From the NCBI RefSeq assembly GCF_016584665.1, contig NZ_BBJB01000044.1, positions 1 through 64,000 on the forward strand: a stretch of 64,000 nt of DNA, given 5' to 3'. Source of the stretch: Pseudanabaena sp. lw0831. GTDB taxonomy: Bacteria > Cyanobacteriota > Cyanobacteriia > Pseudanabaenales > Pseudanabaenaceae. A model generated the notes under the pieces. That model saw only the letters and a program-made list of their open reading frames with translations, searched no databases and had not been told where the DNA came from. Made by a program: the position numbers and the translations under genes. This document shows, in pieces, positions 1-64,000 of the stretch; the first letter of the stretch is position 1; each line of letters begins with the position of its first letter.

Positions 1-275
1 CGGTGCTAAGTGTGTTGGGAGAATTTGGACCAAAACTTGGTAGACCGCGAGTTGATACCCTTGAAGGATCTGCATTTCAGAATATGAAATAACTTCGTAT
101 TCAATATCAAGGAGAACCTTGGCGTATTTTATTTGCCTTCGATCCCAAACGCCAAGCCGTGTTGCTGGTTGGTGGCAACAAAACAGGAAACAAACGCTGG
201 TACAAGGAAAATATTCCGATCGCAGATAAACGGTACAGAAAATATCTGGAAATACTGAAGGAAGAAAACAAATGA
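1..275 (+). pseudogene. HigB/Gp49-like toxin, cut by window edge and by an in-frame stop
   Basis: The frame from base 3 reads as the core of a phage-derived Gp49/HigB-like mRNA-interferase toxin: LGRPRVDTLEGSAFQNMK, then a TAA at 90-92, then LRIQYQGEPWRILFAFDPKR and a Gly-Gly-Asn-Lys-Thr-Gly-Asn-Lys-Arg-Trp-Tyr stretch. The family normally has Glu at the stop position (NMKELR), so a single G-to-T change (GAA to TAA) explains it. The frame is otherwise open to the TGA at 273-275, which overlaps the ATG of the following antitoxin gene (ATGA), as in intact modules. The 5' end lies outside the window. I infer an inactivated toxin beside an intact antitoxin; a sequencing error would look the same. 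Confidence 0.75.
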
Positions 276-592
276 CCCAATATACAACCCTATCCGAAGA
301 ATTGAACAAACTTCCAAGAGAGCGTCAAGAACTTATTGAAATAAGAGCTTCGCAAATTCATCTTGAAGAAATTACCCTGAGACATCTGCGTGAAAAGCTT
401 GGTTTATCTCAATCAGAACTAGCCGAACGTCTTGAAGTACAGCAACCAGCCATATCTAAGCTCGAACGCAGACAAAATCTGGAACTCAATACACTTCGAG
501 CCGTGGTAAATGCTTTAGGTGGAACCATCGAAATTATCGTCAGAGTACCTAACAAAGAACCGATCCTTCTTAGTGATTATCAAGAATCGTGA
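272..592 (+). CDS. HigA-like XRE-family antitoxin
   Basis: This 106-residue protein has a helix-turn-helix of the Xre/Cro type at about residues 34-80 (LREKLGLSQSELAERLEVQQ, then PAISKLERR). A helical N-terminus precedes it, containing an ELNKLPRERQ stretch. This is the usual build of the antitoxin partner of HigB/Gp49-type toxins, which binds the toxin and represses the shared operon. The ATG overlaps the toxin-frame stop by four bases, so the two frames are translationally coupled in a toxin-first order typical of higBA. Because the toxin frame carries a stop codon, this antitoxin may now be an orphan. Assignment is by family pattern; the cognate operator was not identified. Confidence 0.8.
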   Translation: MTQYTTLSEELNKLPRERQELIEIRASQIHLEEITLRHLREKLGLSQSELAERLEVQQPAISKLERRQNLELNTLRAVVNALGGTIEIIVRVPNKEPILLSDYQES

Positions 593-710
593 AATGTGTT
601 GCTTTTGAGAAATGTCTAGGCGATCGCTGTTACCGCCATTCAGAGCAGAGATGATAAAATATAAACCTCAATATACAAGCCACTTATACAGAGAAATTAG
701 GAGTCAACTT

Positions 711-929
711 ATGCGGACAATCACCCTACAAATTGATGATAGCGTTAGCGACAAATTTCTATGGTTACTCGATCGCTTCTCTAAAGACGAAATTAAAATT
801 TTAGACCAATCCGATTATGTCAGCGATGATGAATATCTCAGAGGAATTGAAGGAATGGTTCAAAGTATCAATTCAGCGCGTACTGAACCCATTGAACAAA
901 GCGTAACTCTAGATAAACTGGATTGGTAA
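711..929 (+). CDS. Type II antitoxin partner of YoeB-like toxin
   Basis: The protein is 72 residues (MRTITLQIDDSVSDKFLWLL...) with an acidic, helical C-terminal part ending in VTLDKLDW. The N-terminal beta strand followed by a helix fits a ribbon-helix-helix DNA-binding fold of small antitoxins. I start at the ATG at 711 because TAGGAG lies 8 bases upstream (698-703); a longer frame from 612 exists but its extra residues look like translated spacer. The stop overlaps the ATG of the toxin by one base (TAATG), so the pair forms one operon. The family name is uncertain; the role follows from the neighbouring toxin. Confidence 0.7.
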   Translation: MRTITLQIDDSVSDKFLWLLDRFSKDEIKILDQSDYVSDDEYLRGIEGMVQSINSARTEPIEQSVTLDKLDW

Positions 930-1189
930 TGTACAAAATAATTTTCATGACGCAAGCTCAAAAAGATGCCAAAAAGCTTGCTTCCAGTGGATTGAAACCC
1001 AAAGTTCTGCAACTCATCAAAATCATTGAAGAAGATCCGTTGCAATATCCCCCAGATTATGAATTTTTAAAAGGAGACATGAAAGGGCTAATCAGTCGCC
1101 GCATCAACAAACAGCATCGGATAGTTTACGAAATCTTTGAATCAGAAAAATTGATCAAAATCTATCGGATGTGGAGTCATTACGAATAG
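929..1189 (+). CDS. YoeB/Txe-family toxin (ribosome-dependent mRNA endonuclease)
   Basis: This is an 86-residue RelE-fold protein. It has the Txe/YoeB hallmarks: an N-terminal FMTQAQKDAKKL helix, a LIKIIEEDPLQYPPDYE segment, the GLISRRINKQHRIVYEI strand pair with basic catalytic-groove residues, and a C-terminal IYRMWSHYE ending with the His-Tyr motif of the family. Known members bind the 50S subunit and cut mRNA in the ribosomal A site. A TTG at 923 would add two residues, but ATG 929, coupled to the antitoxin stop, is the natural start. Length is normal for the family and no damage is seen. Confidence 0.85.
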   Translation: MYKIIFMTQAQKDAKKLASSGLKPKVLQLIKIIEEDPLQYPPDYEFLKGDMKGLISRRINKQHRIVYEIFESEKLIKIYRMWSHYE

Positions 1190-1195
1190 CTTTGT

Positions 1196-1903
1196 TCAAT
1201 CGCCCCGCTTTTTAGGACTAGGCTTAGCCACTTTACTTGATCGCTTTGGCTTCCCCTGAGCAGCTTTCTTCTCCTTCCCAGTTGCAGCCTTACCCAAAAT
1301 CGGCTTAGCCGCTTCATCCAGATCGCCAAACTTCTTCGACCACCACTTCTCCTGAGAAGACCAGAAAAAGACCACATCCGCATGATCCTTGCGTTGACGT
1401 GCCTGAGCATCCGCACACTTCAACATCACCTTATCCACACCATCCTTCGCATAGGGAAACTTAGCCAAAGGCTTACCACAGACAGGACAAGCAAAACTAG
1501 TCACCTCCGCCGTTGCTGCATTCTCACTCTTAGCTTGAGGAATCTCCCACTGATTACGGCGATCGCTCCAAAACATGACCAGATTCTCACAGCCATGCTC
1601 ACACTTGAGAAAATGCCCACCACTCACCTTCTGAGAAGGAATCTTACTGAGAGGATGATTACAAGTCGGACAAGCTACATCCGAAAGCTCATTTTTACGA
1701 TCGCTTGGCTGTAAATCCGCACCGAGATTTGTGTAAGCCCGTGCCAATATCGGCTGAAAATAGGACTGATGCCAACCAATCAAATAACTTTGCCAATCCA
1801 ACTTACCCACCGAGATCTCATCCAAAGTCGTCTCCATCCCTGCGGTAAAATCGGCTCTGAGCAAATCGGGAAAAGTTTTATGGCTTAAATTTGTGATGGT
1901 TGC
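1196..1903 (-). pseudogene. topA: C-terminal remnant of DNA topoisomerase I (type IA)
   Basis: The minus frame, open from just after a TAA at 1904-1906, starts with FPDLLRADFTAGMETTLDEI and a KLDWQSYL segment. This is the extreme end of the catalytic core of bacterial TopA. Two C-terminal zinc-ribbon-like units follow: CPTC...CEHGC, and CPVC with one further Cys (LKCADAQ), so the second lacks its fourth ligand. A basic Lys/Ala-rich tail ends the protein. The TOPRIM domain and active-site tyrosine region, several hundred residues, are absent. No good start codon exists; TTG at 1864 is only the first possible one. The break lies beside an 18-bp palindrome at 1942-1985. I read it as a truncated copy, but a stand-alone zinc-ribbon protein cannot be excluded. 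Confidence 0.65.
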
Positions 1904-1941
1904 TTATCTCCAACTTTGGGCGACTCATATCCCCGCGCTGT

Positions 1942-1985
1942 CGCACTTTCTCAAAGATATGCACGCCTATCTTTGAGAAAGTGCG
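1942..1985. repeat. Palindrome, 18-bp arms, between topA remnant and rph
   Basis: Arms at 1942-1959 and 1968-1985 are perfect complements with an 8-base loop (TGCACGCC). The hairpin sits at the point where topoisomerase similarity ends and upstream of rph, so it marks a likely rearrangement junction or part of the rph leader. Confidence 0.8.
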
Positions 1986-2071
1986 GTACTTCAGCACTAA
2001 TGGCTGCAACTGATAGAAGCAACTGCTTGCGATATGATTGGATAGATTTTACAAACAGTCAAACCGCGATC

Positions 2072-2788
2072 ATGAGAGATTTACCTATTATCCAACGTCC
2101 TGATGGGAGAGATTGGGATCAACTGCGCCCTGTGCATTTGCAGAGGCATTTTACCAAAGCACCTGCGGGTTCAGTGTTGGCAAAATTTGGTGATACCCAA
2201 TTGATCTGTACCGTTTCCATTGAGGAAGGTGTACCAAAATTCTTAACTGGTAGTAATCAAGGTTGGCTGACTGCAGAATATCGGATGATGCCTGCGTCAA
2301 CAATTCCGCGTCAACAGCGTGAATTTATGAAACTATCGGGACGCACTCAAGAAATCCAGAGGTTGATCGGTCGCAGTCTCAGAGCCGCATTAGATATGTC
2401 CGCGATCACAAATTATACATTTACGGTTGATATTGATGTGCTGCAAGCGGATGGTGGCACGCGCACTGGTGGAATTACTGGTGGGTTTGTGGCTTTAAAA
2501 GCAGCTTGCGATCGCTTACTTGCTGAAGGCAAAATCACCAAATCACCAATTCGTAACGCTGTAGCAGCCGTATCTGTGGGTTTATTGGATGGGAAACCAA
2601 TCTTGGATCTGGATTACAAAGAAGACGTTGCTGTAAGCGTTGATCTTAATGTGGTCATGGACAGCACTGGCAGACTGATCGAGGTGCAAGGCACTGGCGA
2701 ATCTGATACATTCTCGCGATCGCAGCTTAATCAAATGCTAGATGTCGCCGAAAAAGGGATCGGTGAATTACTACAAATCCAATTATAA
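2072..2788 (+). CDS. rph: Ribonuclease PH
   Basis: RNase PH is a phosphorolytic 3'-to-5' exoribonuclease that trims tRNA precursors and acts as a ring hexamer in the cytoplasm. The 238-residue product has the family signature throughout: [13 protein letters not shown] at the N-terminus, [46 protein letters not shown] (described here as adjacent blocks), and the phosphate-binding [17 protein letters not shown] region. Length is typical. I chose ATG 2072 because similarity starts there; the frame extends further upstream but without RNase PH character. The gene ends in Gln-Leu-stop encoded by the left arm of a palindrome shared with the convergent cytM. Confidence 0.95.
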
Positions 2789-2824
2789 AAAAAGCGGTGC
2801 GAAGCACCGCTTTTTTTATAATTG
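2780..2824. terminator. 21-bp-arm palindrome, bidirectional terminator between rph and cytM
   Basis: Arms 2780-2800 and 2804-2824 are perfectly complementary around the loop GAA, giving A-tract, GC-rich stem and T-tract on both strands, the form of a bidirectional intrinsic terminator. The arms contain the last codons of both genes: each ends CAA TTA TAA (Gln-Leu-stop), because the same sequence is read from either side. The apex GCGAAGC is the known extra-stable DNA mini-hairpin sequence. Confidence 0.9.
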
Positions 2825-3247
2825 TTTGAGATAACTCAACAAATCTGCCATGTCTTGAGGGTTGGGTTGAAACTGTGGCATTGGTGGAGTTTCACCACTT
2901 ACAACCTGTTGGACTAGACGCACATCAGACTTGTGATCGGATACACCATGCAAACTGGGACCCACTTTGCCATTCCCCCATTGACCATGACATGCCACAC
3001 AATTCATCACAAAAATCGAACGTCCCTGCACGGGATCGCCCGATAGATTTAAAACCGATTGAGTATATTGATCGATTGGTGGACGCAATACCCACAAGAC
3101 AATTGCGATCGCGACGATAACAAAAGTGACAGCGATCCATATCCCAGTTTTCAGAGACGAATTTGTCTCAGGCGATCGCGATGCTTGATCTGATGTCGTA
3201 TCTACAACATCAGTAACCTTTGTCAAATTTGCCCCTTCATTAATCAC
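2816..3247 (-). CDS. cytM: Cytochrome cM-like membrane-anchored cytochrome c
   Basis: The 143-residue protein has a hydrophilic N-terminus, one transmembrane helix at about residues 34-54, and a small class I cytochrome c domain. The heme c site is CVACH (Cys83, Cys86, His87), and the probable axial Met lies in PPMPQFQP near residue 121. The closing QDMADLLSYLKQL helix fits cyanobacterial CytM, which modulates photosynthetic and respiratory electron flow. The hydrophilic N-terminal extension makes it longer than the roughly 100-residue CytM of some species. The start is a GTG at 3247, upstream of a 30-bp-arm palindrome in the divergent gap to hemE. Confidence 0.75.
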   Translation of the reverse strand: MINEGANLTKVTDVVDTTSDQASRSPETNSSLKTGIWIAVTFVIVAIAIVLWVLRPPIDQYTQSVLNLSGDPVQGRSIFVMNCVACHGQWGNGKVGPSLHGVSDHKSDVRLVQQVVSGETPPMPQFQPNPQDMADLLSYLKQL

Positions 3248-3298
3248 TGTTTTTAAACCTAGCCATTATTTCGCCAAAACTTTTACTTAGTAAGGTTT

Positions 3299-3361
3299 AA
3301 TCAAGAATCAATTTTTTGGTAGCGCGGCTTTGCCGCGCTACCAAAAAATTGATTCTTGATT
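3299..3361. repeat. Perfect palindrome, 30-bp arms, in cytM/hemE divergent gap
   Basis: Arms 3299-3328 and 3332-3361 pair perfectly around TTT (apex GGC-TTT-GCC). The outer half of the arm is A/T rich (CAATTTTTTGG) and the inner half G/C rich (AGCGCGGC). It lies upstream of both flanking genes, so it is not placed as a terminator for either. Confidence 0.95.
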
Positions 3362-3486
3362 TTTATAGCTTAAGTATTAATAACATATCTTAAAGAAAGT
3401 ATAAGTAATCAAATCACAATCGGAAATTAAATAAAGCCTAAATTTAGACATGAACCAATGGCTACCTCTAGGATTTAGCAGTAACG

Positions 3487-3523
3487 AAAGTCAAGCGGGG
3501 TGACAAGCGCCCCACTTGACTTT
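3487..3523. promoter_or_regulatory. Imperfect hairpin in the hemE leader
   Basis: Arms 3487-3502 and 3508-3523 (AAAGTCAAG...CTTGACTTT) form a 16-bp stem with one mismatch and one wobble, about 80 bases before the hemE start. It could be a leader structure of the hemE mRNA or a decayed member of the palindrome family. The rest of 3362-3602 shows nothing recognisable beyond A/T-rich DNA. Confidence 0.5.
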
Positions 3524-3602
3524 ATTGGTGTCTGGTACGTCACGTTCTATAATTCAAAAGCACAATCATAAAAAAGTTTAAAAACACAGGAAAGAGTTGA
3601 TT

Positions 3603-4640
3603 ATGGGAGGAAATGATCGCTTGCTAAGGGCAGCAAGAGGTGAAGTACTGGATCGTCCACCAGTATGGATGATGCGCCAAGCAGGAAGATACATGAAGGT
3701 GTATCGTGACTTGCGCGAAAAATATCCCACATTTAGAGAGCGATCGGAGATTGCCGAACTCGCTGCTGAAATTTCTTTGCAACCATTTCGCGCTTTCCAA
3801 CCCGATGGCGTGATCATGTTCTCCGATATCCTCACTCCGCTTACAGGTATCGGCATTAACTTTGACATCATCGAAAGCCGTGGACCAATCATCGAGTCGC
3901 CAATTCGGACTCAAGCTCAAGTTGATGCCCTCATCGAATTTGATCCCGACACCGCCGTTCCCTTTATTCGTAAGATTTTAAGCGCGATCAAAGAAGAAGT
4001 TAAAGATCAAGCGACTATTCTGGGCTTTGTGGGCGCACCTTGGACATTAGCAGCCTATTCAGTTGAAGGCAAAGGCTCTAAAGATTATTCTGTAATCAAA
4101 GCTTTGGCATATAAAGAACCAGCGATCATCCATAGCTTTTTGACTAAAATTGCCGAAATGGTCGGTACTTATGTGATCCACCAGATCGAGTGTGGTACTC
4201 AAGTCGTCCAAATGTTCGACTCTTGGGCAGGACATCTTTGCCCAACTGATTATAAAACTTTTGCACTGCCTTACCAAAAGATGGTTGTCGATAAGGTCAA
4301 GGCAAAGTATCCTGATACCCCACTGATCCTTTACATTAGTGGTAGTGCGGGTGTCCTAGACCTAATGCCTAAGTCTGGTGTGGATATTGTCAGTGTTGAC
4401 TGGACAGTTGACATGGCTGACGCGCGCGATCGCATTGGTCGTCACGTTCCTGTACAAGGCAACCTCGATCCTTGCGTTTTATTTGCTGAGCAAAGCTATA
4501 TTCGCGATCGTATTCTCGAAGTTGTCGCCAAAGCTGGAAACAAGGGACATATCATGAACCTTGGACATGGCATTTTGCCCACCACTCCTGAAGATAATGC
4601 CCGTTTCTTCTTTGATACCGTCAAAGGACTCGGCTCTTAA
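3603..4640 (+). CDS. hemE: Uroporphyrinogen decarboxylase
   Basis: HemE removes four carboxyl groups from uroporphyrinogen III to give coproporphyrinogen III, on the path to heme and chlorophyll. The 345-residue product starts at ATG 3603 with AGGAAAG about 10 bases upstream; a TTG at 3597 is less likely. Family motifs are [13 protein letters not shown] near residue 20, with the substrate-binding arginines, then MFSDILTP with the catalytic Asp, [10 protein letters not shown], and the C-terminal [14 protein letters not shown]. Length is typical. A strong terminator hairpin follows at 4660. The gene stands alone between the divergent cytM and a convergent hypothetical gene. Confidence 0.97.
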
Positions 4641-4655
4641 AAAAAGTATCTCTAA

Positions 4656-4686
4656 CAAAAAAGCCTCGCTTTGCGAGGCTTTTTTG
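4656..4686 (+). terminator. Rho-independent terminator after hemE
   Basis: A run of A, stem AAGCCTCGC (4661-4669), loop TTT, the complementary arm and a run of T make a classic intrinsic terminator usable from both strands. The apex is GC-TTT-GC, as in the longer palindromes of this window. Confidence 0.9.
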
Positions 4687-4714
4687 TGTTTTTACAGCGC
4701 TTTGCGCTGTAATT

Positions 4715-5326
4715 TTAGCGATCGCTAGGCAAACTATAGGGATCGATACCATTTTGTTTAAGCACGGACTCAAAATAATCACGCTCACGACGCACATCAT
4801 CATCGAGCGCAAAACCTTCTCCCAAAATAGCAAGAGCCTTTTCCAATTGCTGATTTATTTGAGATAAGCGAGCATTTCGCTCCTGTTCAGTACGGGTAAT
4901 CCCAAAAGCATTGTCAAATCTACGCTCTAAAGATTCAGAGGTTAGAATAACTGTCATCATTAAGGCTAAACGATTACCGCGAAAGCTTTCCCAAGCCCAA
5001 TAAAGTGCTACTAATTCTAAAGGTAGTCCTCGAATTCGGGTCTGACCTTGTGAACTGCCGTCACCAATTTCAACGGTAAAGTTTTCTGATTTATAGTCAT
5101 CAGGAAAATCGCTAGGCAAAAAGCCGAAAGTGCCTTGCACCTCTCCTAGCAAACGTTTAAAGGCTTTTGATTGCAAAAAATCGAAAGTGCCTCTGGCAGG
5201 TTTGCCAATACATTCAGCAGCTTGACTGAGAGACATCCGATAACTACCATCGGGCAACATAAAGGCATCGACGGATAAAGTGCCGATCTCTATAGTTGCA
5301 CGAGTTGCTTTGATCGATTCATTCAT
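4715..5326 (-). CDS. Hypothetical protein
   Basis: I do not recognise this 203-residue protein. It begins MNESIKATRATIEIG at ATG 5326 (a TTG at 5344 would add six residues). It has a probable alpha/beta N-terminal region with the phrase PDGSYRMSLSQAAECIGK, reminiscent in style of small DNA- or ligand-binding modules in phage-type regulators, but not enough to assign one. A charged, partly helical C-terminal half follows (LEKALAILGEGFALDDDVRRE). It contains no signal peptide or membrane segment. The gene follows mtnP by 21 bases on the same strand and may be co-transcribed with it. No Shine-Dalgarno sequence is obvious. Confidence 0.6.
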   Translation of the reverse strand: MNESIKATRATIEIGTLSVDAFMLPDGSYRMSLSQAAECIGKPARGTFDFLQSKAFKRLLGEVQGTFGFLPSDFPDDYKSENFTVEIGDGSSQGQTRIRGLPLELVALYWAWESFRGNRLALMMTVILTSESLERRFDNAFGITRTEQERNARLSQINQQLEKALAILGEGFALDDDVRRERDYFESVLKQNGIDPYSLPSDR

Positions 5327-5347
5327 AAAATTTACAGTTGACAAGAT

Positions 5348-6223
5348 TTAAAGATACTTTTGCAAAATCATTTTTAGTCGATCGCGACTTGCTCCAGATA
5401 CCTTACTCAAATCCGTCAAGATCGAAGTTTTCAAAGCATGATGAGCTTCAGATCGAGGGGGATTAGCTGCAATTTTTGCCACGGCATTTTGAATTACGGT
5501 TTGAGCATTGACCGCATTTTTATGTAAATTTTGGATGATCATCTCCACAGTTACACTTTCATGATCATCATGCCAGCAATCATAATCAGTGACCAATGCG
5601 ATCGTGGCATAGGCAATTTCCGCTTCACGGGCAAGCTTAGCCTCGGTGAGGTTGGTCATGCCAATTACTTTTGCGCCCCAACTACGATAGAGCAAAGATT
5701 CAGCTTTAGTGGAGAAAGCTGGCCCCTCCATGCAGAGATAAATGCCGCCCTTATGAACTTTATTTCTTCCTAAATCGACCCCATCCGCAGCAGAGCCAAC
5801 AACTGACAGCAATGATTTACAAATTGGCTCGCCAAAGGCAACATGGGCAACAATACCTTCGCCAAAGAATGTCGAGGTGCGGCTAGTGGTGCGATCGATA
5901 AACTGATCGGGTAGCACAATATCTAGAGGTCGAGCATATTCTTGTAGCGAGCCAACGGCTGAGGCGGAAATAATGTATTCCACGCCTAGACTTTTAAGCG
6001 CATAGATATTTGCCCGATAGGGAACTTCAGAGGGTAACAAATGGTGCGATCGCCCATGCCGCGCCAGAAATAGCACAGGGGTTCCAGACAATTTGCCATA
6101 GATAAATGCATCTGAAGTTTTGCCAAAGGGAGTATCAATATTAATTTCTTGAATATCAGTCAGGGCGGACATTTTGTAGAGTCCACTGCCGCCAATAATG
6201 CCAATTTGTGCGTTAACTGTCAT
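5348..6223 (-). CDS. mtnP: S-methyl-5'-thioadenosine phosphorylase
   Basis: The enzyme splits 5'-methylthioadenosine with phosphate to adenine and methylthioribose-1-phosphate, in the methionine salvage pathway. The 291 residues carry the N-terminal phosphate-binding [11 protein letters not shown] and [21 protein letters not shown] blocks, then the [12 protein letters not shown] and [17 protein letters not shown] signatures of the MTAP branch of the purine nucleoside phosphorylase family, and the substrate-specifying [10 protein letters not shown]. Length is normal. Upstream on the same strand is hslO, separated by a 25-bp-arm palindrome. The downstream hypothetical gene starts 21 bases after the stop. 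Confidence 0.93.
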
Positions 6224-6277
6224 AAGTTTTAGGATTATGCAAATTTATGAGAAGCGTCTAGAAGTGAAGTTACCATA

Positions 6278-6330
6278 AAGCCTAATTAACAAGAAGTCTC
6301 GCTGTGCGAGACTTCTTGTTAATTAGGCTT
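6278..6330. repeat. Perfect palindrome, 25-bp arms, overlapping hslO stop
   Basis: Arms 6278-6302 and 6306-6330 pair perfectly around TGT (apex CGC-TGT-GCG). The right arm contains the last codons and the TAA stop of hslO (Ala-Lys-Ala-stop). It may terminate hslO transcripts before mtnP. Confidence 0.95.
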
Positions 6331-7261
6331 TTGCCTCAACTTGCAAATCTGCAAGTAAACCATTTAACTGCTCAGTGGTGGCGTGGTAAATCTCACCACA
6401 GAAATGACAAGTTGCTTCTGCACCCTTGTCATCAGCAATCATCGATCGCAAATCTTCTTCGCCAAACATTTTCATCGCTGCTAACACGCGATCGAGGGAG
6501 CAAGGGCAATTAAATGTGACATCTTTACTCATTGGCAAAATATCTAGATGCATATCGGCAAATATCTCGGTCATCACCTCTGCGATCGCTTTGCCTTGGA
6601 TCAGCAAATCCTTGAATTTTTGCGGATCACTTTTGGCATCCAGTTGGCTCAGTAAATCTTCTTGAGAAAGGTTCGCGGTCTTCGCTGCCCGAAGGGTGGC
6701 TTTAGGCATAATCTGCAATAAGATTCCTGCGGCAAACTTTACAGGAGCATCGTCACGATCTTGCTCAATGATTTCCGTAAGCATGAGCTTAGAATAAGTT
6801 TGCTCAGAAGAAGCTAAGTACCAAGCAACATCATTGGCGATATCACCCGCAATTAATTCGACGGTGCTGCTGTAGGGTTCGCCATAGCCAACATCGCGCA
6901 TAACTTTGAAAAAGCCTGTATGCCCAACACCTTGGCTAACGTTTTGTTGACCATCAGCAAGGGGAGGCAAGGCAAATTGGGGGTTGGTGACAAAACCGCG
7001 CACTGTCCCATCAAATCCTGCATCGGCATATACTAAACCTAGTCCACCATCACCAGCCACTCTGACATTTACTCTGGCTTGAGGTTGCTTCATATTTGAA
7101 GCAAGCAACAAGCTTGCCCCCATAGCACGACCGAGTGCTGCCGTGGCGACCGCTGATAGCTGATGGCGGCGATGAGCCTCATTGAGAGATTGGGTAATAT
7201 TCACGCCAATGACACGGACTCTGCCGTCGGCGGTGAGGGCGCGAATTAAGCGATCGTTCAT
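6323..7261 (-). CDS. hslO: Redox-regulated chaperonin Hsp33
   Basis: Hsp33 is a cytoplasmic holdase switched on by oxidative unfolding through a zinc-binding cysteine centre. The 312-residue sequence opens with LIRALTADGRVRVIGVNIT, has the family blocks LLASNMKQPQARVNVRV and GFVTNPQFALPPLADG, and ends with the redox switch: Cys252-x-Cys254 (CPCS) and Cys285-x2-Cys288 (CHFCGE). All four zinc cysteines are present, so the protein should be regulated normally. The start ATG at 7261 gives the standard length. Its stop codon is provided by a palindrome arm at 6323-6325. Confidence 0.96.
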   Translation of the reverse strand: MNDRLIRALTADGRVRVIGVNITQSLNEAHRRHQLSAVATAALGRAMGASLLLASNMKQPQARVNVRVAGDGGLGLVYADAGFDGTVRGFVTNPQFALPPLADGQQNVSQGVGHTGFFKVMRDVGYGEPYSSTVELIAGDIANDVAWYLASSEQTYSKLMLTEIIEQDRDDAPVKFAAGILLQIMPKATLRAAKTANLSQEDLLSQLDAKSDPQKFKDLLIQGKAIAEVMTEIFADMHLDILPMSKDVTFNCPCSLDRVLAAMKMFGEEDLRSMIADDKGAEATCHFCGEIYHATTEQLNGLLADLQVEAKA

Positions 7262-7320
7262 GAAATTTTTCTAACGGTTGAGTATTCAATAGAGCAGCAC
7301 AGGCATTACCTGATCTAGAT

Positions 7321-7381
7321 CTCCATGTTATACCAAAGCTCAAAATGGCATAGCCATTTTGAGCTTTGGTATAACATGGAG
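7321..7381. repeat. Perfect palindrome, 29-bp arms, upstream of hslO
   Basis: Arms 7321-7349 and 7353-7381 pair perfectly around ATA. The inner part (AGCTCAAAATGGC) recurs as a shorter palindrome at 16637-16665. The element lies upstream of hslO. The rest of 7382-7512 shows nothing recognisable. Confidence 0.95.
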
Positions 7382-7516
7382 AGTTTATTTTTTAATTCCC
7401 ATATTTGTGGGCTTTGAATTCTGCACTGTGTTTTTTTTGCTGCATTGTTTTTATTCTCTCCATACTTTCGTAAAACCTTACTGTCCTCAAAAAACAAACC
7501 TCAAAAAACAAAGTAG

Positions 7517-7549
7517 AGTTGCGGCGCTTCGTGCCGCAACTTTCTTATA
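7517..7549 (-). terminator. Terminator hairpin after the 7550-8374 gene
   Basis: Stem AGTTGCGGC (7517-7525) pairs with 7533-7541 around a 7-base loop. On the minus strand it follows the stop of the exported hypothetical gene and is followed by a T-rich stretch. Confidence 0.7.
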
Positions 7550-8374
7550 TTAAAGTCTGGGGGGGGCTGAATCGACAATCTCTGATGGTCTGTTCTGATT
7601 CATGTTTTGAAGCGTTACAGGATCTGGCGCACGCAATCCTATTAAGCGATATTTTTTTGTAACAGTGGGGGCAATTTCTGGGGCTTCTACCCAATCATTT
7701 GTGGCTACAAAATCTTGAGAGGAACTACCACTTAAACCAGTTCCCACGGCATTACTGCGATTTTCACTGGCTCTCGATTTGGAAGCTTCATCTCTGGACG
7801 GGGCCGAAGCTGATGGAGGAAACTCTTGAGTTCTAGGTAATGGCTCTAGCGCGATCGCTGCTCGGCGTTTGATTGGTCTAAATGTGACTTCGATTAAACC
7901 TAGATCGGGGTTATTGATTCCACCATCTCGATCTAGCCCTGGGTTACCTTCTTCTAAAACAATAAATTGCTTGGCGATTGCGCGGGGTCGCTCCAAGATG
8001 ACAGAGCGATCGCAGATCAACCCATCAATAATGGAAACACCATCGATTTTCACGCTAACTGCACTGGTGTAACTAGGTGAGTTAATTTCAATCTTGTAGG
8101 TTTCACGAATACCAACATTGATGTAGCCCCTAGGGTCGGCTCGGCGCATATTCCCGTTCTGGTTAATGGCGATCGATACAGCCGAATTTTGAGGGATATA
8201 AGGTCTTGATGGTACTGAGGATATTGGCTGTGTGGTGTTATTTCCGATCTTCTCATCACTTAAACGATTAGAAATCGCTGATGACTCAGTCGAACGAGCA
8301 TAACCAGCAATAACCAGCCCGCCAACCAATACAGAACAAATTGCCAAAATTCGCAGGTTTGATGGGGTAAGCAT
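7550..8374 (-). CDS. Exported or membrane-anchored hypothetical protein
   Basis: This 274-residue protein has an N-terminal hydrophobic segment (residues about 7-25, ILAICSVLVGGLVIAGYA) that should act as a signal peptide or membrane anchor. A Ser/Pro-rich linker follows, then a compact region around residues 65-180 with SPSYTSAVSVKIDGVSIIDG, an ILERPRAIAKQF phrase and an acidic loop (Asp-Arg-Asp-Gly-Gly-Ile). The C-terminal third is low complexity. I recognise no family. The location outside the cytoplasmic membrane is inferred from the N-terminus. It is flanked by a terminator hairpin at its end and by a 20-bp-arm palindrome 93 bases upstream. Confidence 0.65.
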   Translation of the reverse strand: MLTPSNLRILAICSVLVGGLVIAGYARSTESSAISNRLSDEKIGNNTTQPISSVPSRPYIPQNSAVSIAINQNGNMRRADPRGYINVGIRETYKIEINSPSYTSAVSVKIDGVSIIDGLICDRSVILERPRAIAKQFIVLEEGNPGLDRDGGINNPDLGLIEVTFRPIKRRAAIALEPLPRTQEFPPSASAPSRDEASKSRASENRSNAVGTGLSGSSSQDFVATNDWVEAPEIAPTVTKKYRLIGLRAPDPVTLQNMNQNRPSEIVDSAPPRL

Positions 8375-8466
8375 ATGAGAAGCCTCAAATTTCTATTACT
8401 CTCAATTTACTCTAAGTAACGTTGCAATTTTTAGTGGTTACAAATTTAGTAACGAAATAATAAACT

Positions 8467-8509
8467 CCAAAATGTGTACCGCCCGCGTAGCGGGCGGTAC
8501 ACATTTTGG
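8467..8509. repeat. Perfect palindrome, 20-bp arms, between por and the 7550-8374 gene
   Basis: Arms 8467-8486 and 8490-8509 pair perfectly around GTA (apex CGC-GTA-GCG). It lies 31 bases after the por stop on the minus strand and may terminate por transcripts. Confidence 0.95.
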
Positions 8510-8539
8510 CTCTGGTTTTTTAATTATGCTGAGGTTTAG

Positions 8540-9511
<972 letters not shown>

Positions 9512-9593
9512 TTAATCTATATACTTTGATTAGAATTTTACAGTGATTTGGGATTAAGAGACAAATGGGAGGCAAAGCTTTGCTCTGCGAATA

Positions 9594-12509
9594 TTACAGC
9601 CCATTACCGATCGCAAAGAATGCTGACCAATAATTTGGATGATTATATTTTGGTGATTTAATCAAAGAAACTTGCGCTCTGCGTAATGCCTCAGTAACCG
9701 TGACATTACCTTTTTGAAGTTCCCCATAAAATGCTTCCATTAGTGCTTGTGTACCAGCATCATTCACTTTCCAGAGAGATGCGATCGCAACTCTTGCTCC
9801 TGCCGCTTGCATTTGATAGCCTAATCCTAAGATCTCGACACCAGTGCCTAACTTGCTGCCAATACCTGATTGACAAGCACTGAGGATCACTAAATCCACA
9901 TTACTCAGTGACCAATCTTGAATCTCTCTAATCGTCGCTTTTTCGCCATTGCCAAAAAGAATGAAAGAATCTTCAGGAGTTCCCACTGATAGCTCTCCAT
10001 GAGTAGCGAGATGTAGAATTGTATGGGAGTTAGCTTTGGTTGCGGTGATTTGTTTGCTAAAGGATACCTCTGTGAGGGTAGTAGTATTTGGGAAAAGACT
10101 GGCAATTTTTTGGACTTCGGTGATGGTGGCGGGTAAGCCATCGAATCCTGCACGGGTTTTATCGCCTGACTTGCCACCAAATGCACCTGCAAAAATGCGT
10201 GGTTTTGCAAGTGGTTTCGGAGCAAAGGAGGTGAGAGATTCGGCGGTGATATTGTTAATACGATAGCGTTCGACTAGCCATTGTTTGCCATCATGGAGAG
10301 CCGATAGAGGAATATAACGCAGTTGTCCGTCTGGGGCATAAATAATCGTGTCAATTTTTAGCTCTTGTAGCTCTGCTTCAAATGGTTGAATCAGCAATTT
10401 ATAGAGTTTTTTGGCAGGTTCTTTAACGTCTTCGGAGCCAGAATCGCGCAGGTCGCTAAGGAAGTCAACTATTTCTTGATTGAGTTGTTCGCGTTTGATC
10501 TTGACAGTGCGGCGCAGGGGTGGGGTTTTGGCATTGATGATGATTAGTTCGAGTCGATCGTCAAGGATCAGGGGATAGAGTAGGACTGCATTGGGAACTT
10601 GAGAAAGAACATCTTTTTGGAGTTTGCGATAACTGGCGAGGTTGAGGTTTTGTTGTTCTTCAACACGGCGCAATTCGGCAATCAGTTTTTTTATTTCGGG
10701 GCTATTTAGGAAGGAATTAAATTGCTTGTTTTGATCGCGTTCAGTTTGGACTAGCTGGGCAAGGCGTTGTTGTTGGGCTTCACTGAGTTTGTTGTCTCGG
10801 TCTTTTTGTTGGAGAGTGTTGAGTTCACTGGCGAGGGCGATGATGTTTTGTTCGGGGCGTTGAAGGTCAATGCCTTGGGCGGTTTGGTTGTTGCCGCGCA
10901 CGTTACGGAGGTATTCGCCTAGTTCTTGGACTTTGAGCAGGTCGAGGACTTGTTGGGCTTCGAGAATGCGGTCTTGTTTGAGAAGAAGATCTGCGAGATC
11001 GCGGTAAGTTTTTTCAACTGTTGCTAAGTATGATTTTTGTTCTGTTTGGCTGAGTCCACGTATATCTTTGCGAATGGACTCTCTGACATTGACGGATTGT
11101 TTGTAAAAGAGGATCGCTAGTTCGGGTTGGTTAAGTTTAGAAATAACAGAACCAAAACTACTCAAGACTCTTCCTTCAGCTTCTCGATCACCAATTTGCC
11201 TAAATATGACTAAAGATTTTTGATAGTAATCAATTGCTCCAGCATACTGATTTAGATTGTTATAAGCATTACCTAAATTGTTTAACGATCTAGCTTGCCC
11301 CTGTAAGTCTTTGATTTTTTGTTTGATGCTTAGAGCCTGAAAATAAAGATCAATTGCACTCTGATATTGCCCTAAATTTTGGTAGACATTGCCCATATTA
11401 TTCAATGCGTTAGCCTCGCTCTGCAAATCCCCAATTTGTCGAAAGATGGGTAAAGATTGTTGGTAGGACTTCAGAGATAGCTCGAATTGTCCCAAATTTC
11501 GATAAGATAGCCCTATCCCGTTGAGACTTAATCCTTCACTCTGACGATCTTCAACCTGTTTCGATATATTGAGGGACTGTTTGTAAAAAGAAATCGCTTT
11601 TTGATTCTGTCCCAAATAACGGTATATAAATCCCAATGTCCCCAATGAATTTCCTTCACCTTGAAGATCGTTAATTTGTTTAGCTATTGCTAATGACTGT
11701 TGCGAAAGAGAGAGCGCTTGTTGGTATTGACTTAAATTGCGCTGTACGAGTGCCAAGTTATTCAATATTTTTGCTTCATTTAGGCGATCGTCAAGTTGTT
11801 TGAAAATTGTAAGCGCTTGTTGATAGAAGATAAGACTCTCTCGGAACTTACCTGCATAGTCATAGACAATTCCTAAACTATTTAGCGCTCTAGCTTCCCC
11901 CATGCGATCGCCAATTTGTCGAAATATTGACAAGGCTTGTTCAGATAAATCTATAGATTTATGAAAGTCTCCTAAGTCACCATAGACACTACCGATATTA
12001 TTGAGAGCTTCGGCTTGACAACCCAAGCTATTAAGCTGTTGATTTAAATCTTGCGATTGCTGATGATATGCAAAAGCTTGCTGAGACTCAATTAGTTTTT
12101 TATAAAAAATTTTGAAAGTAATTAATGCTTGTGATTTATCTTTCTGGATATTAACTTTTCGACAAATGGATAGAGATTGTTGATGTAGTTCCAGAGCTAA
12201 TTTGTATTCGCTTAAATTACGGTAAGCCTTACCCATATTATTTATTAGACTAGCTTCTCTAAGGAGGTTGTTTTCTCCTTTGTACATCTCTAGTAATTTT
12301 TGCCAAGATTGGATAGCCTTTTTGTAATCACTGCGTCTATATTCTTGGTTTCCTTGTACTATCAACTTTTGCACTTCCCCATTTTGAGTCTGTAATGTCC
12401 TTGCTTCGATAGTTACAAGACTTACGTCATTGGGTAATATCATTCCAAAAGCACCAATAATCAGCGCTGTCAGACAAGCAATTGTAAAGAAGTAGATCCG
12501 AGAAGCCAT
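9594..12509 (-). CDS. TPR-CHAT domain protein (caspase-like protease fold)
   Basis: The 971-residue protein starts with a hydrophobic segment (residues about 4-25) and continues with roughly ten tetratricopeptide repeats of the Kinesin-light-chain type up to about residue 470, each near 40 residues with NNLGNVYQNLGQY-like units. After a coiled linker comes a C-terminal CHAT domain. The catalytic pair is visible: His837 in LHLATHGELS and Cys879 in VILSACQSGIGS. CHAT domains belong to the caspase/separase-like clan; some cut partner proteins, as in Craspase, but most cyanobacterial ones have unknown targets. The N-terminus suggests a membrane-attached or exported form. A second such protein lies at 21680-24292. 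Confidence 0.88.
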   Translation of the reverse strand: MASRIYFFTIACLTALIIGAFGMILPNDVSLVTIEARTLQTQNGEVQKLIVQGNQEYRRSDYKKAIQSWQKLLEMYKGENNLLREASLINNMGKAYRNLSEYKLALELHQQSLSICRKVNIQKDKSQALITFKIFYKKLIESQQAFAYHQQSQDLNQQLNSLGCQAEALNNIGSVYGDLGDFHKSIDLSEQALSIFRQIGDRMGEARALNSLGIVYDYAGKFRESLIFYQQALTIFKQLDDRLNEAKILNNLALVQRNLSQYQQALSLSQQSLAIAKQINDLQGEGNSLGTLGFIYRYLGQNQKAISFYKQSLNISKQVEDRQSEGLSLNGIGLSYRNLGQFELSLKSYQQSLPIFRQIGDLQSEANALNNMGNVYQNLGQYQSAIDLYFQALSIKQKIKDLQGQARSLNNLGNAYNNLNQYAGAIDYYQKSLVIFRQIGDREAEGRVLSSFGSVISKLNQPELAILFYKQSVNVRESIRKDIRGLSQTEQKSYLATVEKTYRDLADLLLKQDRILEAQQVLDLLKVQELGEYLRNVRGNNQTAQGIDLQRPEQNIIALASELNTLQQKDRDNKLSEAQQQRLAQLVQTERDQNKQFNSFLNSPEIKKLIAELRRVEEQQNLNLASYRKLQKDVLSQVPNAVLLYPLILDDRLELIIINAKTPPLRRTVKIKREQLNQEIVDFLSDLRDSGSEDVKEPAKKLYKLLIQPFEAELQELKIDTIIYAPDGQLRYIPLSALHDGKQWLVERYRINNITAESLTSFAPKPLAKPRIFAGAFGGKSGDKTRAGFDGLPATITEVQKIASLFPNTTTLTEVSFSKQITATKANSHTILHLATHGELSVGTPEDSFILFGNGEKATIREIQDWSLSNVDLVILSACQSGIGSKLGTGVEILGLGYQMQAAGARVAIASLWKVNDAGTQALMEAFYGELQKGNVTVTEALRRAQVSLIKSPKYNHPNYWSAFFAIGNGL

Positions 12510-12630
12510 AACCTATTTATTTTTAGTTTAGTGATCTAGAAAAGTCTTGAAATCATTAACAGATATGAATTCTCATTATGAGCGAGGAAACGAAGAAGAG
12601 GTAAAACATGAAATGCTTAGGTTCCTCAAC
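12510..12630. other. Start of the 848-base gap upstream of the CHAT gene
   Basis: The gap 12510-13357 holds a MITE-like element (12631-12774), an inverted repeat at 13087-13152 and a long dispersed repeat at 13150-13366, listed separately. In 12785-13080 I see no convincing gene; a minus frame at 12879-13070 with a hydrophobic stretch may be a gene remnant. Confidence 0.5.
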
Positions 12631-12774
12631 TACCCCTGTTAAGGTGCAAAAATAGCGAACGTAAATTGGTTGTTTCAGCCTTCAGAAATCCATTTTCTTG
12701 AACTTTTGACATGATGTTTTACAGATCTATATCGATGGAATCACGCAAGCTCGTTAGTCACCTTAACAGGGGTA
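12631..12774. mobile_element. MITE-like element, 16-bp terminal inverted repeats, 10-bp target duplication
   Basis: Terminal repeats TACCCCTGTTAAGGTG (12631-12646) and its complement (12759-12774) are perfect. The element is flanked by identical 10-base direct repeats GTTCCTCAAC at 12621-12630 and 12775-12784, the footprint of transposition. On the minus strand an ATG at about 12713 begins an open frame (MSKVQENGFLKAETTN...) that runs out through the terminal repeat, so the 144-bp element may be an internally deleted insertion sequence that kept the start of its transposase gene. The parent IS is not in the window. Confidence 0.85.
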
Positions 12775-13086
12775 GTTCCTCAACAAAAATTCTTATGCAA
12801 ATGCCCTGCCTCTATTCTTAGCTGCAACAACAACTACGTCAATGGAGTAAGCCAAAACGTAATCTTGCGCTGTTTGCGCTAGACGCTAGCGATCGTGATC
12901 GGCATCGGCAAACAAGACAAAAAAGCTAACATCGCAATACCGATCGCATTATTCATCGTCCACATCCTCACATTTACATCAATACCCGCAGTTGCCCAAC
13001 AGCCAGCATAAAGCGATATTCCCCAAAACAGGCGATTGTTACAAAAAACATAACCAAAATCCAAAATCACCTATTCCCCGTAGTTC

Positions 13087-13152
13087 AGATCCCCGACTTT
13101 TTCTACGCATTCACCAATTAGTTTCGCTAGGCACAAAAAAAGTCGGGGATCT
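13087..13152. repeat. Inverted repeat, 16-17-bp arms
   Basis: AGATCCCCGACTTTTT (13087-13102) pairs with 13137-13152 across a 34-base loop. It abuts the dispersed repeat that starts near 13150. Function unknown. Confidence 0.75.
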
Positions 13153-13366
13153 ATCTCTGCAATTAAGACAAATCTCGTAGGGGGCGAAGCATTACCGCCA
13201 CCATTTACGCATATTACCGCGATCGCAAAACGGTAATGCGATCGCCCAAACCTGACAACGCAGCCACAATTTATCGTCAAGAGCAAAGAGGGTTCAGCAT
13301 TTGCATACAGAGATTTTCTGAGACGAGTTTAGAAATAGTCGCGCAAATGCTGAACCCCTACAAATT
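13150..13366. repeat. Dispersed repeat, copy 1
   Basis: This stretch is clearly similar, with scattered substitutions and small gaps, to 14100-14314 in the same orientation. Shared blocks include TTACCGCCACCATTTACGCA and the HIP1-bearing CGCGATCGCAAAACGGTA. Its 3' part is a hairpin: GGGTTCAGCATTTGC (13290-13304) against 13343-13357. The end (CCCCTACA) overlaps the stop of the PIN gene on the minus strand. Confidence 0.88.
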
Positions 13367-13795
13367 GTTGGCGATAATTGGGTTTACTGAAAATATGGTC
13401 AAAAAATCTGTTGCCGTGACAATATCAACATTCTGGTATCGCTTCATCGGAAGTAAATGTCGCTTATCGCCCGTGACAATATGACTAGCCTTGCCAACCA
13501 CCCCACATTCAACAATCATGTCATCCTTCGGATCGGCTTCAACAACCTGCAATGTATTAGGAATAACCACTATCCGAGAAAAGCTAACTATCTCATCAAT
13601 CACATCTTGAACATCTGAAACAGGGTAATGAAATTTTTGAACAAGCTTTTGCTGAAATTCGCTGAGGATCTCGTCACAAGTGACAGATTCAATCTCTCCA
13701 TTCCTCGCAAGATTGATACATAAGTCGGGTTTACTACCAGTAGAAAGAAGTGCCGAGATCAAAATATTCGTATCAAAAACTACGACTAAGCGCAC
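13358..13795 (-). CDS. PIN-domain toxin (putative RNase)
   Basis: This 145-residue protein has the PIN nuclease fold of the COG1569 type: VVVFDTNILISALLS with the first acidic metal ligand, the central Glu in DEILSEF, the ADPKDDMIVECG block with further acidic ligands, and ASHIVTGDKRHLL near the end. PIN toxins cut RNA with Mg2+ or Mn2+. The gene overlaps the upstream antitoxin gene by 10 bases, giving an antitoxin-toxin operon. The protein ends Asn-Asn-Leu-stop, where the TAG and following GGG come from the dispersed repeat. Residue pattern looks intact, so it could be active. Confidence 0.85.
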   Translation of the reverse strand: MRLVVVFDTNILISALLSTGSKPDLCINLARNGEIESVTCDEILSEFQQKLVQKFHYPVSDVQDVIDEIVSFSRIVVIPNTLQVVEADPKDDMIVECGVVGKASHIVTGDKRHLLPMKRYQNVDIVTATDFLTIFSVNPIIANNL

Positions 13796-14037
13796 ACCCT
13801 ATCCTCATGAACTAGCTCATTTACAAAGTCCTCGCGCGCATCTTCAGTTAGCAAATCCCAAACCAAACCGCGATCGCTAGCCGCACGTCTTGCTCCAGTC
13901 TGTCCAATATTAGATAACTCAATCCAGCGATCGCGACGTTTTTTAATTAATAGCTTATATAACTGTAATTGCTTCTCATTAGAAAGCTGATTTACGAGTT
14001 CTATTACTTGCTCATCATCAAGCTGTAAAACAACCAT
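13786..14037 (-). CDS. Antitoxin of the PIN-domain pair
   Basis: The 83-residue protein is mostly helical (DDEQVIELVNQLSNEKQLQL YKLL) with a central basic patch (KKRRDRW) and an acidic C-terminal tail (LTEDAREDFVNELVHED). This size, charge layout and overlap with a PIN gene are typical for antitoxins whose C-terminus wraps the toxin. No classical AbrB or ribbon-helix-helix motif is clear, so the DNA-binding family is open. The whole pair sits between the two direct copies of the 215-bp repeat. Confidence 0.7.
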   Translation of the reverse strand: MVVLQLDDEQVIELVNQLSNEKQLQLYKLLIKKRRDRWIELSNIGQTGARRAASDRGLVWDLLTEDAREDFVNELVHEDRVCA

Positions 14038-14099
14038 TTTTTCTGAGGATTTGATAGGGCTGATTCCATGTCAGCATTATATCATTTCTTTTACAGTCG

Positions 14100-14314
14100 A
14101 TTTATCTCTGCAAGAAACCACAAAATCTCTTAGGGGGCGTAGCGTTACCGCCACCATTTACGCATATCAACGCGATCGCAAAACGGTATTGCGATCACCC
14201 AAACCTCATAACGTAGACACAATTTATCTGCGAGAGCGAAGAGGTTTAGCATTTGCGATCGAGATTTCTGGTGAGGAGTTTGAATATTGCGGCGCAAATG
14301 CTAAACCCCTACAT
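14100..14314. repeat. Dispersed repeat, copy 2
   Basis: Second copy of the repeat at 13150-13366. Its hairpin stem GGTTTAGCATTTGC (14243-14256) pairs with 14294-14307. Compared with copy 1, a C-G pair is replaced by T-A, a compensatory change. The end CCCCTACAT provides the TAG stop of the PAS protein gene on the minus strand. Confidence 0.88.
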
Positions 14315-16534
14315 GTTGTTCTCGATGACATTACTATCGTCAAGAATAGAACCTGTGGTATTCGCATCTCGCAAGTCAGCACCCCGCAGATCAGCGCCCC
14401 GCAAATCCACCTGTTGTAAATCCGCAAATTGGAAGTTTGCACCCCGCAAATCAGCACCGCGCAAATTTGCAGATTGGAAATTGGCATAGCTACAATTACT
14501 GCCATTGAGCGCCACACCACTGAAATCTGCGTGCCGTAAATCAGCCTCTACCAAATAAGCCCCACGCAAATTCAATCCCGCAAAATTGCGTTGACCGATT
14601 TTGTATTGATTGAGCAAGGTATTAGCATTGAGCGTCACAAAATTAGCGATCGCCTCTGTCCCTGAGTGAATGAGTGATGTGCTCTGGACTTGCTCAAACC
14701 GAAGATTCTGATTATGATCTGTTTTAATTGAACTGCGATCGCCTACATCATCAATAATCCGTAATATCCCAACTATTTTGCCATGAGGATCGTGGACGAG
14801 GACAGTTGATACATTCACATTAGTCCAACTGCCATCACGAAGTTGAAAAGTCATTGGGAAACCATCGATCTGTCTACCCGCTAGCGTATCGAGAATCATT
14901 GCTTGTAGTTCCAACGCTTGAGACTCAGGAACACTTGGAACAGGATGACCGACAACAGTGGAAGTATTCCAAGCAAATAGTTTTTCTGCGGCTGCGTTCC
15001 ATAATAAAACTTTTCCTTCAGGGCTGACAATATCAATCGCCACAGGAACAGCCTTGATTACTGCTCGTAATAGTTCATTTGTCCTTTGTAGACTAGATTC
15101 AGCCTCGCCTCTTTCGCTAATGTCGATACATACTCCATCAGCAAATATCGTTTCCGAATCGATACGATAATAACGGGTAATATTCTGTACCCATTTCACT
15201 TCACCAGAGATCGTAATAACCCGAAATTCGTGACGGAAAGTAGCAAGCTTGTCAAAACCAGCTTTGATTAGAGCTTTAAATTGATCGACATCTTCAGGAT
15301 GGACGAGATCTAATACTTGGTATGGGGAAGAAATAACATATCTTGGTGAGATGCCGACCAGATCGATTAGACCATCACTGATAAATGGAATGGAAATTTT
15401 TCCGCCAGAGTTGATTGATAAACGATAGAGAGTTGCAGGCATACTCGATGCGATCGCTGCTAGTCTAAGTTCGCTATCTTGCAGTGCTGTTTCCGTGCGC
15501 TTGCGTTCCGTAATATCTCGAGAATTGATTACTAAGCCCTGCACATTTGCATCCTGCAAAAGATTGCAACAAACTGATTCTAAATAAACCCAATTTCCAT
15601 TGATATGCCGATAACGCATCTCTATCGGTGTTGATACAGACAAAGCATCCACTGATTGAGTTAAAAAATCTTGAAAAATTGGTAGGTCTTCTGGATGGAT
15701 AAAGCTAATAAATTTGCTGCCCATCACGTCTTCAGGCATATAGCCTAAGGTTCTAAAGATCGCGGGGCTACAATAGTTAATAGTAGTATCTATATCCAGA
15801 ATATTTACGATATCTGAAGAATGCTGCATCATAGCCCGCAATTTGGCTTCATTATGAGCAAGATTACGAGAAATACGGCGCTGTTCTTCTCTTTCTACAC
15901 GAACTTGACGATCCATCAGGTTGAGTTTGGCGTTCATTTCGGCAACTCGAATCTCTAACCGCTGATGAGACTGTTGCAACTTATCAACTTCTTGCTTTCG
16001 CTGGGTAATATCTTGAATCCACCACCTTAGTCCAGTTACCCTTCCATCTAGCGGTACACGAATGCTGATAATTGTAAAACTTGCATCAAAGGGCTGTCCA
16101 GTTGGAAACTGCATCCGAAAGTCCAAACTCTTGATGTTTTGACCACGTTGTAGTTGACCTAATAGTCTTTGAAATTGTTCTTTATAGGAGGGATAGACAA
16201 AGTTTTCTAAGTTTTGACCAATCGGCTGTGAACCAAACATCAGAGTAGCCGCACGATTGGCTTCAGTAATGTCGCCATTAGCATCAGTAACAAAGTAGCC
16301 GTCAGGAGCAAAGTCAAACAGTTCCCGATATCGCTCTAATTCTCCCGTAAGCGATCGCTGACAAACTTCTAGTTCTGTTAAGCTAGCTCGCAAAACATTT
16401 CCAGCATCTTCTAGATTGAGATTTCTTGTCTCGATTTCGATAGAAGATGATATAGGTGATGCTGCAATATGCTCTAGCTCATGCAGTTGCTGAATCGAGG
16501 TTGCAATCAATTCCAGACAAAGGTGCATTCCCAT
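14309..16534 (-). CDS. Multi-PAS sensor protein with C-terminal pentapeptide repeats
   Basis: The 741-residue protein is soluble by sequence. It holds about four PAS domains: near residues 66-180 (YRELFDFAPDGYFVTDANGD), 230-345, 350-480 with a PAC motif (FRHEFRVITISGEVKWVQ), and 490-600 (AVPVAIDIVSPEGKVLLWNA). Coiled coil lies between the first and second. From about residue 655 the sequence turns into pentapeptide repeats (LRGAYLVEADLRHADFSG, ADLRGADLRGANFQFADLQ), a right-handed beta-helix. There is no kinase, GGDEF, EAL or DNA-binding output domain, so the pentapeptide helix may itself be the output or a docking surface. This fusion is uncommon. The final Met and stop lie in the dispersed repeat. 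Confidence 0.85.
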   Translation of the reverse strand: MGMHLCLELIATSIQQLHELEHIAASPISSSIEIETRNLNLEDAGNVLRASLTELEVCQRSLTGELERYRELFDFAPDGYFVTDANGDITEANRAATLMFGSQPIGQNLENFVYPSYKEQFQRLLGQLQRGQNIKSLDFRMQFPTGQPFDASFTIISIRVPLDGRVTGLRWWIQDITQRKQEVDKLQQSHQRLEIRVAEMNAKLNLMDRQVRVEREEQRRISRNLAHNEAKLRAMMQHSSDIVNILDIDTTINYCSPAIFRTLGYMPEDVMGSKFISFIHPEDLPIFQDFLTQSVDALSVSTPIEMRYRHINGNWVYLESVCCNLLQDANVQGLVINSRDITERKRTETALQDSELRLAAIASSMPATLYRLSINSGGKISIPFISDGLIDLVGISPRYVISSPYQVLDLVHPEDVDQFKALIKAGFDKLATFRHEFRVITISGEVKWVQNITRYYRIDSETIFADGVCIDISERGEAESSLQRTNELLRAVIKAVPVAIDIVSPEGKVLLWNAAAEKLFAWNTSTVVGHPVPSVPESQALELQAMILDTLAGRQIDGFPMTFQLRDGSWTNVNVSTVLVHDPHGKIVGILRIIDDVGDRSSIKTDHNQNLRFEQVQSTSLIHSGTEAIANFVTLNANTLLNQYKIGQRNFAGLNLRGAYLVEADLRHADFSGVALNGSNCSYANFQSANLRGADLRGANFQFADLQQVDLRGADLRGADLRDANTTGSILDDSNVIENNM

Positions 16535-16636
16535 ATACGATCCATGTTTTAACCAGTCTTTTAAGACTTATATAGTATAGCAACATAAATGCCAGAGGTA
16601 TGGAGAAGGCGGTTTTCTGCTTTTTGCACAGCGGTC

Positions 16637-16665
16637 AGCTCAAAATGGCTTAGCCATTTTGAGCT
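16637..16665. repeat. Perfect palindrome, 13-bp arms, shared word with 7321-7381
   Basis: AGCTCAAAATGGC (16637-16649) pairs with 16653-16665 around TTA. The same 13-base arm forms the core of the palindrome at 7321-7381. It lies just after the helicase gene stop (minus strand) and could act as its terminator. Confidence 0.9.
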
Positions 16666-16671
16666 TTACTA

Positions 16672-18003
16672 TTAATTTGGATTTCGAGATTTGGTAGTAA
16701 TACTTTTATTAGGCTGTGGCTTTTGAGGTTTACTTGGCAATTTACTTGGCGCAGTCACTGATGACGGTTTCCCCGCATAATTGCGATCGCTTTGTCCACC
16801 ACGTCGAGGCTGATGCTTAGATTGTCGTCCCACTTGGATCGGTTCAGGCTTGGCACGGGGATCAGGCTCGAAACCAGCAATAATTTCTTGGGGCAGCGAT
16901 CGCTTGATTAATTTCTCAATATCTGACAAGAACTTGCGCTCATCGACACATACCAGCGAGATCGCCTCACCTGACGAGCCAGCGCGTCCTGTGCGTCCGA
17001 TCCGATGTACATAATCTTCGGGGACGTTCGGTAACTCGTAGTTGACTACATGGGGCAGCTCGCTAATATCTAAGCCCCGCGCCGCGATATCTGTGGCGAC
17101 TAATACTTGCAAACTGCCATCTTTAAACTTGCCAAGGGCGCGAGTACGAGCGGCTTGACTTTTATTACCATGAATTGCCATCGCCACAATGTCATCTTGA
17201 TGTAGCTGCTTCACTAGGCGATCGGCTCCATGCTTGGTACGTGTAAATACCAAGACCTGATACCAGCTATGAGTCTTGATCAAATGGGTTAGCAATTCCC
17301 GTTTGCGATCGCGATCGACAGGAAAAATCCTCTGAGTAACTAGATCAGCTGTGGCATTCTGACCAGCAACTTCGACCATTACAGGCTGATTGAGTAAAGT
17401 ACTGGCAAAGGATTTGATCTCGTTGGAAAAAGTTGCCGAAAACAAGAGATTTTGGCGTTCTTTTGGTAATAGGGCAAGAATCCGACGAATATCTCGAATA
17501 AAGCCCATGTCCAACATGCGATCGGCTTCATCTAATACCAAGATTTCTACCTTGGATAGATCCAATCGACCCTGCTGCACATGATCTAGCAATCGTCCTG
17601 GAGTCGCCACCAAAATCTCTACGCCACCTCTGAGGCGGTTGATCTGGGGATTAATGTTAACGCCGCCATAGATCACCATTGATTGCAGTGGTAAATGTCT
17701 GCCATACATCCGCACGCTTTCTTCGACTTGAGCGGCGAGTTCACGGGTGGGTGTGAGGATCAGCGCCCGAATTGGGATTTTTCCCGTTGGCGATCGCTTG
17801 ACGACCTTGTTAGATAGTAAATGCAAGATCGGTAATGTAAATCCTGCGGTTTTGCCAGTACCTGTTTGAGCGCCAGCTAATAAATCTTGACCTGAAAGAA
17901 CAACGGGGATCGCCCGTGACTGAATCGGTGTAGGCTCAGTATAGCCGCGTGCAGTGACAGCACGGACGATTTGATCAGACAAACCAAGGGCTGAGAAAGA
18001 CAT
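16672..18003 (-). CDS. DEAD-box ATP-dependent RNA helicase (RhlE-like)
   Basis: The 443-residue protein unwinds structured RNA with ATP. It has the Q motif region (GYTEPTPIQ), Walker A AQTGTGKT (residues 45-52), PTRELA, the DEAD box (158-161), SAT (189-191), and the C-terminal RecA domain with [14 protein letters not shown] and HRIGRTGR near residue 335. A basic, Pro/Gln/Arg-rich tail of about 70 residues follows, typical of RhlE-type and cyanobacterial Crh helicases that act in cold stress and ribosome maturation. The gene is monocistronic. The upstream gap of 428 bases (18004-18431) holds two palindromes. Confidence 0.93.
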
Positions 18004-18325
18004 AGAACTCCAAATTGTGTGTCGGTTTTGTGTCGTATTTTTATCAGTCTGTCGCTGTTAATGTTGCCATTTTTATTCGTGCCAATTCATTCATACCAAT
18101 TCTTAGAGGGTTGCGACATTTCTAAGAATCTAAAACCTTACCCAGAGGGATTTTAAAGCTTCAAATATGGCTAAGCCATTCTTGAAATTGGTGTCAGATG
18201 GAGCAGAGACAGGAGAATTTAACGAGTCAGCAGTATCAATAACTGGGAGCAGATACTGTAGGTTTAGATTCTAGCAGAGGTTGGCGATTTATAGTGAAAT
18301 CGATGATTGGGGCAGTAATTCTCAT

Positions 18326-18386
18326 TACAAAAACCAATTTTTTGAAAGCCCACCTACGGCGGGCTTTCAAAAAATTGGTTTTTGTA
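18326..18386. repeat. Palindrome, 29-bp arms with one mismatch
   Basis: Arms 18326-18354 and 18358-18386 pair except for one A-C mismatch, around the loop TAC. The outer arm word AATTGGTTTTTG recurs at 18418-18429, beyond the next hairpin. The remainder of the gap 18004-18325 shows an imperfect copy of the AAATGGC/GCCATTT word near 18165-18190 and nothing else. Confidence 0.9.
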
Positions 18387-18414
18387 TTTTTAGCGCCGCA
18401 GGCGCTAAAAATAC
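18384..18414. repeat. Perfect palindrome, 14-bp arms, nested beside the previous one
   Basis: GTATTTTTAGCGCC (18384-18397) pairs with 18401-18414 around GCA. It overlaps the preceding palindrome by three bases and separates two direct copies of AATTGGTTTTTG (18373-18384 and 18418-18429). Confidence 0.92.
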
Positions 18415-18431
18415 CGAAATTGGTTTTTGGC

Positions 18432-20552
18432 TCAGCAAGTCTCCATCAGTTTATTGAGGTAATTTAAAATATTGCGAAGTTGAAAACCTCTTGCTAATTC
18501 TAGAATTTCCCCAGTAAATGCCTTCAGTCCATCGTCATACTTTTCTAAATCCTTTACACGCTTTTGTAGAGAGTCTAAATTGCCTGTCTCCGCTAGTTCT
18601 ATTAGCTCCAATATGATTTGTCGAGAGGGTAGCAAGATGTTGTTTGCGATCGCTTGACTTGCTAAAGATGGTTGAGAGGAAACTTCAGAGGACGCAAAAT
18701 AGCAGTACTCCCACTCTAACCCCAGATTTGCTTGAATTATATCCATTAACGGTTTCATGGCGATGGGTTTAGCAAGAAGGTCAGCGCAACCCGCTTCTAT
18801 ACATTTCTGGCGATCGCCTTCAATTACATCTTCCGACAACATAATTATGACAGTGTCCTTAAGCATAGGAGTCTGTCGGATTTTGCGGGGAATATCCCAA
18901 CTAGCATCATCTAAATTTTTCAAGCCTAGTAAAAGCAAATCAGGAATGTTTGCTGATGTTTTATCGAAAATATCAATATCGCCTTCAGATTCGATGATGT
19001 CAAAGTCAAGTTGAGAGAGCATATCTACTACTAAATCACGGTCTAATTGTTTTGAATCCGCCACGACGATTTTACGTTTTTTGCCCTTGTAACCGATGAT
19101 TTCAACATTTTGTTGGAGCTGCTCTGTCGTTTTCGGATTTACGTAAGTAGGTAAATCAATTTCAATCCAGAAAGTACTACCTTGACCTAGGGTACTTGTT
19201 ACATTTAACTCTCCTCCCATCATCTCGATGAGGCGCTTGCTAATTGGCAACCCCAATCCAGTTCCTGATTGCATTTTTATAGGATCGCCGACTTGTTCAA
19301 AGGATTGAAATATTATCGGTAAATCCTCTGGGGCGATCCCCACACCGCTATCGATTACATCAAAACGAATTTTGTTGTCGCTAGGACTTTGCACCGTCAG
19401 AGTCACAATCCCTTTGTCTGTGAACTTGATGGCATTGCCGACTAGATTAAACAAAACTTGGCGCAGCCGTTTGGCATCACCATAAACAAGCTTGGGAATT
19501 TGTCCAATAATCTTATAGATAATCTCTATGCCTTGATTGATTGCCTGAGCCTTAAACATGTCGATCAGACCCTTGAGAAGTTCATCTAAATGGAACATGT
19601 CACGATCGATCTCTAATTTACCTGCTTCAATTTTGGACAGATCGAGAATGTCATTAATCAATGTCAGCAAGTGCTGACCGCTACGCTGGATGACATTTAA
19701 TCCATCTTGATGTTTAACTGGGTCATCACTCAGTTTTAGAAGTTGAGCATAACCAAGAATTCCATTAAGAGGAGTTCTCAGCTCATGACTCATATTGGTA
19801 AGAAACTGACTTTTCGCTTTATTCGCACTATCTGCGGCTTCTTTAGCAATTTCGAGTTCAATGGTGCGCTCTTGGACAATCTTTTCTAAATTCTGATTAA
19901 ATTGATAGAGTTGTTTGTTTAAGGTAGCCAACTTTTGACGACTTTCTGCAAGATTTACGATGCTGCTGTATGCTCTGAGGCTAGAAATTAGGGCTGTAAA
20001 TAGTTTCTGCTCGGTCAGTTCTGTTTTTGACTTGTAGTCATTGATGTCATAGTTTATAACCACCGAAGATTCAGGAAAATCTCCTGGCTGACCTGTACGG
20101 AGGATAATCCGTACAAGTTGATTTTGCAAAACTTCACGGATATATTTGACAGCTTGCAAACCCGCGTCATTGGTTTCCATGATCACGTCTTGCAGGATCA
20201 CCGCGATGTCAGGATTTTGCGCGATAATCTTGATTCCTTCAGCACCCGAGCAGGCAGAGATTATCTCTAATTCTTTGCCTGCAAACTTAAATCCCTCTAG
20301 GGCAAGTTTGGTAACTTCATGGACAGAACGATCATCATCACAGATCAAGATCTGCCATGTCGATCTGTTCAGTAATGACGTAAATTCAAATATTTCTTGA
20401 GATTCGTTAGGATCGCTAATTAAATTAAACTCAATATTAGTGAGGTGGGCAAAGCCCACCTCACTAATATTGGGTTTTGCATCTACAAAAGATAACTCCT
20501 CATTTTCTGCTATAAAAATTAGCTCGTCGGAATCTTTGGAATCTATAGGCAT
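18432..20552 (-). CDS. Hybrid histidine kinase with receiver domains at both ends
   Basis: The 706-residue cytoplasmic protein has an N-terminal receiver (about residues 66-190, acid pocket ICDDD, phosphoacceptor Asp in ILQDVIMET), a coiled linker, a HisKA domain with [19 protein letters not shown], and a HATPase domain ([25 protein letters not shown]). A second receiver-like domain follows (VVADSKQL... CADLLAKPI); where the phosphoacceptor Asp is expected the sequence reads LLLLGLKN, so it looks degenerate. A helical tail ends the protein. Residues 27-40 ([14 protein letters not shown]) are encoded by a perfect palindrome at 20432-20472. Partners are not encoded nearby. Confidence 0.9.
20432..20472. 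repeat. Perfect palindrome inside the hybrid kinase gene
   Basis: Arms 20432-20450 and 20454-20472 pair perfectly (19 bp) around AAA (apex GGC-AAA-GCC). The reading frame passes through without a stop, adding residues 27-40 to the disordered N-terminus of the kinase. It has the same apex as the intergenic palindromes. Confidence 0.95.
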
Positions 20553-20585
20553 TTTTCTATTTCATAAATGATTTGATAGTGATAA

Positions 20586-21335
20586 TCATTTGGTGAGAGG
20601 CATATTTGCTATGAATTCTAAGCTAGTGGACTTGAGCAAAGTTAGCCAACTCGTCTTTAGTTCGGGGCTATTGGGTTGAGCCAGAAGTAAACTTGCAAGA
20701 CTAGAAATTGCTTCATGCCAAATTCCAAACTTTGCATATAGAGATACTCGTTCGATCGCGTTCGCTTTCTCTAATTTGCTGAGCAAAGTTGATTCGGGTT
20801 TGATACGACGGATGATCCCTTCTGAAAAAGTATCTTCAGGATCGCCAGTTTCGCAGATGACGGAGATCAGCCATTTGTAATCTTTTCCAACTTCTAGGGG
20901 TGTTTTCTCAAATTGAACATTGACGATACTGGGTGTGCTAGTGAGCGTGACAGTCTTGCGGGCGATGCCCTTGCCTTGCTGATTTTCAAGGGTGAACTCC
21001 ACTGCGATCGCAGAGGTTTTGGGAATATATGCAAAAAATGTCGGATTTGATGAGACTGTAAGCCCAAATTTGTTAGGCGGGAGTATGGGAGTAAGCTGTT
21101 GTTCTAAAGATTTTTTAGTTTTGTCCTCTCTAGTTTGAACATCTCGATTTTTCAGGCATTGTCCATCATTACTCCGCCTTCCACCGCCAATGGTCGTTTT
21201 TGGGGCAGGGTTGCTTGTCGGAGGCTCAAATATTTGGACGTTAGCACTTGCCGAAAAAATGGAGAATGTGGTGATCTCCCAGAGTATTGCGATCGCCAAG
21301 AGGACAAAGTATCGATGAAAATATTTAGAGAACAT
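20586..21335 (-). CDS. DUF928-family exported protein
   Basis: This 249-residue protein has an N-terminal signal-like segment (residues about 8-31, ending near SASA) and the core of DUF928: a conserved GLTVSSNPTFFAYIP, a VEFTLENQQGKGI strand, PLEVGKDYKWLISVIC, and the basic EGIIRRI phrase. A helical C-terminal half follows. DUF928 proteins are frequent in cyanobacteria near CHAT, CHASE2 and two-partner secretion genes; their biochemical role is unknown. Here it lies between a hybrid kinase and a CHAT protein, all on the minus strand. Export to the periplasm is inferred from the N-terminus. Confidence 0.82.
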   Translation of the reverse strand: MFSKYFHRYFVLLAIAILWEITTFSIFSASANVQIFEPPTSNPAPKTTIGGGRRSNDGQCLKNRDVQTREDKTKKSLEQQLTPILPPNKFGLTVSSNPTFFAYIPKTSAIAVEFTLENQQGKGIARKTVTLTSTPSIVNVQFEKTPLEVGKDYKWLISVICETGDPEDTFSEGIIRRIKPESTLLSKLEKANAIERVSLYAKFGIWHEAISSLASLLLAQPNSPELKTSWLTLLKSTSLEFIANMPLTK

Positions 21336-21440
21336 AGCTTTATTCCTATAAGCAGTAACTGACTAACTGCAAGTTTCCCAGTGGACTAAATTAGAAGCAT
21401 TGAAATAAAACGACATACGGCGCGTTGCGCTCAAGCTCAA

Positions 21441-21495
21441 AACAATAAATTTTTTGAAAGTGTCGTAAAGCGGTACTTTCAAAAAATTTATTGTT
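21441..21495. repeat. Palindrome, 21-bp perfect arms
   Basis: Arms 21441-21461 and 21475-21495 are perfect; the 13-base middle can pair further with two wobbles. The outer word AACAATAAATTTTTTGAAAG is close to those of the palindromes at 24954 and 51862, and the 5' flank GCGCTCAAG resembles theirs too. Confidence 0.93.
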
Positions 21496-21590
21496 GATCT
21501 CTTAATCATAAATTACTGTAATGAATATCAAGTGATATGTTACTTATTTTTTTATATTAAGTACCTTGGCATAATTGAAAAACCAGAGCG

Positions 21591-21681
21591 AAAAACTGCA
21601 TCGCCCGCACAGTGAGGGGTGCAGTTTTTTAAAACCCAAAAAAATAAGATGGCACTTCGTGCTATCTTATTTTTTTGGGTT
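21591..21681. repeat. Two adjacent hairpins overlapping the CHAT gene stop
   Basis: The first has arms AAAAACTGCA (21591-21600) and 21620-21629. The second pairs 21633-21655 with 21659-21681 (23 bp with one wobble) around TTC; its right arm gives the TAA stop of the 21680-24292 gene (TAACCC on the minus strand). They may act as tandem terminators. Confidence 0.85.
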
Positions 21682-24292
21682 ACAACCAGTTCCCGACTAA
21701 AACGAATGGAGACCAATAGAAGGGGTGAGTAAACTGCGGATTTTTGAGAAGGCTTAGCTGAGCTTTTCGCAGAGCATTGGCTTTAGTTGTGCCGAGAGTC
21801 GCTAGTTCTTGATAAAAGTCTTCCATAAATGTCGCTGTGGCACTATCCTCAACTGACCATAAACTAGCGATCGTGCTTCTTGCTCCCGATCGCACAGCCA
21901 TTCCTGCTAGTCCTAATGCGGCTCGATTATCTCCCTTCGCGGTTTTACAAGCACTGAGTACCAATAACTCAATGGGAATACGACTATCTTGTTCTCTAGA
22001 TTGCAGCAATTCCCCCAATTGTTTGACTCCCAGACGATTATTCCACGTTAAGATAAAGGTTTTTTCGGCATCAGAGCTAAATTCACCATGAGTAGCTAGA
22101 TGAACTACTCTATAGGGGATTTTACTAATTTGTTTTTGAATAGACTCGCTAATAAACGTTTCATTGAGTAATGGTGTTTGAGCTGATACAAGGGTCGCTA
22201 TTTGCTGAATCTCTCTTTCGACATTTGGTAGAGCATTAAAGTTTTGGGTTTCCTTACTCAATCCTCCGACAAATACAGTTAGTTGTTGGTGCTTGAGTGG
22301 ACGAGGATCGATGAGTTGTAACCCAGGGGTGATTGCTAGATTATATTTTTCCATCAAGTACTGTTGTCCATCATAGAGTACTGCCATAGGCAAATTTCTC
22401 AAAGAACCATCAAGAACAAATGCTAAGGTTTTAATTTTTTTCTTAGCTAATATAGATTCTGTTTCTTTACCGATTAGTATGTTGTAAATTTTTTCTGACA
22501 CATCTTGAATATCCGTCTCAAGGGATGTTCGACGTAGCGATCGCCGTAATTCACTCAAGAGACTTTCTAGTTTGTCCTGAGAGATTTTAGTTGTACGGTG
22601 AAGGAAAGAACGATCTGGAAGTGAAATAATAACTTCTAGACTCTCAGGCAAAACGATCGGGTAGATGACAGCAGCTTGTGGATCAACTTCATCAACTTGG
22701 GTAGCCATCCCTGCGAGGCAAGCTTCTTTGAAAAAGTTATCTAGTTCGGCAAGTTGTAAAGATTCAATTACTTTACGAGCGGCTTTGAGATTTTCTTGGC
22801 TGACTGGTTTGCCATTTTCTGGAGTAAGAAGTAAGGCGACAAGCTGACGGTAGACTGGTTCGACGCTATCACGGAAGGAAAACTGAATGTCTGCATTGCT
22901 GGAGACAAGATCGCCACGAATTGAAGCTAATGTATTCACAGATTCGCTATAGGTGGCGATCGCTTTGGAATTTTCGCCTTGAGATTTGAGTACTCGTCCG
23001 AGTTGCCACTGCCAGCGATAGGCAATATCTGAGGCATTATTGGTTTGGGCGAGAATGAGCGCTTTCTCGGTAAGGGTTTGGGCTTCTGAAAACTGTTGCG
23101 TTTGTTCATAGAGGTTGCCCAGATATCCGATCGCATAGGACTCGGCTCTCGGATCGCCCATCTCTTTTGCTTGTTGAGCAGATGTGGCGAGGAACTGGGC
23201 GGAGGTTTGGCGATCGCTTGATGTAGGATTAAGCTTAACCAGACTTTGGGCAAAGTTTACTTTTGCGTATACTGAGGCTCGGCTCGGTGGGAGGCTTGAT
23301 AGTTGCGTTTGCAGATCTGTTAATAATAGTTGTGCCGATTCAGGCTGTTTCGCTTCAATCTGAAGACGAAGTTGGTTGAGTTGAGCTTGGACTTTTTGGA
23401 TCGGAGATGTAGCAGCGATCGCGGCTTGCTGATAGTAGCCGATTGCCTCGGCGGATTGTTTCGCGCTATAGGTGGTATTTCCTAAACTCAGGAGAGCGTC
23501 GGCTATGATCGAAGAGTCATTGAGCTTTTTAGCAATTTCTAGACTTTCTTGCAATACAATTTTTGCTTCTTTAAAATCTCCGCTCAGTCGCAGGGTGTCG
23601 CCAAGATTAAGTAGACTAGCTGCTTTGAGTGAGGATTTGGGGCGTTCTTTAAGTTCTATTTGGACTTGCTGAAGAATATCTTTAGCTTTGGGATATAAAC
23701 CTAGCGATCGCATGGCTTGACTCTGATTAATCTTGCTGCGAATGGCTCCGTCCTTGTCTCCTAACTGCTCGTAGGTTGCTGCTGCCTTTTGCCAAATTGT
23801 TAATGCATCTTGAGCTTTACCCTGCGCGAGTTGAATGTTGCCTTGAATGTTGAGAGCCTGTGCTAATAATTTTGGTTGTTGCGAATCGGATTGGAGGATT
23901 TCTATGCTGAGGGCGATCGCCTGATCGGATTCTTTCCATTGACCGAGTTGTTGATGTGCTAAGGCAAGATTTTGCAAAACAATGGCGTGATTGAGGCGAT
24001 CGCCTTGTTTTACATAAATATCAGCAGCTTGTTTCCAAGTCGAGATCGCATTGGCATATTGACTTGATTGGAAATACTGTTTGCCTCTCTGGACAAGAGT
24101 TGCAGGTTTATCACTTCCAGTTTGAGTAAGAACTATATCAGTTGAGGCTTTTGGAGGATTATTAGCAATACTGGGTTGAGCATTCCATCCTAAGATTAGT
24201 GCGAGTATAGTTGCACAAGTTCCAAGACTGACATAGCGAAGGAATTTACTGTTTTTGGGTTTTAGATTCGAGATGGATTCCCAAAAGAACAT
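21680..24292 (-). CDS. TPR-CHAT domain protein (second copy)
   Basis: The 870-residue protein has an N-terminal hydrophobic segment (about residues 18-42, LGTCATILALILGWNA), a TPR region from about residue 60 to 440, a coiled linker, and a C-terminal CHAT domain. Catalytic residues are His735 (HLATHGEFS) and Cys782 (LSACKTAKGD). It is shorter in the TPR region than the 9594-12509 protein and diverged in sequence, so they are distant paralogues. It lies between DUF928 and a filamentous-haemagglutinin-like gene on the same strand. The target of the predicted protease is unknown. Confidence 0.88.
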   Translation of the reverse strand: MFFWESISNLKPKNSKFLRYVSLGTCATILALILGWNAQPSIANNPPKASTDIVLTQTGSDKPATLVQRGKQYFQSSQYANAISTWKQAADIYVKQGDRLNHAIVLQNLALAHQQLGQWKESDQAIALSIEILQSDSQQPKLLAQALNIQGNIQLAQGKAQDALTIWQKAAATYEQLGDKDGAIRSKINQSQAMRSLGLYPKAKDILQQVQIELKERPKSSLKAASLLNLGDTLRLSGDFKEAKIVLQESLEIAKKLNDSSIIADALLSLGNTTYSAKQSAEAIGYYQQAAIAATSPIQKVQAQLNQLRLQIEAKQPESAQLLLTDLQTQLSSLPPSRASVYAKVNFAQSLVKLNPTSSDRQTSAQFLATSAQQAKEMGDPRAESYAIGYLGNLYEQTQQFSEAQTLTEKALILAQTNNASDIAYRWQWQLGRVLKSQGENSKAIATYSESVNTLASIRGDLVSSNADIQFSFRDSVEPVYRQLVALLLTPENGKPVSQENLKAARKVIESLQLAELDNFFKEACLAGMATQVDEVDPQAAVIYPIVLPESLEVIISLPDRSFLHRTTKISQDKLESLLSELRRSLRRTSLETDIQDVSEKIYNILIGKETESILAKKKIKTLAFVLDGSLRNLPMAVLYDGQQYLMEKYNLAITPGLQLIDPRPLKHQQLTVFVGGLSKETQNFNALPNVEREIQQIATLVSAQTPLLNETFISESIQKQISKIPYRVVHLATHGEFSSDAEKTFILTWNNRLGVKQLGELLQSREQDSRIPIELLVLSACKTAKGDNRAALGLAGMAVRSGARSTIASLWSVEDSATATFMEDFYQELATLGTTKANALRKAQLSLLKNPQFTHPFYWSPFVLVGNWL

Positions 24293-24326
24293 GGATATTC
24301 CCTGTAATATTTATTTAAGATTGGAT

Positions 24327-24908
24327 TTACGCAGACCAAATATTTTCTAAACTCAGCACAAATCCGATTAAAACTTCTTCCCCAGACAAACTTGGTGGGG
24401 CTTCGAGAATCTCGACGGATTTACCCAGACGATAAATAGCAACGCGCTTACTTTCAGGATCGATCAGCCAACCCAAACGACAGCCGTTGTCTTGGTATTC
24501 CTGCATTTTTGCTAAGCTTTTAATCCATGAATCATTTGGCGATAATAGTTCGATCGCAAAATCGGGACATAATGGCAAAAATCTCTTCCGCTGTGTAGGT
24601 GTCAGCGCATTCCACTTAGCGATCGGTATCCATGCAGCATCAGGAGAGCGATCGGAACCTTTAGGAAGGGCAAATCCAGTTGATGAGTCAAATACTTTCC
24701 CTATGCCACTTTGGCGATTCCAAAGTGTTAAATCAGTTGTAATATCTGAATTCCAAGCACCTGTTTCGCCACCAGTGGGGGACATAATTACGAGTTCTCC
24801 ATGAGGGTTCCGTTCTAGTTTAAGTTCTGGGTTTGCCGCGCATAATTCATAAAACTGCTCTCTGGTCAGTTTCATAATTGGATCGAGATTGACTGTATAG
24901 GCGGTCAT
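24327..24908 (-). CDS. Uma2-family (DUF820) putative restriction-like endonuclease
   Basis: The 193-residue protein matches the Uma2/DUF820 family, with a PD-(D/E)xK nuclease fold that is greatly expanded in cyanobacteria. Visible blocks: MKLTREQFYELCAANPELKLE, GELVIMSPTGGETG, SPDAAWIPIAKW with the catalytic Asp, CPDFAIELLSPNDS with the Glu, and GCRLGWLIDPESKRVAIYR. I start at ATG 24908; the frame continues to 25019 but that part lies over a palindrome and looks non-coding. The biological role of the family is not established. Confidence 0.88.
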   Translation of the reverse strand: MTAYTVNLDPIMKLTREQFYELCAANPELKLERNPHGELVIMSPTGGETGAWNSDITTDLTLWNRQSGIGKVFDSSTGFALPKGSDRSPDAAWIPIAKWNALTPTQRKRFLPLCPDFAIELLSPNDSWIKSLAKMQEYQDNGCRLGWLIDPESKRVAIYRLGKSVEILEAPPSLSGEEVLIGFVLSLENIWSA

Positions 24909-24953
24909 AGATTTCACTCCGAGAAGCAATATCCATATTTTAGCACTCAAACC

Positions 24954-25014
24954 CGAACCAATAAATTTTTGGAAAGTGTCGCCAAGCGACACTTTCCAAA
25001 AATTTATTGGTTCG
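24954..25014. repeat. Perfect palindrome, 29-bp arms, overlapping the exoprotein stop
   Basis: Arms 24954-24982 and 24986-25014 pair perfectly around CAA (apex CGC-CAA-GCG). The right arm encodes the last residues and TAA of the exoprotein gene (Ala-Asn-Gln-stop). The upstream flank CTCAAACCCGAAC is shared with the palindrome at 51862. Confidence 0.96.
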
Positions 25015-28000
25015 CACAAGCAAGCTGAGGGATGGAGGGACTGAGTGGATTAGAAGCAGCAACTAACTGCAATCTGCCGTTATTATCTCTAGTGATCGCA
25101 TTTGCCTCGACAATAAATTTGGGAGAAGCGTTCTTTACCTCTTGATTCTGTTCTATTGCCGAGAATTGATTGGTGCTGCTTGGTACGATTTCAGCTAGCT
25201 GCACAAGAGGCTGATTACTGGAAAGCTCATCAGTAGGACTCTTTGGTAAGCCACCTCTACCTGCGATCGTAAAGCGATTTTCACGATTAGATAACTTCCC
25301 TCCCACCGCACAGCTCTGACTAACTTGTTTCGATGAATCGATAAGATTAAGCGGTAACGTAGTTAATCCTCGACTTGGATCGATTTCAGGAGTGGTAACG
25401 ATGACATTTCCTTGCACACCAAACTGAGAACTAGCTGCAATGTCACTAAAACCTGTTAGTTGAGGACGAAACTCTAGTCCATAGATGCCGTTAGTGGTGA
25501 TAGTAACTCTGCCGCCGTTACCTGTAAATGCATTAGTAAAAATATCGCTGTTTTCGCCTTTTACTCCAACGATGAAACCTGCTTTGATATTGATATTGCC
25601 ACCGTTGCCTCCTGCATTTGCTGTACCTGCGGTGGTTGTGATATTGCTGCCGTAGCGTAAAAGCAATATAGATGGAACATTCAAATTTATATTGCCTCCA
25701 TTGGTGCTAGCGGTTGAGGCGGTAATGGAGGAACCATTCAAAAGCGAGAGGTTATTGGCGAATATAGTGATGTTGCCGCCCAGCCCTGAGCCAAGACTGC
25801 CGACAGCGATTGTCGCGCCATCTTGAAGGGTGACATACTGTGGATCGATCGCAATATTGCCGCCATCTCCTGTAGAACCTACTGTGGTATTGGCAAATAA
25901 GCCAGTACCCGCAGTAAAGAGGATCGAGTTTCCTGCAATCAGTCCGATGTTGCCAGCTTTTCCACTGCTACTAGTTTGAGCAATAATTTGACTATTATCT
26001 TTGAAGGTGATGCGCTCTCCTGCGACAACAGTGATATTTCCAGCGCTACCGAGACTACTGGTATTACTCAGGACTTGGCTGTTATTTTGGAAGGAGATCG
26101 CCGCAGGGCTAGCGATCAAAATATTCCCAGCAGGGTCAAGCCCTTGGGTCGTACTCACGATCAGGGTATTGTCAAAGGTGAGATTGCCTAACCCTTTAAT
26201 CATTACATCTCCCGATCGCCCATTTTGTCCAGATCCAAAAATAGTGGTGATGAAAGTGTTGGGATCGTTGATATCATAGGCGCGTCTAGGGAAATTTACG
26301 GTCTTACTGGTAATCACCTGAAGAGATGCGATCGTCAAATCACCTAGACCATTAATGTTTACTGCGCCAGCTTGACCAAAGGCGGATGAGGTAAAGAGTG
26401 CAAGATTACGGATTTGATCTTTTGCTGTTAAGGTGATCTCACCACCATTACCACTTTTGAAACCTGCTGCTGAAATTGAGAAAGACAATATATAACTTGT
26501 TAGGGCACTCGTAATGTTACCTTTGGGTGCAGAGATGGATATTGCCCCCCCATTCTGGGAACTGGCAAATGAGGCTAACGAGTATGCTGACAATGTCGAA
26601 TTGTTCAGCGCAATATTGCCAGAATCAGAGTATAAAGAAATTGCTCCGCCCATTCGAGAATTTGCGGATCTCGCGAATGAATACGAATACAACGTCAAAT
26701 CGTTCAGGGTAATATTCCCTAAAGAAGTAGCTAAAGAGATTGCTCCGCCATTTCCAGAATGATCTAACTTTGAGGATGAATAAGAAGCCGTAGATGAGTT
26801 TAATGGCGCATTGATTAGTGAAATGTTGCCAGAGTTGGAAGCTAAAGAGATTGCTCCACCATTACCAGAGTAACTAGAGCCTGAGTAAGTACCAGCATCT
26901 AAATAAGTCCCAACATCTCCAAAGAAACTTCTAACTTCTTTAATCGTAATATCGCCAGAATAAGTAGCAAAAGAAATTGCTCCTCCATCACCAGAACGAC
27001 CTAATGCTAACGAAACGGAGGGTGATTTCCAGATTGGACGAGTGATCGTGATATTACCTGAGTAAGAAGCTAGGGAAACTGCTCCTGCATTGGCTGAGTT
27101 GCCAGAGTAAGAGAATGAGGATGATTCAAAGTATAGGTTGTCTAATATGATATCGCCCAAATAAGAAGAGAATGAAATCGCACCGCCATTCTCCGTATTG
27201 CCTGTGAGTGTAAAGGAGTCAGTGTATAATTCAGAATTCATCGTAATATTGCCAGAATAAGAAGAAATCGCGACTGAACCGCCATTTCCTGCATTGCCAG
27301 AACCAGGCTCCGAGTATGCGATTAGGTTTGAATTCAGGGTAATATCGCCGCGACCATAGACTCGAATATCACCAGCATTAGCCCCAACAACATTCGTCCC
27401 TGTATTAATTTCTTGAGTGGAAATTTTGCCTTGTAAGGTATTGGGATTGAACTGGTTAGTTAAGAATACTAATCCACTTGGTTGACTCACACGAATATTC
27501 CCATTCACCGTAATATCGGCTCTAGCAGGAGGATTTGCATAGGTAGGAACAGGTGCGATCGCACCTGAAACCATGGGACTAGCAGGCAACCCACCTAATT
27601 TTGACCAATCCACTCCTGCTCTTATATCCAAAGTTGCCTTAGTACTACCATCAATCGTAATCGGAGTCTGTAATGGCACAATATCTTGAATTGAGCCATT
27701 ATTATTCTTAATTGCCTGATAGTCAGTCAAACTAAATGTTGCCAAATCCGCATAACGCTTAGTGGCATTAAATAGAGTTGTATTGCTGGGATTAATCGTA
27801 GTATTAACAGTTCCTCTATTATTAATCGTGACATTTCCCAGCGTGACGCTTCCCGCCGCTAAAATATGCAGCGATGCTCCAGTGTAGTTACCTAAAGTCA
27901 CATTGCCATTAGCCAAAATCACTGGATCGTTAGGACTGAGCAAATCACCGATAGTTCCATTCAACTTCTCGATATTTAAGTTCCCACCAGCATAAAAATG

Positions 28001-28819
28001 AGCATCACCAATCACAGGATTTTGCGATCGCAACACCATATTCTGACCTGACCAAAACCCACTACTAGGATGATTTAAAGCAAAAACATCAACCGATTGA
28101 TTTCCTTGCACAAGCAGATCTCTACCAGACACTGCCACAAACCGACTGGCAGTATTATCGCGAATCGTCACCATATCTTGGGCTTGCAAAATCAGATCTC
28201 GACCTGCCTGTAATTGCCCCTGCAAATCCAACTTGTCAGCATTTAAAACTAAATCTTGTGTCGTAGAGAGATTAGCGCGATTGCTAATAGTTGCTCCAGT
28301 ATTGCTTGTGCCATATTGCAATCCCATTGTAATATCCGTAGTCAGCAATGGCGGTGCTTGGGGATTAGTGGCGCTAAACTCACTACCATCGGAGAACTTG
28401 AAACTATTTGCCGTACTGCCAACAAAAGTTCCACCAATATCTAGCTTTGCATTTGCCCCAAACATAATCCCGTTAGGATTGAGCAAAAATAAATTCGCAT
28501 TGCCATTGGCTTTGAGCATCCCGTCAATATTTGAGACGGAGCTACCTGTCACTCGCGTCACAATATTTTGAATATTTGAAGCATTATTAAAATAGGCGGT
28601 ATTATTTGTCGGAACCGAGAAATCTTGAAAACTATGATAGAGGTTAATCCCTCTATTTGTTCCATCATCAATTGTTTGGATTAATCCACTGGTTGTAACT
28701 GTAGAGTTTACAGGTAAAGTGTTGTCTGGGAGGATCTGCGCCATAGCCGAAAGTGTTGCGGTGAAGTAGCTGAGAGTAAATACACTTGTCGAACTGATAT
28801 AGCGAAGAGAAAGTTTCAT
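25004..28819 (-). CDS. Filamentous haemagglutinin-like exoprotein (two-partner secretion)
   Basis: The 1271-residue protein starts with a signal peptide (about residues 1-27, ending SAMA) and a TPS secretion domain (TSGLIQTIDDGTNRGINLYH, NLFLLNPNGIMFGANA). Beta-helix-rich sequence follows. Residues about 490-800 carry repeats of 35-45 residues built on SGNGGAISLAS-SGNITL and rich in Ser and Tyr; these occupy roughly 26.5-27.4 kb. Such proteins are exported by a TpsB pore and serve as adhesins or surface proteins. No TpsB gene is in the window. The start is ATG 28819, 128 bases from the divergent CHASE2 kinase start. The stop is in a palindrome arm. Confidence 0.88.
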   Translation of the reverse strand: MKLSLRYISSTSVFTLSYFTATLSAMAQILPDNTLPVNSTVTTSGLIQTIDDGTNRGINLYHSFQDFSVPTNNTAYFNNASNIQNIVTRVTGSSVSNIDGMLKANGNANLFLLNPNGIMFGANAKLDIGGTFVGSTANSFKFSDGSEFSATNPQAPPLLTTDITMGLQYGTSNTGATISNRANLSTTQDLVLNADKLDLQGQLQAGRDLILQAQDMVTIRDNTASRFVAVSGRDLLVQGNQSVDVFALNHPSSGFWSGQNMVLRSQNPVIGDAHFYAGGNLNIEKLNGTIGDLLSPNDPVILANGNVTLGNYTGASLHILAAGSVTLGNVTINNRGTVNTTINPSNTTLFNATKRYADLATFSLTDYQAIKNNNGSIQDIVPLQTPITIDGSTKATLDIRAGVDWSKLGGLPASPMVSGAIAPVPTYANPPARADITVNGNIRVSQPSGLVFLTNQFNPNTLQGKISTQEINTGTNVVGANAGDIRVYGRGDITLNSNLIAYSEPGSGNAGNGGSVAISSYSGNITMNSELYTDSFTLTGNTENGGAISFSSYLGDIILDNLYFESSSFSYSGNSANAGAVSLASYSGNITITRPIWKSPSVSLALGRSGDGGAISFATYSGDITIKEVRSFFGDVGTYLDAGTYSGSSYSGNGGAISLASNSGNISLINAPLNSSTASYSSSKLDHSGNGGAISLATSLGNITLNDLTLYSYSFARSANSRMGGAISLYSDSGNIALNNSTLSAYSLASFASSQNGGAISISAPKGNITSALTSYILSFSISAAGFKSGNGGEITLTAKDQIRNLALFTSSAFGQAGAVNINGLGDLTIASLQVITSKTVNFPRRAYDINDPNTFITTIFGSGQNGRSGDVMIKGLGNLTFDNTLIVSTTQGLDPAGNILIASPAAISFQNNSQVLSNTSSLGSAGNITVVAGERITFKDNSQIIAQTSSSGKAGNIGLIAGNSILFTAGTGLFANTTVGSTGDGGNIAIDPQYVTLQDGATIAVGSLGSGLGGNITIFANNLSLLNGSSITASTASTNGGNINLNVPSILLLRYGSNITTTAGTANAGGNGGNINIKAGFIVGVKGENSDIFTNAFTGNGGRVTITTNGIYGLEFRPQLTGFSDIAASSQFGVQGNVIVTTPEIDPSRGLTTLPLNLIDSSKQVSQSCAVGGKLSNRENRFTIAGRGGLPKSPTDELSSNQPLVQLAEIVPSSTNQFSAIEQNQEVKNASPKFIVEANAITRDNNGRLQLVAASNPLSPSIPQLACANQ

Positions 28820-28947
28820 GTTTTAAGTCCCGCTTAAAAACTATTTAACTGATGTTACACAGAAGAGATTTCTGTTATAGCATAGTTGCGAATTCGCTCT
28901 AAAGTAAAGTGCGATCGCGGGTGCATCAGCCCTACAAAATAATCGAT

Positions 28948-31371
28948 ATGTGGATCAATCTAAAAAAAATAATTTGGAAATTGCGTGGAGTTTTGGTTGT
29001 TGTCCCCGCGACAACGGGGATTTTACTAGGAATGCGCTTTGTGGGAATTTTTCAACCATTAGAACTTGCTGTATATGACTTGTTTTTTCAATGGCGACCA
29101 TCAGAAGCCATTGACGATCGCATTGTGGTTGTCGCCATCAATGAACCCGATATTCAGAAGTTTGGTTCTCCTATTTCTGACGCAACGCTTGCCAAGCTCT
29201 TAAATTTAATTAAGCAACAGCAACCCAGAGCGATCGGGCTAGATATCTATCGAGATCTGCCAGTGCCTATGCAATATGGTTCTGAATATCAACAACTAGT
29301 AAACATATTTGCATCGACCCCAAATCTAGTTGGCATCCGCAAGGTGATCGTTAATCAAGATGGGAGTGATGTAGCCGCTTCTCCTGTTCTAGAAAAGCTT
29401 AATCAAGTAGCTGCCAATGATTTTCTTCCCGATGGCGATGGGAAGATTCGCCGTATCCTGCTGTCGCTTAAGGACAAACAGGGTAAAACTATTACCAGTT
29501 TGAGTGCCGTATTAGCTATCGAATATCTCAAGAAAGAGAATATTAGTCTCGAAGTTGTGAATCCCAAAACGCAGCAATATAAATTAGGAAAAGCAATATT
29601 TTCTCCTATCGTTGAAAATGATGGCGGTTATGTTCGGCAAGGAATGGGAGGCTATCAAATACTATCAAATTTCCGTAATTTTCAGGATGGCTTTCACACA
29701 GTTTCTTTAAGTGATGTACTCAATGGAAATACTGCTCAGGATATATTTCGCGATCGCCTTGTTATCATCGGAATTACCGCAGAAAGTAACACTGATTACT
29801 TTATTACCCCATATAACAGCACAACCTTAGGTAATCCTTTTCCTGTAACTAGTGGCGTAATTCTTCATGCAAATATTGCCAGTCAATTAATCGCTAACGC
29901 CCTTGATGGACGACCCATCTTACAAGTTTGGTCGAAATTAACCGAATCATTGTGGATTGCTATCTGGGCGGTTATCGGTGGTTTATTGGGCAACAATAAA
30001 CGATACAAAAGAATACTGACATCATCAAAACTTGCTTTTCGTCTACCTTGGAAAATCCTGACGATTTCTGGATTAGGCGGAGGGTTATTTACTGTAAGCT
30101 ACATCGCATTTTTGTGGGGATGGTGGATGCCTATAGTTCCTACTTTATTAGCACTATTTAGTTCAGCGATCGCAGTCACGGGTTATACAGCGTTCAGTGC
30201 TGGTGAAACTCGTAAAAGGGCTATTCTTTCCGTTATTCCTGATTTGATGTTTCATGTCAGTGTGGATGGAATCTATCTTGGTCAGGTTAACTATGAAAAT
30301 GACATTGAGTTGCTGTATCCCGATTTTGAGAATATTGGGAAGCATATTTCCCAAATTCTACAGCCCGAAGTTAGCGATCGCCAACTTTTCTATATACATC
30401 AAGCCATAGTTACGGGGAAAATACAAATTTATGAACAGCAAATATGTGTAAATGGCAATTGCCAAGATGAAGAGGTGCGCATTGTCGTTAGTGGAACCAA
30501 CGAAGTACTATTTATGATTCGCAATATTAGCGATCGCAAACGCGCAGAAGCTGCAATTTATCAAAAAAATGTCGAACTAGCCAGCACCTTAGATGAACTA
30601 AAAAACACCCAAAAGCAACTATTAGAGTCAGAAAAGTATGCTGCGCTCGGTAGTATGGTGGCAGGTATCGCCCATGAGGTGAATACCCCAGTTGGTAATA
30701 GTTTAATGGCGGCTTCCATTCTTGATAATGCGACAAATAAGTTCAAGGAATCTTTTGATCTCGGTGAACTAAAGAAATCTAGCTTACAAGCATATTTAGC
30801 AAAATCCAAAAGCAGTAGTGAAATTCTATTGGCTAACTTACAACGCGCCGCCGAACTCATCCAAAACTTTAAGCAAGTTGCTGTCGATCAAGCCAGTTTA
30901 GAACAGCGTACCTTTCAAGTGAAAGACTATATCGAGAGGATTCTGATTAGCTTAGCCCCACAAATCCAAAATACTCCACATCAAATTAAAGTCATTGGTG
31001 ATAATGCGATCGCTATGCAAAGTTATCCAGGGGCTTTTTCGCAAATTATCACAAATTTAGTGATAAATTCCCTTACTCATGCCTATCATGACTTAGATAA
31101 AGCTGGACAGTTGCAATTTGAAATTGCTCAGCAAGATGACAAAGTTCTAATTACCTACTCCGATGACGGCAAGGGCATTCCATCTGAGAATTTAGACAAA
31201 ATTTTTGAGCCTTTTTTCACGACAGCGAGAGATAGAGGTGGCAGTGGTCTAGGGCTGCATATTATCTATAACCTTGTGACACAGAACTTGAAAGGAACCG
31301 TTCTCTGTGAAAGTACAGTTGGTATAGGCACAAAGTTTGCGATCGCCTTACCACTCAACTTAGAATTATAA
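28948..31371 (+). CDS. CHASE2-domain sensor histidine kinase
   Basis: The 807-residue protein has a membrane segment near residues 12-30, an extracytoplasmic CHASE2 domain up to about residue 320 (DDRIVVVAINEPDIQKFG, PRAIGLDIYRDLPVP, RDRLVIIGITAESNTDY), three more membrane segments at about 345-430, a PAS-like stretch, and a kinase core: MVAGIAHEVNTPVGNSLM with the phospho-His, NLVINSLTHAY, DDGKGI and GSGLGLHI. It senses an unknown external signal. I start at ATG 28948; the frame opens at 28909 but that part overlaps a repeat-like sequence. No receiver partner is adjacent. It is divergent from the exoprotein gene, so the two may share a control region. Confidence 0.9.
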   Translation: MWINLKKIIWKLRGVLVVVPATTGILLGMRFVGIFQPLELAVYDLFFQWRPSEAIDDRIVVVAINEPDIQKFGSPISDATLAKLLNLIKQQQPRAIGLDIYRDLPVPMQYGSEYQQLVNIFASTPNLVGIRKVIVNQDGSDVAASPVLEKLNQVAANDFLPDGDGKIRRILLSLKDKQGKTITSLSAVLAIEYLKKENISLEVVNPKTQQYKLGKAIFSPIVENDGGYVRQGMGGYQILSNFRNFQDGFHTVSLSDVLNGNTAQDIFRDRLVIIGITAESNTDYFITPYNSTTLGNPFPVTSGVILHANIASQLIANALDGRPILQVWSKLTESLWIAIWAVIGGLLGNNKRYKRILTSSKLAFRLPWKILTISGLGGGLFTVSYIAFLWGWWMPIVPTLLALFSSAIAVTGYTAFSAGETRKRAILSVIPDLMFHVSVDGIYLGQVNYENDIELLYPDFENIGKHISQILQPEVSDRQLFYIHQAIVTGKIQIYEQQICVNGNCQDEEVRIVVSGTNEVLFMIRNISDRKRAEAAIYQKNVELASTLDELKNTQKQLLESEKYAALGSMVAGIAHEVNTPVGNSLMAASILDNATNKFKESFDLGELKKSSLQAYLAKSKSSSEILLANLQRAAELIQNFKQVAVDQASLEQRTFQVKDYIERILISLAPQIQNTPHQIKVIGDNAIAMQSYPGAFSQIITNLVINSLTHAYHDLDKAGQLQFEIAQQDDKVLITYSDDGKGIPSENLDKIFEPFFTTARDRGGSGLGLHIIYNLVTQNLKGTVLCESTVGIGTKFAIALPLNLEL

Positions 31372-31422
31372 ACCCAAAAAGACACAGCACCCGCATAGCG
31401 GGCGCTGTGTCTTTTTGGGGTT
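31370..31422. terminator. 22-bp palindrome, bidirectional terminator between CHASE2 kinase and lepA
   Basis: Arms 31373-31394 and 31398-31419 pair with one mismatch around ATA. A and T tracts on either side suit termination on both strands. Both convergent genes stop with TAA directly followed by ACC(C)CAAAAAG, taken from the element ends. Confidence 0.88.
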
Positions 31423-33233
31423 TAATCACCGTTCAATTGCAAAATCGCCATAAACGCTGCTTGTGGAACTTCCACGGTTCCAATCGACTTCATCCGCTTT
31501 TTACCCTTCTTCTGCTTCTCTAACAACTTCTTCTTTCGAGAAATATCACCACCGTAGCACTTACTCAACACGTTCTTTCTCAAAGCTGAAATATTCTCCC
31601 GCGCCAAGATCTTTGTCCCGATCGCAGCTTGAATTGGTATTTGGAACTGTTGCTTAGGAATTAACTCTCTGAGCTTAGACACCAAAGCCCGACCGATATT
31701 ATAGGATTTGTCACGATGAACAATGCAAGCCAAGGCATCCACAGGTTCTTCATTAACGAGAATATCAACAAGTACCAGATCGTTAGGACGATAGCCAATC
31801 ACTTGATATTCCATGCTGGCGTATCCCTTCGTGCGCGACTTCATCTGATCGAAGAAATCAGTTACCATTTCGGCTAATGGCAGCTCATACATTAAAGTTG
31901 CCCGTTCTGTGGTGATGTATTTCGTATCCACAAAAATGCCGCGTCTTGCTACGCACAACTCCATCAAAGTGCCAATGTAAGTTTGTGGAGTCATGATTTC
32001 TAGCTTGACATAAGGCTCCTCTATCGATTGTCTAGAGTTTGGCGGCGGTAACTCGCTAGGATTATCCACCATCAGGATCTCACCAGTATTTGTTGTCACC
32101 CGATAAATTACTGATGGCGCAGTCACAATTAGATCGAGATTGTATTCTCGTTCGAGACGCTCTTGCACAATCTCCATGTGTAGCATTCCCAAAAATCCAC
32201 AACGAAACCCAAAACCCATCGCATTCGAGGTTTCTGGCTCATAATTTAGAGATGCGTCATTGAGCTTTAGCTTGGTGAGGGCTTCGCGCAGTTCCTCAAA
32301 TTGATCGGCATCAGTAGGAAACATGCCGCAGAAAACCATTGGTTTTGCTTCTTCGTAACCAGGAAAAGGCTCTGGTGCTGAGTCGAGTGCTGAAGTAATA
32401 GTGTCACCAACCCGCGCATGAGCAACCGTCTTAATCGCAGCGGCGAGATAGCCCACTTCACCTGCATGTAATTCATCAACTTGGATTTGCCCAGGGGCAA
32501 GTACACCAAGCTCATCGATGACATATTCTTGCTCTGAAGCCATGAATTTAACGCGATCGCCTTTTTTGACCGTGCCATCCATCACACGGAAATAAACGAT
32601 TACTCCGCGATAAGCATCGTAATAACTATCAAAAATTAAGGCTCGTAATGGTTGATCGACCGTATCTTTTGGCGGTGGCACTTGCAAAACGATCGCCTCA
32701 AGGATCTCCCTGATCCCAACACCCTGCTTTGCCGATGCTCGAATTGCTGTCGAGCAATCTAAACCAATTAACTGCTCGATTTCATTGGCTATGCGATCGG
32801 GATCTGCTCCTGGTAAATCGATCTTATTTAGTACGGGGACAATCTCCAGATCATTTGCTAATGCTAAATAGACATTAGCCAGAGTTTGCGCCTCGACCCC
32901 TTGCGACGCATCAACTACTAGCAAGGCCCCTTCACAAGCCGCCAAACTGCGCGATACCTCATAGGAAAAGTCCACATGTCCTGGGGTATCGATCAGATTA
33001 ATTGTATATTCATCACCATTAAGCGCTTGGTAGTTCATCCGCGCCGCCTGCAACTTAATTGTGATCCCCCGCTCTCTCTCAAGATCCATGTTGTCGAGAA
33101 ATTGCGCTTTCATATCTCGATCCGCCACTGTGCCTGTAAATTGCAGCAAGCGATCGGCAAGCGTAGACTTGCCATGATCGATATGAGCAATGATTGAAAA
33201 GTTGCGAATGCGAGAGACGGGTACGTTGGTCAT
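31422..33233 (-). CDS. lepA: Elongation factor 4 (back-translocating GTPase)
   Basis: LepA is a ribosomal GTPase with back-translocase activity in vitro, linked to stress and to ribosome assembly. The 603-residue sequence has all G motifs: [14 protein letters not shown] (G1, near residue 16), RERGITIK (G2), DTPGHVDF (G3), NKIDLPGA (G4) and a SAKQGVG block (G5). The LepA-specific C-terminal domain is complete ([21 protein letters not shown]... [19 protein letters not shown], given as two blocks). Length is standard. The start is ATG 33233. Confidence 0.97.
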
Positions 33234-33754
33234 AAAATCACAATGCTGCGAGACTGTCCGATCCTACCTTAAATTAAAGTAGTGTAAATAACTGTAACAA
33301 TGCTAATGCACTTAAATTCATTAGCTAGGGATTTATAAATTTAATCAGCCCATTGATTTTTTAGGCAAAGCTACATAAAGCAGGGGTTTTCAAAAATCTG
33401 AGCCAATTATTCACACAAAGCGCCATATACATAAAAAATCTCTTCTCAAAACCTATGTTTTAGGAGTAATGTACAAGAGCTAGTAAACTGAGTGAGATTT
33501 TGCCAAGGTTTGTGAGCCAAATTAGCTAACCTCTCATATTACTAGATTGTATGAGTAATAATAGCTATAGTAGTTTCATTTAAAAATTGAAACCTACTCG
33601 CTAGCCTGTTCAGCAGGAATAGCTAGGCGCTTCTAAGATTAACTATGGTCAATGTAATTCAGTCAATGTAATTCAACCTAGCAAAAGATAGGAAGCAACT
33701 TCTATGTAAATTCAACTTCATCGTGTACAACAGTTACGCAGGGCAGAGTAAGCA
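33234..33754. other. Divergent lepA-infB intergenic region
   Basis: This 521-base A/T-rich gap must hold promoters for both genes. I see no gene, no long palindrome and no clear protein-binding site. A short direct repeat (TCAATGTAATTCA, near 33649 and 33662) is present about 90-105 bases before infB. nusA and ylxR, which often precede infB, are absent here. Confidence 0.5.
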
Positions 33755-36700
33755 ATGAGTATAAGCAATCGAGTTCGACTATATGAACTCTCACGAGAGT
33801 TAGATCTCGACACCAAAGATGTAATCGCGGTATGTGAGCAATTAAATATAGTTGTTAAAAGTCATAGTAGTACAATTACAGAATCAGAGGCGGAGTTGGT
33901 ACGCATCAAAGCCCCTCAATATCATCATAAAGCTGCCGATCCTAGGGCTTCCGAGAAGAAATCTGCAGCAGCAGCAAAGATCAAAGAATCCGATGCTCGT
34001 ATTGCTAAGCAGCAAATTCTTGCGGTTACCAAGCCCACAATTCGTCTCAATACTCCACCTGTCTCTGGTAATGTAGGAGCTACAACTTCTATAAATCCGC
34101 CTCTTAACTCACCTAGTGCGATCGCTGAGCCTAGCTCAGAAACTCCTGCTAAAACTGCTGTTATTAACCCTCCCCTGCCCATGCCCCCTGCTTCTTCATT
34201 AGTCAAGCCTCCCAGCCGTCCTTCTGTCTCAGAAGGTGAACAGTCCGAACCTAACCCTGCGCCCAAAATTGAATTGACCTTAGAAACAGCATTGACCCCA
34301 CCAGTAAACCCCCAACCGATTAAAGACTCTCAGCCAGCATCGCCAGCAGAATCAAAAACAGAATTAATTACGCCGCTAGCCTCACCCAAATCATCTGAAA
34401 AGGCGGTTGTATCTCTCCCTGCAAAGATCTCAGTTGAGGAGCCAACAACGGCAAAGATCATCCCATCCAAACAAGCACCTAAAGAACAAACACCCCGTAA
34501 AGAGACTCCAAAAGCTGAGCGACCACAAGCAGAAAAAGCTGAGCGTCCTCCTGCTGTGCCGAAGCAATCCTTAGTAAGTGTGTCGCCACCTCAGGTCAAA
34601 TTGAATAAGCCTGCTGCACCAGAGAGACCTAAGCCTCCTGTAGCTGTTGCGCCTAAAGCCGTCATTGCGCCCAAACCTCCTGCTGCAAAACCTTCAGATG
34701 AGTCAAGAATTTCGGCGAAAGCCAATCAGAGTAAGTCTGAGCAAGACAGAACCGAGCAGAGCACGGGCGAGGAATATCCAGAAACGGTTAAGGTAAACAA
34801 GCCTGAAAAGCCAAAACTGAACAAACCTGTGGAACAGCAAGCTGCCCCTGCTGGTGGTAGACCTCAAAGCCGTGGACCGAAGTTAGTCAAAGACTCGGTA
34901 CTAATCGAACGTGGGATCACTGCCCCAACAGAACCGCCGCACAATTTGCGTCCACCGATGCCAACCTTGATGCGTGCGCCTGAAAAGCCTGTAATCGCTG
35001 ACAAGAGTGGCAAGAAGCCCGAAGCGGCAGGTGGATTTAATCCTGCGTTACCAGAACTTCTCGAAAAACCAACTTTGCCTGGCAAAGGTAGTAAGCGTAA
35101 AGGTAAGTCCAAAGAAGAAGAAGAAAAGGATTTACTAGAGCTTAAAGAAAAGAATCGTCTGAATAAGCCCAAGCGCTATCTACGCGACTTTGCTGATGAA
35201 GATGAAGATGGGGCTGATGCTGACGCAGCTGCTGAGCTAGCACAGATCAGTTTGTCGCTGGCGCGTCCTGCGGCACGTCCTAAGGCAGCAGCAGTGCCAT
35301 CGAAGCCAACCATGGCTGCCGACATTAAACCAACTCAAAAGGGTAGAAAATCTGCACCAAGTCGCGATCGCCGTCACCAACAAGTCGAAATTATTCCTGA
35401 GAAACCAACCTCGGTAGAAATCGAAGAGGGTATGACCGTTGCTGTACTAGCCAAACGGTTAGTCCTTTCAGAGACAGAGGTAATTCGCACCCTATTTATG
35501 AAAGGGATCATGGCGAATATCAACCAAACCCTCGATGTGGGTACTGCCAAAATGGTGTCGGCGGAATTGGGCTATGAAGTCCATGCTCCTGAAGTCGTCG
35601 AGCTTGCACTCAAGACGGAAATGATTGATGCTGGCGACCTTGATAAACTGCAACGCCGTCCTCCAGTGGTCACAATCATGGGACATGTTGACCATGGTAA
35701 AACCACCTTGCTTGATGCAATTCGTAAGAGCAAAGTCGCTCAAGGAGAGGCGGGTGGTATTACTCAACATATCGGTGCATATCACGTTGATGTTGAGCAT
35801 AATGGCGTTAAACAACAAATCGTCTTCCTTGACACCCCTGGGCACGAAGCCTTTACTGCCATGCGTGCGCGTGGTACGAAGGTTACTGACATTGCTGTAC
35901 TAGTTGTTGCCGCCGATGATGGTGTTCAACCTCAAACCATTGAAGCGATCAGCCATGCTCGTGCTGCTAAAGTGCCAATCGTTGTTGCTATTAACAAAGT
36001 TGATAAGGTTGAAGCTCAGCCCGATCGCATTCGCCAAGAGCTAACCGAATATGCTCTTGTTGCTGAAGAATGGGGCGGCGATACAATCATGGTTCCTGTA
36101 AGTGCGATTCGTCGCGAGAACCTTGATACCTTGCTAGAAATGATCTTGCTGGTTGCCGAAGTTGAAGATTTACAGGCGAACCCTAACCGTACCGCTAAGG
36201 GTACGGTCATCGAAGCTCACCTCGACAAGGCTAAAGGCCCTGTGGCAACATTGCTAGTTCAAAACGGTACATTGCGCGTTGGTGACATCTTCGTCGCTGG
36301 TGCTGCCTTTGGTAAAGTCCGTGCCATGGTGGACGATCGCAGTGTCCGTGTTGATAAAGCTTCGCCATCCTTTGCGGTGGAAGTCCTCGGTCTGGGTGAT
36401 GTCCCTGCGGCAGGTGATGAGTTTGAAGTCTACCTTGATGAAAAAGTGGCTAGGGCGATCGCTGATCAACGCACGATGGATCAACGTCAAGCTCGCTTGG
36501 TACAAGCAATGGCTTCCCGTCGTGTCACCCTTGGTACTTTGTCAGAAAAGGTCAAAGAAGGCGCTCTCAAGGAACTCAATATTATTCTCAAGGCAGATGT
36601 CCAAGGCTCTCTCGAAGCAATTCTGGGTTCACTTGCCAATCTACCTCAGCGCGAAGTCCAACTCCGCATTCTCCTCTCGGCTCCTGGTGAAATCACCGAA

Positions 36701-37186
36701 AACGACATCAGTTTGGCGGCAGCAAGCTCGGCAGTTGTCCTAGGATTTAATACTACGATGGCTCCTGGTGCAAGACAGGCTGCTGATGAGATGGGTGTTG
36801 ATTTCCGTGATTACAACGTCATTTATAAGCTCTTGGAAGATATCCAAGATGCGATGGAAGGCTTACTCGATCCTGAAATGGTCGAGGAATACCTTGGTCA
36901 AGCTGAAGTTCGCGCCATCTTTGCGATCGGTAAGGGCGCTGTGGCTGGATGCTATGTCCAGAATGGTAAGCTGCTCCGCAACTGTAATGTCCGTGTCAAA
37001 CGCGGCAATGAGGTTGTACATTCGGCTGTACTTGACTCGCTCCGACGAGTTAAGGATGATGCCAAGGAGGTCGCCTCTGGGTTTGAGTGCGGCATCTCTC
37101 TTGCTAAGTTCTCTACATGGAAAGAGGGCGATATCATCGAAGCCTTCCGTATGGTCACGAAGCGTCGCACGCTAGCTACTTCGTAG
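33755..37186 (+). CDS. infB: Translation initiation factor IF-2
   Basis: IF-2 brings initiator tRNA to the 30S subunit and promotes subunit joining. The 1143-residue protein has a short conserved N-terminal IF2-N module ([20 protein letters not shown]), a long Pro/Lys/Ala-rich linker to about residue 540, a second IF2-N module ([20 protein letters not shown]), and the G domain: GHVDHGKT near 643, DTPGH near 693 and NKVD near 747. Domains II to IV follow. The size agrees with cyanobacterial IF-2. The start is ATG 33755. A terminator hairpin follows the gene. Confidence 0.97.
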
Positions 37187-37195
37187 CAGAAACAA

Positions 37196-37228
37196 TAAAA
37201 AAGCGCCCCTAGGGGTGCTTTTTTTAAC
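37196..37228 (+). terminator. Rho-independent terminator after infB
   Basis: A-tract, stem AAGC-G-CCCC / GGGG-T-GCTT (37201-37220) and a run of seven T form an intrinsic terminator. It can also serve the convergent hypothetical gene ending at 37258. Confidence 0.85.
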
Positions 37229-37257
37229 TTTGTAAATATTATATTTTACATGGATTT

Positions 37258-38124
37258 TCAAATTCCTAATTGTTCTTTTAAATAATCATGAATTATGACT
37301 TGATACTCGCTAATAACATGATTGATGAGATTTATATGAGACTGATTGTATCGATCAAATGAATAGAAGTCTTGTTGAGATTCACCTAAACTATCTTTTA
37401 GAAAATTTTTAACATTCTGTCTTTCTCCAACGGTTCCATGTGCAGCAAAATTTCTAGTAAATCTAAATCTTTCCTCAATCCCTTGCTGTTTAAATAAATT
37501 TTCTAAATATTGACTTGAATTTTTATTAATATATTCATAGAGAGAATAAAGGGTAATAAGGTGAAGAACTGGATCGCTGCTTAGATTCTCAAGACTCACA
37601 AATCGAGCAATATACTCATTAATTTTGTCATTGTTTTCGCAATTTATCACTGTTAGAACCGTAACAATTTTTTGTAAAGATCCATAATAGAGTTGGTTGT
37701 TAAGCGCTCTCCCGCTAGTTACCAGCATCATTGTTTCTGGTAACCATGCTTTAAGGTTAGTTTCATAATCTAATATATCAATAGAAATTTGCTGCCCATC
37801 ACTTTTTTTTGCGATGTATCTAGGCTGATTTCTTATGGAGAGAAAAGCAATCTGTAAGCATTTTAGAGATTCTTCAATTACTTTCAGTGCTTTTTTTTCA
37901 AATTTAGCAGAATCGATTTCTTCTTGATCAGATTTATAAATAACTGCATCAATTTCTCCATTAGCATCATTTTTGGCTAATAGTTTATATTCATTATTCT
38001 CAAAAAGTTTTGTAAGCCCTTCTTCATCGATTACTGCATCTTTTATGCGAAGTCTACGTAAAATTGAGTTAGGAGATAAGGGATAAGTGGCAATACAGCA
38101 ATATTTCTTTTTAGAGGTTAGCAT
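37258..38124 (-). CDS. HEPN-like hypothetical protein
   Basis: I do not recognise a named family for this 288-residue protein. It is largely helical and has no membrane segment. Near residue 230 it reads RFTRNFAAHGT, which contains Arg-Asn-x3-His, the R-x4-6-H motif of HEPN RNases with the polar residue after Arg that active members show. The N-terminus (KKKYCCIATYPLSPNSILRRL) is basic. The gene is A/T richer than its neighbours and is flanked by infB and a STAS-like/PIN pair. A role in defence or RNA cleavage is plausible but inferred from one motif. Confidence 0.6.
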   Translation of the reverse strand: MLTSKKKYCCIATYPLSPNSILRRLRIKDAVIDEEGLTKLFENNEYKLLAKNDANGEIDAVIYKSDQEEIDSAKFEKKALKVIEESLKCLQIAFLSIRNQPRYIAKKSDGQQISIDILDYETNLKAWLPETMMLVTSGRALNNQLYYGSLQKIVTVLTVINCENNDKINEYIARFVSLENLSSDPVLHLITLYSLYEYINKNSSQYLENLFKQQGIEERFRFTRNFAAHGTVGERQNVKNFLKDSLGESQQDFYSFDRYNQSHINLINHVISEYQVIIHDYLKEQLGI

Positions 38125-38282
38125 TTTAAAATAAATCGTTGTTTTGAGGTGTTGGTATTGTTGATATTTTAGACACGATCATACTGAAATAAACAAAAAA
38201 TGTTATCCGCTAATATTTTGCAATGATCATTCTATAAAGCTAATATCATACATAGATTCATATATTGAGATGAGCGATCGCA

Positions 38283-38636
38283 ATGGCTACTTATATCAAA
38301 GTTTACGATCTGTGTGGCGCAAACTGCATTGCAGCTAAACACGCTACACAGCTATATGAACAAATCTACCCCATACTCAAGTCAGGCAAAGAAGTTGAGC
38401 TAGACTTTGCTGGCACATATCGATTTTTGAGCATCTTCTTTAACATCGCGATCGGGCAGTTATTCCGTGACATTCCTGCTGAGGCGATCGCGAGATCTTT
38501 AAAGTTCACGAACTTAGACGAGCTTGGTCAACGTGTGAATGCCCAAGTCATAGAAAGTGCCAAGCTTTATTATGCCGATGAAAACTACCGCAAAGCAGTA
38601 GATAGTGTGATGTCAGAGCAATTCTCCTATGCCTAG
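38283..38636 (+). CDS. STAS-like (DUF4325-type) small protein
   Basis: The 117-residue protein fits the STAS-like DUF4325 pattern: a strand-helix start (IKVYDLCGANCIAAKHATQLY), then KSGKEVELDFAGTYRFLSIFFNIAIGQLF, where the VELDFAG strand precedes the helix that in STAS domains carries the regulatory Ser. A C-terminal helical region follows. Known STAS domains act as protein-protein switches. The gene overlaps the downstream PIN gene by 8 bases and so is translationally coupled to it. I infer that it is the antidote or control subunit of that nuclease. Confidence 0.72.
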   Translation: MATYIKVYDLCGANCIAAKHATQLYEQIYPILKSGKEVELDFAGTYRFLSIFFNIAIGQLFRDIPAEAIARSLKFTNLDELGQRVNAQVIESAKLYYADENYRKAVDSVMSEQFSYA

Positions 38637-39249
38637 TGGGTCGTATCGAATTCAAGCCGATGTTATAGATATCACATTAGATGTTCCTCAAAAAGAGGAC
38701 ATCTTTTTTGTTGATACCAATATTTGGTATTGGCTAGCCTACTCAAATGCAAGTCACACAGCACAGCCATATCAACTCAATGACTATCCAGACTACATTT
38801 CTGGTGCTTTAACGAATGCTGCAACATTATGCTACTCAGAATTATTGCTTCCTGAATTAGCACATATCATTGAAACTACCGAACGAAACATTTTCAACGT
38901 TGGTCGTACACCTAAGCTAAAAGGAAAAGATTTTCGTCGGTTACATCCAAGAATCCGCATCAATATTGCAAATGAAGTAAAAGTTGTATGGGAGCAGATC
39001 AAAGGAGATGCTCAGCCTCTAGCACTATCACTTTATGAAGCAATCGCCGATCGTGCAATCAATCGCTTTGCCAGCCAGATGGTAGATGGCTATGATCTCT
39101 TTATCCTTGAAATTATGGAAAACGAAGGCATTACTAAGGTGATTACAGATGATAGTGATTATGTGACAGTCCCTAATATTCAAGTGTTTACAGCTAACTC
39201 AACAGTCTTAGGCGAAGCACGATCTCAAAATAAATTAGTCACTAGATAG
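38629..39249 (+). CDS. PIN-domain protein paired with STAS-like protein
   Basis: The 206-residue product has PIN-fold marks: EDIFFVDTNIWYWLAYSNA with the first Asp, a central CYSELLLPELAHIIE with Glu, VDGYDLFILEIMENEG with acidic residues, and ITKVITDDSDYVTVPNI at the end. It is longer than a typical VapC, with an insertion of about 60 residues (ETTERNIFNVGRTPKLKGKD...). Its ATG lies inside the end of the STAS-like gene. The pair looks like a two-gene toxin-antitoxin or defence module of a non-standard type. RNase activity is inferred from the fold. Confidence 0.78.
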   Translation: MPSGSYRIQADVIDITLDVPQKEDIFFVDTNIWYWLAYSNASHTAQPYQLNDYPDYISGALTNAATLCYSELLLPELAHIIETTERNIFNVGRTPKLKGKDFRRLHPRIRINIANEVKVVWEQIKGDAQPLALSLYEAIADRAINRFASQMVDGYDLFILEIMENEGITKVITDDSDYVTVPNIQVFTANSTVLGEARSQNKLVTR

Positions 39250-39295
39250 CTTTTTGTGTATCCGTCATTTTTACTGACTGGCAAATAATTCTGGA

Positions 39296-39982
39296 TTAAA
39301 GAGAAGTACTCAAAGGCAACTGCATTTCTAAGTTAAATATTTGGGCAAAGGTTTGCGCGATCGCAATTTTTACCTGTTCAACCCTCACATCAGGAACAAA
39401 CTGATTAAGGTTACAAACTTGGCAGTCGGTAATTCCGCAGGGCACAATGCGATCGAAACCTGATAAGTCCATATTTACGTTCAGCGCAAAGCCATGCATC
39501 GTAATCCATTGGCTGACTTTAATTCCAACTTGAGCAATTTTTTGATTTTGTCCAGATTTATTTATCCAAACGCCTGTTAACCCTTGAATGCGCTGCGAAG
39601 ATAACCCGAATTTAGCTAATACTTGAATGATTACTTCTTCAAGTTGGCGCAAGTACCAATGCAAATCATGTTGATGATAGTCAAGATTTAAAATTGGATA
39701 AGCTACCAATTGCCCGATCGCATGATGGGTAACTTCGCCACCACGCTCAATGCGATGACATTCGATATTATGGTCTTCAAGGTTAAACTTTAAGAACTCT
39801 AAACTAGAACCTTGACCCAGCGTATAAACGGCGGGATGTTCGATTAGTAATAACACATCAGGTAAATCAATTCCCTCACGTCTAGCTTGTTTGCGCTCCT
39901 CAACCAATTGCTTTTGCCACTGCCATGCACTGAGGTATGGAATCGGGCGATCGCTTTGATAAAGCAAACAAGTTCGGCGCAT
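39296..39982 (-). CDS. lipB: Octanoyl-[acyl-carrier-protein]:protein N-octanoyltransferase
   Basis: LipB moves octanoate from acyl carrier protein to lipoyl domains, the first step of protein lipoylation. The 228-residue protein has the family blocks [35 protein letters not shown] (with the substrate-binding RGG and H), [23 protein letters not shown] with the catalytic Lys, and [11 protein letters not shown] with the catalytic Cys. Length is normal. The gene stands alone on the minus strand. Confidence 0.95.
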
Positions 39983-40013
39983 CTCAAAATCCTGAATAAC
40001 ATCCTGAACAGCT

Positions 40014-40046
40014 AAATAAAAAGCACCTTGTCGGTGCTTTTTATTT
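40014..40046 (-). terminator. Terminator hairpin after the FecR-domain gene
   Basis: AAATAAAAAGCACC (40014-40027) pairs with 40033-40046 around TTGTC. The stem with flanking A and T tracts lies 63 bases after the FecR-domain gene and upstream of lipB. Confidence 0.8.
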
Positions 40047-40108
40047 TAAGTATAAGGTGCTCTCTAATCGCCCTATACCCTCTCGGTTTGTTAATTATGC
40101 CGAAGTAC

Positions 40109-41158
40109 TTAGAATGGTAATCTAAACCCAGGAATACTTGGAGTTGGAATACCAGGAATTGAAATTGGGAAGTTTACGCCTGGGAAAAGACCTTCAAATG
40201 AAGCTCGAACTTTGTCTATCCCAGGTATTTGACTAGTAAAGCCCTCAAATAAGTTGCCTTTAAGCAATCCCGAAAATTCATTTTCACTAAGTTTTTGGAT
40301 GATCCCTAAAGCTCCGCCAAGATCTACTTCAAGCTTTTCACCAGCCTTTAAAACAACTTCATCTGGTTGCTTCGCAGGCGATATCGGCTTCTCCATTTGA
40401 AGTATAGGTTTGTCATTAGCTGGTTGACCAGTTAATGGCTCAACAGGTTTTCCGTTCTGAGGTTTGTTTGGAGGGTTTATAGGAGGTTTTGCCGTTGGAG
40501 ATGGAACAGAAAATTGTTTAAACTTTGGAGCGGTAGTTGGAGAAGTGACGTTAGGTTTTTGAGTTGGAGGAATTGTTGGATTGGGATCGGTGGGTTTAGT
40601 TGTCGGCTTATCAGTGGGTTTAGTTTCTGGCGTGGGTTGATCATCTTCATCAATTATTGGAGTTGCGTTGCGCTTGACCACAACTTCGCCCTCTAACACT
40701 TTGACCTGTTGATTGCCTGACTCATCCACTTCTAGTAAATAAGTTGTGCCACGTACACCTGTCGTAATCGAAGAGGAGCAAGCATTAACAGCGCCATTGA
40801 TTAAAATTGTGCCTCGCTTGAGTCGAGCACATTGGCCAATACTTAGCACTGAATTAGCTGATAGCCGAGCTACAGCACCAGTATTAAACAAAAGTGCTGT
40901 TCTAGAGTTGCCCGTGCGAACTTGCTGTTGCTGTTTTGCTACATCATTGAGAGATGCTTTCTTATTTTGAATAAACACTTGATTGCCATCAAGTATCTCC
41001 TGAACGGTTGCTTGAGTTGATTGAGCAGAAGCAGGAGCCAGTTGTGGGGCAGCTAAGGCGAAAATACATACCCCTACAAAGAAAAAAGCAAGTTGCTTTT
41101 GGCGATGCTGTCTAACAAGCTTTTGTGACAATTTCTTGAAAAGGTTCCATAAATACAT
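40109..41158 (-). CDS. FecR-domain exported protein with Pro/Thr-rich linker
   Basis: The 349-residue protein has a signal peptide (hydrophobic residues about 24-45, ending ASAQS), then a FecR-like beta domain at about 48-165: VRTGNSRTALLFNTGAVARL, GTILINGAVNAC, TTGVRGTTYLLEV, VKVLEGEVVV. A Pro/Thr/Lys-rich low-complexity linker follows to about residue 265, and a short C-terminal region with IPGIPTPSIPGF repeats ends it. Such FecR proteins are frequent in cyanobacteria near CHASE2 proteins and are thought to act in the cell envelope. There is no sigma factor next to it, so it is not a classical FecIR system. Confidence 0.82.
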   Translation of the reverse strand: MYLWNLFKKLSQKLVRQHRQKQLAFFFVGVCIFALAAPQLAPASAQSTQATVQEILDGNQVFIQNKKASLNDVAKQQQQVRTGNSRTALLFNTGAVARLSANSVLSIGQCARLKRGTILINGAVNACSSSITTGVRGTTYLLEVDESGNQQVKVLEGEVVVKRNATPIIDEDDQPTPETKPTDKPTTKPTDPNPTIPPTQKPNVTSPTTAPKFKQFSVPSPTAKPPINPPNKPQNGKPVEPLTGQPANDKPILQMEKPISPAKQPDEVVLKAGEKLEVDLGGALGIIQKLSENEFSGLLKGNLFEGFTSQIPGIDKVRASFEGLFPGVNFPISIPGIPTPSIPGFRLPF

Positions 41159-41255
41159 ATGTGATTGTTCTCCCTAATTGAGCATGAGAAAGGGTTTAAT
41201 AAATTCAAGGCTGCGTCCCAATTTCCCGATCGCTAATCGAAAAGACAGTTACATT

Positions 41256-42032
41256 ATGCAAAAGGTTTCATTGCCGTCTCAGATACTTCCTGAAACTGTG
41301 GCGATCGCTACAAATCAAGTGAGCTATCAAACTAAATTTCGCACACTTTTGATGGATATTTCTGTCGAGATCGCCAAAGGAAGCAAAACTGCGTTAATTG
41401 GCGCAACGGGATCGGGGAAAACGACATTTTTGCGTCTGCTCAATCGTTTAACCGATCCATCGGTGGGGACGATTTTCTTGAATGGCAAAAATATTCAAGA
41501 CATGCCAATTCAAACTTTGCGGAGGCGAGTGTTGCTGGTTCCACAGGAGCCGAGTTTATTAGGAATGACGGTTACCGAAGCGATCGCCTATCCTTTAAAG
41601 CTGCAAAATTTCACTCAGACTGAAATTGACGCGCGATCGCAAAAATGGCTAGACAAATTGCAGCTTGATCCCAAATTACTAAATCGCACAGAGCTAGAGT
41701 TATCGCTTGGGCAAAGGCAATGGGTAGCGATCGCCAGAGCCTTAGTCATGGAGCCAGAAATACTATTACTAGATGAGCCTACATCAGCTTTAGATCGCGG
41801 CTTATCGCATTTATTACTAGATGTTTTAACTGAGTTAACCCAATTACCGCAACCTGTAACGGTGGTGATGATCAATCATCAGCTTGATTTAGTTCAAACA
41901 TGGTGCGATCGCCTAATTTGTTTACACAAAGGTCAGCTAGTCCAAGATGCGATCGCTAGTCTTGTTAATTGGCAGGATATTGATAATTTGTTGAGGCGCG
42001 ATTCTAGTGCGTCGCAAAGCGATGAATTCTAA
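41256..42032 (+). CDS. Orphan ABC transporter ATP-binding protein (FetA-like)
   Basis: This 258-residue ATPase has Walker A GATGSGKTT, Q-loop LLVPQEPSLL, signature LSLGQRQWVAIARAL (LSLGQ replacing LSGGQ), Walker B ILLLDEPTSALD and the H-loop INHQLD. It most resembles small ABC ATPases of the FetA/YbbL or phosphate-import type. I start at ATG 41256; TTG 41178 and ATG 41184 would extend it with residues lacking domain character. No permease gene (such as fetB) is adjacent, so its partner is elsewhere. A short terminator hairpin follows. Confidence 0.82.
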   Translation: MQKVSLPSQILPETVAIATNQVSYQTKFRTLLMDISVEIAKGSKTALIGATGSGKTTFLRLLNRLTDPSVGTIFLNGKNIQDMPIQTLRRRVLLVPQEPSLLGMTVTEAIAYPLKLQNFTQTEIDARSQKWLDKLQLDPKLLNRTELELSLGQRQWVAIARALVMEPEILLLDEPTSALDRGLSHLLLDVLTELTQLPQPVTVVMINHQLDLVQTWCDRLICLHKGQLVQDAIASLVNWQDIDNLLRRDSSASQSDEF

Positions 42033-42035
42033 GAA

Positions 42036-42062
42036 AAGGGCGCGAAGCGCCACTTTTTTTGT
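42036..42062. terminator. Short hairpin between ABC gene and diguanylate cyclase gene
   Basis: GGCGC (42039-42043), loop GAA and GCGCC (42047-42051) with A and T tracts form a terminator between convergent genes. Apex GCGAAGC. Confidence 0.75.
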
Positions 42063-43070
42063 TTAGCCAATTTGATAAGTTTGATTTCTGCCTAGCTCTT
42101 TCGCTCGATATAGCGCATAGTCGGCAGCCGTAAGTAACACTGAAGGGTGGGAATCGGTCACAGGAACCAAAGAAGTTACTCCCATACTTAGGGTCACAAG
42201 CTGACTAACAGCTGAATCTTCGTGGGGAATCGCTAACTCTTGTAAGCCCTGCCGAATAACCTCAGCAATTGCGATAGAGCCTTCTATGTCAGTATTCGGC
42301 AACACCAGCACAAATTCCTCGCCGCCATAACGCGCTACCAAATCCGCAGGACGATTTACAGATTGCTTGATCAAAAGTGAAACTTTGCGTAGACAATCAT
42401 CCCCAGCCACATGCCCATAAGTGTCGTTATAGTTTTTAAAAAAATCAATGTCACACATGATCAAAGATAACGGCAAACGCTCTCTTGCTAGTCTCTGCCA
42501 CTCTTGCTCTAAATACTCATCAAAGCAGCGGCGATTAGCAAGCTGAGTTAAACCATCTAAATTAACCAATCGCCCTAATTTTTCATTAGCCTCTTGCAGT
42601 AAGGTTTCTGCAATAATCCGACTATTAATTTCTTGCTTGAGTCGTTCATTTTGTTCTTGTAGCTGTCTTTGTAATCTTCGCAATGTAAGCTGATTCTCGA
42701 CTCGGGCAAGTACTTCCGCAATTTGAAATGGCTTAGTAATATAGTCAACGCCGCCCACTGCAAATGCTTGTACTTTGTCTAAAACTTCGTCCCGTGCACT
42801 AATAAAAATTACGGGAATATCACGGGTGCGATCACTAGATTTTAATTGTTCACAGACCTGAAACCCATTCATATTGGGCATATTAATATCTAAAACTACC
42901 AAGTCAGGCATTTCAGTCTGTGCGGCTGAAACTGCCTTTAAGCTATCACTTATACCAATTACTTCATAACCCCTACGTGTCAACATAGTTATTAGTAAAT
43001 GTAAGTTAGGCTGCGTATCATCTATAACTAGGACGTACTCTTTTTTAGGTGAGGCTTCAGGCAGTTGCAT
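42063..43070 (-). CDS. Response regulator diguanylate cyclase (REC-GGDEF)
   Basis: The 335-residue protein has a receiver domain (about residues 11-130; acid pocket VIDDTQ, phosphoacceptor Asp in LVVLDINMPNMNG, and ITKPF), a coiled-coil linker, and a GGDEF domain with the active GGEEF motif. RPAD lies five residues before GGEEF, which fits the RxxD inhibitory site for product feedback. It should make cyclic di-GMP when phosphorylated. I start at ATG 43070, preceded by TAGGA; a TTG at 43100 is possible. No kinase is adjacent. Confidence 0.92.
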   Translation of the reverse strand: MQLPEASPKKEYVLVIDDTQPNLHLLITMLTRRGYEVIGISDSLKAVSAAQTEMPDLVVLDINMPNMNGFQVCEQLKSSDRTRDIPVIFISARDEVLDKVQAFAVGGVDYITKPFQIAEVLARVENQLTLRRLQRQLQEQNERLKQEINSRIIAETLLQEANEKLGRLVNLDGLTQLANRRCFDEYLEQEWQRLARERLPLSLIMCDIDFFKNYNDTYGHVAGDDCLRKVSLLIKQSVNRPADLVARYGGEEFVLVLPNTDIEGSIAIAEVIRQGLQELAIPHEDSAVSQLVTLSMGVTSLVPVTDSHPSVLLTAADYALYRAKELGRNQTYQIG

Positions 43071-43208
43071 TTTCCTATCTTCAGACCGTTGTGAACTCAA
43101 GTATTAAAATTTATTGCTCTATAGTATGGGTTTTCAGAGCCTAATCACTCCATATCTCAAAGATATCCGAAACATTGCTTACTGCACTGCTTATCTAAGC
43201 ATAACTGT

Positions 43209-43351
43209 AATGGCAATTCTCATTGTAAAAATCGGTTTCAATATGGATTGGGCTGGTCTTTGATTTTATAGGTATCGCCACGTTAAACCCAAAGATGAAA
43301 GGCGGCGCTCCGCGCCGCCTTTCATCTTTGGGTTTCTAGCAATTGCCATAT
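43209..43351. repeat. Nested inverted-repeat element in the divergent gap before ccmO
   Basis: Outer inverted repeats ATGGCAATT (43209-43217) and AATTGCCAT (43343-43351) enclose a perfect palindrome with 24-bp arms (43285-43308 and 43312-43335, loop TCC, apex GC-TCC-GC). A GCAATTCTCATT word at the left recurs at 57946. It lies upstream of both flanking genes, so it is not placed as a terminator. Confidence 0.88.
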
Positions 43352-43422
43352 CAGTTAAGATACAGAGTAGTGTTGATTGCTTTAGGCTTCATCATAAATT
43401 TTTTTAATCATTGTGTTAGCTA

Positions 43423-44169
43423 ATGTCTAGTAGTGAATCTCAAAGAATCGATCTCTCAGGAAGTGCTTTGGGAATGGTTTCAACTATTAGTTTCCCTGCG
43501 ATCGTGGGAACTGCTGACATGATGCTCAAATCGGCAACTGTGAGACTGGTCGGATATGAAAAAGTTGGTAATGGCTTTTGTACGGCGATCGTGCGCGGTC
43601 AGATTACTGATGTCCGCATGGCAGTTGAGGCTGGTGCAGAAACTGCGAGAGAATTTGGACAATTAGTCTCCACGATTGTGATTGCCCGGCCCTATCCCAA
43701 TTTAGAGGCGATTTTGCCAATTAGCACCCGCCTTAGTCAGTTAACCGATGGGCGCTATAGCCGTCTGAGCAATCAGGCGATCGGGTTGCTAGAAACACGC
43801 GGATTCCCAGCGATGGTGGGAGCTGCCGACATGATGTTGAAGTCAGCAGATGTGCATCTAGCAGGCTATGAAACGATCGGCGCAGGACTATGTACAGCAA
43901 TTATTCGCGGTAACGTCGCTGATGTAGCGATCGCGATTGAGGCTGGAATGTATGAAGCCGAGCGCATTGGCGAGTTTCATACATTGATGATTATTCCTCG
44001 TCCTCTTGACGATCTCGAAGAAACCTTGCCGACTTCAGAATATTGGATCGAATCACCAATACCTGTAAATATTCCGATGATTGCTTTACAGGAACAAGAA
44101 AGAGAATTAGTACAATTACCTAATCTAGAGATTGCCGAAGGAGAAACTATTTCGATCGGCGATCGCTAA
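43423..44169 (+). CDS. ccmO: Carboxysome shell protein CcmO (tandem BMC domains)
   Basis: The 248-residue protein has two bacterial microcompartment domains, near residues 20-105 (FPAIVGTADMMLKSATVRLVG) and 120-205 (GFPAMVGAADMMLKSADVHLAG), joined by a short linker, with an acidic C-terminal tail. It forms part of the beta-carboxysome shell, probably at edges between facets. It is the first gene of the carboxysome cluster, but 563 bases separate it from ccmK, so it may have its own transcript. Length and motifs are normal. Confidence 0.93.
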   Translation: MSSSESQRIDLSGSALGMVSTISFPAIVGTADMMLKSATVRLVGYEKVGNGFCTAIVRGQITDVRMAVEAGAETAREFGQLVSTIVIARPYPNLEAILPISTRLSQLTDGRYSRLSNQAIGLLETRGFPAMVGAADMMLKSADVHLAGYETIGAGLCTAIIRGNVADVAIAIEAGMYEAERIGEFHTLMIIPRPLDDLEETLPTSEYWIESPIPVNIPMIALQEQERELVQLPNLEIAEGETISIGDR

Positions 44170-44732
44170 CCGCTGACAAAAATAAATTATTGATTTATTG
44201 CTATTTGTTTTAGTGCTTAATGCTTGATTGCAAAATATTACAGCAAGTGAAGTTGCAGCCTGAACTACTCCCTTGTCAAGGGAATAAGCCCAGATTATAT
44301 CCACTATTTAGATTTATCATGACGGCTTATATTGTCAAATGTACCGCCACTCGTTATCGTAGATATAAAGATAGAGTTGAATATATTAATATTATTCAGT
44401 TTCTCTGATTATTCAGATTTAGAGAGGCTATGTCTGTAGTAATAAATACTTATATATTATTTTTTTAATAACTATTTAAGTAATAAATTACAACAACAAG
44501 TCAAAAAATATCTGTAAATTAGCTGCGAATAGCTACCTCCAAAAAAGTAGCTTCAAAAGTGCGCCAATCGTCATCTCATTTTTATTTTGTATTAAAAATT
44601 TGAAATTTGATGTTTCAAGCGAACCGATCGTAGCTAAGATCAATAGTTGCGCTCGTGCATCTACATCTTTTGATAGATACAACCGCGAGAACTTCAGTTT
44701 TTTAGAGAGTCGTAAGGATACTGGCTTAAATT
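44170..44732. other. Gap between ccmO and the first ccmK
   Basis: This A/T-rich 563-base region shows no convincing gene. A plus-strand frame at 44220-44408 has no coding character. It probably carries a promoter for the ccmKKLMN genes; no specific CcmR-type operator could be picked out by eye. Confidence 0.45.
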
Positions 44733-45041
44733 ATGCCGATCGCTATTGGAATGATCGAGACTAGAGGCTTCCCCGCAATTGTAGAAGCGGCTGATGCCAT
44801 GGTCAAAGCTGCTCGTGTCACCCTTGTGGGTTACGAGAAAATTGGTAGTGGACGAGTAACTGTCATCATCAGAGGTGATATCTCTGAGGTGAAAGCATCC
44901 ATTGCTGCTGGTGTTGAAGGTGCAAATCGGGTTAATGGGGGCGAAGTTGTTTCGACTCACACCATTGCTCGACCACACGAAAACCTAGAATATGTACTAC
45001 CTATTCGCTATACGCGAGAAGTAGAACAATTTGCTTTTTAG
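44733..45041 (+). CDS. ccmK: Carboxysome shell hexamer protein CcmK (first copy)
   Basis: The 102-residue single BMC-domain protein builds the hexagonal tiles of the beta-carboxysome facets. It reads [39 protein letters not shown] (pore region with KIGSG) and [16 protein letters not shown], as in major CcmK1/CcmK2 proteins. AAGGA lies upstream of the ATG. It lacks the C-terminal extension of the second copy. The two copies differ at many third positions and some residues, so they are not a recent duplication. Confidence 0.95.
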
Positions 45042-45156
45042 ACTTGTTTTATTTGATTGCTTTTACTGATTGTCTCAAAAAGACTTTCAAAAAAAAGTAT
45101 CGAAAGACTAAATTTTCATTAATTTCATTATTTATTTTTCTAGGAGAACATGAATT

Positions 45157-45498
45157 ATGGCGATCGCAGTTGGAATGATTGAAACCCTTGGTTTCCCTGC
45201 CGTTGTAGAAGCAGCAGATGCCATGGTCAAGGCAGCTCGCGTAACCTTAGTTGGATACGAAAAGATCGGTAGTGGTCGCGTCACCGTGATCGTTCGGGGC
45301 GATGTATCCGAAGTACAAGCTTCAGTAGCCGCAGGTACTGAATCCGTCAAACGTGTAAACGGCGGACAAGTACTTTCCACACATATCATTGCGCGTCCTC
45401 ACGAAAACCTTGAGTATGTTCTACCTATTCGCTACACCGAAGAAGTTGAGCAGTTCCGTGACAATGTCAACTCCATCCGTCCTATGAACCGTCCATAG
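45157..45498 (+). CDS. ccmK: Carboxysome shell hexamer protein CcmK (second copy)
   Basis: The 113-residue BMC protein is very like the first CcmK but has a longer tail ([12 protein letters not shown]), as in CcmK1-type proteins where the tail lies on the shell surface. The pore motif KIGSG is kept. The start is ATG 45157 with AGGAGA upstream; another ATG at 45150 is out of frame. Two near-identical shell paralogues can form mixed or layered facets. Confidence 0.95.
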
Positions 45499-45616
45499 TT
45501 AGGACTTAACTAGCGCGATCGCCTTTCGCTTTGCCTTTCACTTTTGGTTTAGTGTGCCGATTTAGTTTAGCGATCCACTTGTTTGCTTTCGCATCTGTCC
45601 ACGTACTTATAACAAT

Positions 45617-45925
45617 ATGCAAATCGCTAAGGTTTACGGTACGGTCGTCAGTACCTACAAAGAGTCAAATTTGTCTGGGACTAAGTTTCTGCTTTTGCAA
45701 CTTGTTGATCTGCAAGGGCAGCTACTCCCAGATTATGAAGTTGCCACTGATACAGTTGGTGCTGGCGTAGATGAGTGGGTGCTATTTACCCGTGGTAGTG
45801 GCGCAAGACAGGTGCGAGACAGTGAAAACCGTCCGATTGATGCGGCAGTAATCGCCATTATCGACACAGTTAGCCTGAGCGATCGCACTCTCTACAGCAA
45901 AAAATACAGCGAGAGAATGCAATAG
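45617..45925 (+). CDS. ccmL: Carboxysome shell vertex protein CcmL
   Basis: The 102-residue protein forms pentamers that close the twelve vertices of the carboxysome shell. It matches the EutN/CcmL family: MQIAKVYGTVVSTYKESNLSG..., LLQLVDLQGQ, VGAGVDEWVLFTRGSGAR and the C-terminal AAVIAIIDTVSL. Length is typical. It lies 118 bases after the second ccmK and 195 before ccmM. Confidence 0.95.
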   Translation: MQIAKVYGTVVSTYKESNLSGTKFLLLQLVDLQGQLLPDYEVATDTVGAGVDEWVLFTRGSGARQVRDSENRPIDAAVIAIIDTVSLSDRTLYSKKYSERMQ

Positions 45926-46120
45926 CGACATTTATTAATTATTTGTTAATAATTATTTGTCGCTGATATTTATCTCTAAGTACTTGGCAATCAGCGCTAG
46001 TAAACAATAGTTCTCCGACGTTGTAGCTTAAGTTGTTATTTGGAGGAGCGCTTTTAAGTTCTTATACTCTCGATTTTTGACAATCAAGATATAGGTAAAT
46101 CTTAAAAGTGCAGTTTCACT

Positions 46121-48154
46121 ATGGTAGTTCGTATCTTTGCTGCCCCCCCTACACCTTGGTCTAGGAATTTGGCAGAACCCCAAATCGATCCATCCGCCTA
46201 CGTTCATTCTTTTTCCAATCTGATTGGCGACGTTTACATCGGCGCTAATGTTTTGATTTCCCCTGGTACATCGATTCGTGCCGATGAGGGTAATCCTTTT
46301 CATATTGGCAATAGTACGAACGTCCAAGATGGAGTAGTTATTCATGGCTTAGAAAAAGGTCGTGTGGCTGGCGACGACGGCAAAGAATATTCCGTCTGGA
46401 TTGGTGATAGCACCTCAATCACGCACATGGCTCTAATCCATGGGCCAGCTTTTGTTGGCAATAATTGCTTTATCGGGTTCCGCTCGACGGTATTTAATGC
46501 GCGAGTCGGAGACGGCTGCATTATTTCCTTACATGCTCTAGTCCAAGATGTAGAAATTCCTGCGGGTAAATATGTTCCTTCTGGTGCAGTGATTACAACG
46601 CAGCAACAAGCAGATCTGCTACCAAATGTGCGGGAGTCAGACCAAAAATTTGCGAGTCATGTTGTCGGTATCAACGAGTCCTTGAGGCAGGGTTATCGCT
46701 GTGCTGCTGATATTGCCTGCATTACACCGATTCGCCAAAAACAACAGAACTCGCCACAACCAAGCGCTAGCGTTAGTACACAAATTAATACGCAAGATTT
46801 TAACCAGACAAATCAGACCAAGATAAATTTTACAAGCACAAATACAAACGCACAGAGGAACGAACCTATGAATGGGGATTTAGCGCAGCAAATACGACAA
46901 CTTTTAGGTCAGGGCTACCATGTAGCAGTTGAGTACGCAGATGTACGTCGCTTCCGCAGTGGATCTTGGCAATCTCATGCTATTCCACATACATCTGAAG
47001 CTACAACAGTAATTACCGCTGTACAAGCTGCTTTAGTTGAAAATGAAGGCGAATATGTCCGCTTAGTTGCGGTTGATCCCAAAGCAAAGCGACGTGTTTC
47101 AGAAACTATTATTCAGCGCCCCAGTGATAAGCCTGCGGTAATCAGTAATGCAACATCCAGTAATGGATCTAGCAATGGCTATAGCGCATCCAAAGCAACC
47201 TCGAATGGTGCTGCCAGTGCTGATATTTCAGGTCAAGTGAGACAATTGCTTGCTCAAGGCTATCGCATCAGTACTGAGTATGCTGATGCACGTCGTTTCC
47301 GTTCCGCAGCATGGATGACTGGCCCGGCGATCGATGCATCCAACGAATCTACAGTGATTGCTGCATTAAATACTATTCTTGCTGAGCATGAAGGAGAATA
47401 TGTCCGCTTGGTTGGTGTCGATCCTAAGGCAAAGCGCCGCGTTCTTGAAGTCATCATTCAACGTGCTGATAGCCAAGCTGTGAGTATTCAATCTAATGGA
47501 AATGGCACAGCGAGTTATAGTGCTCCTCGTGCCACCAATGGTAAGGGTGTTGCTAATGACTTATCAACAACAGTGAGTCAGCTTTTGGCTCAAGGTCATC
47601 GCATTAGTGTTGAACATGCTGATGAGCGTCATTTTCGTACAACTTCTTGGCAGACTCTGCCTGCCATTACAGCTAAACATGCACCAGCAGCGATCGCTGC
47701 TTTAGAAAATTACATTGCTGAATATAGTGATGAATATGTCCGTCTAGTTGGTGTTGATGTTAAAGCAAAACGCCGCGTTGTTGAATTGTTAGTACATCGC
47801 CCAGGCGGTCAATCGATTACCGCAACTCGCACGGCGGTTAAAGTTAGCAACTCTAGCAATAGTTCTTATGGTGGTGGCAGTGCCGGAAAGATTAGCGCTG
47901 ACATGATGTCGCGTATTCGTCAACTTTTGTCTCAGGGCTATCGTATTGGTACTGAACATGCCGATGAGCGTCATTTCCGCACTAGCTCTTGGTTTAGCTG
48001 CTCACCGATCGCAGCATCGAATGAGTCTGAAGTAATTCGGGCTTTGGAGGCTTGCTTGGCTGAGCATGGTGATGAATATGTACGTTTGCTTGGCATTGAC
48101 ACCAAGGCAAAGCGTCGCGTATTTGAAGGCATTATTCACCGCCCTGCGAAATAG
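46121..48154 (+). CDS. ccmM: Carboxysome scaffold CcmM with gamma-carbonic anhydrase and four RbcS-like modules
   Basis: CcmM clusters Rubisco inside the carboxysome and links it to CcmN. The N-terminal 210 residues form a left-handed beta-helix gamma-carbonic anhydrase with histidine sites ([22 protein letters not shown]). Its end, CAADIAC, has two cysteines six apart like the pair that activates some CcmM enzymes. Four Rubisco small-subunit-like modules follow (near 46868, 47216, 47556 and 47895), each with FR(S/T) xxW and EYVRLxxxDxKAKRRV. Only the fourth has the Cys pair (FSCS, EACLAEH). An internal ATG at 46868 preceded by AGAGGA could give the short CcmM form (428 residues). Confidence 0.95.
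46854..46870 (+). promoter_or_regulatory. Internal ribosome binding site and start for short CcmM
   Basis: AGAGGA (46854-46859) lies 8 bases before ATG 46868, in the ccmM frame and exactly at the start of the first small-subunit-like module ([13 protein letters not shown]). In Synechococcus PCC 7942 a short CcmM (M35) comes from an internal start; this is the matching place here. Confidence 0.75.
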
Positions 48155-48161
48155 CGTGTTT

Positions 48162-48188
48162 AGAGAACCTCGCTTTGCGAGGTTCTCT
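48162..48188 (+). terminator. Hairpin between ccmM and ccmN
   Basis: AGAGAACCTCGC (48162-48173) pairs perfectly with 48177-48188 around TTT (apex GC-TTT-GC). It is followed by only a short T run, so it may reduce rather than stop transcription into ccmN. Confidence 0.8.
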
Positions 48189-48215
48189 GTTTTATGAATT
48201 AGAGAATAAAAGATC

Positions 48216-49082
48216 ATGCAATCGAACTACTTACCACCTTTAGAACCGATCGGAGATTTTCGCTCCTATGTTTGTGGAGATGTAGTAATCGATCAGACAG
48301 CCGCGATCGCATCGGGCGTATTAATTCAAGCGGATCAGGGTGGAAGGATTACGATCGCATCGGGTGTTTGTATTGGGATGGGAGCCGTACTTCATGCCCA
48401 AGGTGGGCTATTAGAAATTGGGGCTGGAGCAAATTTGGGGGCTGGGGTTTTGGTTTATGGTACTAGCAAAATTGGGGAAGGTGCTTGTATTGGCGCTTCG
48501 AGTTCGATTGTACGAGCCGTAATTGCGAAAGGGGCGATCGTGCCGCCTTGTTCTTTGATCAGTGGGTTGGAGGAAAGTGCGATCGAGAAAGAGGCAAGTC
48601 CTGCGATCGCTCAAGAATTAGAGATTAACAATAACTACACTTCACCAACAAATCATTCACCGACAAATCATGCGTTTACACATACCTATTCATCGGCGCA
48701 GCCTTTAGTCAACAATCTCGGACAGGCGATCGGCTTTAGTCAAGCAAATGTAAATGCTTCAAATGGTATTTCTGACAATATTGTTGAGCGATCGACCACA
48801 GAGACCTATGTGCATACAAGTGTCACAGCAACTTCTGAGAGTGTCATCGCCAATTCTGTTGAGCGTACAGTTACAGAAACTCAGGTGGAAATTCCTACTG
48901 ACGAGATCGCTGAGCAGTCATTAGAAGATGCTGAGGTTGCTGATAATGATCAACTTAATTCAGCCATAAATCATACAGGAACTGATATTTCAACAATTGC
49001 AACTGCTAATTCTGCACAGGCGAAGGCACATGCTCAAGCTCAAATTAATCGCTTCATCAAAAGACTTTATCCACAAAACTAA
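48216..49082 (+). CDS. ccmN: Carboxysome assembly protein CcmN
   Basis: CcmN bridges the CcmM-Rubisco core and the shell. The 288-residue protein has an N-terminal hexapeptide-repeat beta-helix of about 130 residues (ASGVLIQADQGGRITIASG, IGEGACIGASSSI), a long Thr/Ser/Glu-rich linker, and a C-terminal amphipathic helix (ASAQ-like AQAQINRFIKRLYPQN) that is the encapsulation peptide which binds CcmK. All parts are intact. It is the last gene of the carboxysome cluster; a 16-bp stem hairpin follows. Confidence 0.93.
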   Translation: MQSNYLPPLEPIGDFRSYVCGDVVIDQTAAIASGVLIQADQGGRITIASGVCIGMGAVLHAQGGLLEIGAGANLGAGVLVYGTSKIGEGACIGASSSIVRAVIAKGAIVPPCSLISGLEESAIEKEASPAIAQELEINNNYTSPTNHSPTNHAFTHTYSSAQPLVNNLGQAIGFSQANVNASNGISDNIVERSTTETYVHTSVTATSESVIANSVERTVTETQVEIPTDEIAEQSLEDAEVADNDQLNSAINHTGTDISTIATANSAQAKAHAQAQINRFIKRLYPQN

Positions 49083-49112
49083 ATCACCCATCTAGAGCTT
49101 TGCACTTTTTGA

Positions 49113-49162
49113 TAAAGCCCATAAAGTAAAAAGAGCTGTTTTGCACTACTTTATGGGCTTTA
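49113..49162 (+). terminator. Hairpin downstream of ccmN
   Basis: TAAAGCCCATAAAGTA (49113-49128) pairs perfectly with 49147-49162 around an 18-base loop. It may end the ccm transcript. The rest of 49083-49421 shows no other feature. Confidence 0.7.
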
Positions 49163-49421
49163 TGGCTTAACTTATAGCGAGATCGCCATATGTGACGATG
49201 ATCACCACAAACTTGATATCAAAATTACACTCTCATTTAGTTTTAGCGACTATCATGAATGTAAGCAAAGTGATTTTTTGCGATTAACTTTGCGATTAAC
49301 TTTGCAATTAGTCGGTGTGAAACAAGTTTATAGATGCAGCTCAGCTAAGGAAAAGGAAACAAAAAGACTCAAATTTAAGTCATTGCGTTCGTTGGGACAA
49401 GATTGTTGGAGGAATATGAAG

Positions 49422-49601
49422 ATGAGTAGCATTTTTAGCCTTAAATCTAGCATTGCCTTGCTGGTTTTGGGTACTGCTATGCTTGCAGCTCCAAAACAAC
49501 CAGTAAAATCAACATTAGAAGCATTTAGTGTTTATCAACCCGCGATCGCCGCTTCGGCTGTTGGTGCGATTGCCGACACTATGCAATATGAAATTGTCTA
49601 A
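49422..49601 (+). CDS. Small exported hypothetical protein
   Basis: This 59-residue protein starts at ATG 49422, 8 bases after a perfect GGAGGA (49408-49413), the strongest ribosome site in the area; the ATG at 49416 is too close to it and the longer frame from 49278 lacks coding character. Residues about 8-25 (SSIALLVLGTAMLAAPKQ) form a hydrophobic signal or anchor segment, followed by a polar part ending DTMQYEIV. I recognise no family. It is downstream of the carboxysome genes but separated by a hairpin, so a link to them is not shown. Confidence 0.6.
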   Translation: MSSIFSLKSSIALLVLGTAMLAAPKQPVKSTLEAFSVYQPAIAASAVGAIADTMQYEIV

Positions 49602-49645
49602 CTCAATCAAGTAAAGGCAGTACTTCACGCCGCATTTACTTGATA

Positions 49646-49684
49646 AAAAACTAGAGGTGGCGCGTCGCGCCACCTCTAGTTTTT
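49646..49684. terminator. Perfect palindrome, 18-bp arms
   Basis: Arms 49646-49663 and 49667-49684 pair perfectly around GTC (apex GC-GTC-GC) with A and T tracts, between the small exported gene and the RNase gene. A terminator on both strands is likely. Confidence 0.92.
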
Positions 49685-49762
49685 AGGTTTTGTATAGCGG
49701 CAGCTATATAAAACGGTAGAATATTAAAGAAAATTTTTGGCTTTGGTGGACAAGGGGCAATT

Positions 49763-51841
49763 TTGGAAAAAGGTACGCTAGTCGAAGTGAAATTGCATGG
49801 CGATCGCCGCCTTGTCGTAATTGATCGCCCAGAAGGTAAAAAACATTTTCAAGCGATCGATGAAAATGGCAATACCCACACCATCCATCCCCGCGAAATT
49901 AATTACACAATTAAAGCTAACGGTGAAAGCAAAAGTTTCACCCATCTGCAAATCCCCTCATTTTTGCAAAAAATCGAAAAATTTCTCGATCCTTCTAGCC
50001 TCGAAGTCGCATGGGAGATTTTGATTGAAGATAACCAAGCGACTAGCCCCAGCGATCTTGCTAATCTTCTGTTCTCAGAATTATCGCCTGTTACTTCTTA
50101 CGCTTCCTATTGCTTACTTAGTAATGACAAAATTTATTTTAAGCAAAAAGGCGATCTCTTTGAACCGAGATCGCTTTCTCAAGTTTCAGAGCTAAAACAT
50201 CAAGCGGAAGCTGCTGCCCAACGCGCTAAGTTGATTGAAGAGTTTCAGCAAAAGATCGCTGATAAACTTTCAGGTGCTGACGTGACATGGACAACTAGCG
50301 ATCGCAGTCGGTTAGATTGTTTAGAGCGTTACGCTCTTCATGGTGATGAAGCCTCAGACAAAGCTGCTGCCCAAGAACTACTGAGCTTTGCTAAGCGCTC
50401 TAAGAATGAACAGTCTGCATTTCAAATGCTCGTCGATCTCGGCATTTGGAGCGAACATGAAAATCTAAATCTACTGCGTAGCCAAATTCCGATTCGGTTT
50501 GCAAATGAATTAATTGTTGCCGCCCAAGAATGCTTCACCGATCCAATTCCCGATAACATGCAGCATTTGCGGCGAGATCTCACACATCTGCATGTTTATA
50601 CGATTGACGATATCAGCACCACGGAAATTGATGATGGACTGAGCATTGAGACGCTAGCAGATGGTAGTAAACGTATCTGGGTTCATATTGCCGATCCGAC
50701 GAGATGGCTTGATCCTGAAAGTGCTTTGGACAAAGATGCTCGTAAGCGCGGTACAAGTGTTTATTTGCCAACGGGTGTGATCCCGATGTTTCCGATGGAA
50801 TTAGCCACGGGACCAATGAGCTTAATCGAGAGTAAAGTGTGTCATGCGATCTCCTTCGCCGTTGATCTTGATGCAGTGGGCGCGATCGCAAATTACGAGA
50901 TTGTAGCGAGTTTGGTGAAGCCGAACTATCGGCTCACCTATGAAGATGTCGAAGAAATGCTGCAACTGGGAGTGGAAGACGATCTTGAACGCCTTGCTGA
51001 TTTTGCCCGTCTTCGTAAAAAATGGCGAGTTGAGCAGGGTGCGATCGAGATTCATTTGCCCGATACCAGCGTTAAGGTTGATTCTAAAGACGGCGATCGC
51101 CTGACCTTGGAACTGATGGAGGATACCTTCTCGCGTCAACTGGTTGCTGAGATGATGATCCTTGCAGGTGAGGTTGCCGCCAAATTCGCGCAAACTAATA
51201 ATATTCCGATCCCCTATCGCTACCAAGAGCAGCCAGAATTGCCACCCCTCGATACATTGATGCAATTACCTTCAGGCCCCGTGCGTGAATTTGCGATTTG
51301 TCGCTGTATGACTAAAGGTTCCCTAGGACTATATGCCTCGCGCCATTCAGGTTTGGGACTTGATGCCTATGCACAAGTAACTTCCCCGATCCGTCGTTAC
51401 AGCGATTTACTCGCCCATTGGCAAATCAAAGCTTTCTTACTCGAAGAGCCTTTGCCCTTTACGGCGGAAATGCTCACGGCAATTTTGCAGGCGATCGAAC
51501 CTGCAATTTGGGATGCAAATCAGGTTGAGAAGCAGTCGGTGCGTTATTGGAGCTTAGAGTATTTGCGCCGTAACAAGGATGTAGTATGGGAAGCCTTGAT
51601 GCTGGACTGGTTGCGCGAAAATGAGAAGTTGGCTCTTGTCTTAATCGAAGACTTAGGTTTGAAGTTACCGATGCGAATTACTCGCCAGATTCAAGTTGGA
51701 GATAATCTGCGGATCAAAACTGGTGAAGTTGATCCTCGTAAAGACATTATTTATTTTCTAGAGGCGCAGCAATCCACCTCAGTTTTAGAAATGGAAATGG
51801 AGCGAGATAGCGATCGCCTTGAATCTGAGTATGCAACTTAA
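49763..51841 (+). CDS. RNase II/RNase R-family exoribonuclease
   Basis: The 692-residue enzyme degrades RNA from the 3' end by hydrolysis. The catalytic RNB domain spans about residues 270-600, with DLTHLHVYTIDDISTTEIDD (metal-binding Asp residues), RGTSVYLPTGVIPMFP and the signature ASRHSGLGLDAYAQVTSPIRRYSDLL (given as one family block). The N-terminal cold-shock part is short and a C-terminal S1-like part is weak, as in cyanobacterial and chloroplast enzymes. The start is a TTG at 49763 with AAGGGG about 7 bases upstream; no ATG fits. Confidence 0.92.
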   Translation: MEKGTLVEVKLHGDRRLVVIDRPEGKKHFQAIDENGNTHTIHPREINYTIKANGESKSFTHLQIPSFLQKIEKFLDPSSLEVAWEILIEDNQATSPSDLANLLFSELSPVTSYASYCLLSNDKIYFKQKGDLFEPRSLSQVSELKHQAEAAAQRAKLIEEFQQKIADKLSGADVTWTTSDRSRLDCLERYALHGDEASDKAAAQELLSFAKRSKNEQSAFQMLVDLGIWSEHENLNLLRSQIPIRFANELIVAAQECFTDPIPDNMQHLRRDLTHLHVYTIDDISTTEIDDGLSIETLADGSKRIWVHIADPTRWLDPESALDKDARKRGTSVYLPTGVIPMFPMELATGPMSLIESKVCHAISFAVDLDAVGAIANYEIVASLVKPNYRLTYEDVEEMLQLGVEDDLERLADFARLRKKWRVEQGAIEIHLPDTSVKVDSKDGDRLTLELMEDTFSRQLVAEMMILAGEVAAKFAQTNNIPIPYRYQEQPELPPLDTLMQLPSGPVREFAICRCMTKGSLGLYASRHSGLGLDAYAQVTSPIRRYSDLLAHWQIKAFLLEEPLPFTAEMLTAILQAIEPAIWDANQVEKQSVRYWSLEYLRRNKDVVWEALMLDWLRENEKLALVLIEDLGLKLPMRITRQIQVGDNLRIKTGEVDPRKDIIYFLEAQQSTSVLEMEMERDSDRLESEYAT

Positions 51842-51861
51842 AAATCGCTTTGCGCTCAAAC

Positions 51862-51926
51862 CCGAACAACAATAAATTTTTAAAGGTGTTGCTCTGCAAC
51901 ACCTTTAAAAATTTATTGTTGTTCGG
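51862..51926. repeat. Perfect palindrome, 31-bp arms, overlapping the transporter stop
   Basis: Arms 51862-51892 and 51896-51926 pair perfectly around TCT, the longest arms in the window. The right arm encodes the Glu-Gln-Gln-stop end of the transporter. The left flank GCGCTCAAACCCGAAC matches that of the palindrome at 24954. It separates two convergent genes and could terminate both. Confidence 0.96.
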
Positions 51927-53394
51927 ATTGCTGTCTTCTCCTTTCCGCAAGACGCATCAATATCTCTGTATGCACTTCATGAGTAATCGGATAGAAATAT
52001 GCCAAGCCTAAGCCAATTACCAAGGCGATTGTTGGCAAGGGTCCGATCGCAATTCTGATCGCAAATAGAGCTGAATCTGGCTGAGTTGGCAAAGGCTGAC
52101 AAGGCACACTCTCTTGAAATTTTGCCCATGACAAACCAAGCCCTAGTAGAAATAAACCACCTGCTAGTCCAAACTTTTGCAACAGTACCATGAAGGCGTA
52201 GAAAATCCCCTCGCGGCGCTGACCTGTTTCTAGTTCATCAAGATCCGTGACATCGGGAATCATCGACCAAGGAATGAGATAGGCGGTGGAAACGCCACAG
52301 CCCGCCATAACCGCTAGGATATATAGCAGCACAACTTGCCCTTCTTGCAAGAAAAATAGTCCTGCTTGCGCAATAATCCAGATTCCTGAACCCATGAAAT
52401 AGGCAGCTTTTTTGCCAAATCTTTTGCTGATTCCGCTCCATACTGGCAACATTAACAGCGCTGTACCTTGAACTGCGATCGTTACGAGAATAAAATCACT
52501 CTCTTGCATCTTCATCCAATTCACGACGAAATAGGGAATGATCGAAGCCGTGATCTGTAACGATAGCCATGAGCAAAAGTAAATTCCAATCACGAATAAA
52601 AATGGACGATTGTTGAAGACTATTTTTAATTGCTCAAAGAAGCTCAGTTCTTCGGTATCTGCATCAAGAGATTCATTATGGAGTCGATGCCGATCGCTAG
52701 CGATCGCTCTTCTTTTAATTCCCCAAACACACCAATAAATCGAGACGCTGGAAATAACCGCACAGACTGCACCCAGCACAATATATTGCATCCCACCCGC
52801 ATTACAACTGCCAGCTTGACGGGCTGGATCTTTAAAGAATGCAAAGATCAATTGGGCAATAAAAAGAGAAACAATACTGCCGCCAATCGAGAAGGTAAAC
52901 CGAAAGGTATTCAGACTAGTCCGTTCATTGTAATCTTGGGTGATTTCGGGCGTGAGGGCGGTATAGGGAAGGTTAACAGCCGTGAAGAAGGTGTTAAACA
53001 CGATACCTACGACTACGTAGTACCAAAAAAGAACCATTTTGTCGGTGCTAGGCACTAGCCACTGCGCCAAAAATGACAAGCCAAAAGGAATCGCTGCGTA
53101 GATCATCCAAGGCAATCGCCTTCCCATTTTTGATTTGGTGCGATCGCTAAGTACACCGATAATCGGATCGTTAATCGCATCAAAAATTTTGCCGATTAAT
53201 AACACCAATCCTGCGAGGGCGGGATCGAGTCCTGCAACGTTGGTAAAAAAGAATAATAAAAAGAATGAGAGCAGATTGGTGGTGATCGAAGTACCGAGAT
53301 CTCCCGCACCATAGGCGAGCTTTTCACTAAAAGTTAGTTTGGCTTGCGTGAGGTCATATTGCGATGAATCAAAAGAATTCTCAGAATTACTCAT
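51913..53394 (-). CDS. GPH-family sugar:cation symporter (MFS)
   Basis: The 493-residue membrane protein has about twelve transmembrane helices and belongs to the glycoside-pentoside-hexuronide family (MelB-like). Marks are KLAYGAGDLGTSITTNLLS at the N-terminus, FDAINDPIIGVLSDRTKSKMGRRLPWM (family block between helices 2 and 3), and PDVTDLDELETGQRREGIFYA. The substrate is not predictable; GPH members in cyanobacteria are uncharacterised for the most part. The N-terminal 20 residues are hydrophilic. The stop codon and last residues are encoded by the palindrome arm. Confidence 0.9.
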   Translation of the reverse strand: MSNSENSFDSSQYDLTQAKLTFSEKLAYGAGDLGTSITTNLLSFFLLFFFTNVAGLDPALAGLVLLIGKIFDAINDPIIGVLSDRTKSKMGRRLPWMIYAAIPFGLSFLAQWLVPSTDKMVLFWYYVVVGIVFNTFFTAVNLPYTALTPEITQDYNERTSLNTFRFTFSIGGSIVSLFIAQLIFAFFKDPARQAGSCNAGGMQYIVLGAVCAVISSVSIYWCVWGIKRRAIASDRHRLHNESLDADTEELSFFEQLKIVFNNRPFLFVIGIYFCSWLSLQITASIIPYFVVNWMKMQESDFILVTIAVQGTALLMLPVWSGISKRFGKKAAYFMGSGIWIIAQAGLFFLQEGQVVLLYILAVMAGCGVSTAYLIPWSMIPDVTDLDELETGQRREGIFYAFMVLLQKFGLAGGLFLLGLGLSWAKFQESVPCQPLPTQPDSALFAIRIAIGPLPTIALVIGLGLAYFYPITHEVHTEILMRLAERRRQQSEQQ

Positions 53395-53421
53395 GTTTGA
53401 TTGCTTAATTTCAAGTTTAAA

Positions 53422-53458
53422 TTATGAGAGGCTCACCCTGTGGGTGAGCCTCTCATAA
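53422..53458. repeat. Perfect palindrome, 17-bp arms, upstream of transporter
   Basis: Arms 53422-53438 and 53442-53458 pair perfectly around TGT (apex CCC-TGT-GGG). It is in the divergent gap between the transporter and txlA. Confidence 0.92.
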
Positions 53459-53503
53459 CTCATTTAGAATTGCTATAGCATAGAGCAAAGGGACTAGCAG
53501 TAA

Positions 53504-53562
53504 AATAAGGAACCAGTTTTTGTGGCGCGGCGAAACCGCGCCACAAAAACTGGTTCCTTATT
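53504..53562. repeat. Perfect palindrome, 27-bp arms, upstream of txlA
   Basis: Arms 53504-53530 and 53536-53562 pair perfectly around CGAAA. The outer word GGAACCAGTTTTTG resembles the AACCAAT-type ends of other palindromes. It is in the same divergent gap, so the two hairpins do not follow any gene. Confidence 0.95.
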
Positions 53563-53623
53563 AATCGCAGGGTTCAAACCTTGCTCGGCATAATGGGAAT
53601 AGTAATTTTCGTAAGTTATTGTT

Positions 53624-54184
53624 ATGAATCCAGAAAATCCAAGTAGTTCAACGCCTGCTAGTTCTAATCAATTGCGAAATTTATTAGTAGCGATCGCCGC
53701 TATCCTGCTGACCACAGCCCTATTTTTTGGGTTTCAAGCCCAGCATAGTAGTACATCATTGGATGCAGTGGCGGCAGCGGCGCTTCCCATTGATGAAGCT
53801 TTGGCAAATGACAAGCCCACCACAATCGAGTTTTATGCGGATTGGTGTTCCAGTTGTCAGTCAATGGCGGCAGATAATTTGTCTCTGGAAAAGGAATATC
53901 GCGATCGCATGAATTTTGTGATGTTAAATGTGGACAACACGAAATGGTTGCCAGAGGTCACCAAATATCGCGTTGATGGGATTCCCAGATTTATTTTTTT
54001 AGATCGTGCCAATCAAGCGATCGGTGATACTACGGGCGCAGTTCCTCGCGCAATTATGGCGGAGAATATCGAAGCGGCGATCGCCAAACAGCCTTTGCCT
54101 CACAATAGTATTAGTAGCGATCGCACTTCGCCCGTCTCTGAACCTAAAGCCGCAGATATTTCTCAACCACGAGACCATGCATAA
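53624..54184 (+). CDS. txlA: Membrane-anchored thioredoxin-like protein TxlA
   Basis: The 186-residue protein has an N-terminal transmembrane helix (about residues 17-37) and a thioredoxin domain facing the other side of the membrane. The redox site is WCSSC (Cys75, Cys78) in EFYADWCSSCQ, and the cis-Pro lies in VDGIPRFIFLD. It matches cyanobacterial TxlA and plant HCF164, which pass reducing power across the thylakoid membrane for cytochrome assembly. A variable tail of about 35 residues ends with the TAA supplied by a hairpin arm. Length is normal. Confidence 0.9.
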   Translation: MNPENPSSSTPASSNQLRNLLVAIAAILLTTALFFGFQAQHSSTSLDAVAAAALPIDEALANDKPTTIEFYADWCSSCQSMAADNLSLEKEYRDRMNFVMLNVDNTKWLPEVTKYRVDGIPRFIFLDRANQAIGDTTGAVPRAIMAENIEAAIAKQPLPHNSISSDRTSPVSEPKAADISQPRDHA

Positions 54185-54305
54185 AAAAGAAGACATGCAA
54201 AGCGTGTCTTCTTTTTTATGCCCAATAAACGAATAGCGGCGCGAAGCGCCGCTATTCGTTTGAATTTATAAAAAGAAGGCGCTTTTTGCCTTCTTTTTAT
54301 AAATT
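54181..54305. terminator. Three tandem hairpins between txlA and the beta-lactamase-like gene
   Basis: The hairpins are 54181-54219 (18-bp stem with one wobble, loop AAA), 54227-54261 (16-bp perfect, loop GAA) and 54263-54305 (18-bp perfect, 7-base loop). The first carries the txlA stop codon and the third the stop of the convergent gene. A and T tracts fit terminators on both strands; the middle hairpin is not needed for that. Confidence 0.92.
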
Positions 54306-55878
54306 ATGGGTTTTGGCGAGTTAATTCGGATGGGTTGTTCAAACTGGGTGATGTCCTTGGGGTATTTGTTGGAGAGGAATTAGGAGCGGCATTTGGTAGA
54401 GGAATAGTAATATTTTCAATAACGCTATTACCATTGTTGCTAGGACTAGCCGACTCTGTAGAATTCGCGGGTGAATTACTAGGAGCAGAATTACTATTGT
54501 TTGCGGGTAACTTGCCACCACCAAGGAAATAGTCATAGGTTGCGCGAGAAACTTGACGAATCAACTCATTAGCTCGTTGATCGTTGTCTGGACGCTTGAC
54601 CATCACCGCGATCGCATAGCGCTTACCATTAGGCATATCAACAATGCCCGCGTCTCCAACGGCTGAGCCAATATCCCCTGTTTTATGGATGATTCTTGCC
54701 TCTGCGCCAATACCCTTAGGCAAGAGAGTGTTAGTAACAGGCCGACGCATGATATCCATGAAGCGATCGCGACTGCGTGGCTCGATCAATTTACCTTTAT
54801 CCAGCATCGCTAATAACGACACCATATCTTGGGTACTAATTGAATTCGTCCCTTCTAGATCTGGCAGTTGGTTATTCACCACTAAGTTATTTAGCCCCCA
54901 AGATTTGAAGCGCTGATTAAGAGCTGCAAACCCACCTAATCGTTTGATGATCATGTTGGTCGCAGTATTGTCACTGATCACGATCATTTGTGTCGCTGTC
55001 TCTAAAGCCGAGATTTTTGTGCCTGTTGGTAAAAGTTGAAAATCACCCGCTTCCCCCACCTTGACATCGGCAGTGATCTCTAGCTGCTCATCTAGCTTAA
55101 TTTTCCCCGCATCAACATCTTGGAAAAAAGCAACTAAAATTGGGGTTTTGATGGTACTAGCCGACGCGATCGACTGATTAGCCCCAACTTGTACATATGC
55201 TCCAGAGTCGAGATCGACCACCATCATTTGCATGGAAAGATCTTTTTCTTTAGCTGCTAAGTCCTTGATTTTACTCAGCAATGGCGTTGCCTCAGTTTTG
55301 AGGTCAAGGGGAACAAGATCTTGAGATTTATTTGGATCATCTTTGGCTAACAATTCTGTCGGATTAGTCTTTGCGGCAATAGATTGCTGATTTTGCCAGA
55401 AAGAGATGGCTGTCCCTGCGATCACGCTCAGTCCAATTCCAGCGATCGCGAGACGTAAGACTTGCCACCCAAAAGACTTGATAGGTGACTTAATCGGGAT
55501 CGTCCGATTATTGCTCCCATTAGATTTCTTGCGTGTTCTTAGCTCAGTTCTATTGTCAGGGCGATGATCGAGACGTAGCTCTGTGCGAGCCTCGACGAAT
55601 CCTTGGCGGCTTGGCAATGGCTTGACCTTATTCTCAGGTATCCGCCCTTCGTAGTGACGATCTGAGCGATTGTTTAATCGATTGTCTATGATTGGTTCAG
55701 GCGATCTCGTTGGTTCAGGCGATCGCCCAAGACGACTTTTGGATTCAGAATTAATTGGGCGAAGAACAGAGTCACTATTGCTTGTCACAGCCTTGGCGCG
55801 ACGCTCACGCAACTTATTTAAACGCGCTTCTCGACTTTTTTCGGTAGCGTCAGGCGATGAAAAGTTTCTTGGTTCCAC
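54304..55878 (-). CDS. Class A beta-lactamase-like serine hydrolase, membrane-anchored
   Basis: The 524-residue protein has a basic, disordered N-terminal 130 residues, one transmembrane helix (about 135-155), and a periplasmic beta-lactamase-fold domain at about 190-450. The motifs are complete: Ser240-x2-Lys243 (ASTIKTP), SDN near 301 (ISDNTATNMII) and KTG near 398 (IIHKTGDIG). A Ser/Asn/Pro-rich tail ends it. It could be a beta-lactamase, a DD-peptidase or a cell-wall hydrolase; the long cytoplasmic tail and anchor favour a cell-envelope role rather than a secreted resistance enzyme. Confidence 0.85.
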   Translation of the reverse strand: MEPRNFSSPDATEKSREARLNKLRERRAKAVTSNSDSVLRPINSESKSRLGRSPEPTRSPEPIIDNRLNNRSDRHYEGRIPENKVKPLPSRQGFVEARTELRLDHRPDNRTELRTRKKSNGSNNRTIPIKSPIKSFGWQVLRLAIAGIGLSVIAGTAISFWQNQQSIAAKTNPTELLAKDDPNKSQDLVPLDLKTEATPLLSKIKDLAAKEKDLSMQMMVVDLDSGAYVQVGANQSIASASTIKTPILVAFFQDVDAGKIKLDEQLEITADVKVGEAGDFQLLPTGTKISALETATQMIVISDNTATNMIIKRLGGFAALNQRFKSWGLNNLVVNNQLPDLEGTNSISTQDMVSLLAMLDKGKLIEPRSRDRFMDIMRRPVTNTLLPKGIGAEARIIHKTGDIGSAVGDAGIVDMPNGKRYAIAVMVKRPDNDQRANELIRQVSRATYDYFLGGGKLPANNSNSAPSNSPANSTESASPSNNGNSVIENITIPLPNAAPNSSPTNTPRTSPSLNNPSELTRQNP

Positions 55879-55945
55879 TGCTATTTATAACTCCGATACA
55901 AAAATGTCTCTACTAACCGATTAACTTTTTTTCGCTACAGACTAG

Positions 55946-56737
55946 TTAATCCAGATGAGCCGTAGCCCAATTAACTTGGCGCAAAATTCCTCGCAGCATG
56001 GCTACTTCCGATGGACTAAGATTTGCCCGATCAAAGATATGCCGAAACTTTCGCAATCGATGAACGGCGGTATGTGGATAAACATAGCCGATCTTCAGTA
56101 ATACTGCTTCAAGTTGCTGATAGCAAGCTTCTAGGTCTGCGCGTGTAGCAAGGTCTATGGGTGCTGACTCTATCAAATCTTGCGCGATTTGGCTAGTCAA
56201 ATTTTCATGACATGGGGAATGTTCCTTGATACTTTCTTTGATCAGTTGTAGTTGGTAGCAACAAATACCAACTGCCTGCGCCAAATTCAGCGAAGGATAT
56301 TCGGGATTGACGGGGATTCGCATCACTTGCTGGCAATGCTGGATTTCGGCATTGCTCAAACCACGATCCTCTGCACCAAAGACGATCGCACTGACTTTAG
56401 CTTGCATTAACCAACCCAAACCTTGCTTGGGATCAGTCACTTTCATTTCGCCCTCGTCAATGCGACCTGCGGTGGCGATCGCCCGATGACAACCAACTAA
56501 TGCAGATGGCAAACTATCAACAATCCTTACATTTTCTAAAATTTCTGGGGCATGGACTGCCATGTGTTGTGCTTCATCACTAAAGCGATCGCATTGCGGA
56601 TTTACTAACCACAGATCCGTAAGTCCAAAGTTTTTCATCACCCTTGCCACTGAGCCAAGGTTCCGCGCTCCCGCCGTCTCGACTAACACAATTCTGATAT
56701 TTGACATAGCCTCAAGTTCTACATTACTCAAACTCAT
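55946..56737 (-). CDS. TrmJ-like RNA methyltransferase (SPOUT family)
   Basis: The 263-residue enzyme is of the SpoU/TrmJ type that 2'-O-methylates tRNA or rRNA with S-adenosylmethionine, using a trefoil-knot fold. Blocks: IRIVLVETAGARNLGSVARVMKNFG, LWLVNPQ, AIVFGAEDRGLSNAEI and VNPEYPSLNLAQAVGICCYQ (the knot). A helical C-terminal region follows. The start is uncertain: ATG 56737 has GGAG at 5-bases spacing, while ATG 56707 is nearer to where similarity begins. The frame upstream of 56737 lies in a degenerate palindrome. It follows pyrB closely and may share its transcript. Confidence 0.88.
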   Translation of the reverse strand: MSLSNVELEAMSNIRIVLVETAGARNLGSVARVMKNFGLTDLWLVNPQCDRFSDEAQHMAVHAPEILENVRIVDSLPSALVGCHRAIATAGRIDEGEMKVTDPKQGLGWLMQAKVSAIVFGAEDRGLSNAEIQHCQQVMRIPVNPEYPSLNLAQAVGICCYQLQLIKESIKEHSPCHENLTSQIAQDLIESAPIDLATRADLEACYQQLEAVLLKIGYVYPHTAVHRLRKFRHIFDRANLSPSEVAMLRGILRQVNWATAHLD

Positions 56738-56766
56738 GAAAGCTCCGCAAAGCGATGCTTTCATGA
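56734..56766. repeat. Degenerate palindrome at the pyrB-methyltransferase junction
   Basis: TCATGAAAGC at one end pairs with GCTTTCATGA at the other; inside are two mismatches and an apex GC-AAA-GC. It lies between the pyrB stop (56767) and the methyltransferase start, and includes the possible start codon and Shine-Dalgarno region. Confidence 0.7.
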
Positions 56767-57735
56767 CTAGATTGCTGTGCCAAGTAAATACAACAAGCTC
56801 ATCCTGATCGCGACACCATTAGTTACTTGTTTATCGATCAAGCTCAAGCGGGGATCATCCATCAGGTCAGAGCTAATCTCCACCCCACGATTAACGGGAC
56901 CAGGGTGCAACACTTGGACATTCGGTGCACATTTGGCTAGGCGATCGCGAGTAATGCCATAACGCGCATGATATTCCCGCAAACTGGGGATTAAGAACTG
57001 TCCCATCCTCTCCATTTGCAAGCGCAAAGTCATCACAAAATCAGCATCCTCAAGAGCAGGCTCAAGGGAATAATGAATTTTTGCGCCATATTCGGCAAAT
57101 TCTGGTGGTAATAATGTTGGCGGTGCTGCTAGATGCACATCTGCACCATTGGTAAGCAAGCTCCAGAGATTCGATCGCGCTACCCGTGAATGCAAAATAT
57201 CGCCAACGATCGCTACTTTTTTGCCCTTTAGATCTTTAGCGGTCGGAGCTTTGGGATTGAGATACATGCAGAGAGTTAACAGATCGAGCAATGCTTGAGA
57301 TGGATGTTCATGCTTACCATCACCAGCATTGAGGATCGCCACTTTGCCACTGAGGGCATCCATATCGCGGGCGATCGCTAAAGGCACACCTGCTGACTGA
57401 TGGCGAATCACCATAATGTCCGTCCCCATGGCAAGAAAAGTCCGCGCCGTATCGAGGATCGTTTCGCCCTTGGTGAGTGCAGATGTACCTGGAGCAAAAT
57501 TTAAGGTGTCGGCTGAGAGGCGCTTGGCGGCAAGCTCAAAACTGTTGCGAGTACGAGTCGAAGATTCAAAAAACAAATTGGCGACAACTTTGCTCTGCAA
57601 GGTTGGCACTTTTTTATTGCGGCGTGATAACACTTCTAAGAAGCTAACGGCAGTTTGTAAGACTGTTTCATAATCATTCGTCGTAAAATCGGCTAGCGAG
57701 ATCACATGTCGTCGCTGCCAAGTAAGTTCAGTCAT
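56767..57735 (-). CDS. pyrB: Aspartate carbamoyltransferase catalytic subunit
   Basis: PyrB joins carbamoyl phosphate and aspartate, the first committed step of pyrimidine synthesis. The 322-residue protein has [20 protein letters not shown] (carbamoyl phosphate site), [28 protein letters not shown], and the aspartate-binding TLRLQMERM and [13 protein letters not shown]. Length is typical. No pyrI follows. It starts 12 bases after the stop of a 50-residue membrane protein on the same strand. Confidence 0.96.
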
Positions 57736-57747
57736 GATGCTTTAAAG

Positions 57748-57900
57748 CTAGGAGATAAGGGATATGCCCGAAAGTACGCCGATGGGGGCAGGGGCAACCA
57801 TGTCGTCTGGCAAGAAAGCGCGTGAGCTAACCAGTACTAACGTAAACAAAAAGATTGCAAAGATGATGAACGGTGCAATGTATTGACGAAAAAATGGCAC
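57748..57900 (-). CDS. Small single-span membrane protein, 50 residues
   Basis: A minus-strand frame starting at GTG 57900 reads VPFFRQYIAPFIIFAIFLFT and LVLVSSRAFLPDDMVAPAPI, then GVLSGISLIS and a TAG at 57748. The first start codon is GTG because a TGA lies four codons before it. It has one clear transmembrane helix (about residues 8-26) and a conserved-looking FLPDDMVAPAPI segment. The stop is only 12 bases before the pyrB start, so they are probably one operon. I do not recognise the family with certainty; its size is like the small subunits of photosynthetic complexes, but that is only a comparison of form. No ribosome site is obvious. Confidence 0.6.
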   Translation of the reverse strand: MPFFRQYIAPFIIFAIFLFTLVLVSSRAFLPDDMVAPAPIGVLSGISLIS

Positions 57901-57943
57901 GGTTTTAAATCATATATGACAGTTTCATTATCTACGATTTAAA

Positions 57944-58076
57944 CAGCAATTCTCATTTTAAAAATTGGGTTTAACGAAAGTCCTTCAAGGGCGGACTTTC
58001 GTTAAACCCAATTCAGGGATTAGCAGCGCCGTCGGCGCTGCTAATCCCTGAATTGGGTTCATAATCAGAATTGCTG
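57944..58076. repeat. Double palindrome with a shared arm, inside an outer inverted repeat
   Basis: Hairpin 1 pairs 57963-57983 with 57993-58013 (21 bp, perfect). Hairpin 2 pairs 58005-58030 with 58034-58059 (26 bp, perfect, loop GTC). They share bases 58005-58013 (AACCCAATT), so the full hairpins cannot form together. An outer repeat CAGCAATTCT (57944-57953) and AGAATTGCTG (58067-58076) encloses both. It lies in the divergent gap between the small membrane gene and rpsP. Confidence 0.95.
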
Positions 58077-58173
58077 CAATTTAAACCATAAAATAATGCT
58101 ATATTAATAAGCCTGCTAAAATATCCAAATAGTATTGAACTAGATCAACCACAGAAACTAGAGCCATAAACCC

Positions 58174-58422
58174 ATGATGAAGTTGAGATTAAAGCGATTT
58201 GGCAAAAAATTTGAAGCCAGCTATCGCATCGTTGCCGTAAACAGCACCAGCCGTCGCGATGGTCGTCCTCTTGCTGAACTCGGTTTCTATAACCCACGTA
58301 CCAAAGAAACCCAACTCGATGTACCTGCGATCGTTCTTCGCATCAAGCAAGGCGCTCAACCTACTGACACAGTACGTCGCATCCTCGAAAAAGCGAAGGT
58401 ATTCGATCTCGTTACCGCCTAA
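58174..58422 (+). CDS. rpsP: 30S ribosomal protein S16
   Basis: The 82-residue protein matches S16 along its whole length: [40 protein letters not shown] and [17 protein letters not shown]. It binds 16S rRNA and is needed for 30S assembly. Two ATG codons occur in tandem (58174 and 58177); both give a plausible start. The next gene, khpA, follows after 38 bases, the standard rpsP-khpA arrangement. Confidence 0.97.
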
Positions 58423-58460
58423 TTCTTGAATTAATTCTAAATTCGTGCAAATCTAAACTT

Positions 58461-58838
58461 GTGCCAGACTATAACGCCTTAATTAGTTTTTTGCTGAAGC
58501 CATTATTAGCTCATCCAGAGGCGCTTCGGGTTGATTTTGAGTCAAATAGCAAAAGCGATCGCGTCTGGATCAGAGTTGCTTTCGATCCAGAAGATCGGGG
58601 GCGAATTTTTGGTAAAGGGGGACGGACAATTCAAGCAGTTCGGACTGTGGTGATGACCGCAGCCGAAGAAGCTGGTCATAACGCCAGATTTGAGGTTTTT
58701 GACCCAACCCCCAACTCAAATCCTGAAGATTATCAAGACCGAAATGCAGAGTATTCAGATCCCGAACGACAACAAGTACAAGTTGAGCGTCCTCGGATCA
58801 ATGTCGAAAAACCGAGGCGACGGGAAATCAATAACTAA
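58461..58838 (+). CDS. khpA: KH-domain RNA-binding protein KhpA
   Basis: The 125-residue protein has one KH domain with the GKGG loop (RGRIFGKGGRTIQAVRTVV, residues about 45-65), and an acidic then basic C-terminal tail of about 45 residues not found in shorter KhpA proteins. KhpA binds RNA, often as a partner of KhpB, and affects ribosome function and cell division. The start is GTG 58461. It is co-transcribed with rpsP in all likelihood. Confidence 0.9.
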   Translation: MPDYNALISFLLKPLLAHPEALRVDFESNSKSDRVWIRVAFDPEDRGRIFGKGGRTIQAVRTVVMTAAEEAGHNARFEVFDPTPNSNPEDYQDRNAEYSDPERQQVQVERPRINVEKPRRREINN

Positions 58839-58852
58839 AATCAATAACTAAA

Positions 58853-58878
58853 ATGGGGGTGCAACGCACCCCTTTTAT
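58853..58878 (+). terminator. Terminator after rpsP-khpA
   Basis: GGGGTGC (58856-58862), loop AAC and GCACCCC (58866-58872) followed by TTTT form an intrinsic terminator. Just before it, a 13-base unit TCAATAACTAAAA is present twice in tandem (58829-58854), including the khpA stop. Confidence 0.8.
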
Positions 58879-58904
58879 TTTTATCAACCAGTGAGATCAA
58901 GTAT

Positions 58905-60164
58905 ATGAATGTTGGCGCGGAAATCCTTTGCATTGGCACAGAGTTATTACTAGGCGAAATCCTCAATAGTAATGCCCAGTATTTAGCGCAGCAACTTGCC
59001 TTGTTGGGAGTGCCACATTTTTATCAAACCGTTGTTGGTGACAATCCCGATCGCATTCATCAAGCTTTAGAAATTGCGGCTAGCCGCTCAAATTTAATTA
59101 TTACCACTGGTGGACTTGGCCCCACACCTGACGATCTCACAACTGAGGCGATCGCCAATTTTTTCAACACACCGCTCGAAGAACGTGCTGAAATTTGGGA
59201 GCGCATCCAGCAGATGGCGGCGCAAACAGGGCGAACTCTCACGCCTAACAATCGCAAACAAGCGCTACTGCCCAAGGGTGCAGAAATATTACATAATCCC
59301 GTCGGGACTGCCCCAGGCATGATCTGGGAACCGCAGCCCAATTTATTGATCCTTACTTTTCCTGGTGTGCCTAGCGAGATGCATCCCATGTGGGAGCAGA
59401 CTGCTGCACCATTGCTGCAATCCCGAAACTATGGACAAGGGACATTTCACTCTAAGGTTTTGCTGTACTGGGGCATAGCTGAGTCTGCCCTTGCGGCGGA
59501 AGTCAATCACTTATTTGATCTTAAGAATCCCACTGTTGCACCCTATGCCAATTATGGACAAGCAAGACTACGAATTACCGCAAGGGCAAATACTCAAGAA
59601 GAGGCGATCGCCTTAATCGCGCCCGTCGAAGCCGAAATTCGCGAACTCACGGGCGAGTTTTGCTATGGCACTGATGAGGATACCCTCGCGAGTGTTGCTG
59701 GTAGCCTTTTGCAAGGGCGCGGGCAAACTCTTGCAGTTGCTGAATCCTGCACGGGCGGGTGGTTAGGTGAAATTTTAACCGAGGTGTCTGGTAGTTCCAG
59801 TTATTTTCTTGGTGGAGTGATCAGTTATAGCAATGATGTCAAAGTTGATTTACTCAATGTCGATCGCCAAATTCTTGATCAGTATGGGGCGGTCAGTGCG
59901 ATCGTTGCTGAACAAATGGCGATCGGGATCAAAGCAAAACTCAAATCTGATTGGGGCATCAGCATTACGGGGATCGCGGGACCAAATGGCGGCACTGAGA
60001 CTAAACCCGTTGGATTGATTTATGTGGGGATCGCGCATCCAGATGGCAAAGTCGAGGCGATCGAGTTGCGTTTTAGTCCCTCTAGAGGTAGAAATTGGAT
60101 CAGAAAGGCAACTGTAATGTCAGCTTTAGATTTGTTTAGGAAAAGATTTGTTATGATTAAGTAA
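58905..60164 (+). CDS. cinA: CinA-like competence/damage-inducible protein
   Basis: The 419-residue protein has an N-terminal molybdopterin-binding-like domain (MNVGAEILCIGTELLLGEIL, TTGGLGPTPDDLTTEAIA, FPGVPSEMHPMW) and a C-terminal NMN deamidase domain (LAVAESCTGGWLGEILTEVSGSS, GAVSAIVAEQMAIG, SITGIAGPNGGTETKPVG). CinA recycles pyridine nucleotide breakdown products and is linked to competence in some bacteria. Both domains look complete and the length is standard. Confidence 0.95.
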   Translation: MNVGAEILCIGTELLLGEILNSNAQYLAQQLALLGVPHFYQTVVGDNPDRIHQALEIAASRSNLIITTGGLGPTPDDLTTEAIANFFNTPLEERAEIWERIQQMAAQTGRTLTPNNRKQALLPKGAEILHNPVGTAPGMIWEPQPNLLILTFPGVPSEMHPMWEQTAAPLLQSRNYGQGTFHSKVLLYWGIAESALAAEVNHLFDLKNPTVAPYANYGQARLRITARANTQEEAIALIAPVEAEIRELTGEFCYGTDEDTLASVAGSLLQGRGQTLAVAESCTGGWLGEILTEVSGSSSYFLGGVISYSNDVKVDLLNVDRQILDQYGAVSAIVAEQMAIGIKAKLKSDWGISITGIAGPNGGTETKPVGLIYVGIAHPDGKVEAIELRFSPSRGRNWIRKATVMSALDLFRKRFVMIK

Positions 60165-60197
60165 ATAAACCTAGACGATGATAGGGAGCCAAGTATA

Positions 60198-60341
60198 GTG
60201 AAAGCGATCAAGAAAGCACTGAAAGAGATCGGCGAAATTCTAAATCGCGTTCTTGACGCCCTTTTGGGACAAAATCAGCCCCAGCCTGAGTTGATTCCTA
60301 TACCCGTAAGAAATAACTCTCGGCGTGTTAATCGCTATTAA
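60198..60341 (+). CDS. Small hypothetical protein, 47 residues
   Basis: A frame from GTG 60198 reads VKAIKKALKEIGEILNRVLD and ALLGQNQPQPELIPIPVRNN, then SRRVNRY and TAA at 60339. GGGAG lies about 9 bases upstream. The first half is an amphipathic helix; the second is polar with Arg/Asn at the end. I know no family. It starts 34 bases after cinA and is followed by two hairpins, the pattern of a real last gene of an operon. Its third-codon composition was not measured. Confidence 0.55.
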   Translation: MKAIKKALKEIGEILNRVLDALLGQNQPQPELIPIPVRNNSRRVNRY

Positions 60342-60345
60342 GGTT

Positions 60346-60370
60346 ATAAGACTCGCTATGCGGGTCTTAT
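60346..60370 (+). terminator. Hairpin after the 47-residue gene
   Basis: ATAAGACTCGC (60346-60356) pairs with 60360-60370 with one wobble around TAT (apex GC-TAT-GC) and is followed by a T-rich stretch. Confidence 0.8.
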
Positions 60371-60394
60371 ATTTTGTGGGGGGAGCGTTTGACG

Positions 60395-60451
60395 ATTTAC
60401 CTAAAAGAAAAGGGGTAGTGCTTTGCACTACCCCTTTTCTTTTAGGTAAAT
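60395..60451. repeat. Perfect palindrome, 27-bp arms
   Basis: Arms 60395-60421 and 60425-60451 pair perfectly around TTT (apex TGC-TTT-GCA). It comes just after another hairpin, so it is not needed to end the upstream transcript. Confidence 0.95.
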
Positions 60452-60646
60452 TAAATTTTGGTTACATGCAGTAAAGAGATTGTTGGGGCGATCGCAAACA
60501 AAGCCAAAGAGTAAAACAATCTCACTATCTAAGTCTGGGATCAGATCTAAAAATTTGTGTGGTTGTGGCTCAACTTGCGTATATTTATATTTAAGTGGTT
60601 CAGGTTTATGTATCTAAATAATGCATGACATTGTCAGGCTAACAAA

Positions 60647-60728
60647 CCAAAATGGGATCTTATGAAGAAACTTTCCGTCTAATCATCCCAAAATGGAATC
60701 TTAGGAAAAATTTTTCTATGTATCATCC
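60647..60728. repeat. Two tandem degenerate copies of a 40-base unit
   Basis: Copy 1 starts CCAAAATGGGATCTTATG at 60647 and ends TAATCATC; copy 2 starts CCAAAATGGAATCTTAGG at 60688 and ends TATCATCC. The middle parts differ. The word CCGTCTAAT from copy 1 recurs near 61031. The region 60453-61157 has no convincing gene otherwise. Confidence 0.65.
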
Positions 60729-60746
60729 CGTATTAGGGTACATAGC

Positions 60747-60964
60747 AGGGCAATCGCACACGTTTCTGAATATTTTGGTATAGTTCACTTTTAGGAACGA
60801 GATTGCTTGATCCTAGAATTCTGCGATCACAAGTTTCACAATAAATACACAATTGACGGGTTTTGAAAGAACTTCCTATTTTGTATTCATTTTGATTGAA
60901 ACCATTATCTAGCAATCGTTTGCGAGTTATTCGTAAATTATTTAGAAACGTGTGCGGTTGCCCT
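60747..60964. mobile_element. MITE-like element with 24-bp terminal inverted repeats
   Basis: AGGGCAATCGCACACGTTTC(TGAA) at 60747-60770 matches the complement of 60941-60964 at 22 of 24 positions. The 218-base interior is A/T rich. A short minus-strand frame inside has a Cys-x2-Cys-x2-Cys cluster but no start of its own family. No target duplication is clear. Confidence 0.75.
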
Positions 60965-61157
60965 AGGATATATGGGTAGAAACTTGACTTTCAGCCTATA
61001 TACCCTATAGTCAGATTAGACAGAAAAATTCCGTCTAATACATAGTTAGCCTGCTGTATTATTCCATAAATCATCTCTTGAACTACTTGAAGTGAAATTT
61101 ATACTATGCCAAAGCATTAAATAAGCTAATCATTCTAGTCGTTAAACTGAGATCGTC

Positions 61158-61745
61158 GTGAATCCTATTTCTAGTGTTTTAATTCCAAGTTTGATAGCAG
61201 CTCTTGTATCGTTCTTCATTACAACATATCAAACCCGAAATCAAGTAACCCAAAGTTTTAGTATCAAACTTTTTGAAAAGCGTATCGATGCGTATAAAGA
61301 ACTCTATAGAATTTTGAGTAGATTCATCAAAGATATTGAATTCAAGAAACTTGCTGATCTGAATGAACCTGACTTAAGAGGAAAGCTGCTTAAGTATCTT
61401 GAAGAAATTGAAGAATGGGATAGCTACAATGCAATTTATATGTCAGATACTCCTTGGATAGAAGGAAATGAGTAATTTACCAGTATAGCAATAGCATATA
61501 ATTTGAGACGTTATATGTATGCATTACTTGAAACTTCGGATAGCAATAAACTGAAAGATGCTTGCAATAGCTCGCGAAGTTTGGAAAGTGAAGTTCTTAT
61601 TGATAAAATTGCAGCATTGGAGACTGCTCTTAAGAGGGAGATTGGTGTGTATGAAATTCCGCTTTACCCCACGATTCGGGGTTTTAGACGTATAAGTTTT
61701 AGTAAAGCTAAAGCTTCTATAATTCGACGGGCACGCAAAAATTAA
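61158..61745 (+). pseudogene. Membrane-anchored hypothetical protein interrupted by an in-frame stop
   Basis: GTG 61158 starts a frame with a transmembrane helix (residues about 6-24, LIPSLIAALVSFFITTY) and a helical region (LFEKRIDAYKELYRILSRFI). It stops at TAA 61473-61475. The same frame then continues without a stop from FTSIAIAYNLRRYMYALLET to TAA 61743-61745 (IIRRARKN). The two halves together make a 195-codon gene with one nonsense codon. I do not recognise the family; similar anchored helical proteins are common as small accessory genes. An attC-like site lies 38 bases downstream, which suggests an integron-type cassette. Confidence 0.65.
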
Positions 61746-61782
61746 AATTTCACAAAAAATATAATCATCTTGCAACTGAACA

Positions 61783-61866
61783 GGCTAACGTTCTGGTGCA
61801 GCGGATTGACTAAAGCCGCTTGTGTGTTTCAAAGGTATGGGAAACCGCTGACTATATCCGTTAGAC
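61783..61866 (+). other. attC-like recombination site
   Basis: The site has the order expected of an integron attC: GGCTAAC (61783-61789), spacer, CAGCGG (61799-61804), a central loop, CCGCTG (61845-61850), spacer, and GTTAGAC (61860-61866), which fits the GTTRRRY cutting consensus. The outer boxes pair at 6 of 7 positions and the inner ones at 6 of 6. At 84 bases the length is in the known range. It follows the interrupted gene directly, as in a cassette, and a GTTAAAC at 61141 lies just before that gene. No integrase gene is in the window. Confidence 0.6.
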
Positions 61867-61943
61867 ATTAACTGAAGGCATGGGAAAAGTTCTCTTTATC
61901 TATTCGGCTGTCATTTGCTTTTTGATCACAACCCTTTTGGGCA

Positions 61944-63584
61944 TTAAAAAGCAAGAGAAGTCTCGCGATGCTTGATTAATGTCTCTACGGGCAAAGCGCT
62001 GCGAAGATGTTGCCAAGGTAGAACTTGATTAACATCCCAATCCTCATGGACATACCAAGCCAGAGGCGGTAACTGTCCACGCAATTCCTTAAAGGCACGT
62101 TTATAGGAACCATCGCTCGGTACATCAGCATCGCTATAGCTGCAAGCCAGACGTAATAACTTGGTCAGACGACGATCGCCTCTTGAAATTAGCCCTTGCA
62201 CAATCGAGTCTTTATAACTTTCAGGGCGAAAATCAATGCCTTTAGGTAATAGTTTTTTGCGAAAATACTGCATTTTCTTTTCGGCAGTATTGCTGATGCC
62301 CTGCCATTGCCAAGGTGTATGAGATTTAGGCACAAAGGTACTGCAACCAAAAGTAAGCTTCAGCTTTGGTGCAATTTTGCGGAGAGAAATTAGCATCTCG
62401 ATAGTTTGGTCGATATCGTCATCATTTTCCATCGGCACACCTGCCATACCGTAAAGCTTCAGAGATTTTAAACCACCTGCCTGAGCATTGATTGCCGCTT
62501 GCTCGATTTCATCATTATGTAACTTCTTATTAATGATTTTGCGCAAACGCTCTGAGCCACTCTCGATCGCAATGGTCACGGAACGACTATCACGGGTAGC
62601 GAGAATTCGCGCTAATTTTTCGGTTAATGTATTAGTGCGGACAGAAGCTAGACTCAATCGCACATCATCAAACTGTGGTTGCGCGAGATAATCCAGCAAT
62701 GTATCAAATTCAGGATGTTGGGTGATTGATGCTCCAAGTAAACCTAAGCGTTTAGTTACTTCTAGTCCTTTGGCGATCGCAGGCATCAGACTTGACTCCA
62801 AACTTGCAGTCCGAAAGGGAAGCGTTAAATAGCTGGCTAAACAGAAGCGACACATTTCTGGGCAACTCCGCACCACTTCTACCATAAAAATACTCTCCCA
62901 TGCAGCTTTTTCCGTAACGATCGTTGAAGCTGAAAGAGTATTTCCTTTATAGGTCTGTTTATGAATTATTGAGGGAATATCAGAATCTACAGGTTGAATC
63001 GAAGCGATCGCACCATCATCGGATTCATAGGTTACTTCATATAATAATGGAACATAAATTCCATCTAATTTTGCTAAATGGCGCAATTTTACTTCACGGC
63101 TAGCATGACGTACTTCTTGATAAGCGTTTAGGAAGTTTCCAATTAATTCTTCGCCATCACCGAGTAGTACAATATCAAACCATGCTGCGAAGGGTTCAGG
63201 ATTGGCGGTTAGGACTGGTCCACCACCAAAAACTAATGGATGCTCGTCAGTGCGATCGCAAGTATTAATCGGAATGTCAAATTTTTTCAATGCGGCAAGA
63301 ATATTGACATAATCAAGTTCCCACGAAAATGAAAAGCCCAATATCTCAATCTGGCGTGGTAAGTCCTCATGGGCATCTGTAAACCATCGGCTTACGTTAA
63401 TCTGCGATCGCGTGGCTAAGTTTGCCCAAACTCCTTGATAGCCTAAGCTAGTGATTCCTACAGTGTAAGTATTTGGGAAAGCAAAGACAATATTTACCGC
63501 ATCACGATCTGGTGTAGCTGGGTCAAAGAGTAAATATTCGGACTGAAAATAGGATTGATTCAAGGTTTCGGCAATAGATCGCAA
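61944..63584 (-). CDS. B12-binding radical SAM protein
   Basis: The 546-residue protein has an N-terminal cobalamin-binding-like domain (residues about 30-180; VNIVFAFPNTYTVGITSLG, IEILGFSFSWELDY, VFGGGPVLTANPEPF) and a radical SAM core with the cluster motif CPEMCRFC near residue 241-248. Later blocks are SVTIAIESGSERLRKIINKK and GMAGVPMENDDDID. It is of the type annotated as TIGR03960-like; the substrate is unknown. The C-terminal part is complete (PPLAWYVHEDWDVNQVLPWQ). The 3' end abuts the attC-bearing region. Confidence 0.88.
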   Translation of the reverse strand: MRSIAETLNQSYFQSEYLLFDPATPDRDAVNIVFAFPNTYTVGITSLGYQGVWANLATRSQINVSRWFTDAHEDLPRQIEILGFSFSWELDYVNILAALKKFDIPINTCDRTDEHPLVFGGGPVLTANPEPFAAWFDIVLLGDGEELIGNFLNAYQEVRHASREVKLRHLAKLDGIYVPLLYEVTYESDDGAIASIQPVDSDIPSIIHKQTYKGNTLSASTIVTEKAAWESIFMVEVVRSCPEMCRFCLASYLTLPFRTASLESSLMPAIAKGLEVTKRLGLLGASITQHPEFDTLLDYLAQPQFDDVRLSLASVRTNTLTEKLARILATRDSRSVTIAIESGSERLRKIINKKLHNDEIEQAAINAQAGGLKSLKLYGMAGVPMENDDDIDQTIEMLISLRKIAPKLKLTFGCSTFVPKSHTPWQWQGISNTAEKKMQYFRKKLLPKGIDFRPESYKDSIVQGLISRGDRRLTKLLRLACSYSDADVPSDGSYKRAFKELRGQLPPLAWYVHEDWDVNQVLPWQHLRSALPVETLIKHRETSLAF

Positions 63585-63616
63585 TATCGCTATTATGCCA
63601 GCAATTTTCGATCAGT

Positions 63617-63677
63617 GAACCAATAGCAATTTGGAAAAGTACTGCTTTGCAGTACTTTTCCAAATTGCTATTGGTTC
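63617..63677. repeat. Perfect palindrome, 29-bp arms, upstream of the radical SAM gene
   Basis: Arms 63617-63645 and 63649-63677 pair perfectly around TTT (apex CTGC-TTT-GCAG). The ends read GAACCAATA, as in the palindrome at 24954. It lies 33 bases upstream of the gene start and so does not follow a gene on that side. Confidence 0.96.
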
Positions 63678-63749
63678 TAGGCGTTGACCTAATTAACTGG
63701 TGTTACGTGGAAGATTGTAAAGCCCTCACCCCTAGCCCCTCTCCCGCAG

Positions 63750-63926
63750 GCTGCCGTGTACACACAAGTCTAATTGTCTACGTTTCGATCTCTTTAAGCC
63801 CCCTAAATCCCCCAATTCTGGGGGGCTTTGAAAGAATTTTATTTTCTTGTTCCCCCAGAATTGGGGGCTAGGGGGCAGATAATTGTTGACTTAGCTAGGG
63901 TTTAAGACTTGTGTGTACACGGTAGC
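63750..63926. mobile_element. MITE-like element with 22-bp inverted repeats and 8-bp target duplication
   Basis: The left end GCTGCCGTGTACACACAAGT (63750 on) matches the complement of the right end (63905-63926) at 21 of 22 positions. Identical TCCCGCAG lies at 63742-63749 and 63927-63934, the target duplication. The 177-base element holds no gene, but holds another inverted repeat. Confidence 0.88.
63798..63878. repeat. Inner inverted repeat within the MITE
   Basis: GCCCCCTAAATCCCCCAATT (near 63799) and the complement-like GAATTGGGGGCTAGGGGGC (ending 63878) form an inverted repeat with a few mismatches. This C/G-tract motif is a widespread cyanobacterial dispersed repeat and is the third nested layer here. 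Confidence 0.75.
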
Positions 63927-64000
63927 TCCCGCAGGAGAGGGGAACAAGAAAATATGGGTTTTGCTCCCCTTCTCCTTGCGGGAGAAGGGGATGGGGGATG

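Follow-up and report, generated by a model that had tools for sequence, protein, structure and literature searches.

The STAS–PIN gene pair of Pseudanabaena sp. lw0831 is a predicted kinase-less variant of the VapKSC toxin–antitoxin system

Two overlapping genes of the cyanobacterium Pseudanabaena sp. lw0831, one for a STAS-like protein and one for a PIN-domain protein, raise the question of which system they constitute and how the putative nuclease would be held and released. The window considered here is the whole 64,000-nt stretch at positions 1 to 64,000 of contig NZ_BBJB01000044.1. The first-pass annotation had read the pair, together with a divergent HEPN-motif gene, as a non-standard toxin–antitoxin or defence island matching no described module; this interpretation is partly supported by our results.

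The upstream gene, vapS (38283–38636, plus strand), encodes a predicted STAS-like antitoxin of 117 aa, and the downstream gene, vapC (38629–39249, plus strand), a predicted PIN-domain RNase toxin of 206 aa, both assigned using Pfam, phmmer, and AlphaFold2 models. DUF4325 covers VapS residues 21–81 (E 1.1e-14, 54 bits at a cut-off of 23), and PIN (PF01850) covers VapC residues 27–180 (E 1.3e-5, above its cut-off). As the annotation had stated, and as the open reading frames and Pfam confirm, vapC starts inside vapS with an overlap of 8 bases (38629–38636). The Pfam scan of VapS yields no domain besides DUF4325/STAS and no DNA-binding VapB-type antitoxin; together with the homology to PDB entry 9Z7O described below, this agrees with the proposal of a non-standard pair in which a STAS switch is the probable partner of the PIN protein. 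The VapS model (pLDDT 91.9) gives weak fold matches that include the STAS proteins RsbV and RsbS, none at E < 0.2, and the VapC model (pLDDT 81.3) matches PIN proteins and VapC toxins; 9Z7O is absent among the 50 fold matches listed for each of the two models. No site reached the scan threshold in a promoter scan just upstream of vapS.

Profiles of the VapS and VapC families matched one solved complex, 9Z7O (E 7.6e-34 and 9.3e-67, respectively), and the window proteins individually match its chain A, Escherichia VapS (phmmer, E 2.9e-17), and chain C, Escherichia VapC (E 2.9e-41, residues 8–204). This complex belongs to VapKSC, an anti-phage toxin–antitoxin system (Chambers et al., EMBO J, June 2026, PMC13373217). 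Escherichia VapC is toxic and is neutralized by VapS, and neutralization is abolished by deletion of the VapS C-terminus or by the Ser48Glu substitution; the vapKSC operon protects against phage Bas42 by about 2 log, and this protection requires D28 of VapC, S48 of VapS, and F54 of VapK (PMC13373217). The kinase VapK has been proposed to sense ssDNA and phosphorylate VapS, freeing the VapC RNase, the activation by ssDNA being deduced from the related CapK and from structure prediction (PMC13373217). Thus, judging by homology, the window pair is a kinase-less variant of a known system with a predicted function, and not the undescribed module that it had been taken for.

The residues known to matter in the Escherichia proteins are retained. 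Alignment of VapS with 9Z7O chain A and 107 other VapS proteins places Ser50 (codon AGC, 38430–38432, plus strand) at the position of the phosphoacceptor Ser48. The alignment with 9Z7O chain A also delimits a C-terminal helix (38568–38633, plus strand), modeled by AlphaFold2 at residues 100–116 with its tip at low confidence; it is the equivalent of Escherichia residues 94–116, the region required for VapC blocking (PMC13373217). In VapC, all five predicted active-site acids (38713–39159, plus strand) are kept: Asp29 (38713–38715), Glu76 (38854–38856), Asp153 (39085–39087), Asp175 (39151–39153), and Asp177 (39157–39159), each invariant or nearly so among 25 compared VapC proteins. Asp29 corresponds to Asp28, mutation of which abolishes the toxicity of Escherichia VapC (PMC13373217). 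The extra segment of some 60 residues noted earlier in the PIN protein is real, but it is no peculiarity of this protein, since Escherichia VapC has 203 aa and a long PIN protein is hence standard for VapC of the VapSC type.

The likeness to VapKSC extends to gene order, with vapS directly 5′ of vapC as VapKSC requires, and to relatives, including Pseudanabaena biceps, that carry the same operon with VapK; unlike VapKSC, the window pair lacks vapK, both beside it and genome-wide. The logic of a GHKL kinase with a STAS partner is shared with the CapK–CapS regulators (PMC13373217), but CapS is a DNA-binding repressor, whereas the window VapS has no additional DNA-binding domain and is paired with a PIN toxin. 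As in classical VapBC, a PIN RNase would be restrained by the product of an overlapping upstream gene; unlike in VapBC, the antitoxin is a STAS protein rather than a DNA-binding VapB, the PIN protein is about 60–70 residues longer, and the metal stays in place when Escherichia VapS binds. In the SpoIIAA/SpoIIAB and RsbV/RsbW anti-sigma circuits, as in VapKSC, a GHKL kinase controls a STAS protein by serine phosphorylation, but the client of VapS is a nuclease and not a sigma factor, and in the window the kinase is missing.

The absence of the kinase was established at two levels. A tblastn search with ten VapK proteins yields neither vapK nor its remnant in the window, including the 158-base intergenic region (38125–38282) into which the end of vapK would fall in a vapKSC operon; and no VapK-like protein (STAS plus GHKL) is found in the source genome, which is 99.97% complete, the best match (E 0.015) being to ordinary kinase domains. 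In the loci of the nearest named relatives, P. biceps PCC 7429 (L006 in our numbering of loci) and a Pseudanabaenaceae MAG (L007), as well as in a congener (L004), the pair is preceded by a third gene encoding a STAS-like and HATPase protein of 256–323 aa.

A survey of the DUF4325–PIN adjacency shows that it is not due to chance: it is found again and again across the genera of cyanobacteria, many of which carry it, as well as in phages and on a plasmid of Deinococcus. A PIN protein of the VapC type was identified by profile search in 23 of 386 cyanobacterial genomes; DUF4325 precedes it wherever the contig permits, and in most of these loci a HATPase gene is likewise located ahead of it. The complete trio is observed on a plasmid of Deinococcus gobiensis (annotated as ATP-binding, STAS-like, and PIN proteins), in Streptococcus phage Javan172, where its neighbor is the integrase, and in several IMG/VR contigs. 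When the window PIN protein served as the query, searches of plasmids and phages gave no match, the relatives there being found only via diverged VapK queries. In Javan172 the integrase-adjoining vapKSC is completed by an unannotated PIN gene (L088:6284–6814). Marinitoga phage MPV1 and a Clostridioides phage have a VapK/STAS pair with no recognizable VapC (L089:4869–6261 and L087:4944–6157, respectively), and the switch may serve other effectors in these phages.

In P. biceps (L006:891–11548) and in L007, the full vapKSC lies inside a DUF499/DUF3780/DUF1156 island of the kind found in Type-2 BREX-related systems (PMC12839542), a publication whose text has no mention of STAS or HATPase modules. 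The L006 island also holds an IrrE/M78 peptidase and a 204-aa gene; DUF1156 is a methyltransferase. Unlike in these systems, none of the three DUF genes is present near the window locus.

To assess how common kinase-less pairs are, we used 108 loci in which VapC is nearly full length (at least 175 aa) and VapS adjoins it. An intact vapK is present in 52 of them, 36 have no recognizable adjacent vapK, in 17 it is broken or cut by the contig end, and three are contig-edge loci, these shares applying to a sample from genome searches centered on cyanobacteria. More than 2 kb of upstream DNA is available for 26 of the 36 vapK-less loci, and only about 1.1 kb for some, so that vapK could be displaced in the latter. 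Mapping onto the VapC tree, supported branches force at least 11 label changes for the vapK-less state. The published survey took vapK as its starting point (PMC13373217), and kinase-less pairs were therefore invisible to it.

The phosphoacceptor position was compared with the state of the kinase. It is Ser or Thr in all 52 loci with vapK and all 17 with broken or contig-cut vapK, while Pro, Ala, or Trp is found in seven of the 36 vapK-less loci; one further loss (Pro) occurs in a contig-edge locus near-identical to one of these seven. On the VapC tree the losses correspond to about six separate inferred events, all in vapK-less lineages, as expected where release no longer uses phosphorylation. 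With few informative pairs available, the independent-pairs test of kinase loss versus phosphosite loss lacked the power to reach significance, and a branch-length argument, rough only, gives p of about 0.0004–0.009. For close vapK-less pairs dN/dS is about 0.05–0.43 in VapC and 0.04–0.51 in VapS, overlapping the values for kinase-bearing pairs (0.11–0.44 and 0.08–0.24, respectively), and hence such pairs appear to be maintained rather than decaying; these figures come from vapK-less pairs other than the window copy, whose closest sampled relative is only 53% identical.

We consider it slightly more probable than not that the window pair is a VapKSC-type antitoxin and toxin that has lost its kinase and now acts as a two-gene toxin–antitoxin unit, VapC being freed when VapS is short. 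VapS would bind VapC via the STAS domain and cover the active site with its C-terminal helix, so that VapC stays off. This hold has been shown for the Escherichia homologues (PMC13373217), and we infer it for the window pair from homology and the conserved residues. Where the system is complete, ssDNA arising during phage attack would activate VapK, which would phosphorylate the VapS serine and so free VapC; as the window genome has no VapK, its pair would behave as a two-gene unit, with VapC freed once VapS runs short, by turnover or by shut-off of expression. The matches to 9Z7O and to the family profiles, the retained PIN acids, serine, and helix, the absence of vapK, the commonness and repeated origin of vapK-less pairs, their dN/dS values, and the confinement of phosphosite losses to vapK-less lineages all point to this reading. 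Against it, Ser50 is kept, although a phosphorylation-independent pair could do without it, and an inert pair permanently silenced by VapS would look identical over short times. Release in the window copy might thus proceed through loss of VapS or through a kinase acting in trans, or might not occur at all.

Alternatively, the pair may be a decaying remnant: a complete vapKSC would have arrived between infB and lipB, vapK would have been deleted, and the vapS–vapC left behind, silent because VapS keeps VapC off, would be drifting away. Decay is indeed frequent among the sampled loci, with VapK broken beside intact VapSC in L041, L051, L055, and others, and VapC itself broken in L046, L058, L060, and L062; moreover, the pair has a patchy distribution, being present in 3 of 26 genomes of the genus. 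However, neither window gene is disrupted, all functional residues known are retained, no vapK trace remains, so the loss is not fresh, and vapK-less pairs elsewhere are under purifying selection. We regard a decaying remnant as unlikely.

The retained Ser50 could also mean that the phosphorylation switch persists, with a different GHKL (RsbW-like) host kinase phosphorylating it in trans. In favor of this, HATPase_c_2 matches 15 times in the genome, and several of these matches are in short frames that stand alone, a feature of anti-sigma kinases. Nonetheless, none of them is VapK-like, and partner-switch kinases are as a rule specific to their own STAS partner, which makes a kinase in trans rather improbable.

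The HEPN-motif gene (37258–38124, minus strand; 288 aa) does adjoin the pair divergently, as had been described, and it is a bystander. Its protein has no Pfam match, and the only sign of HEPN is an RNFAAH (Rx4H) motif that its single good homologue shares. No homologue was found near other loci of the module, and none in 243 other cyanobacterial genomes except one borderline hit. The window genes occupy the infB–lipB site; in a congener (G014) this site contains a homologue with 52% identity but no vapSC (L123:279–1154), and in G024 the site is empty, infB directly adjoining lipB (L133); since the two elements are found apart, the site seems to have taken them up separately. We therefore rejected the gene as a component of the system, and a hitherto undescribed island with one STAS switch common to HEPN and PIN RNases, suggested by the adjacency of the three genes in the window, is very improbable given these occurrences and the fact that STAS–PIN is already a described pair (PMC13373217). 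PADLOC/NCBIfam matches to Csx1, Csm2, and cas_TM1812, all weak (E 0.002–0.04), which could have indicated a CRISPR link, were treated as chance, possibly reflecting a shared fold.

The vapK-less pairs fall into several types. Plain pairs with the serine kept include the window copy, L050, L194, L200, L201, and others. A distinct STAS–PIN clade of 17 entries (16 vapK-less and one contig-edge) has TSAFL at the phosphosite and is often found beside cinA. In this clade, which includes L093 and L214–L227, the cinA neighbor (competence/damage-inducible protein) recurs in many genomes, and purifying selection is strong. Longer VapS proteins with no vapK have the serine replaced by Ala in L056 and L196, and by Pro in L047 and L175. 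A 229-aa gene lies 12 bases 5′ of the longer vapS in two loci (L056:6204–8101, L196:3756–5662) and is a possible replacement partner.

In four further loci with no vapK (L204:476–5671, L205:5023–8619, L212:5061–7532, and L213:313–5588), a TPR–CHAT (caspase-like) gene is located directly upstream of vapS–vapC. Their VapS proteins share a homologous N-terminal extension of about 130 aa, three of the four have Pro at the phosphosite, and three of the four retain intact His/Cys motifs in CHAT, which suggests release of VapC by proteolysis instead of a kinase. Tentatively, and with slightly less confidence than would make it an even bet, we propose that VapSC is a portable cassette with an interchangeable trigger: the ssDNA-sensing kinase has often been lost in cyanobacteria, some pairs, the window copy among them, running with no kinase and some having lost the phosphosite too, and in at least four loci CHAT would have replaced the kinase and would free VapC by cleaving VapS.

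Compared to the VapKSC report, the pairs with no kinase are new. If kinase-less pairs work, the STAS–PIN core would be the real unit, from which the sensor can be removed or exchanged (a kinase, perhaps a protease), and it would become understandable that cyanobacteria retain an RNase that is potentially lethal even where its trigger is gone.
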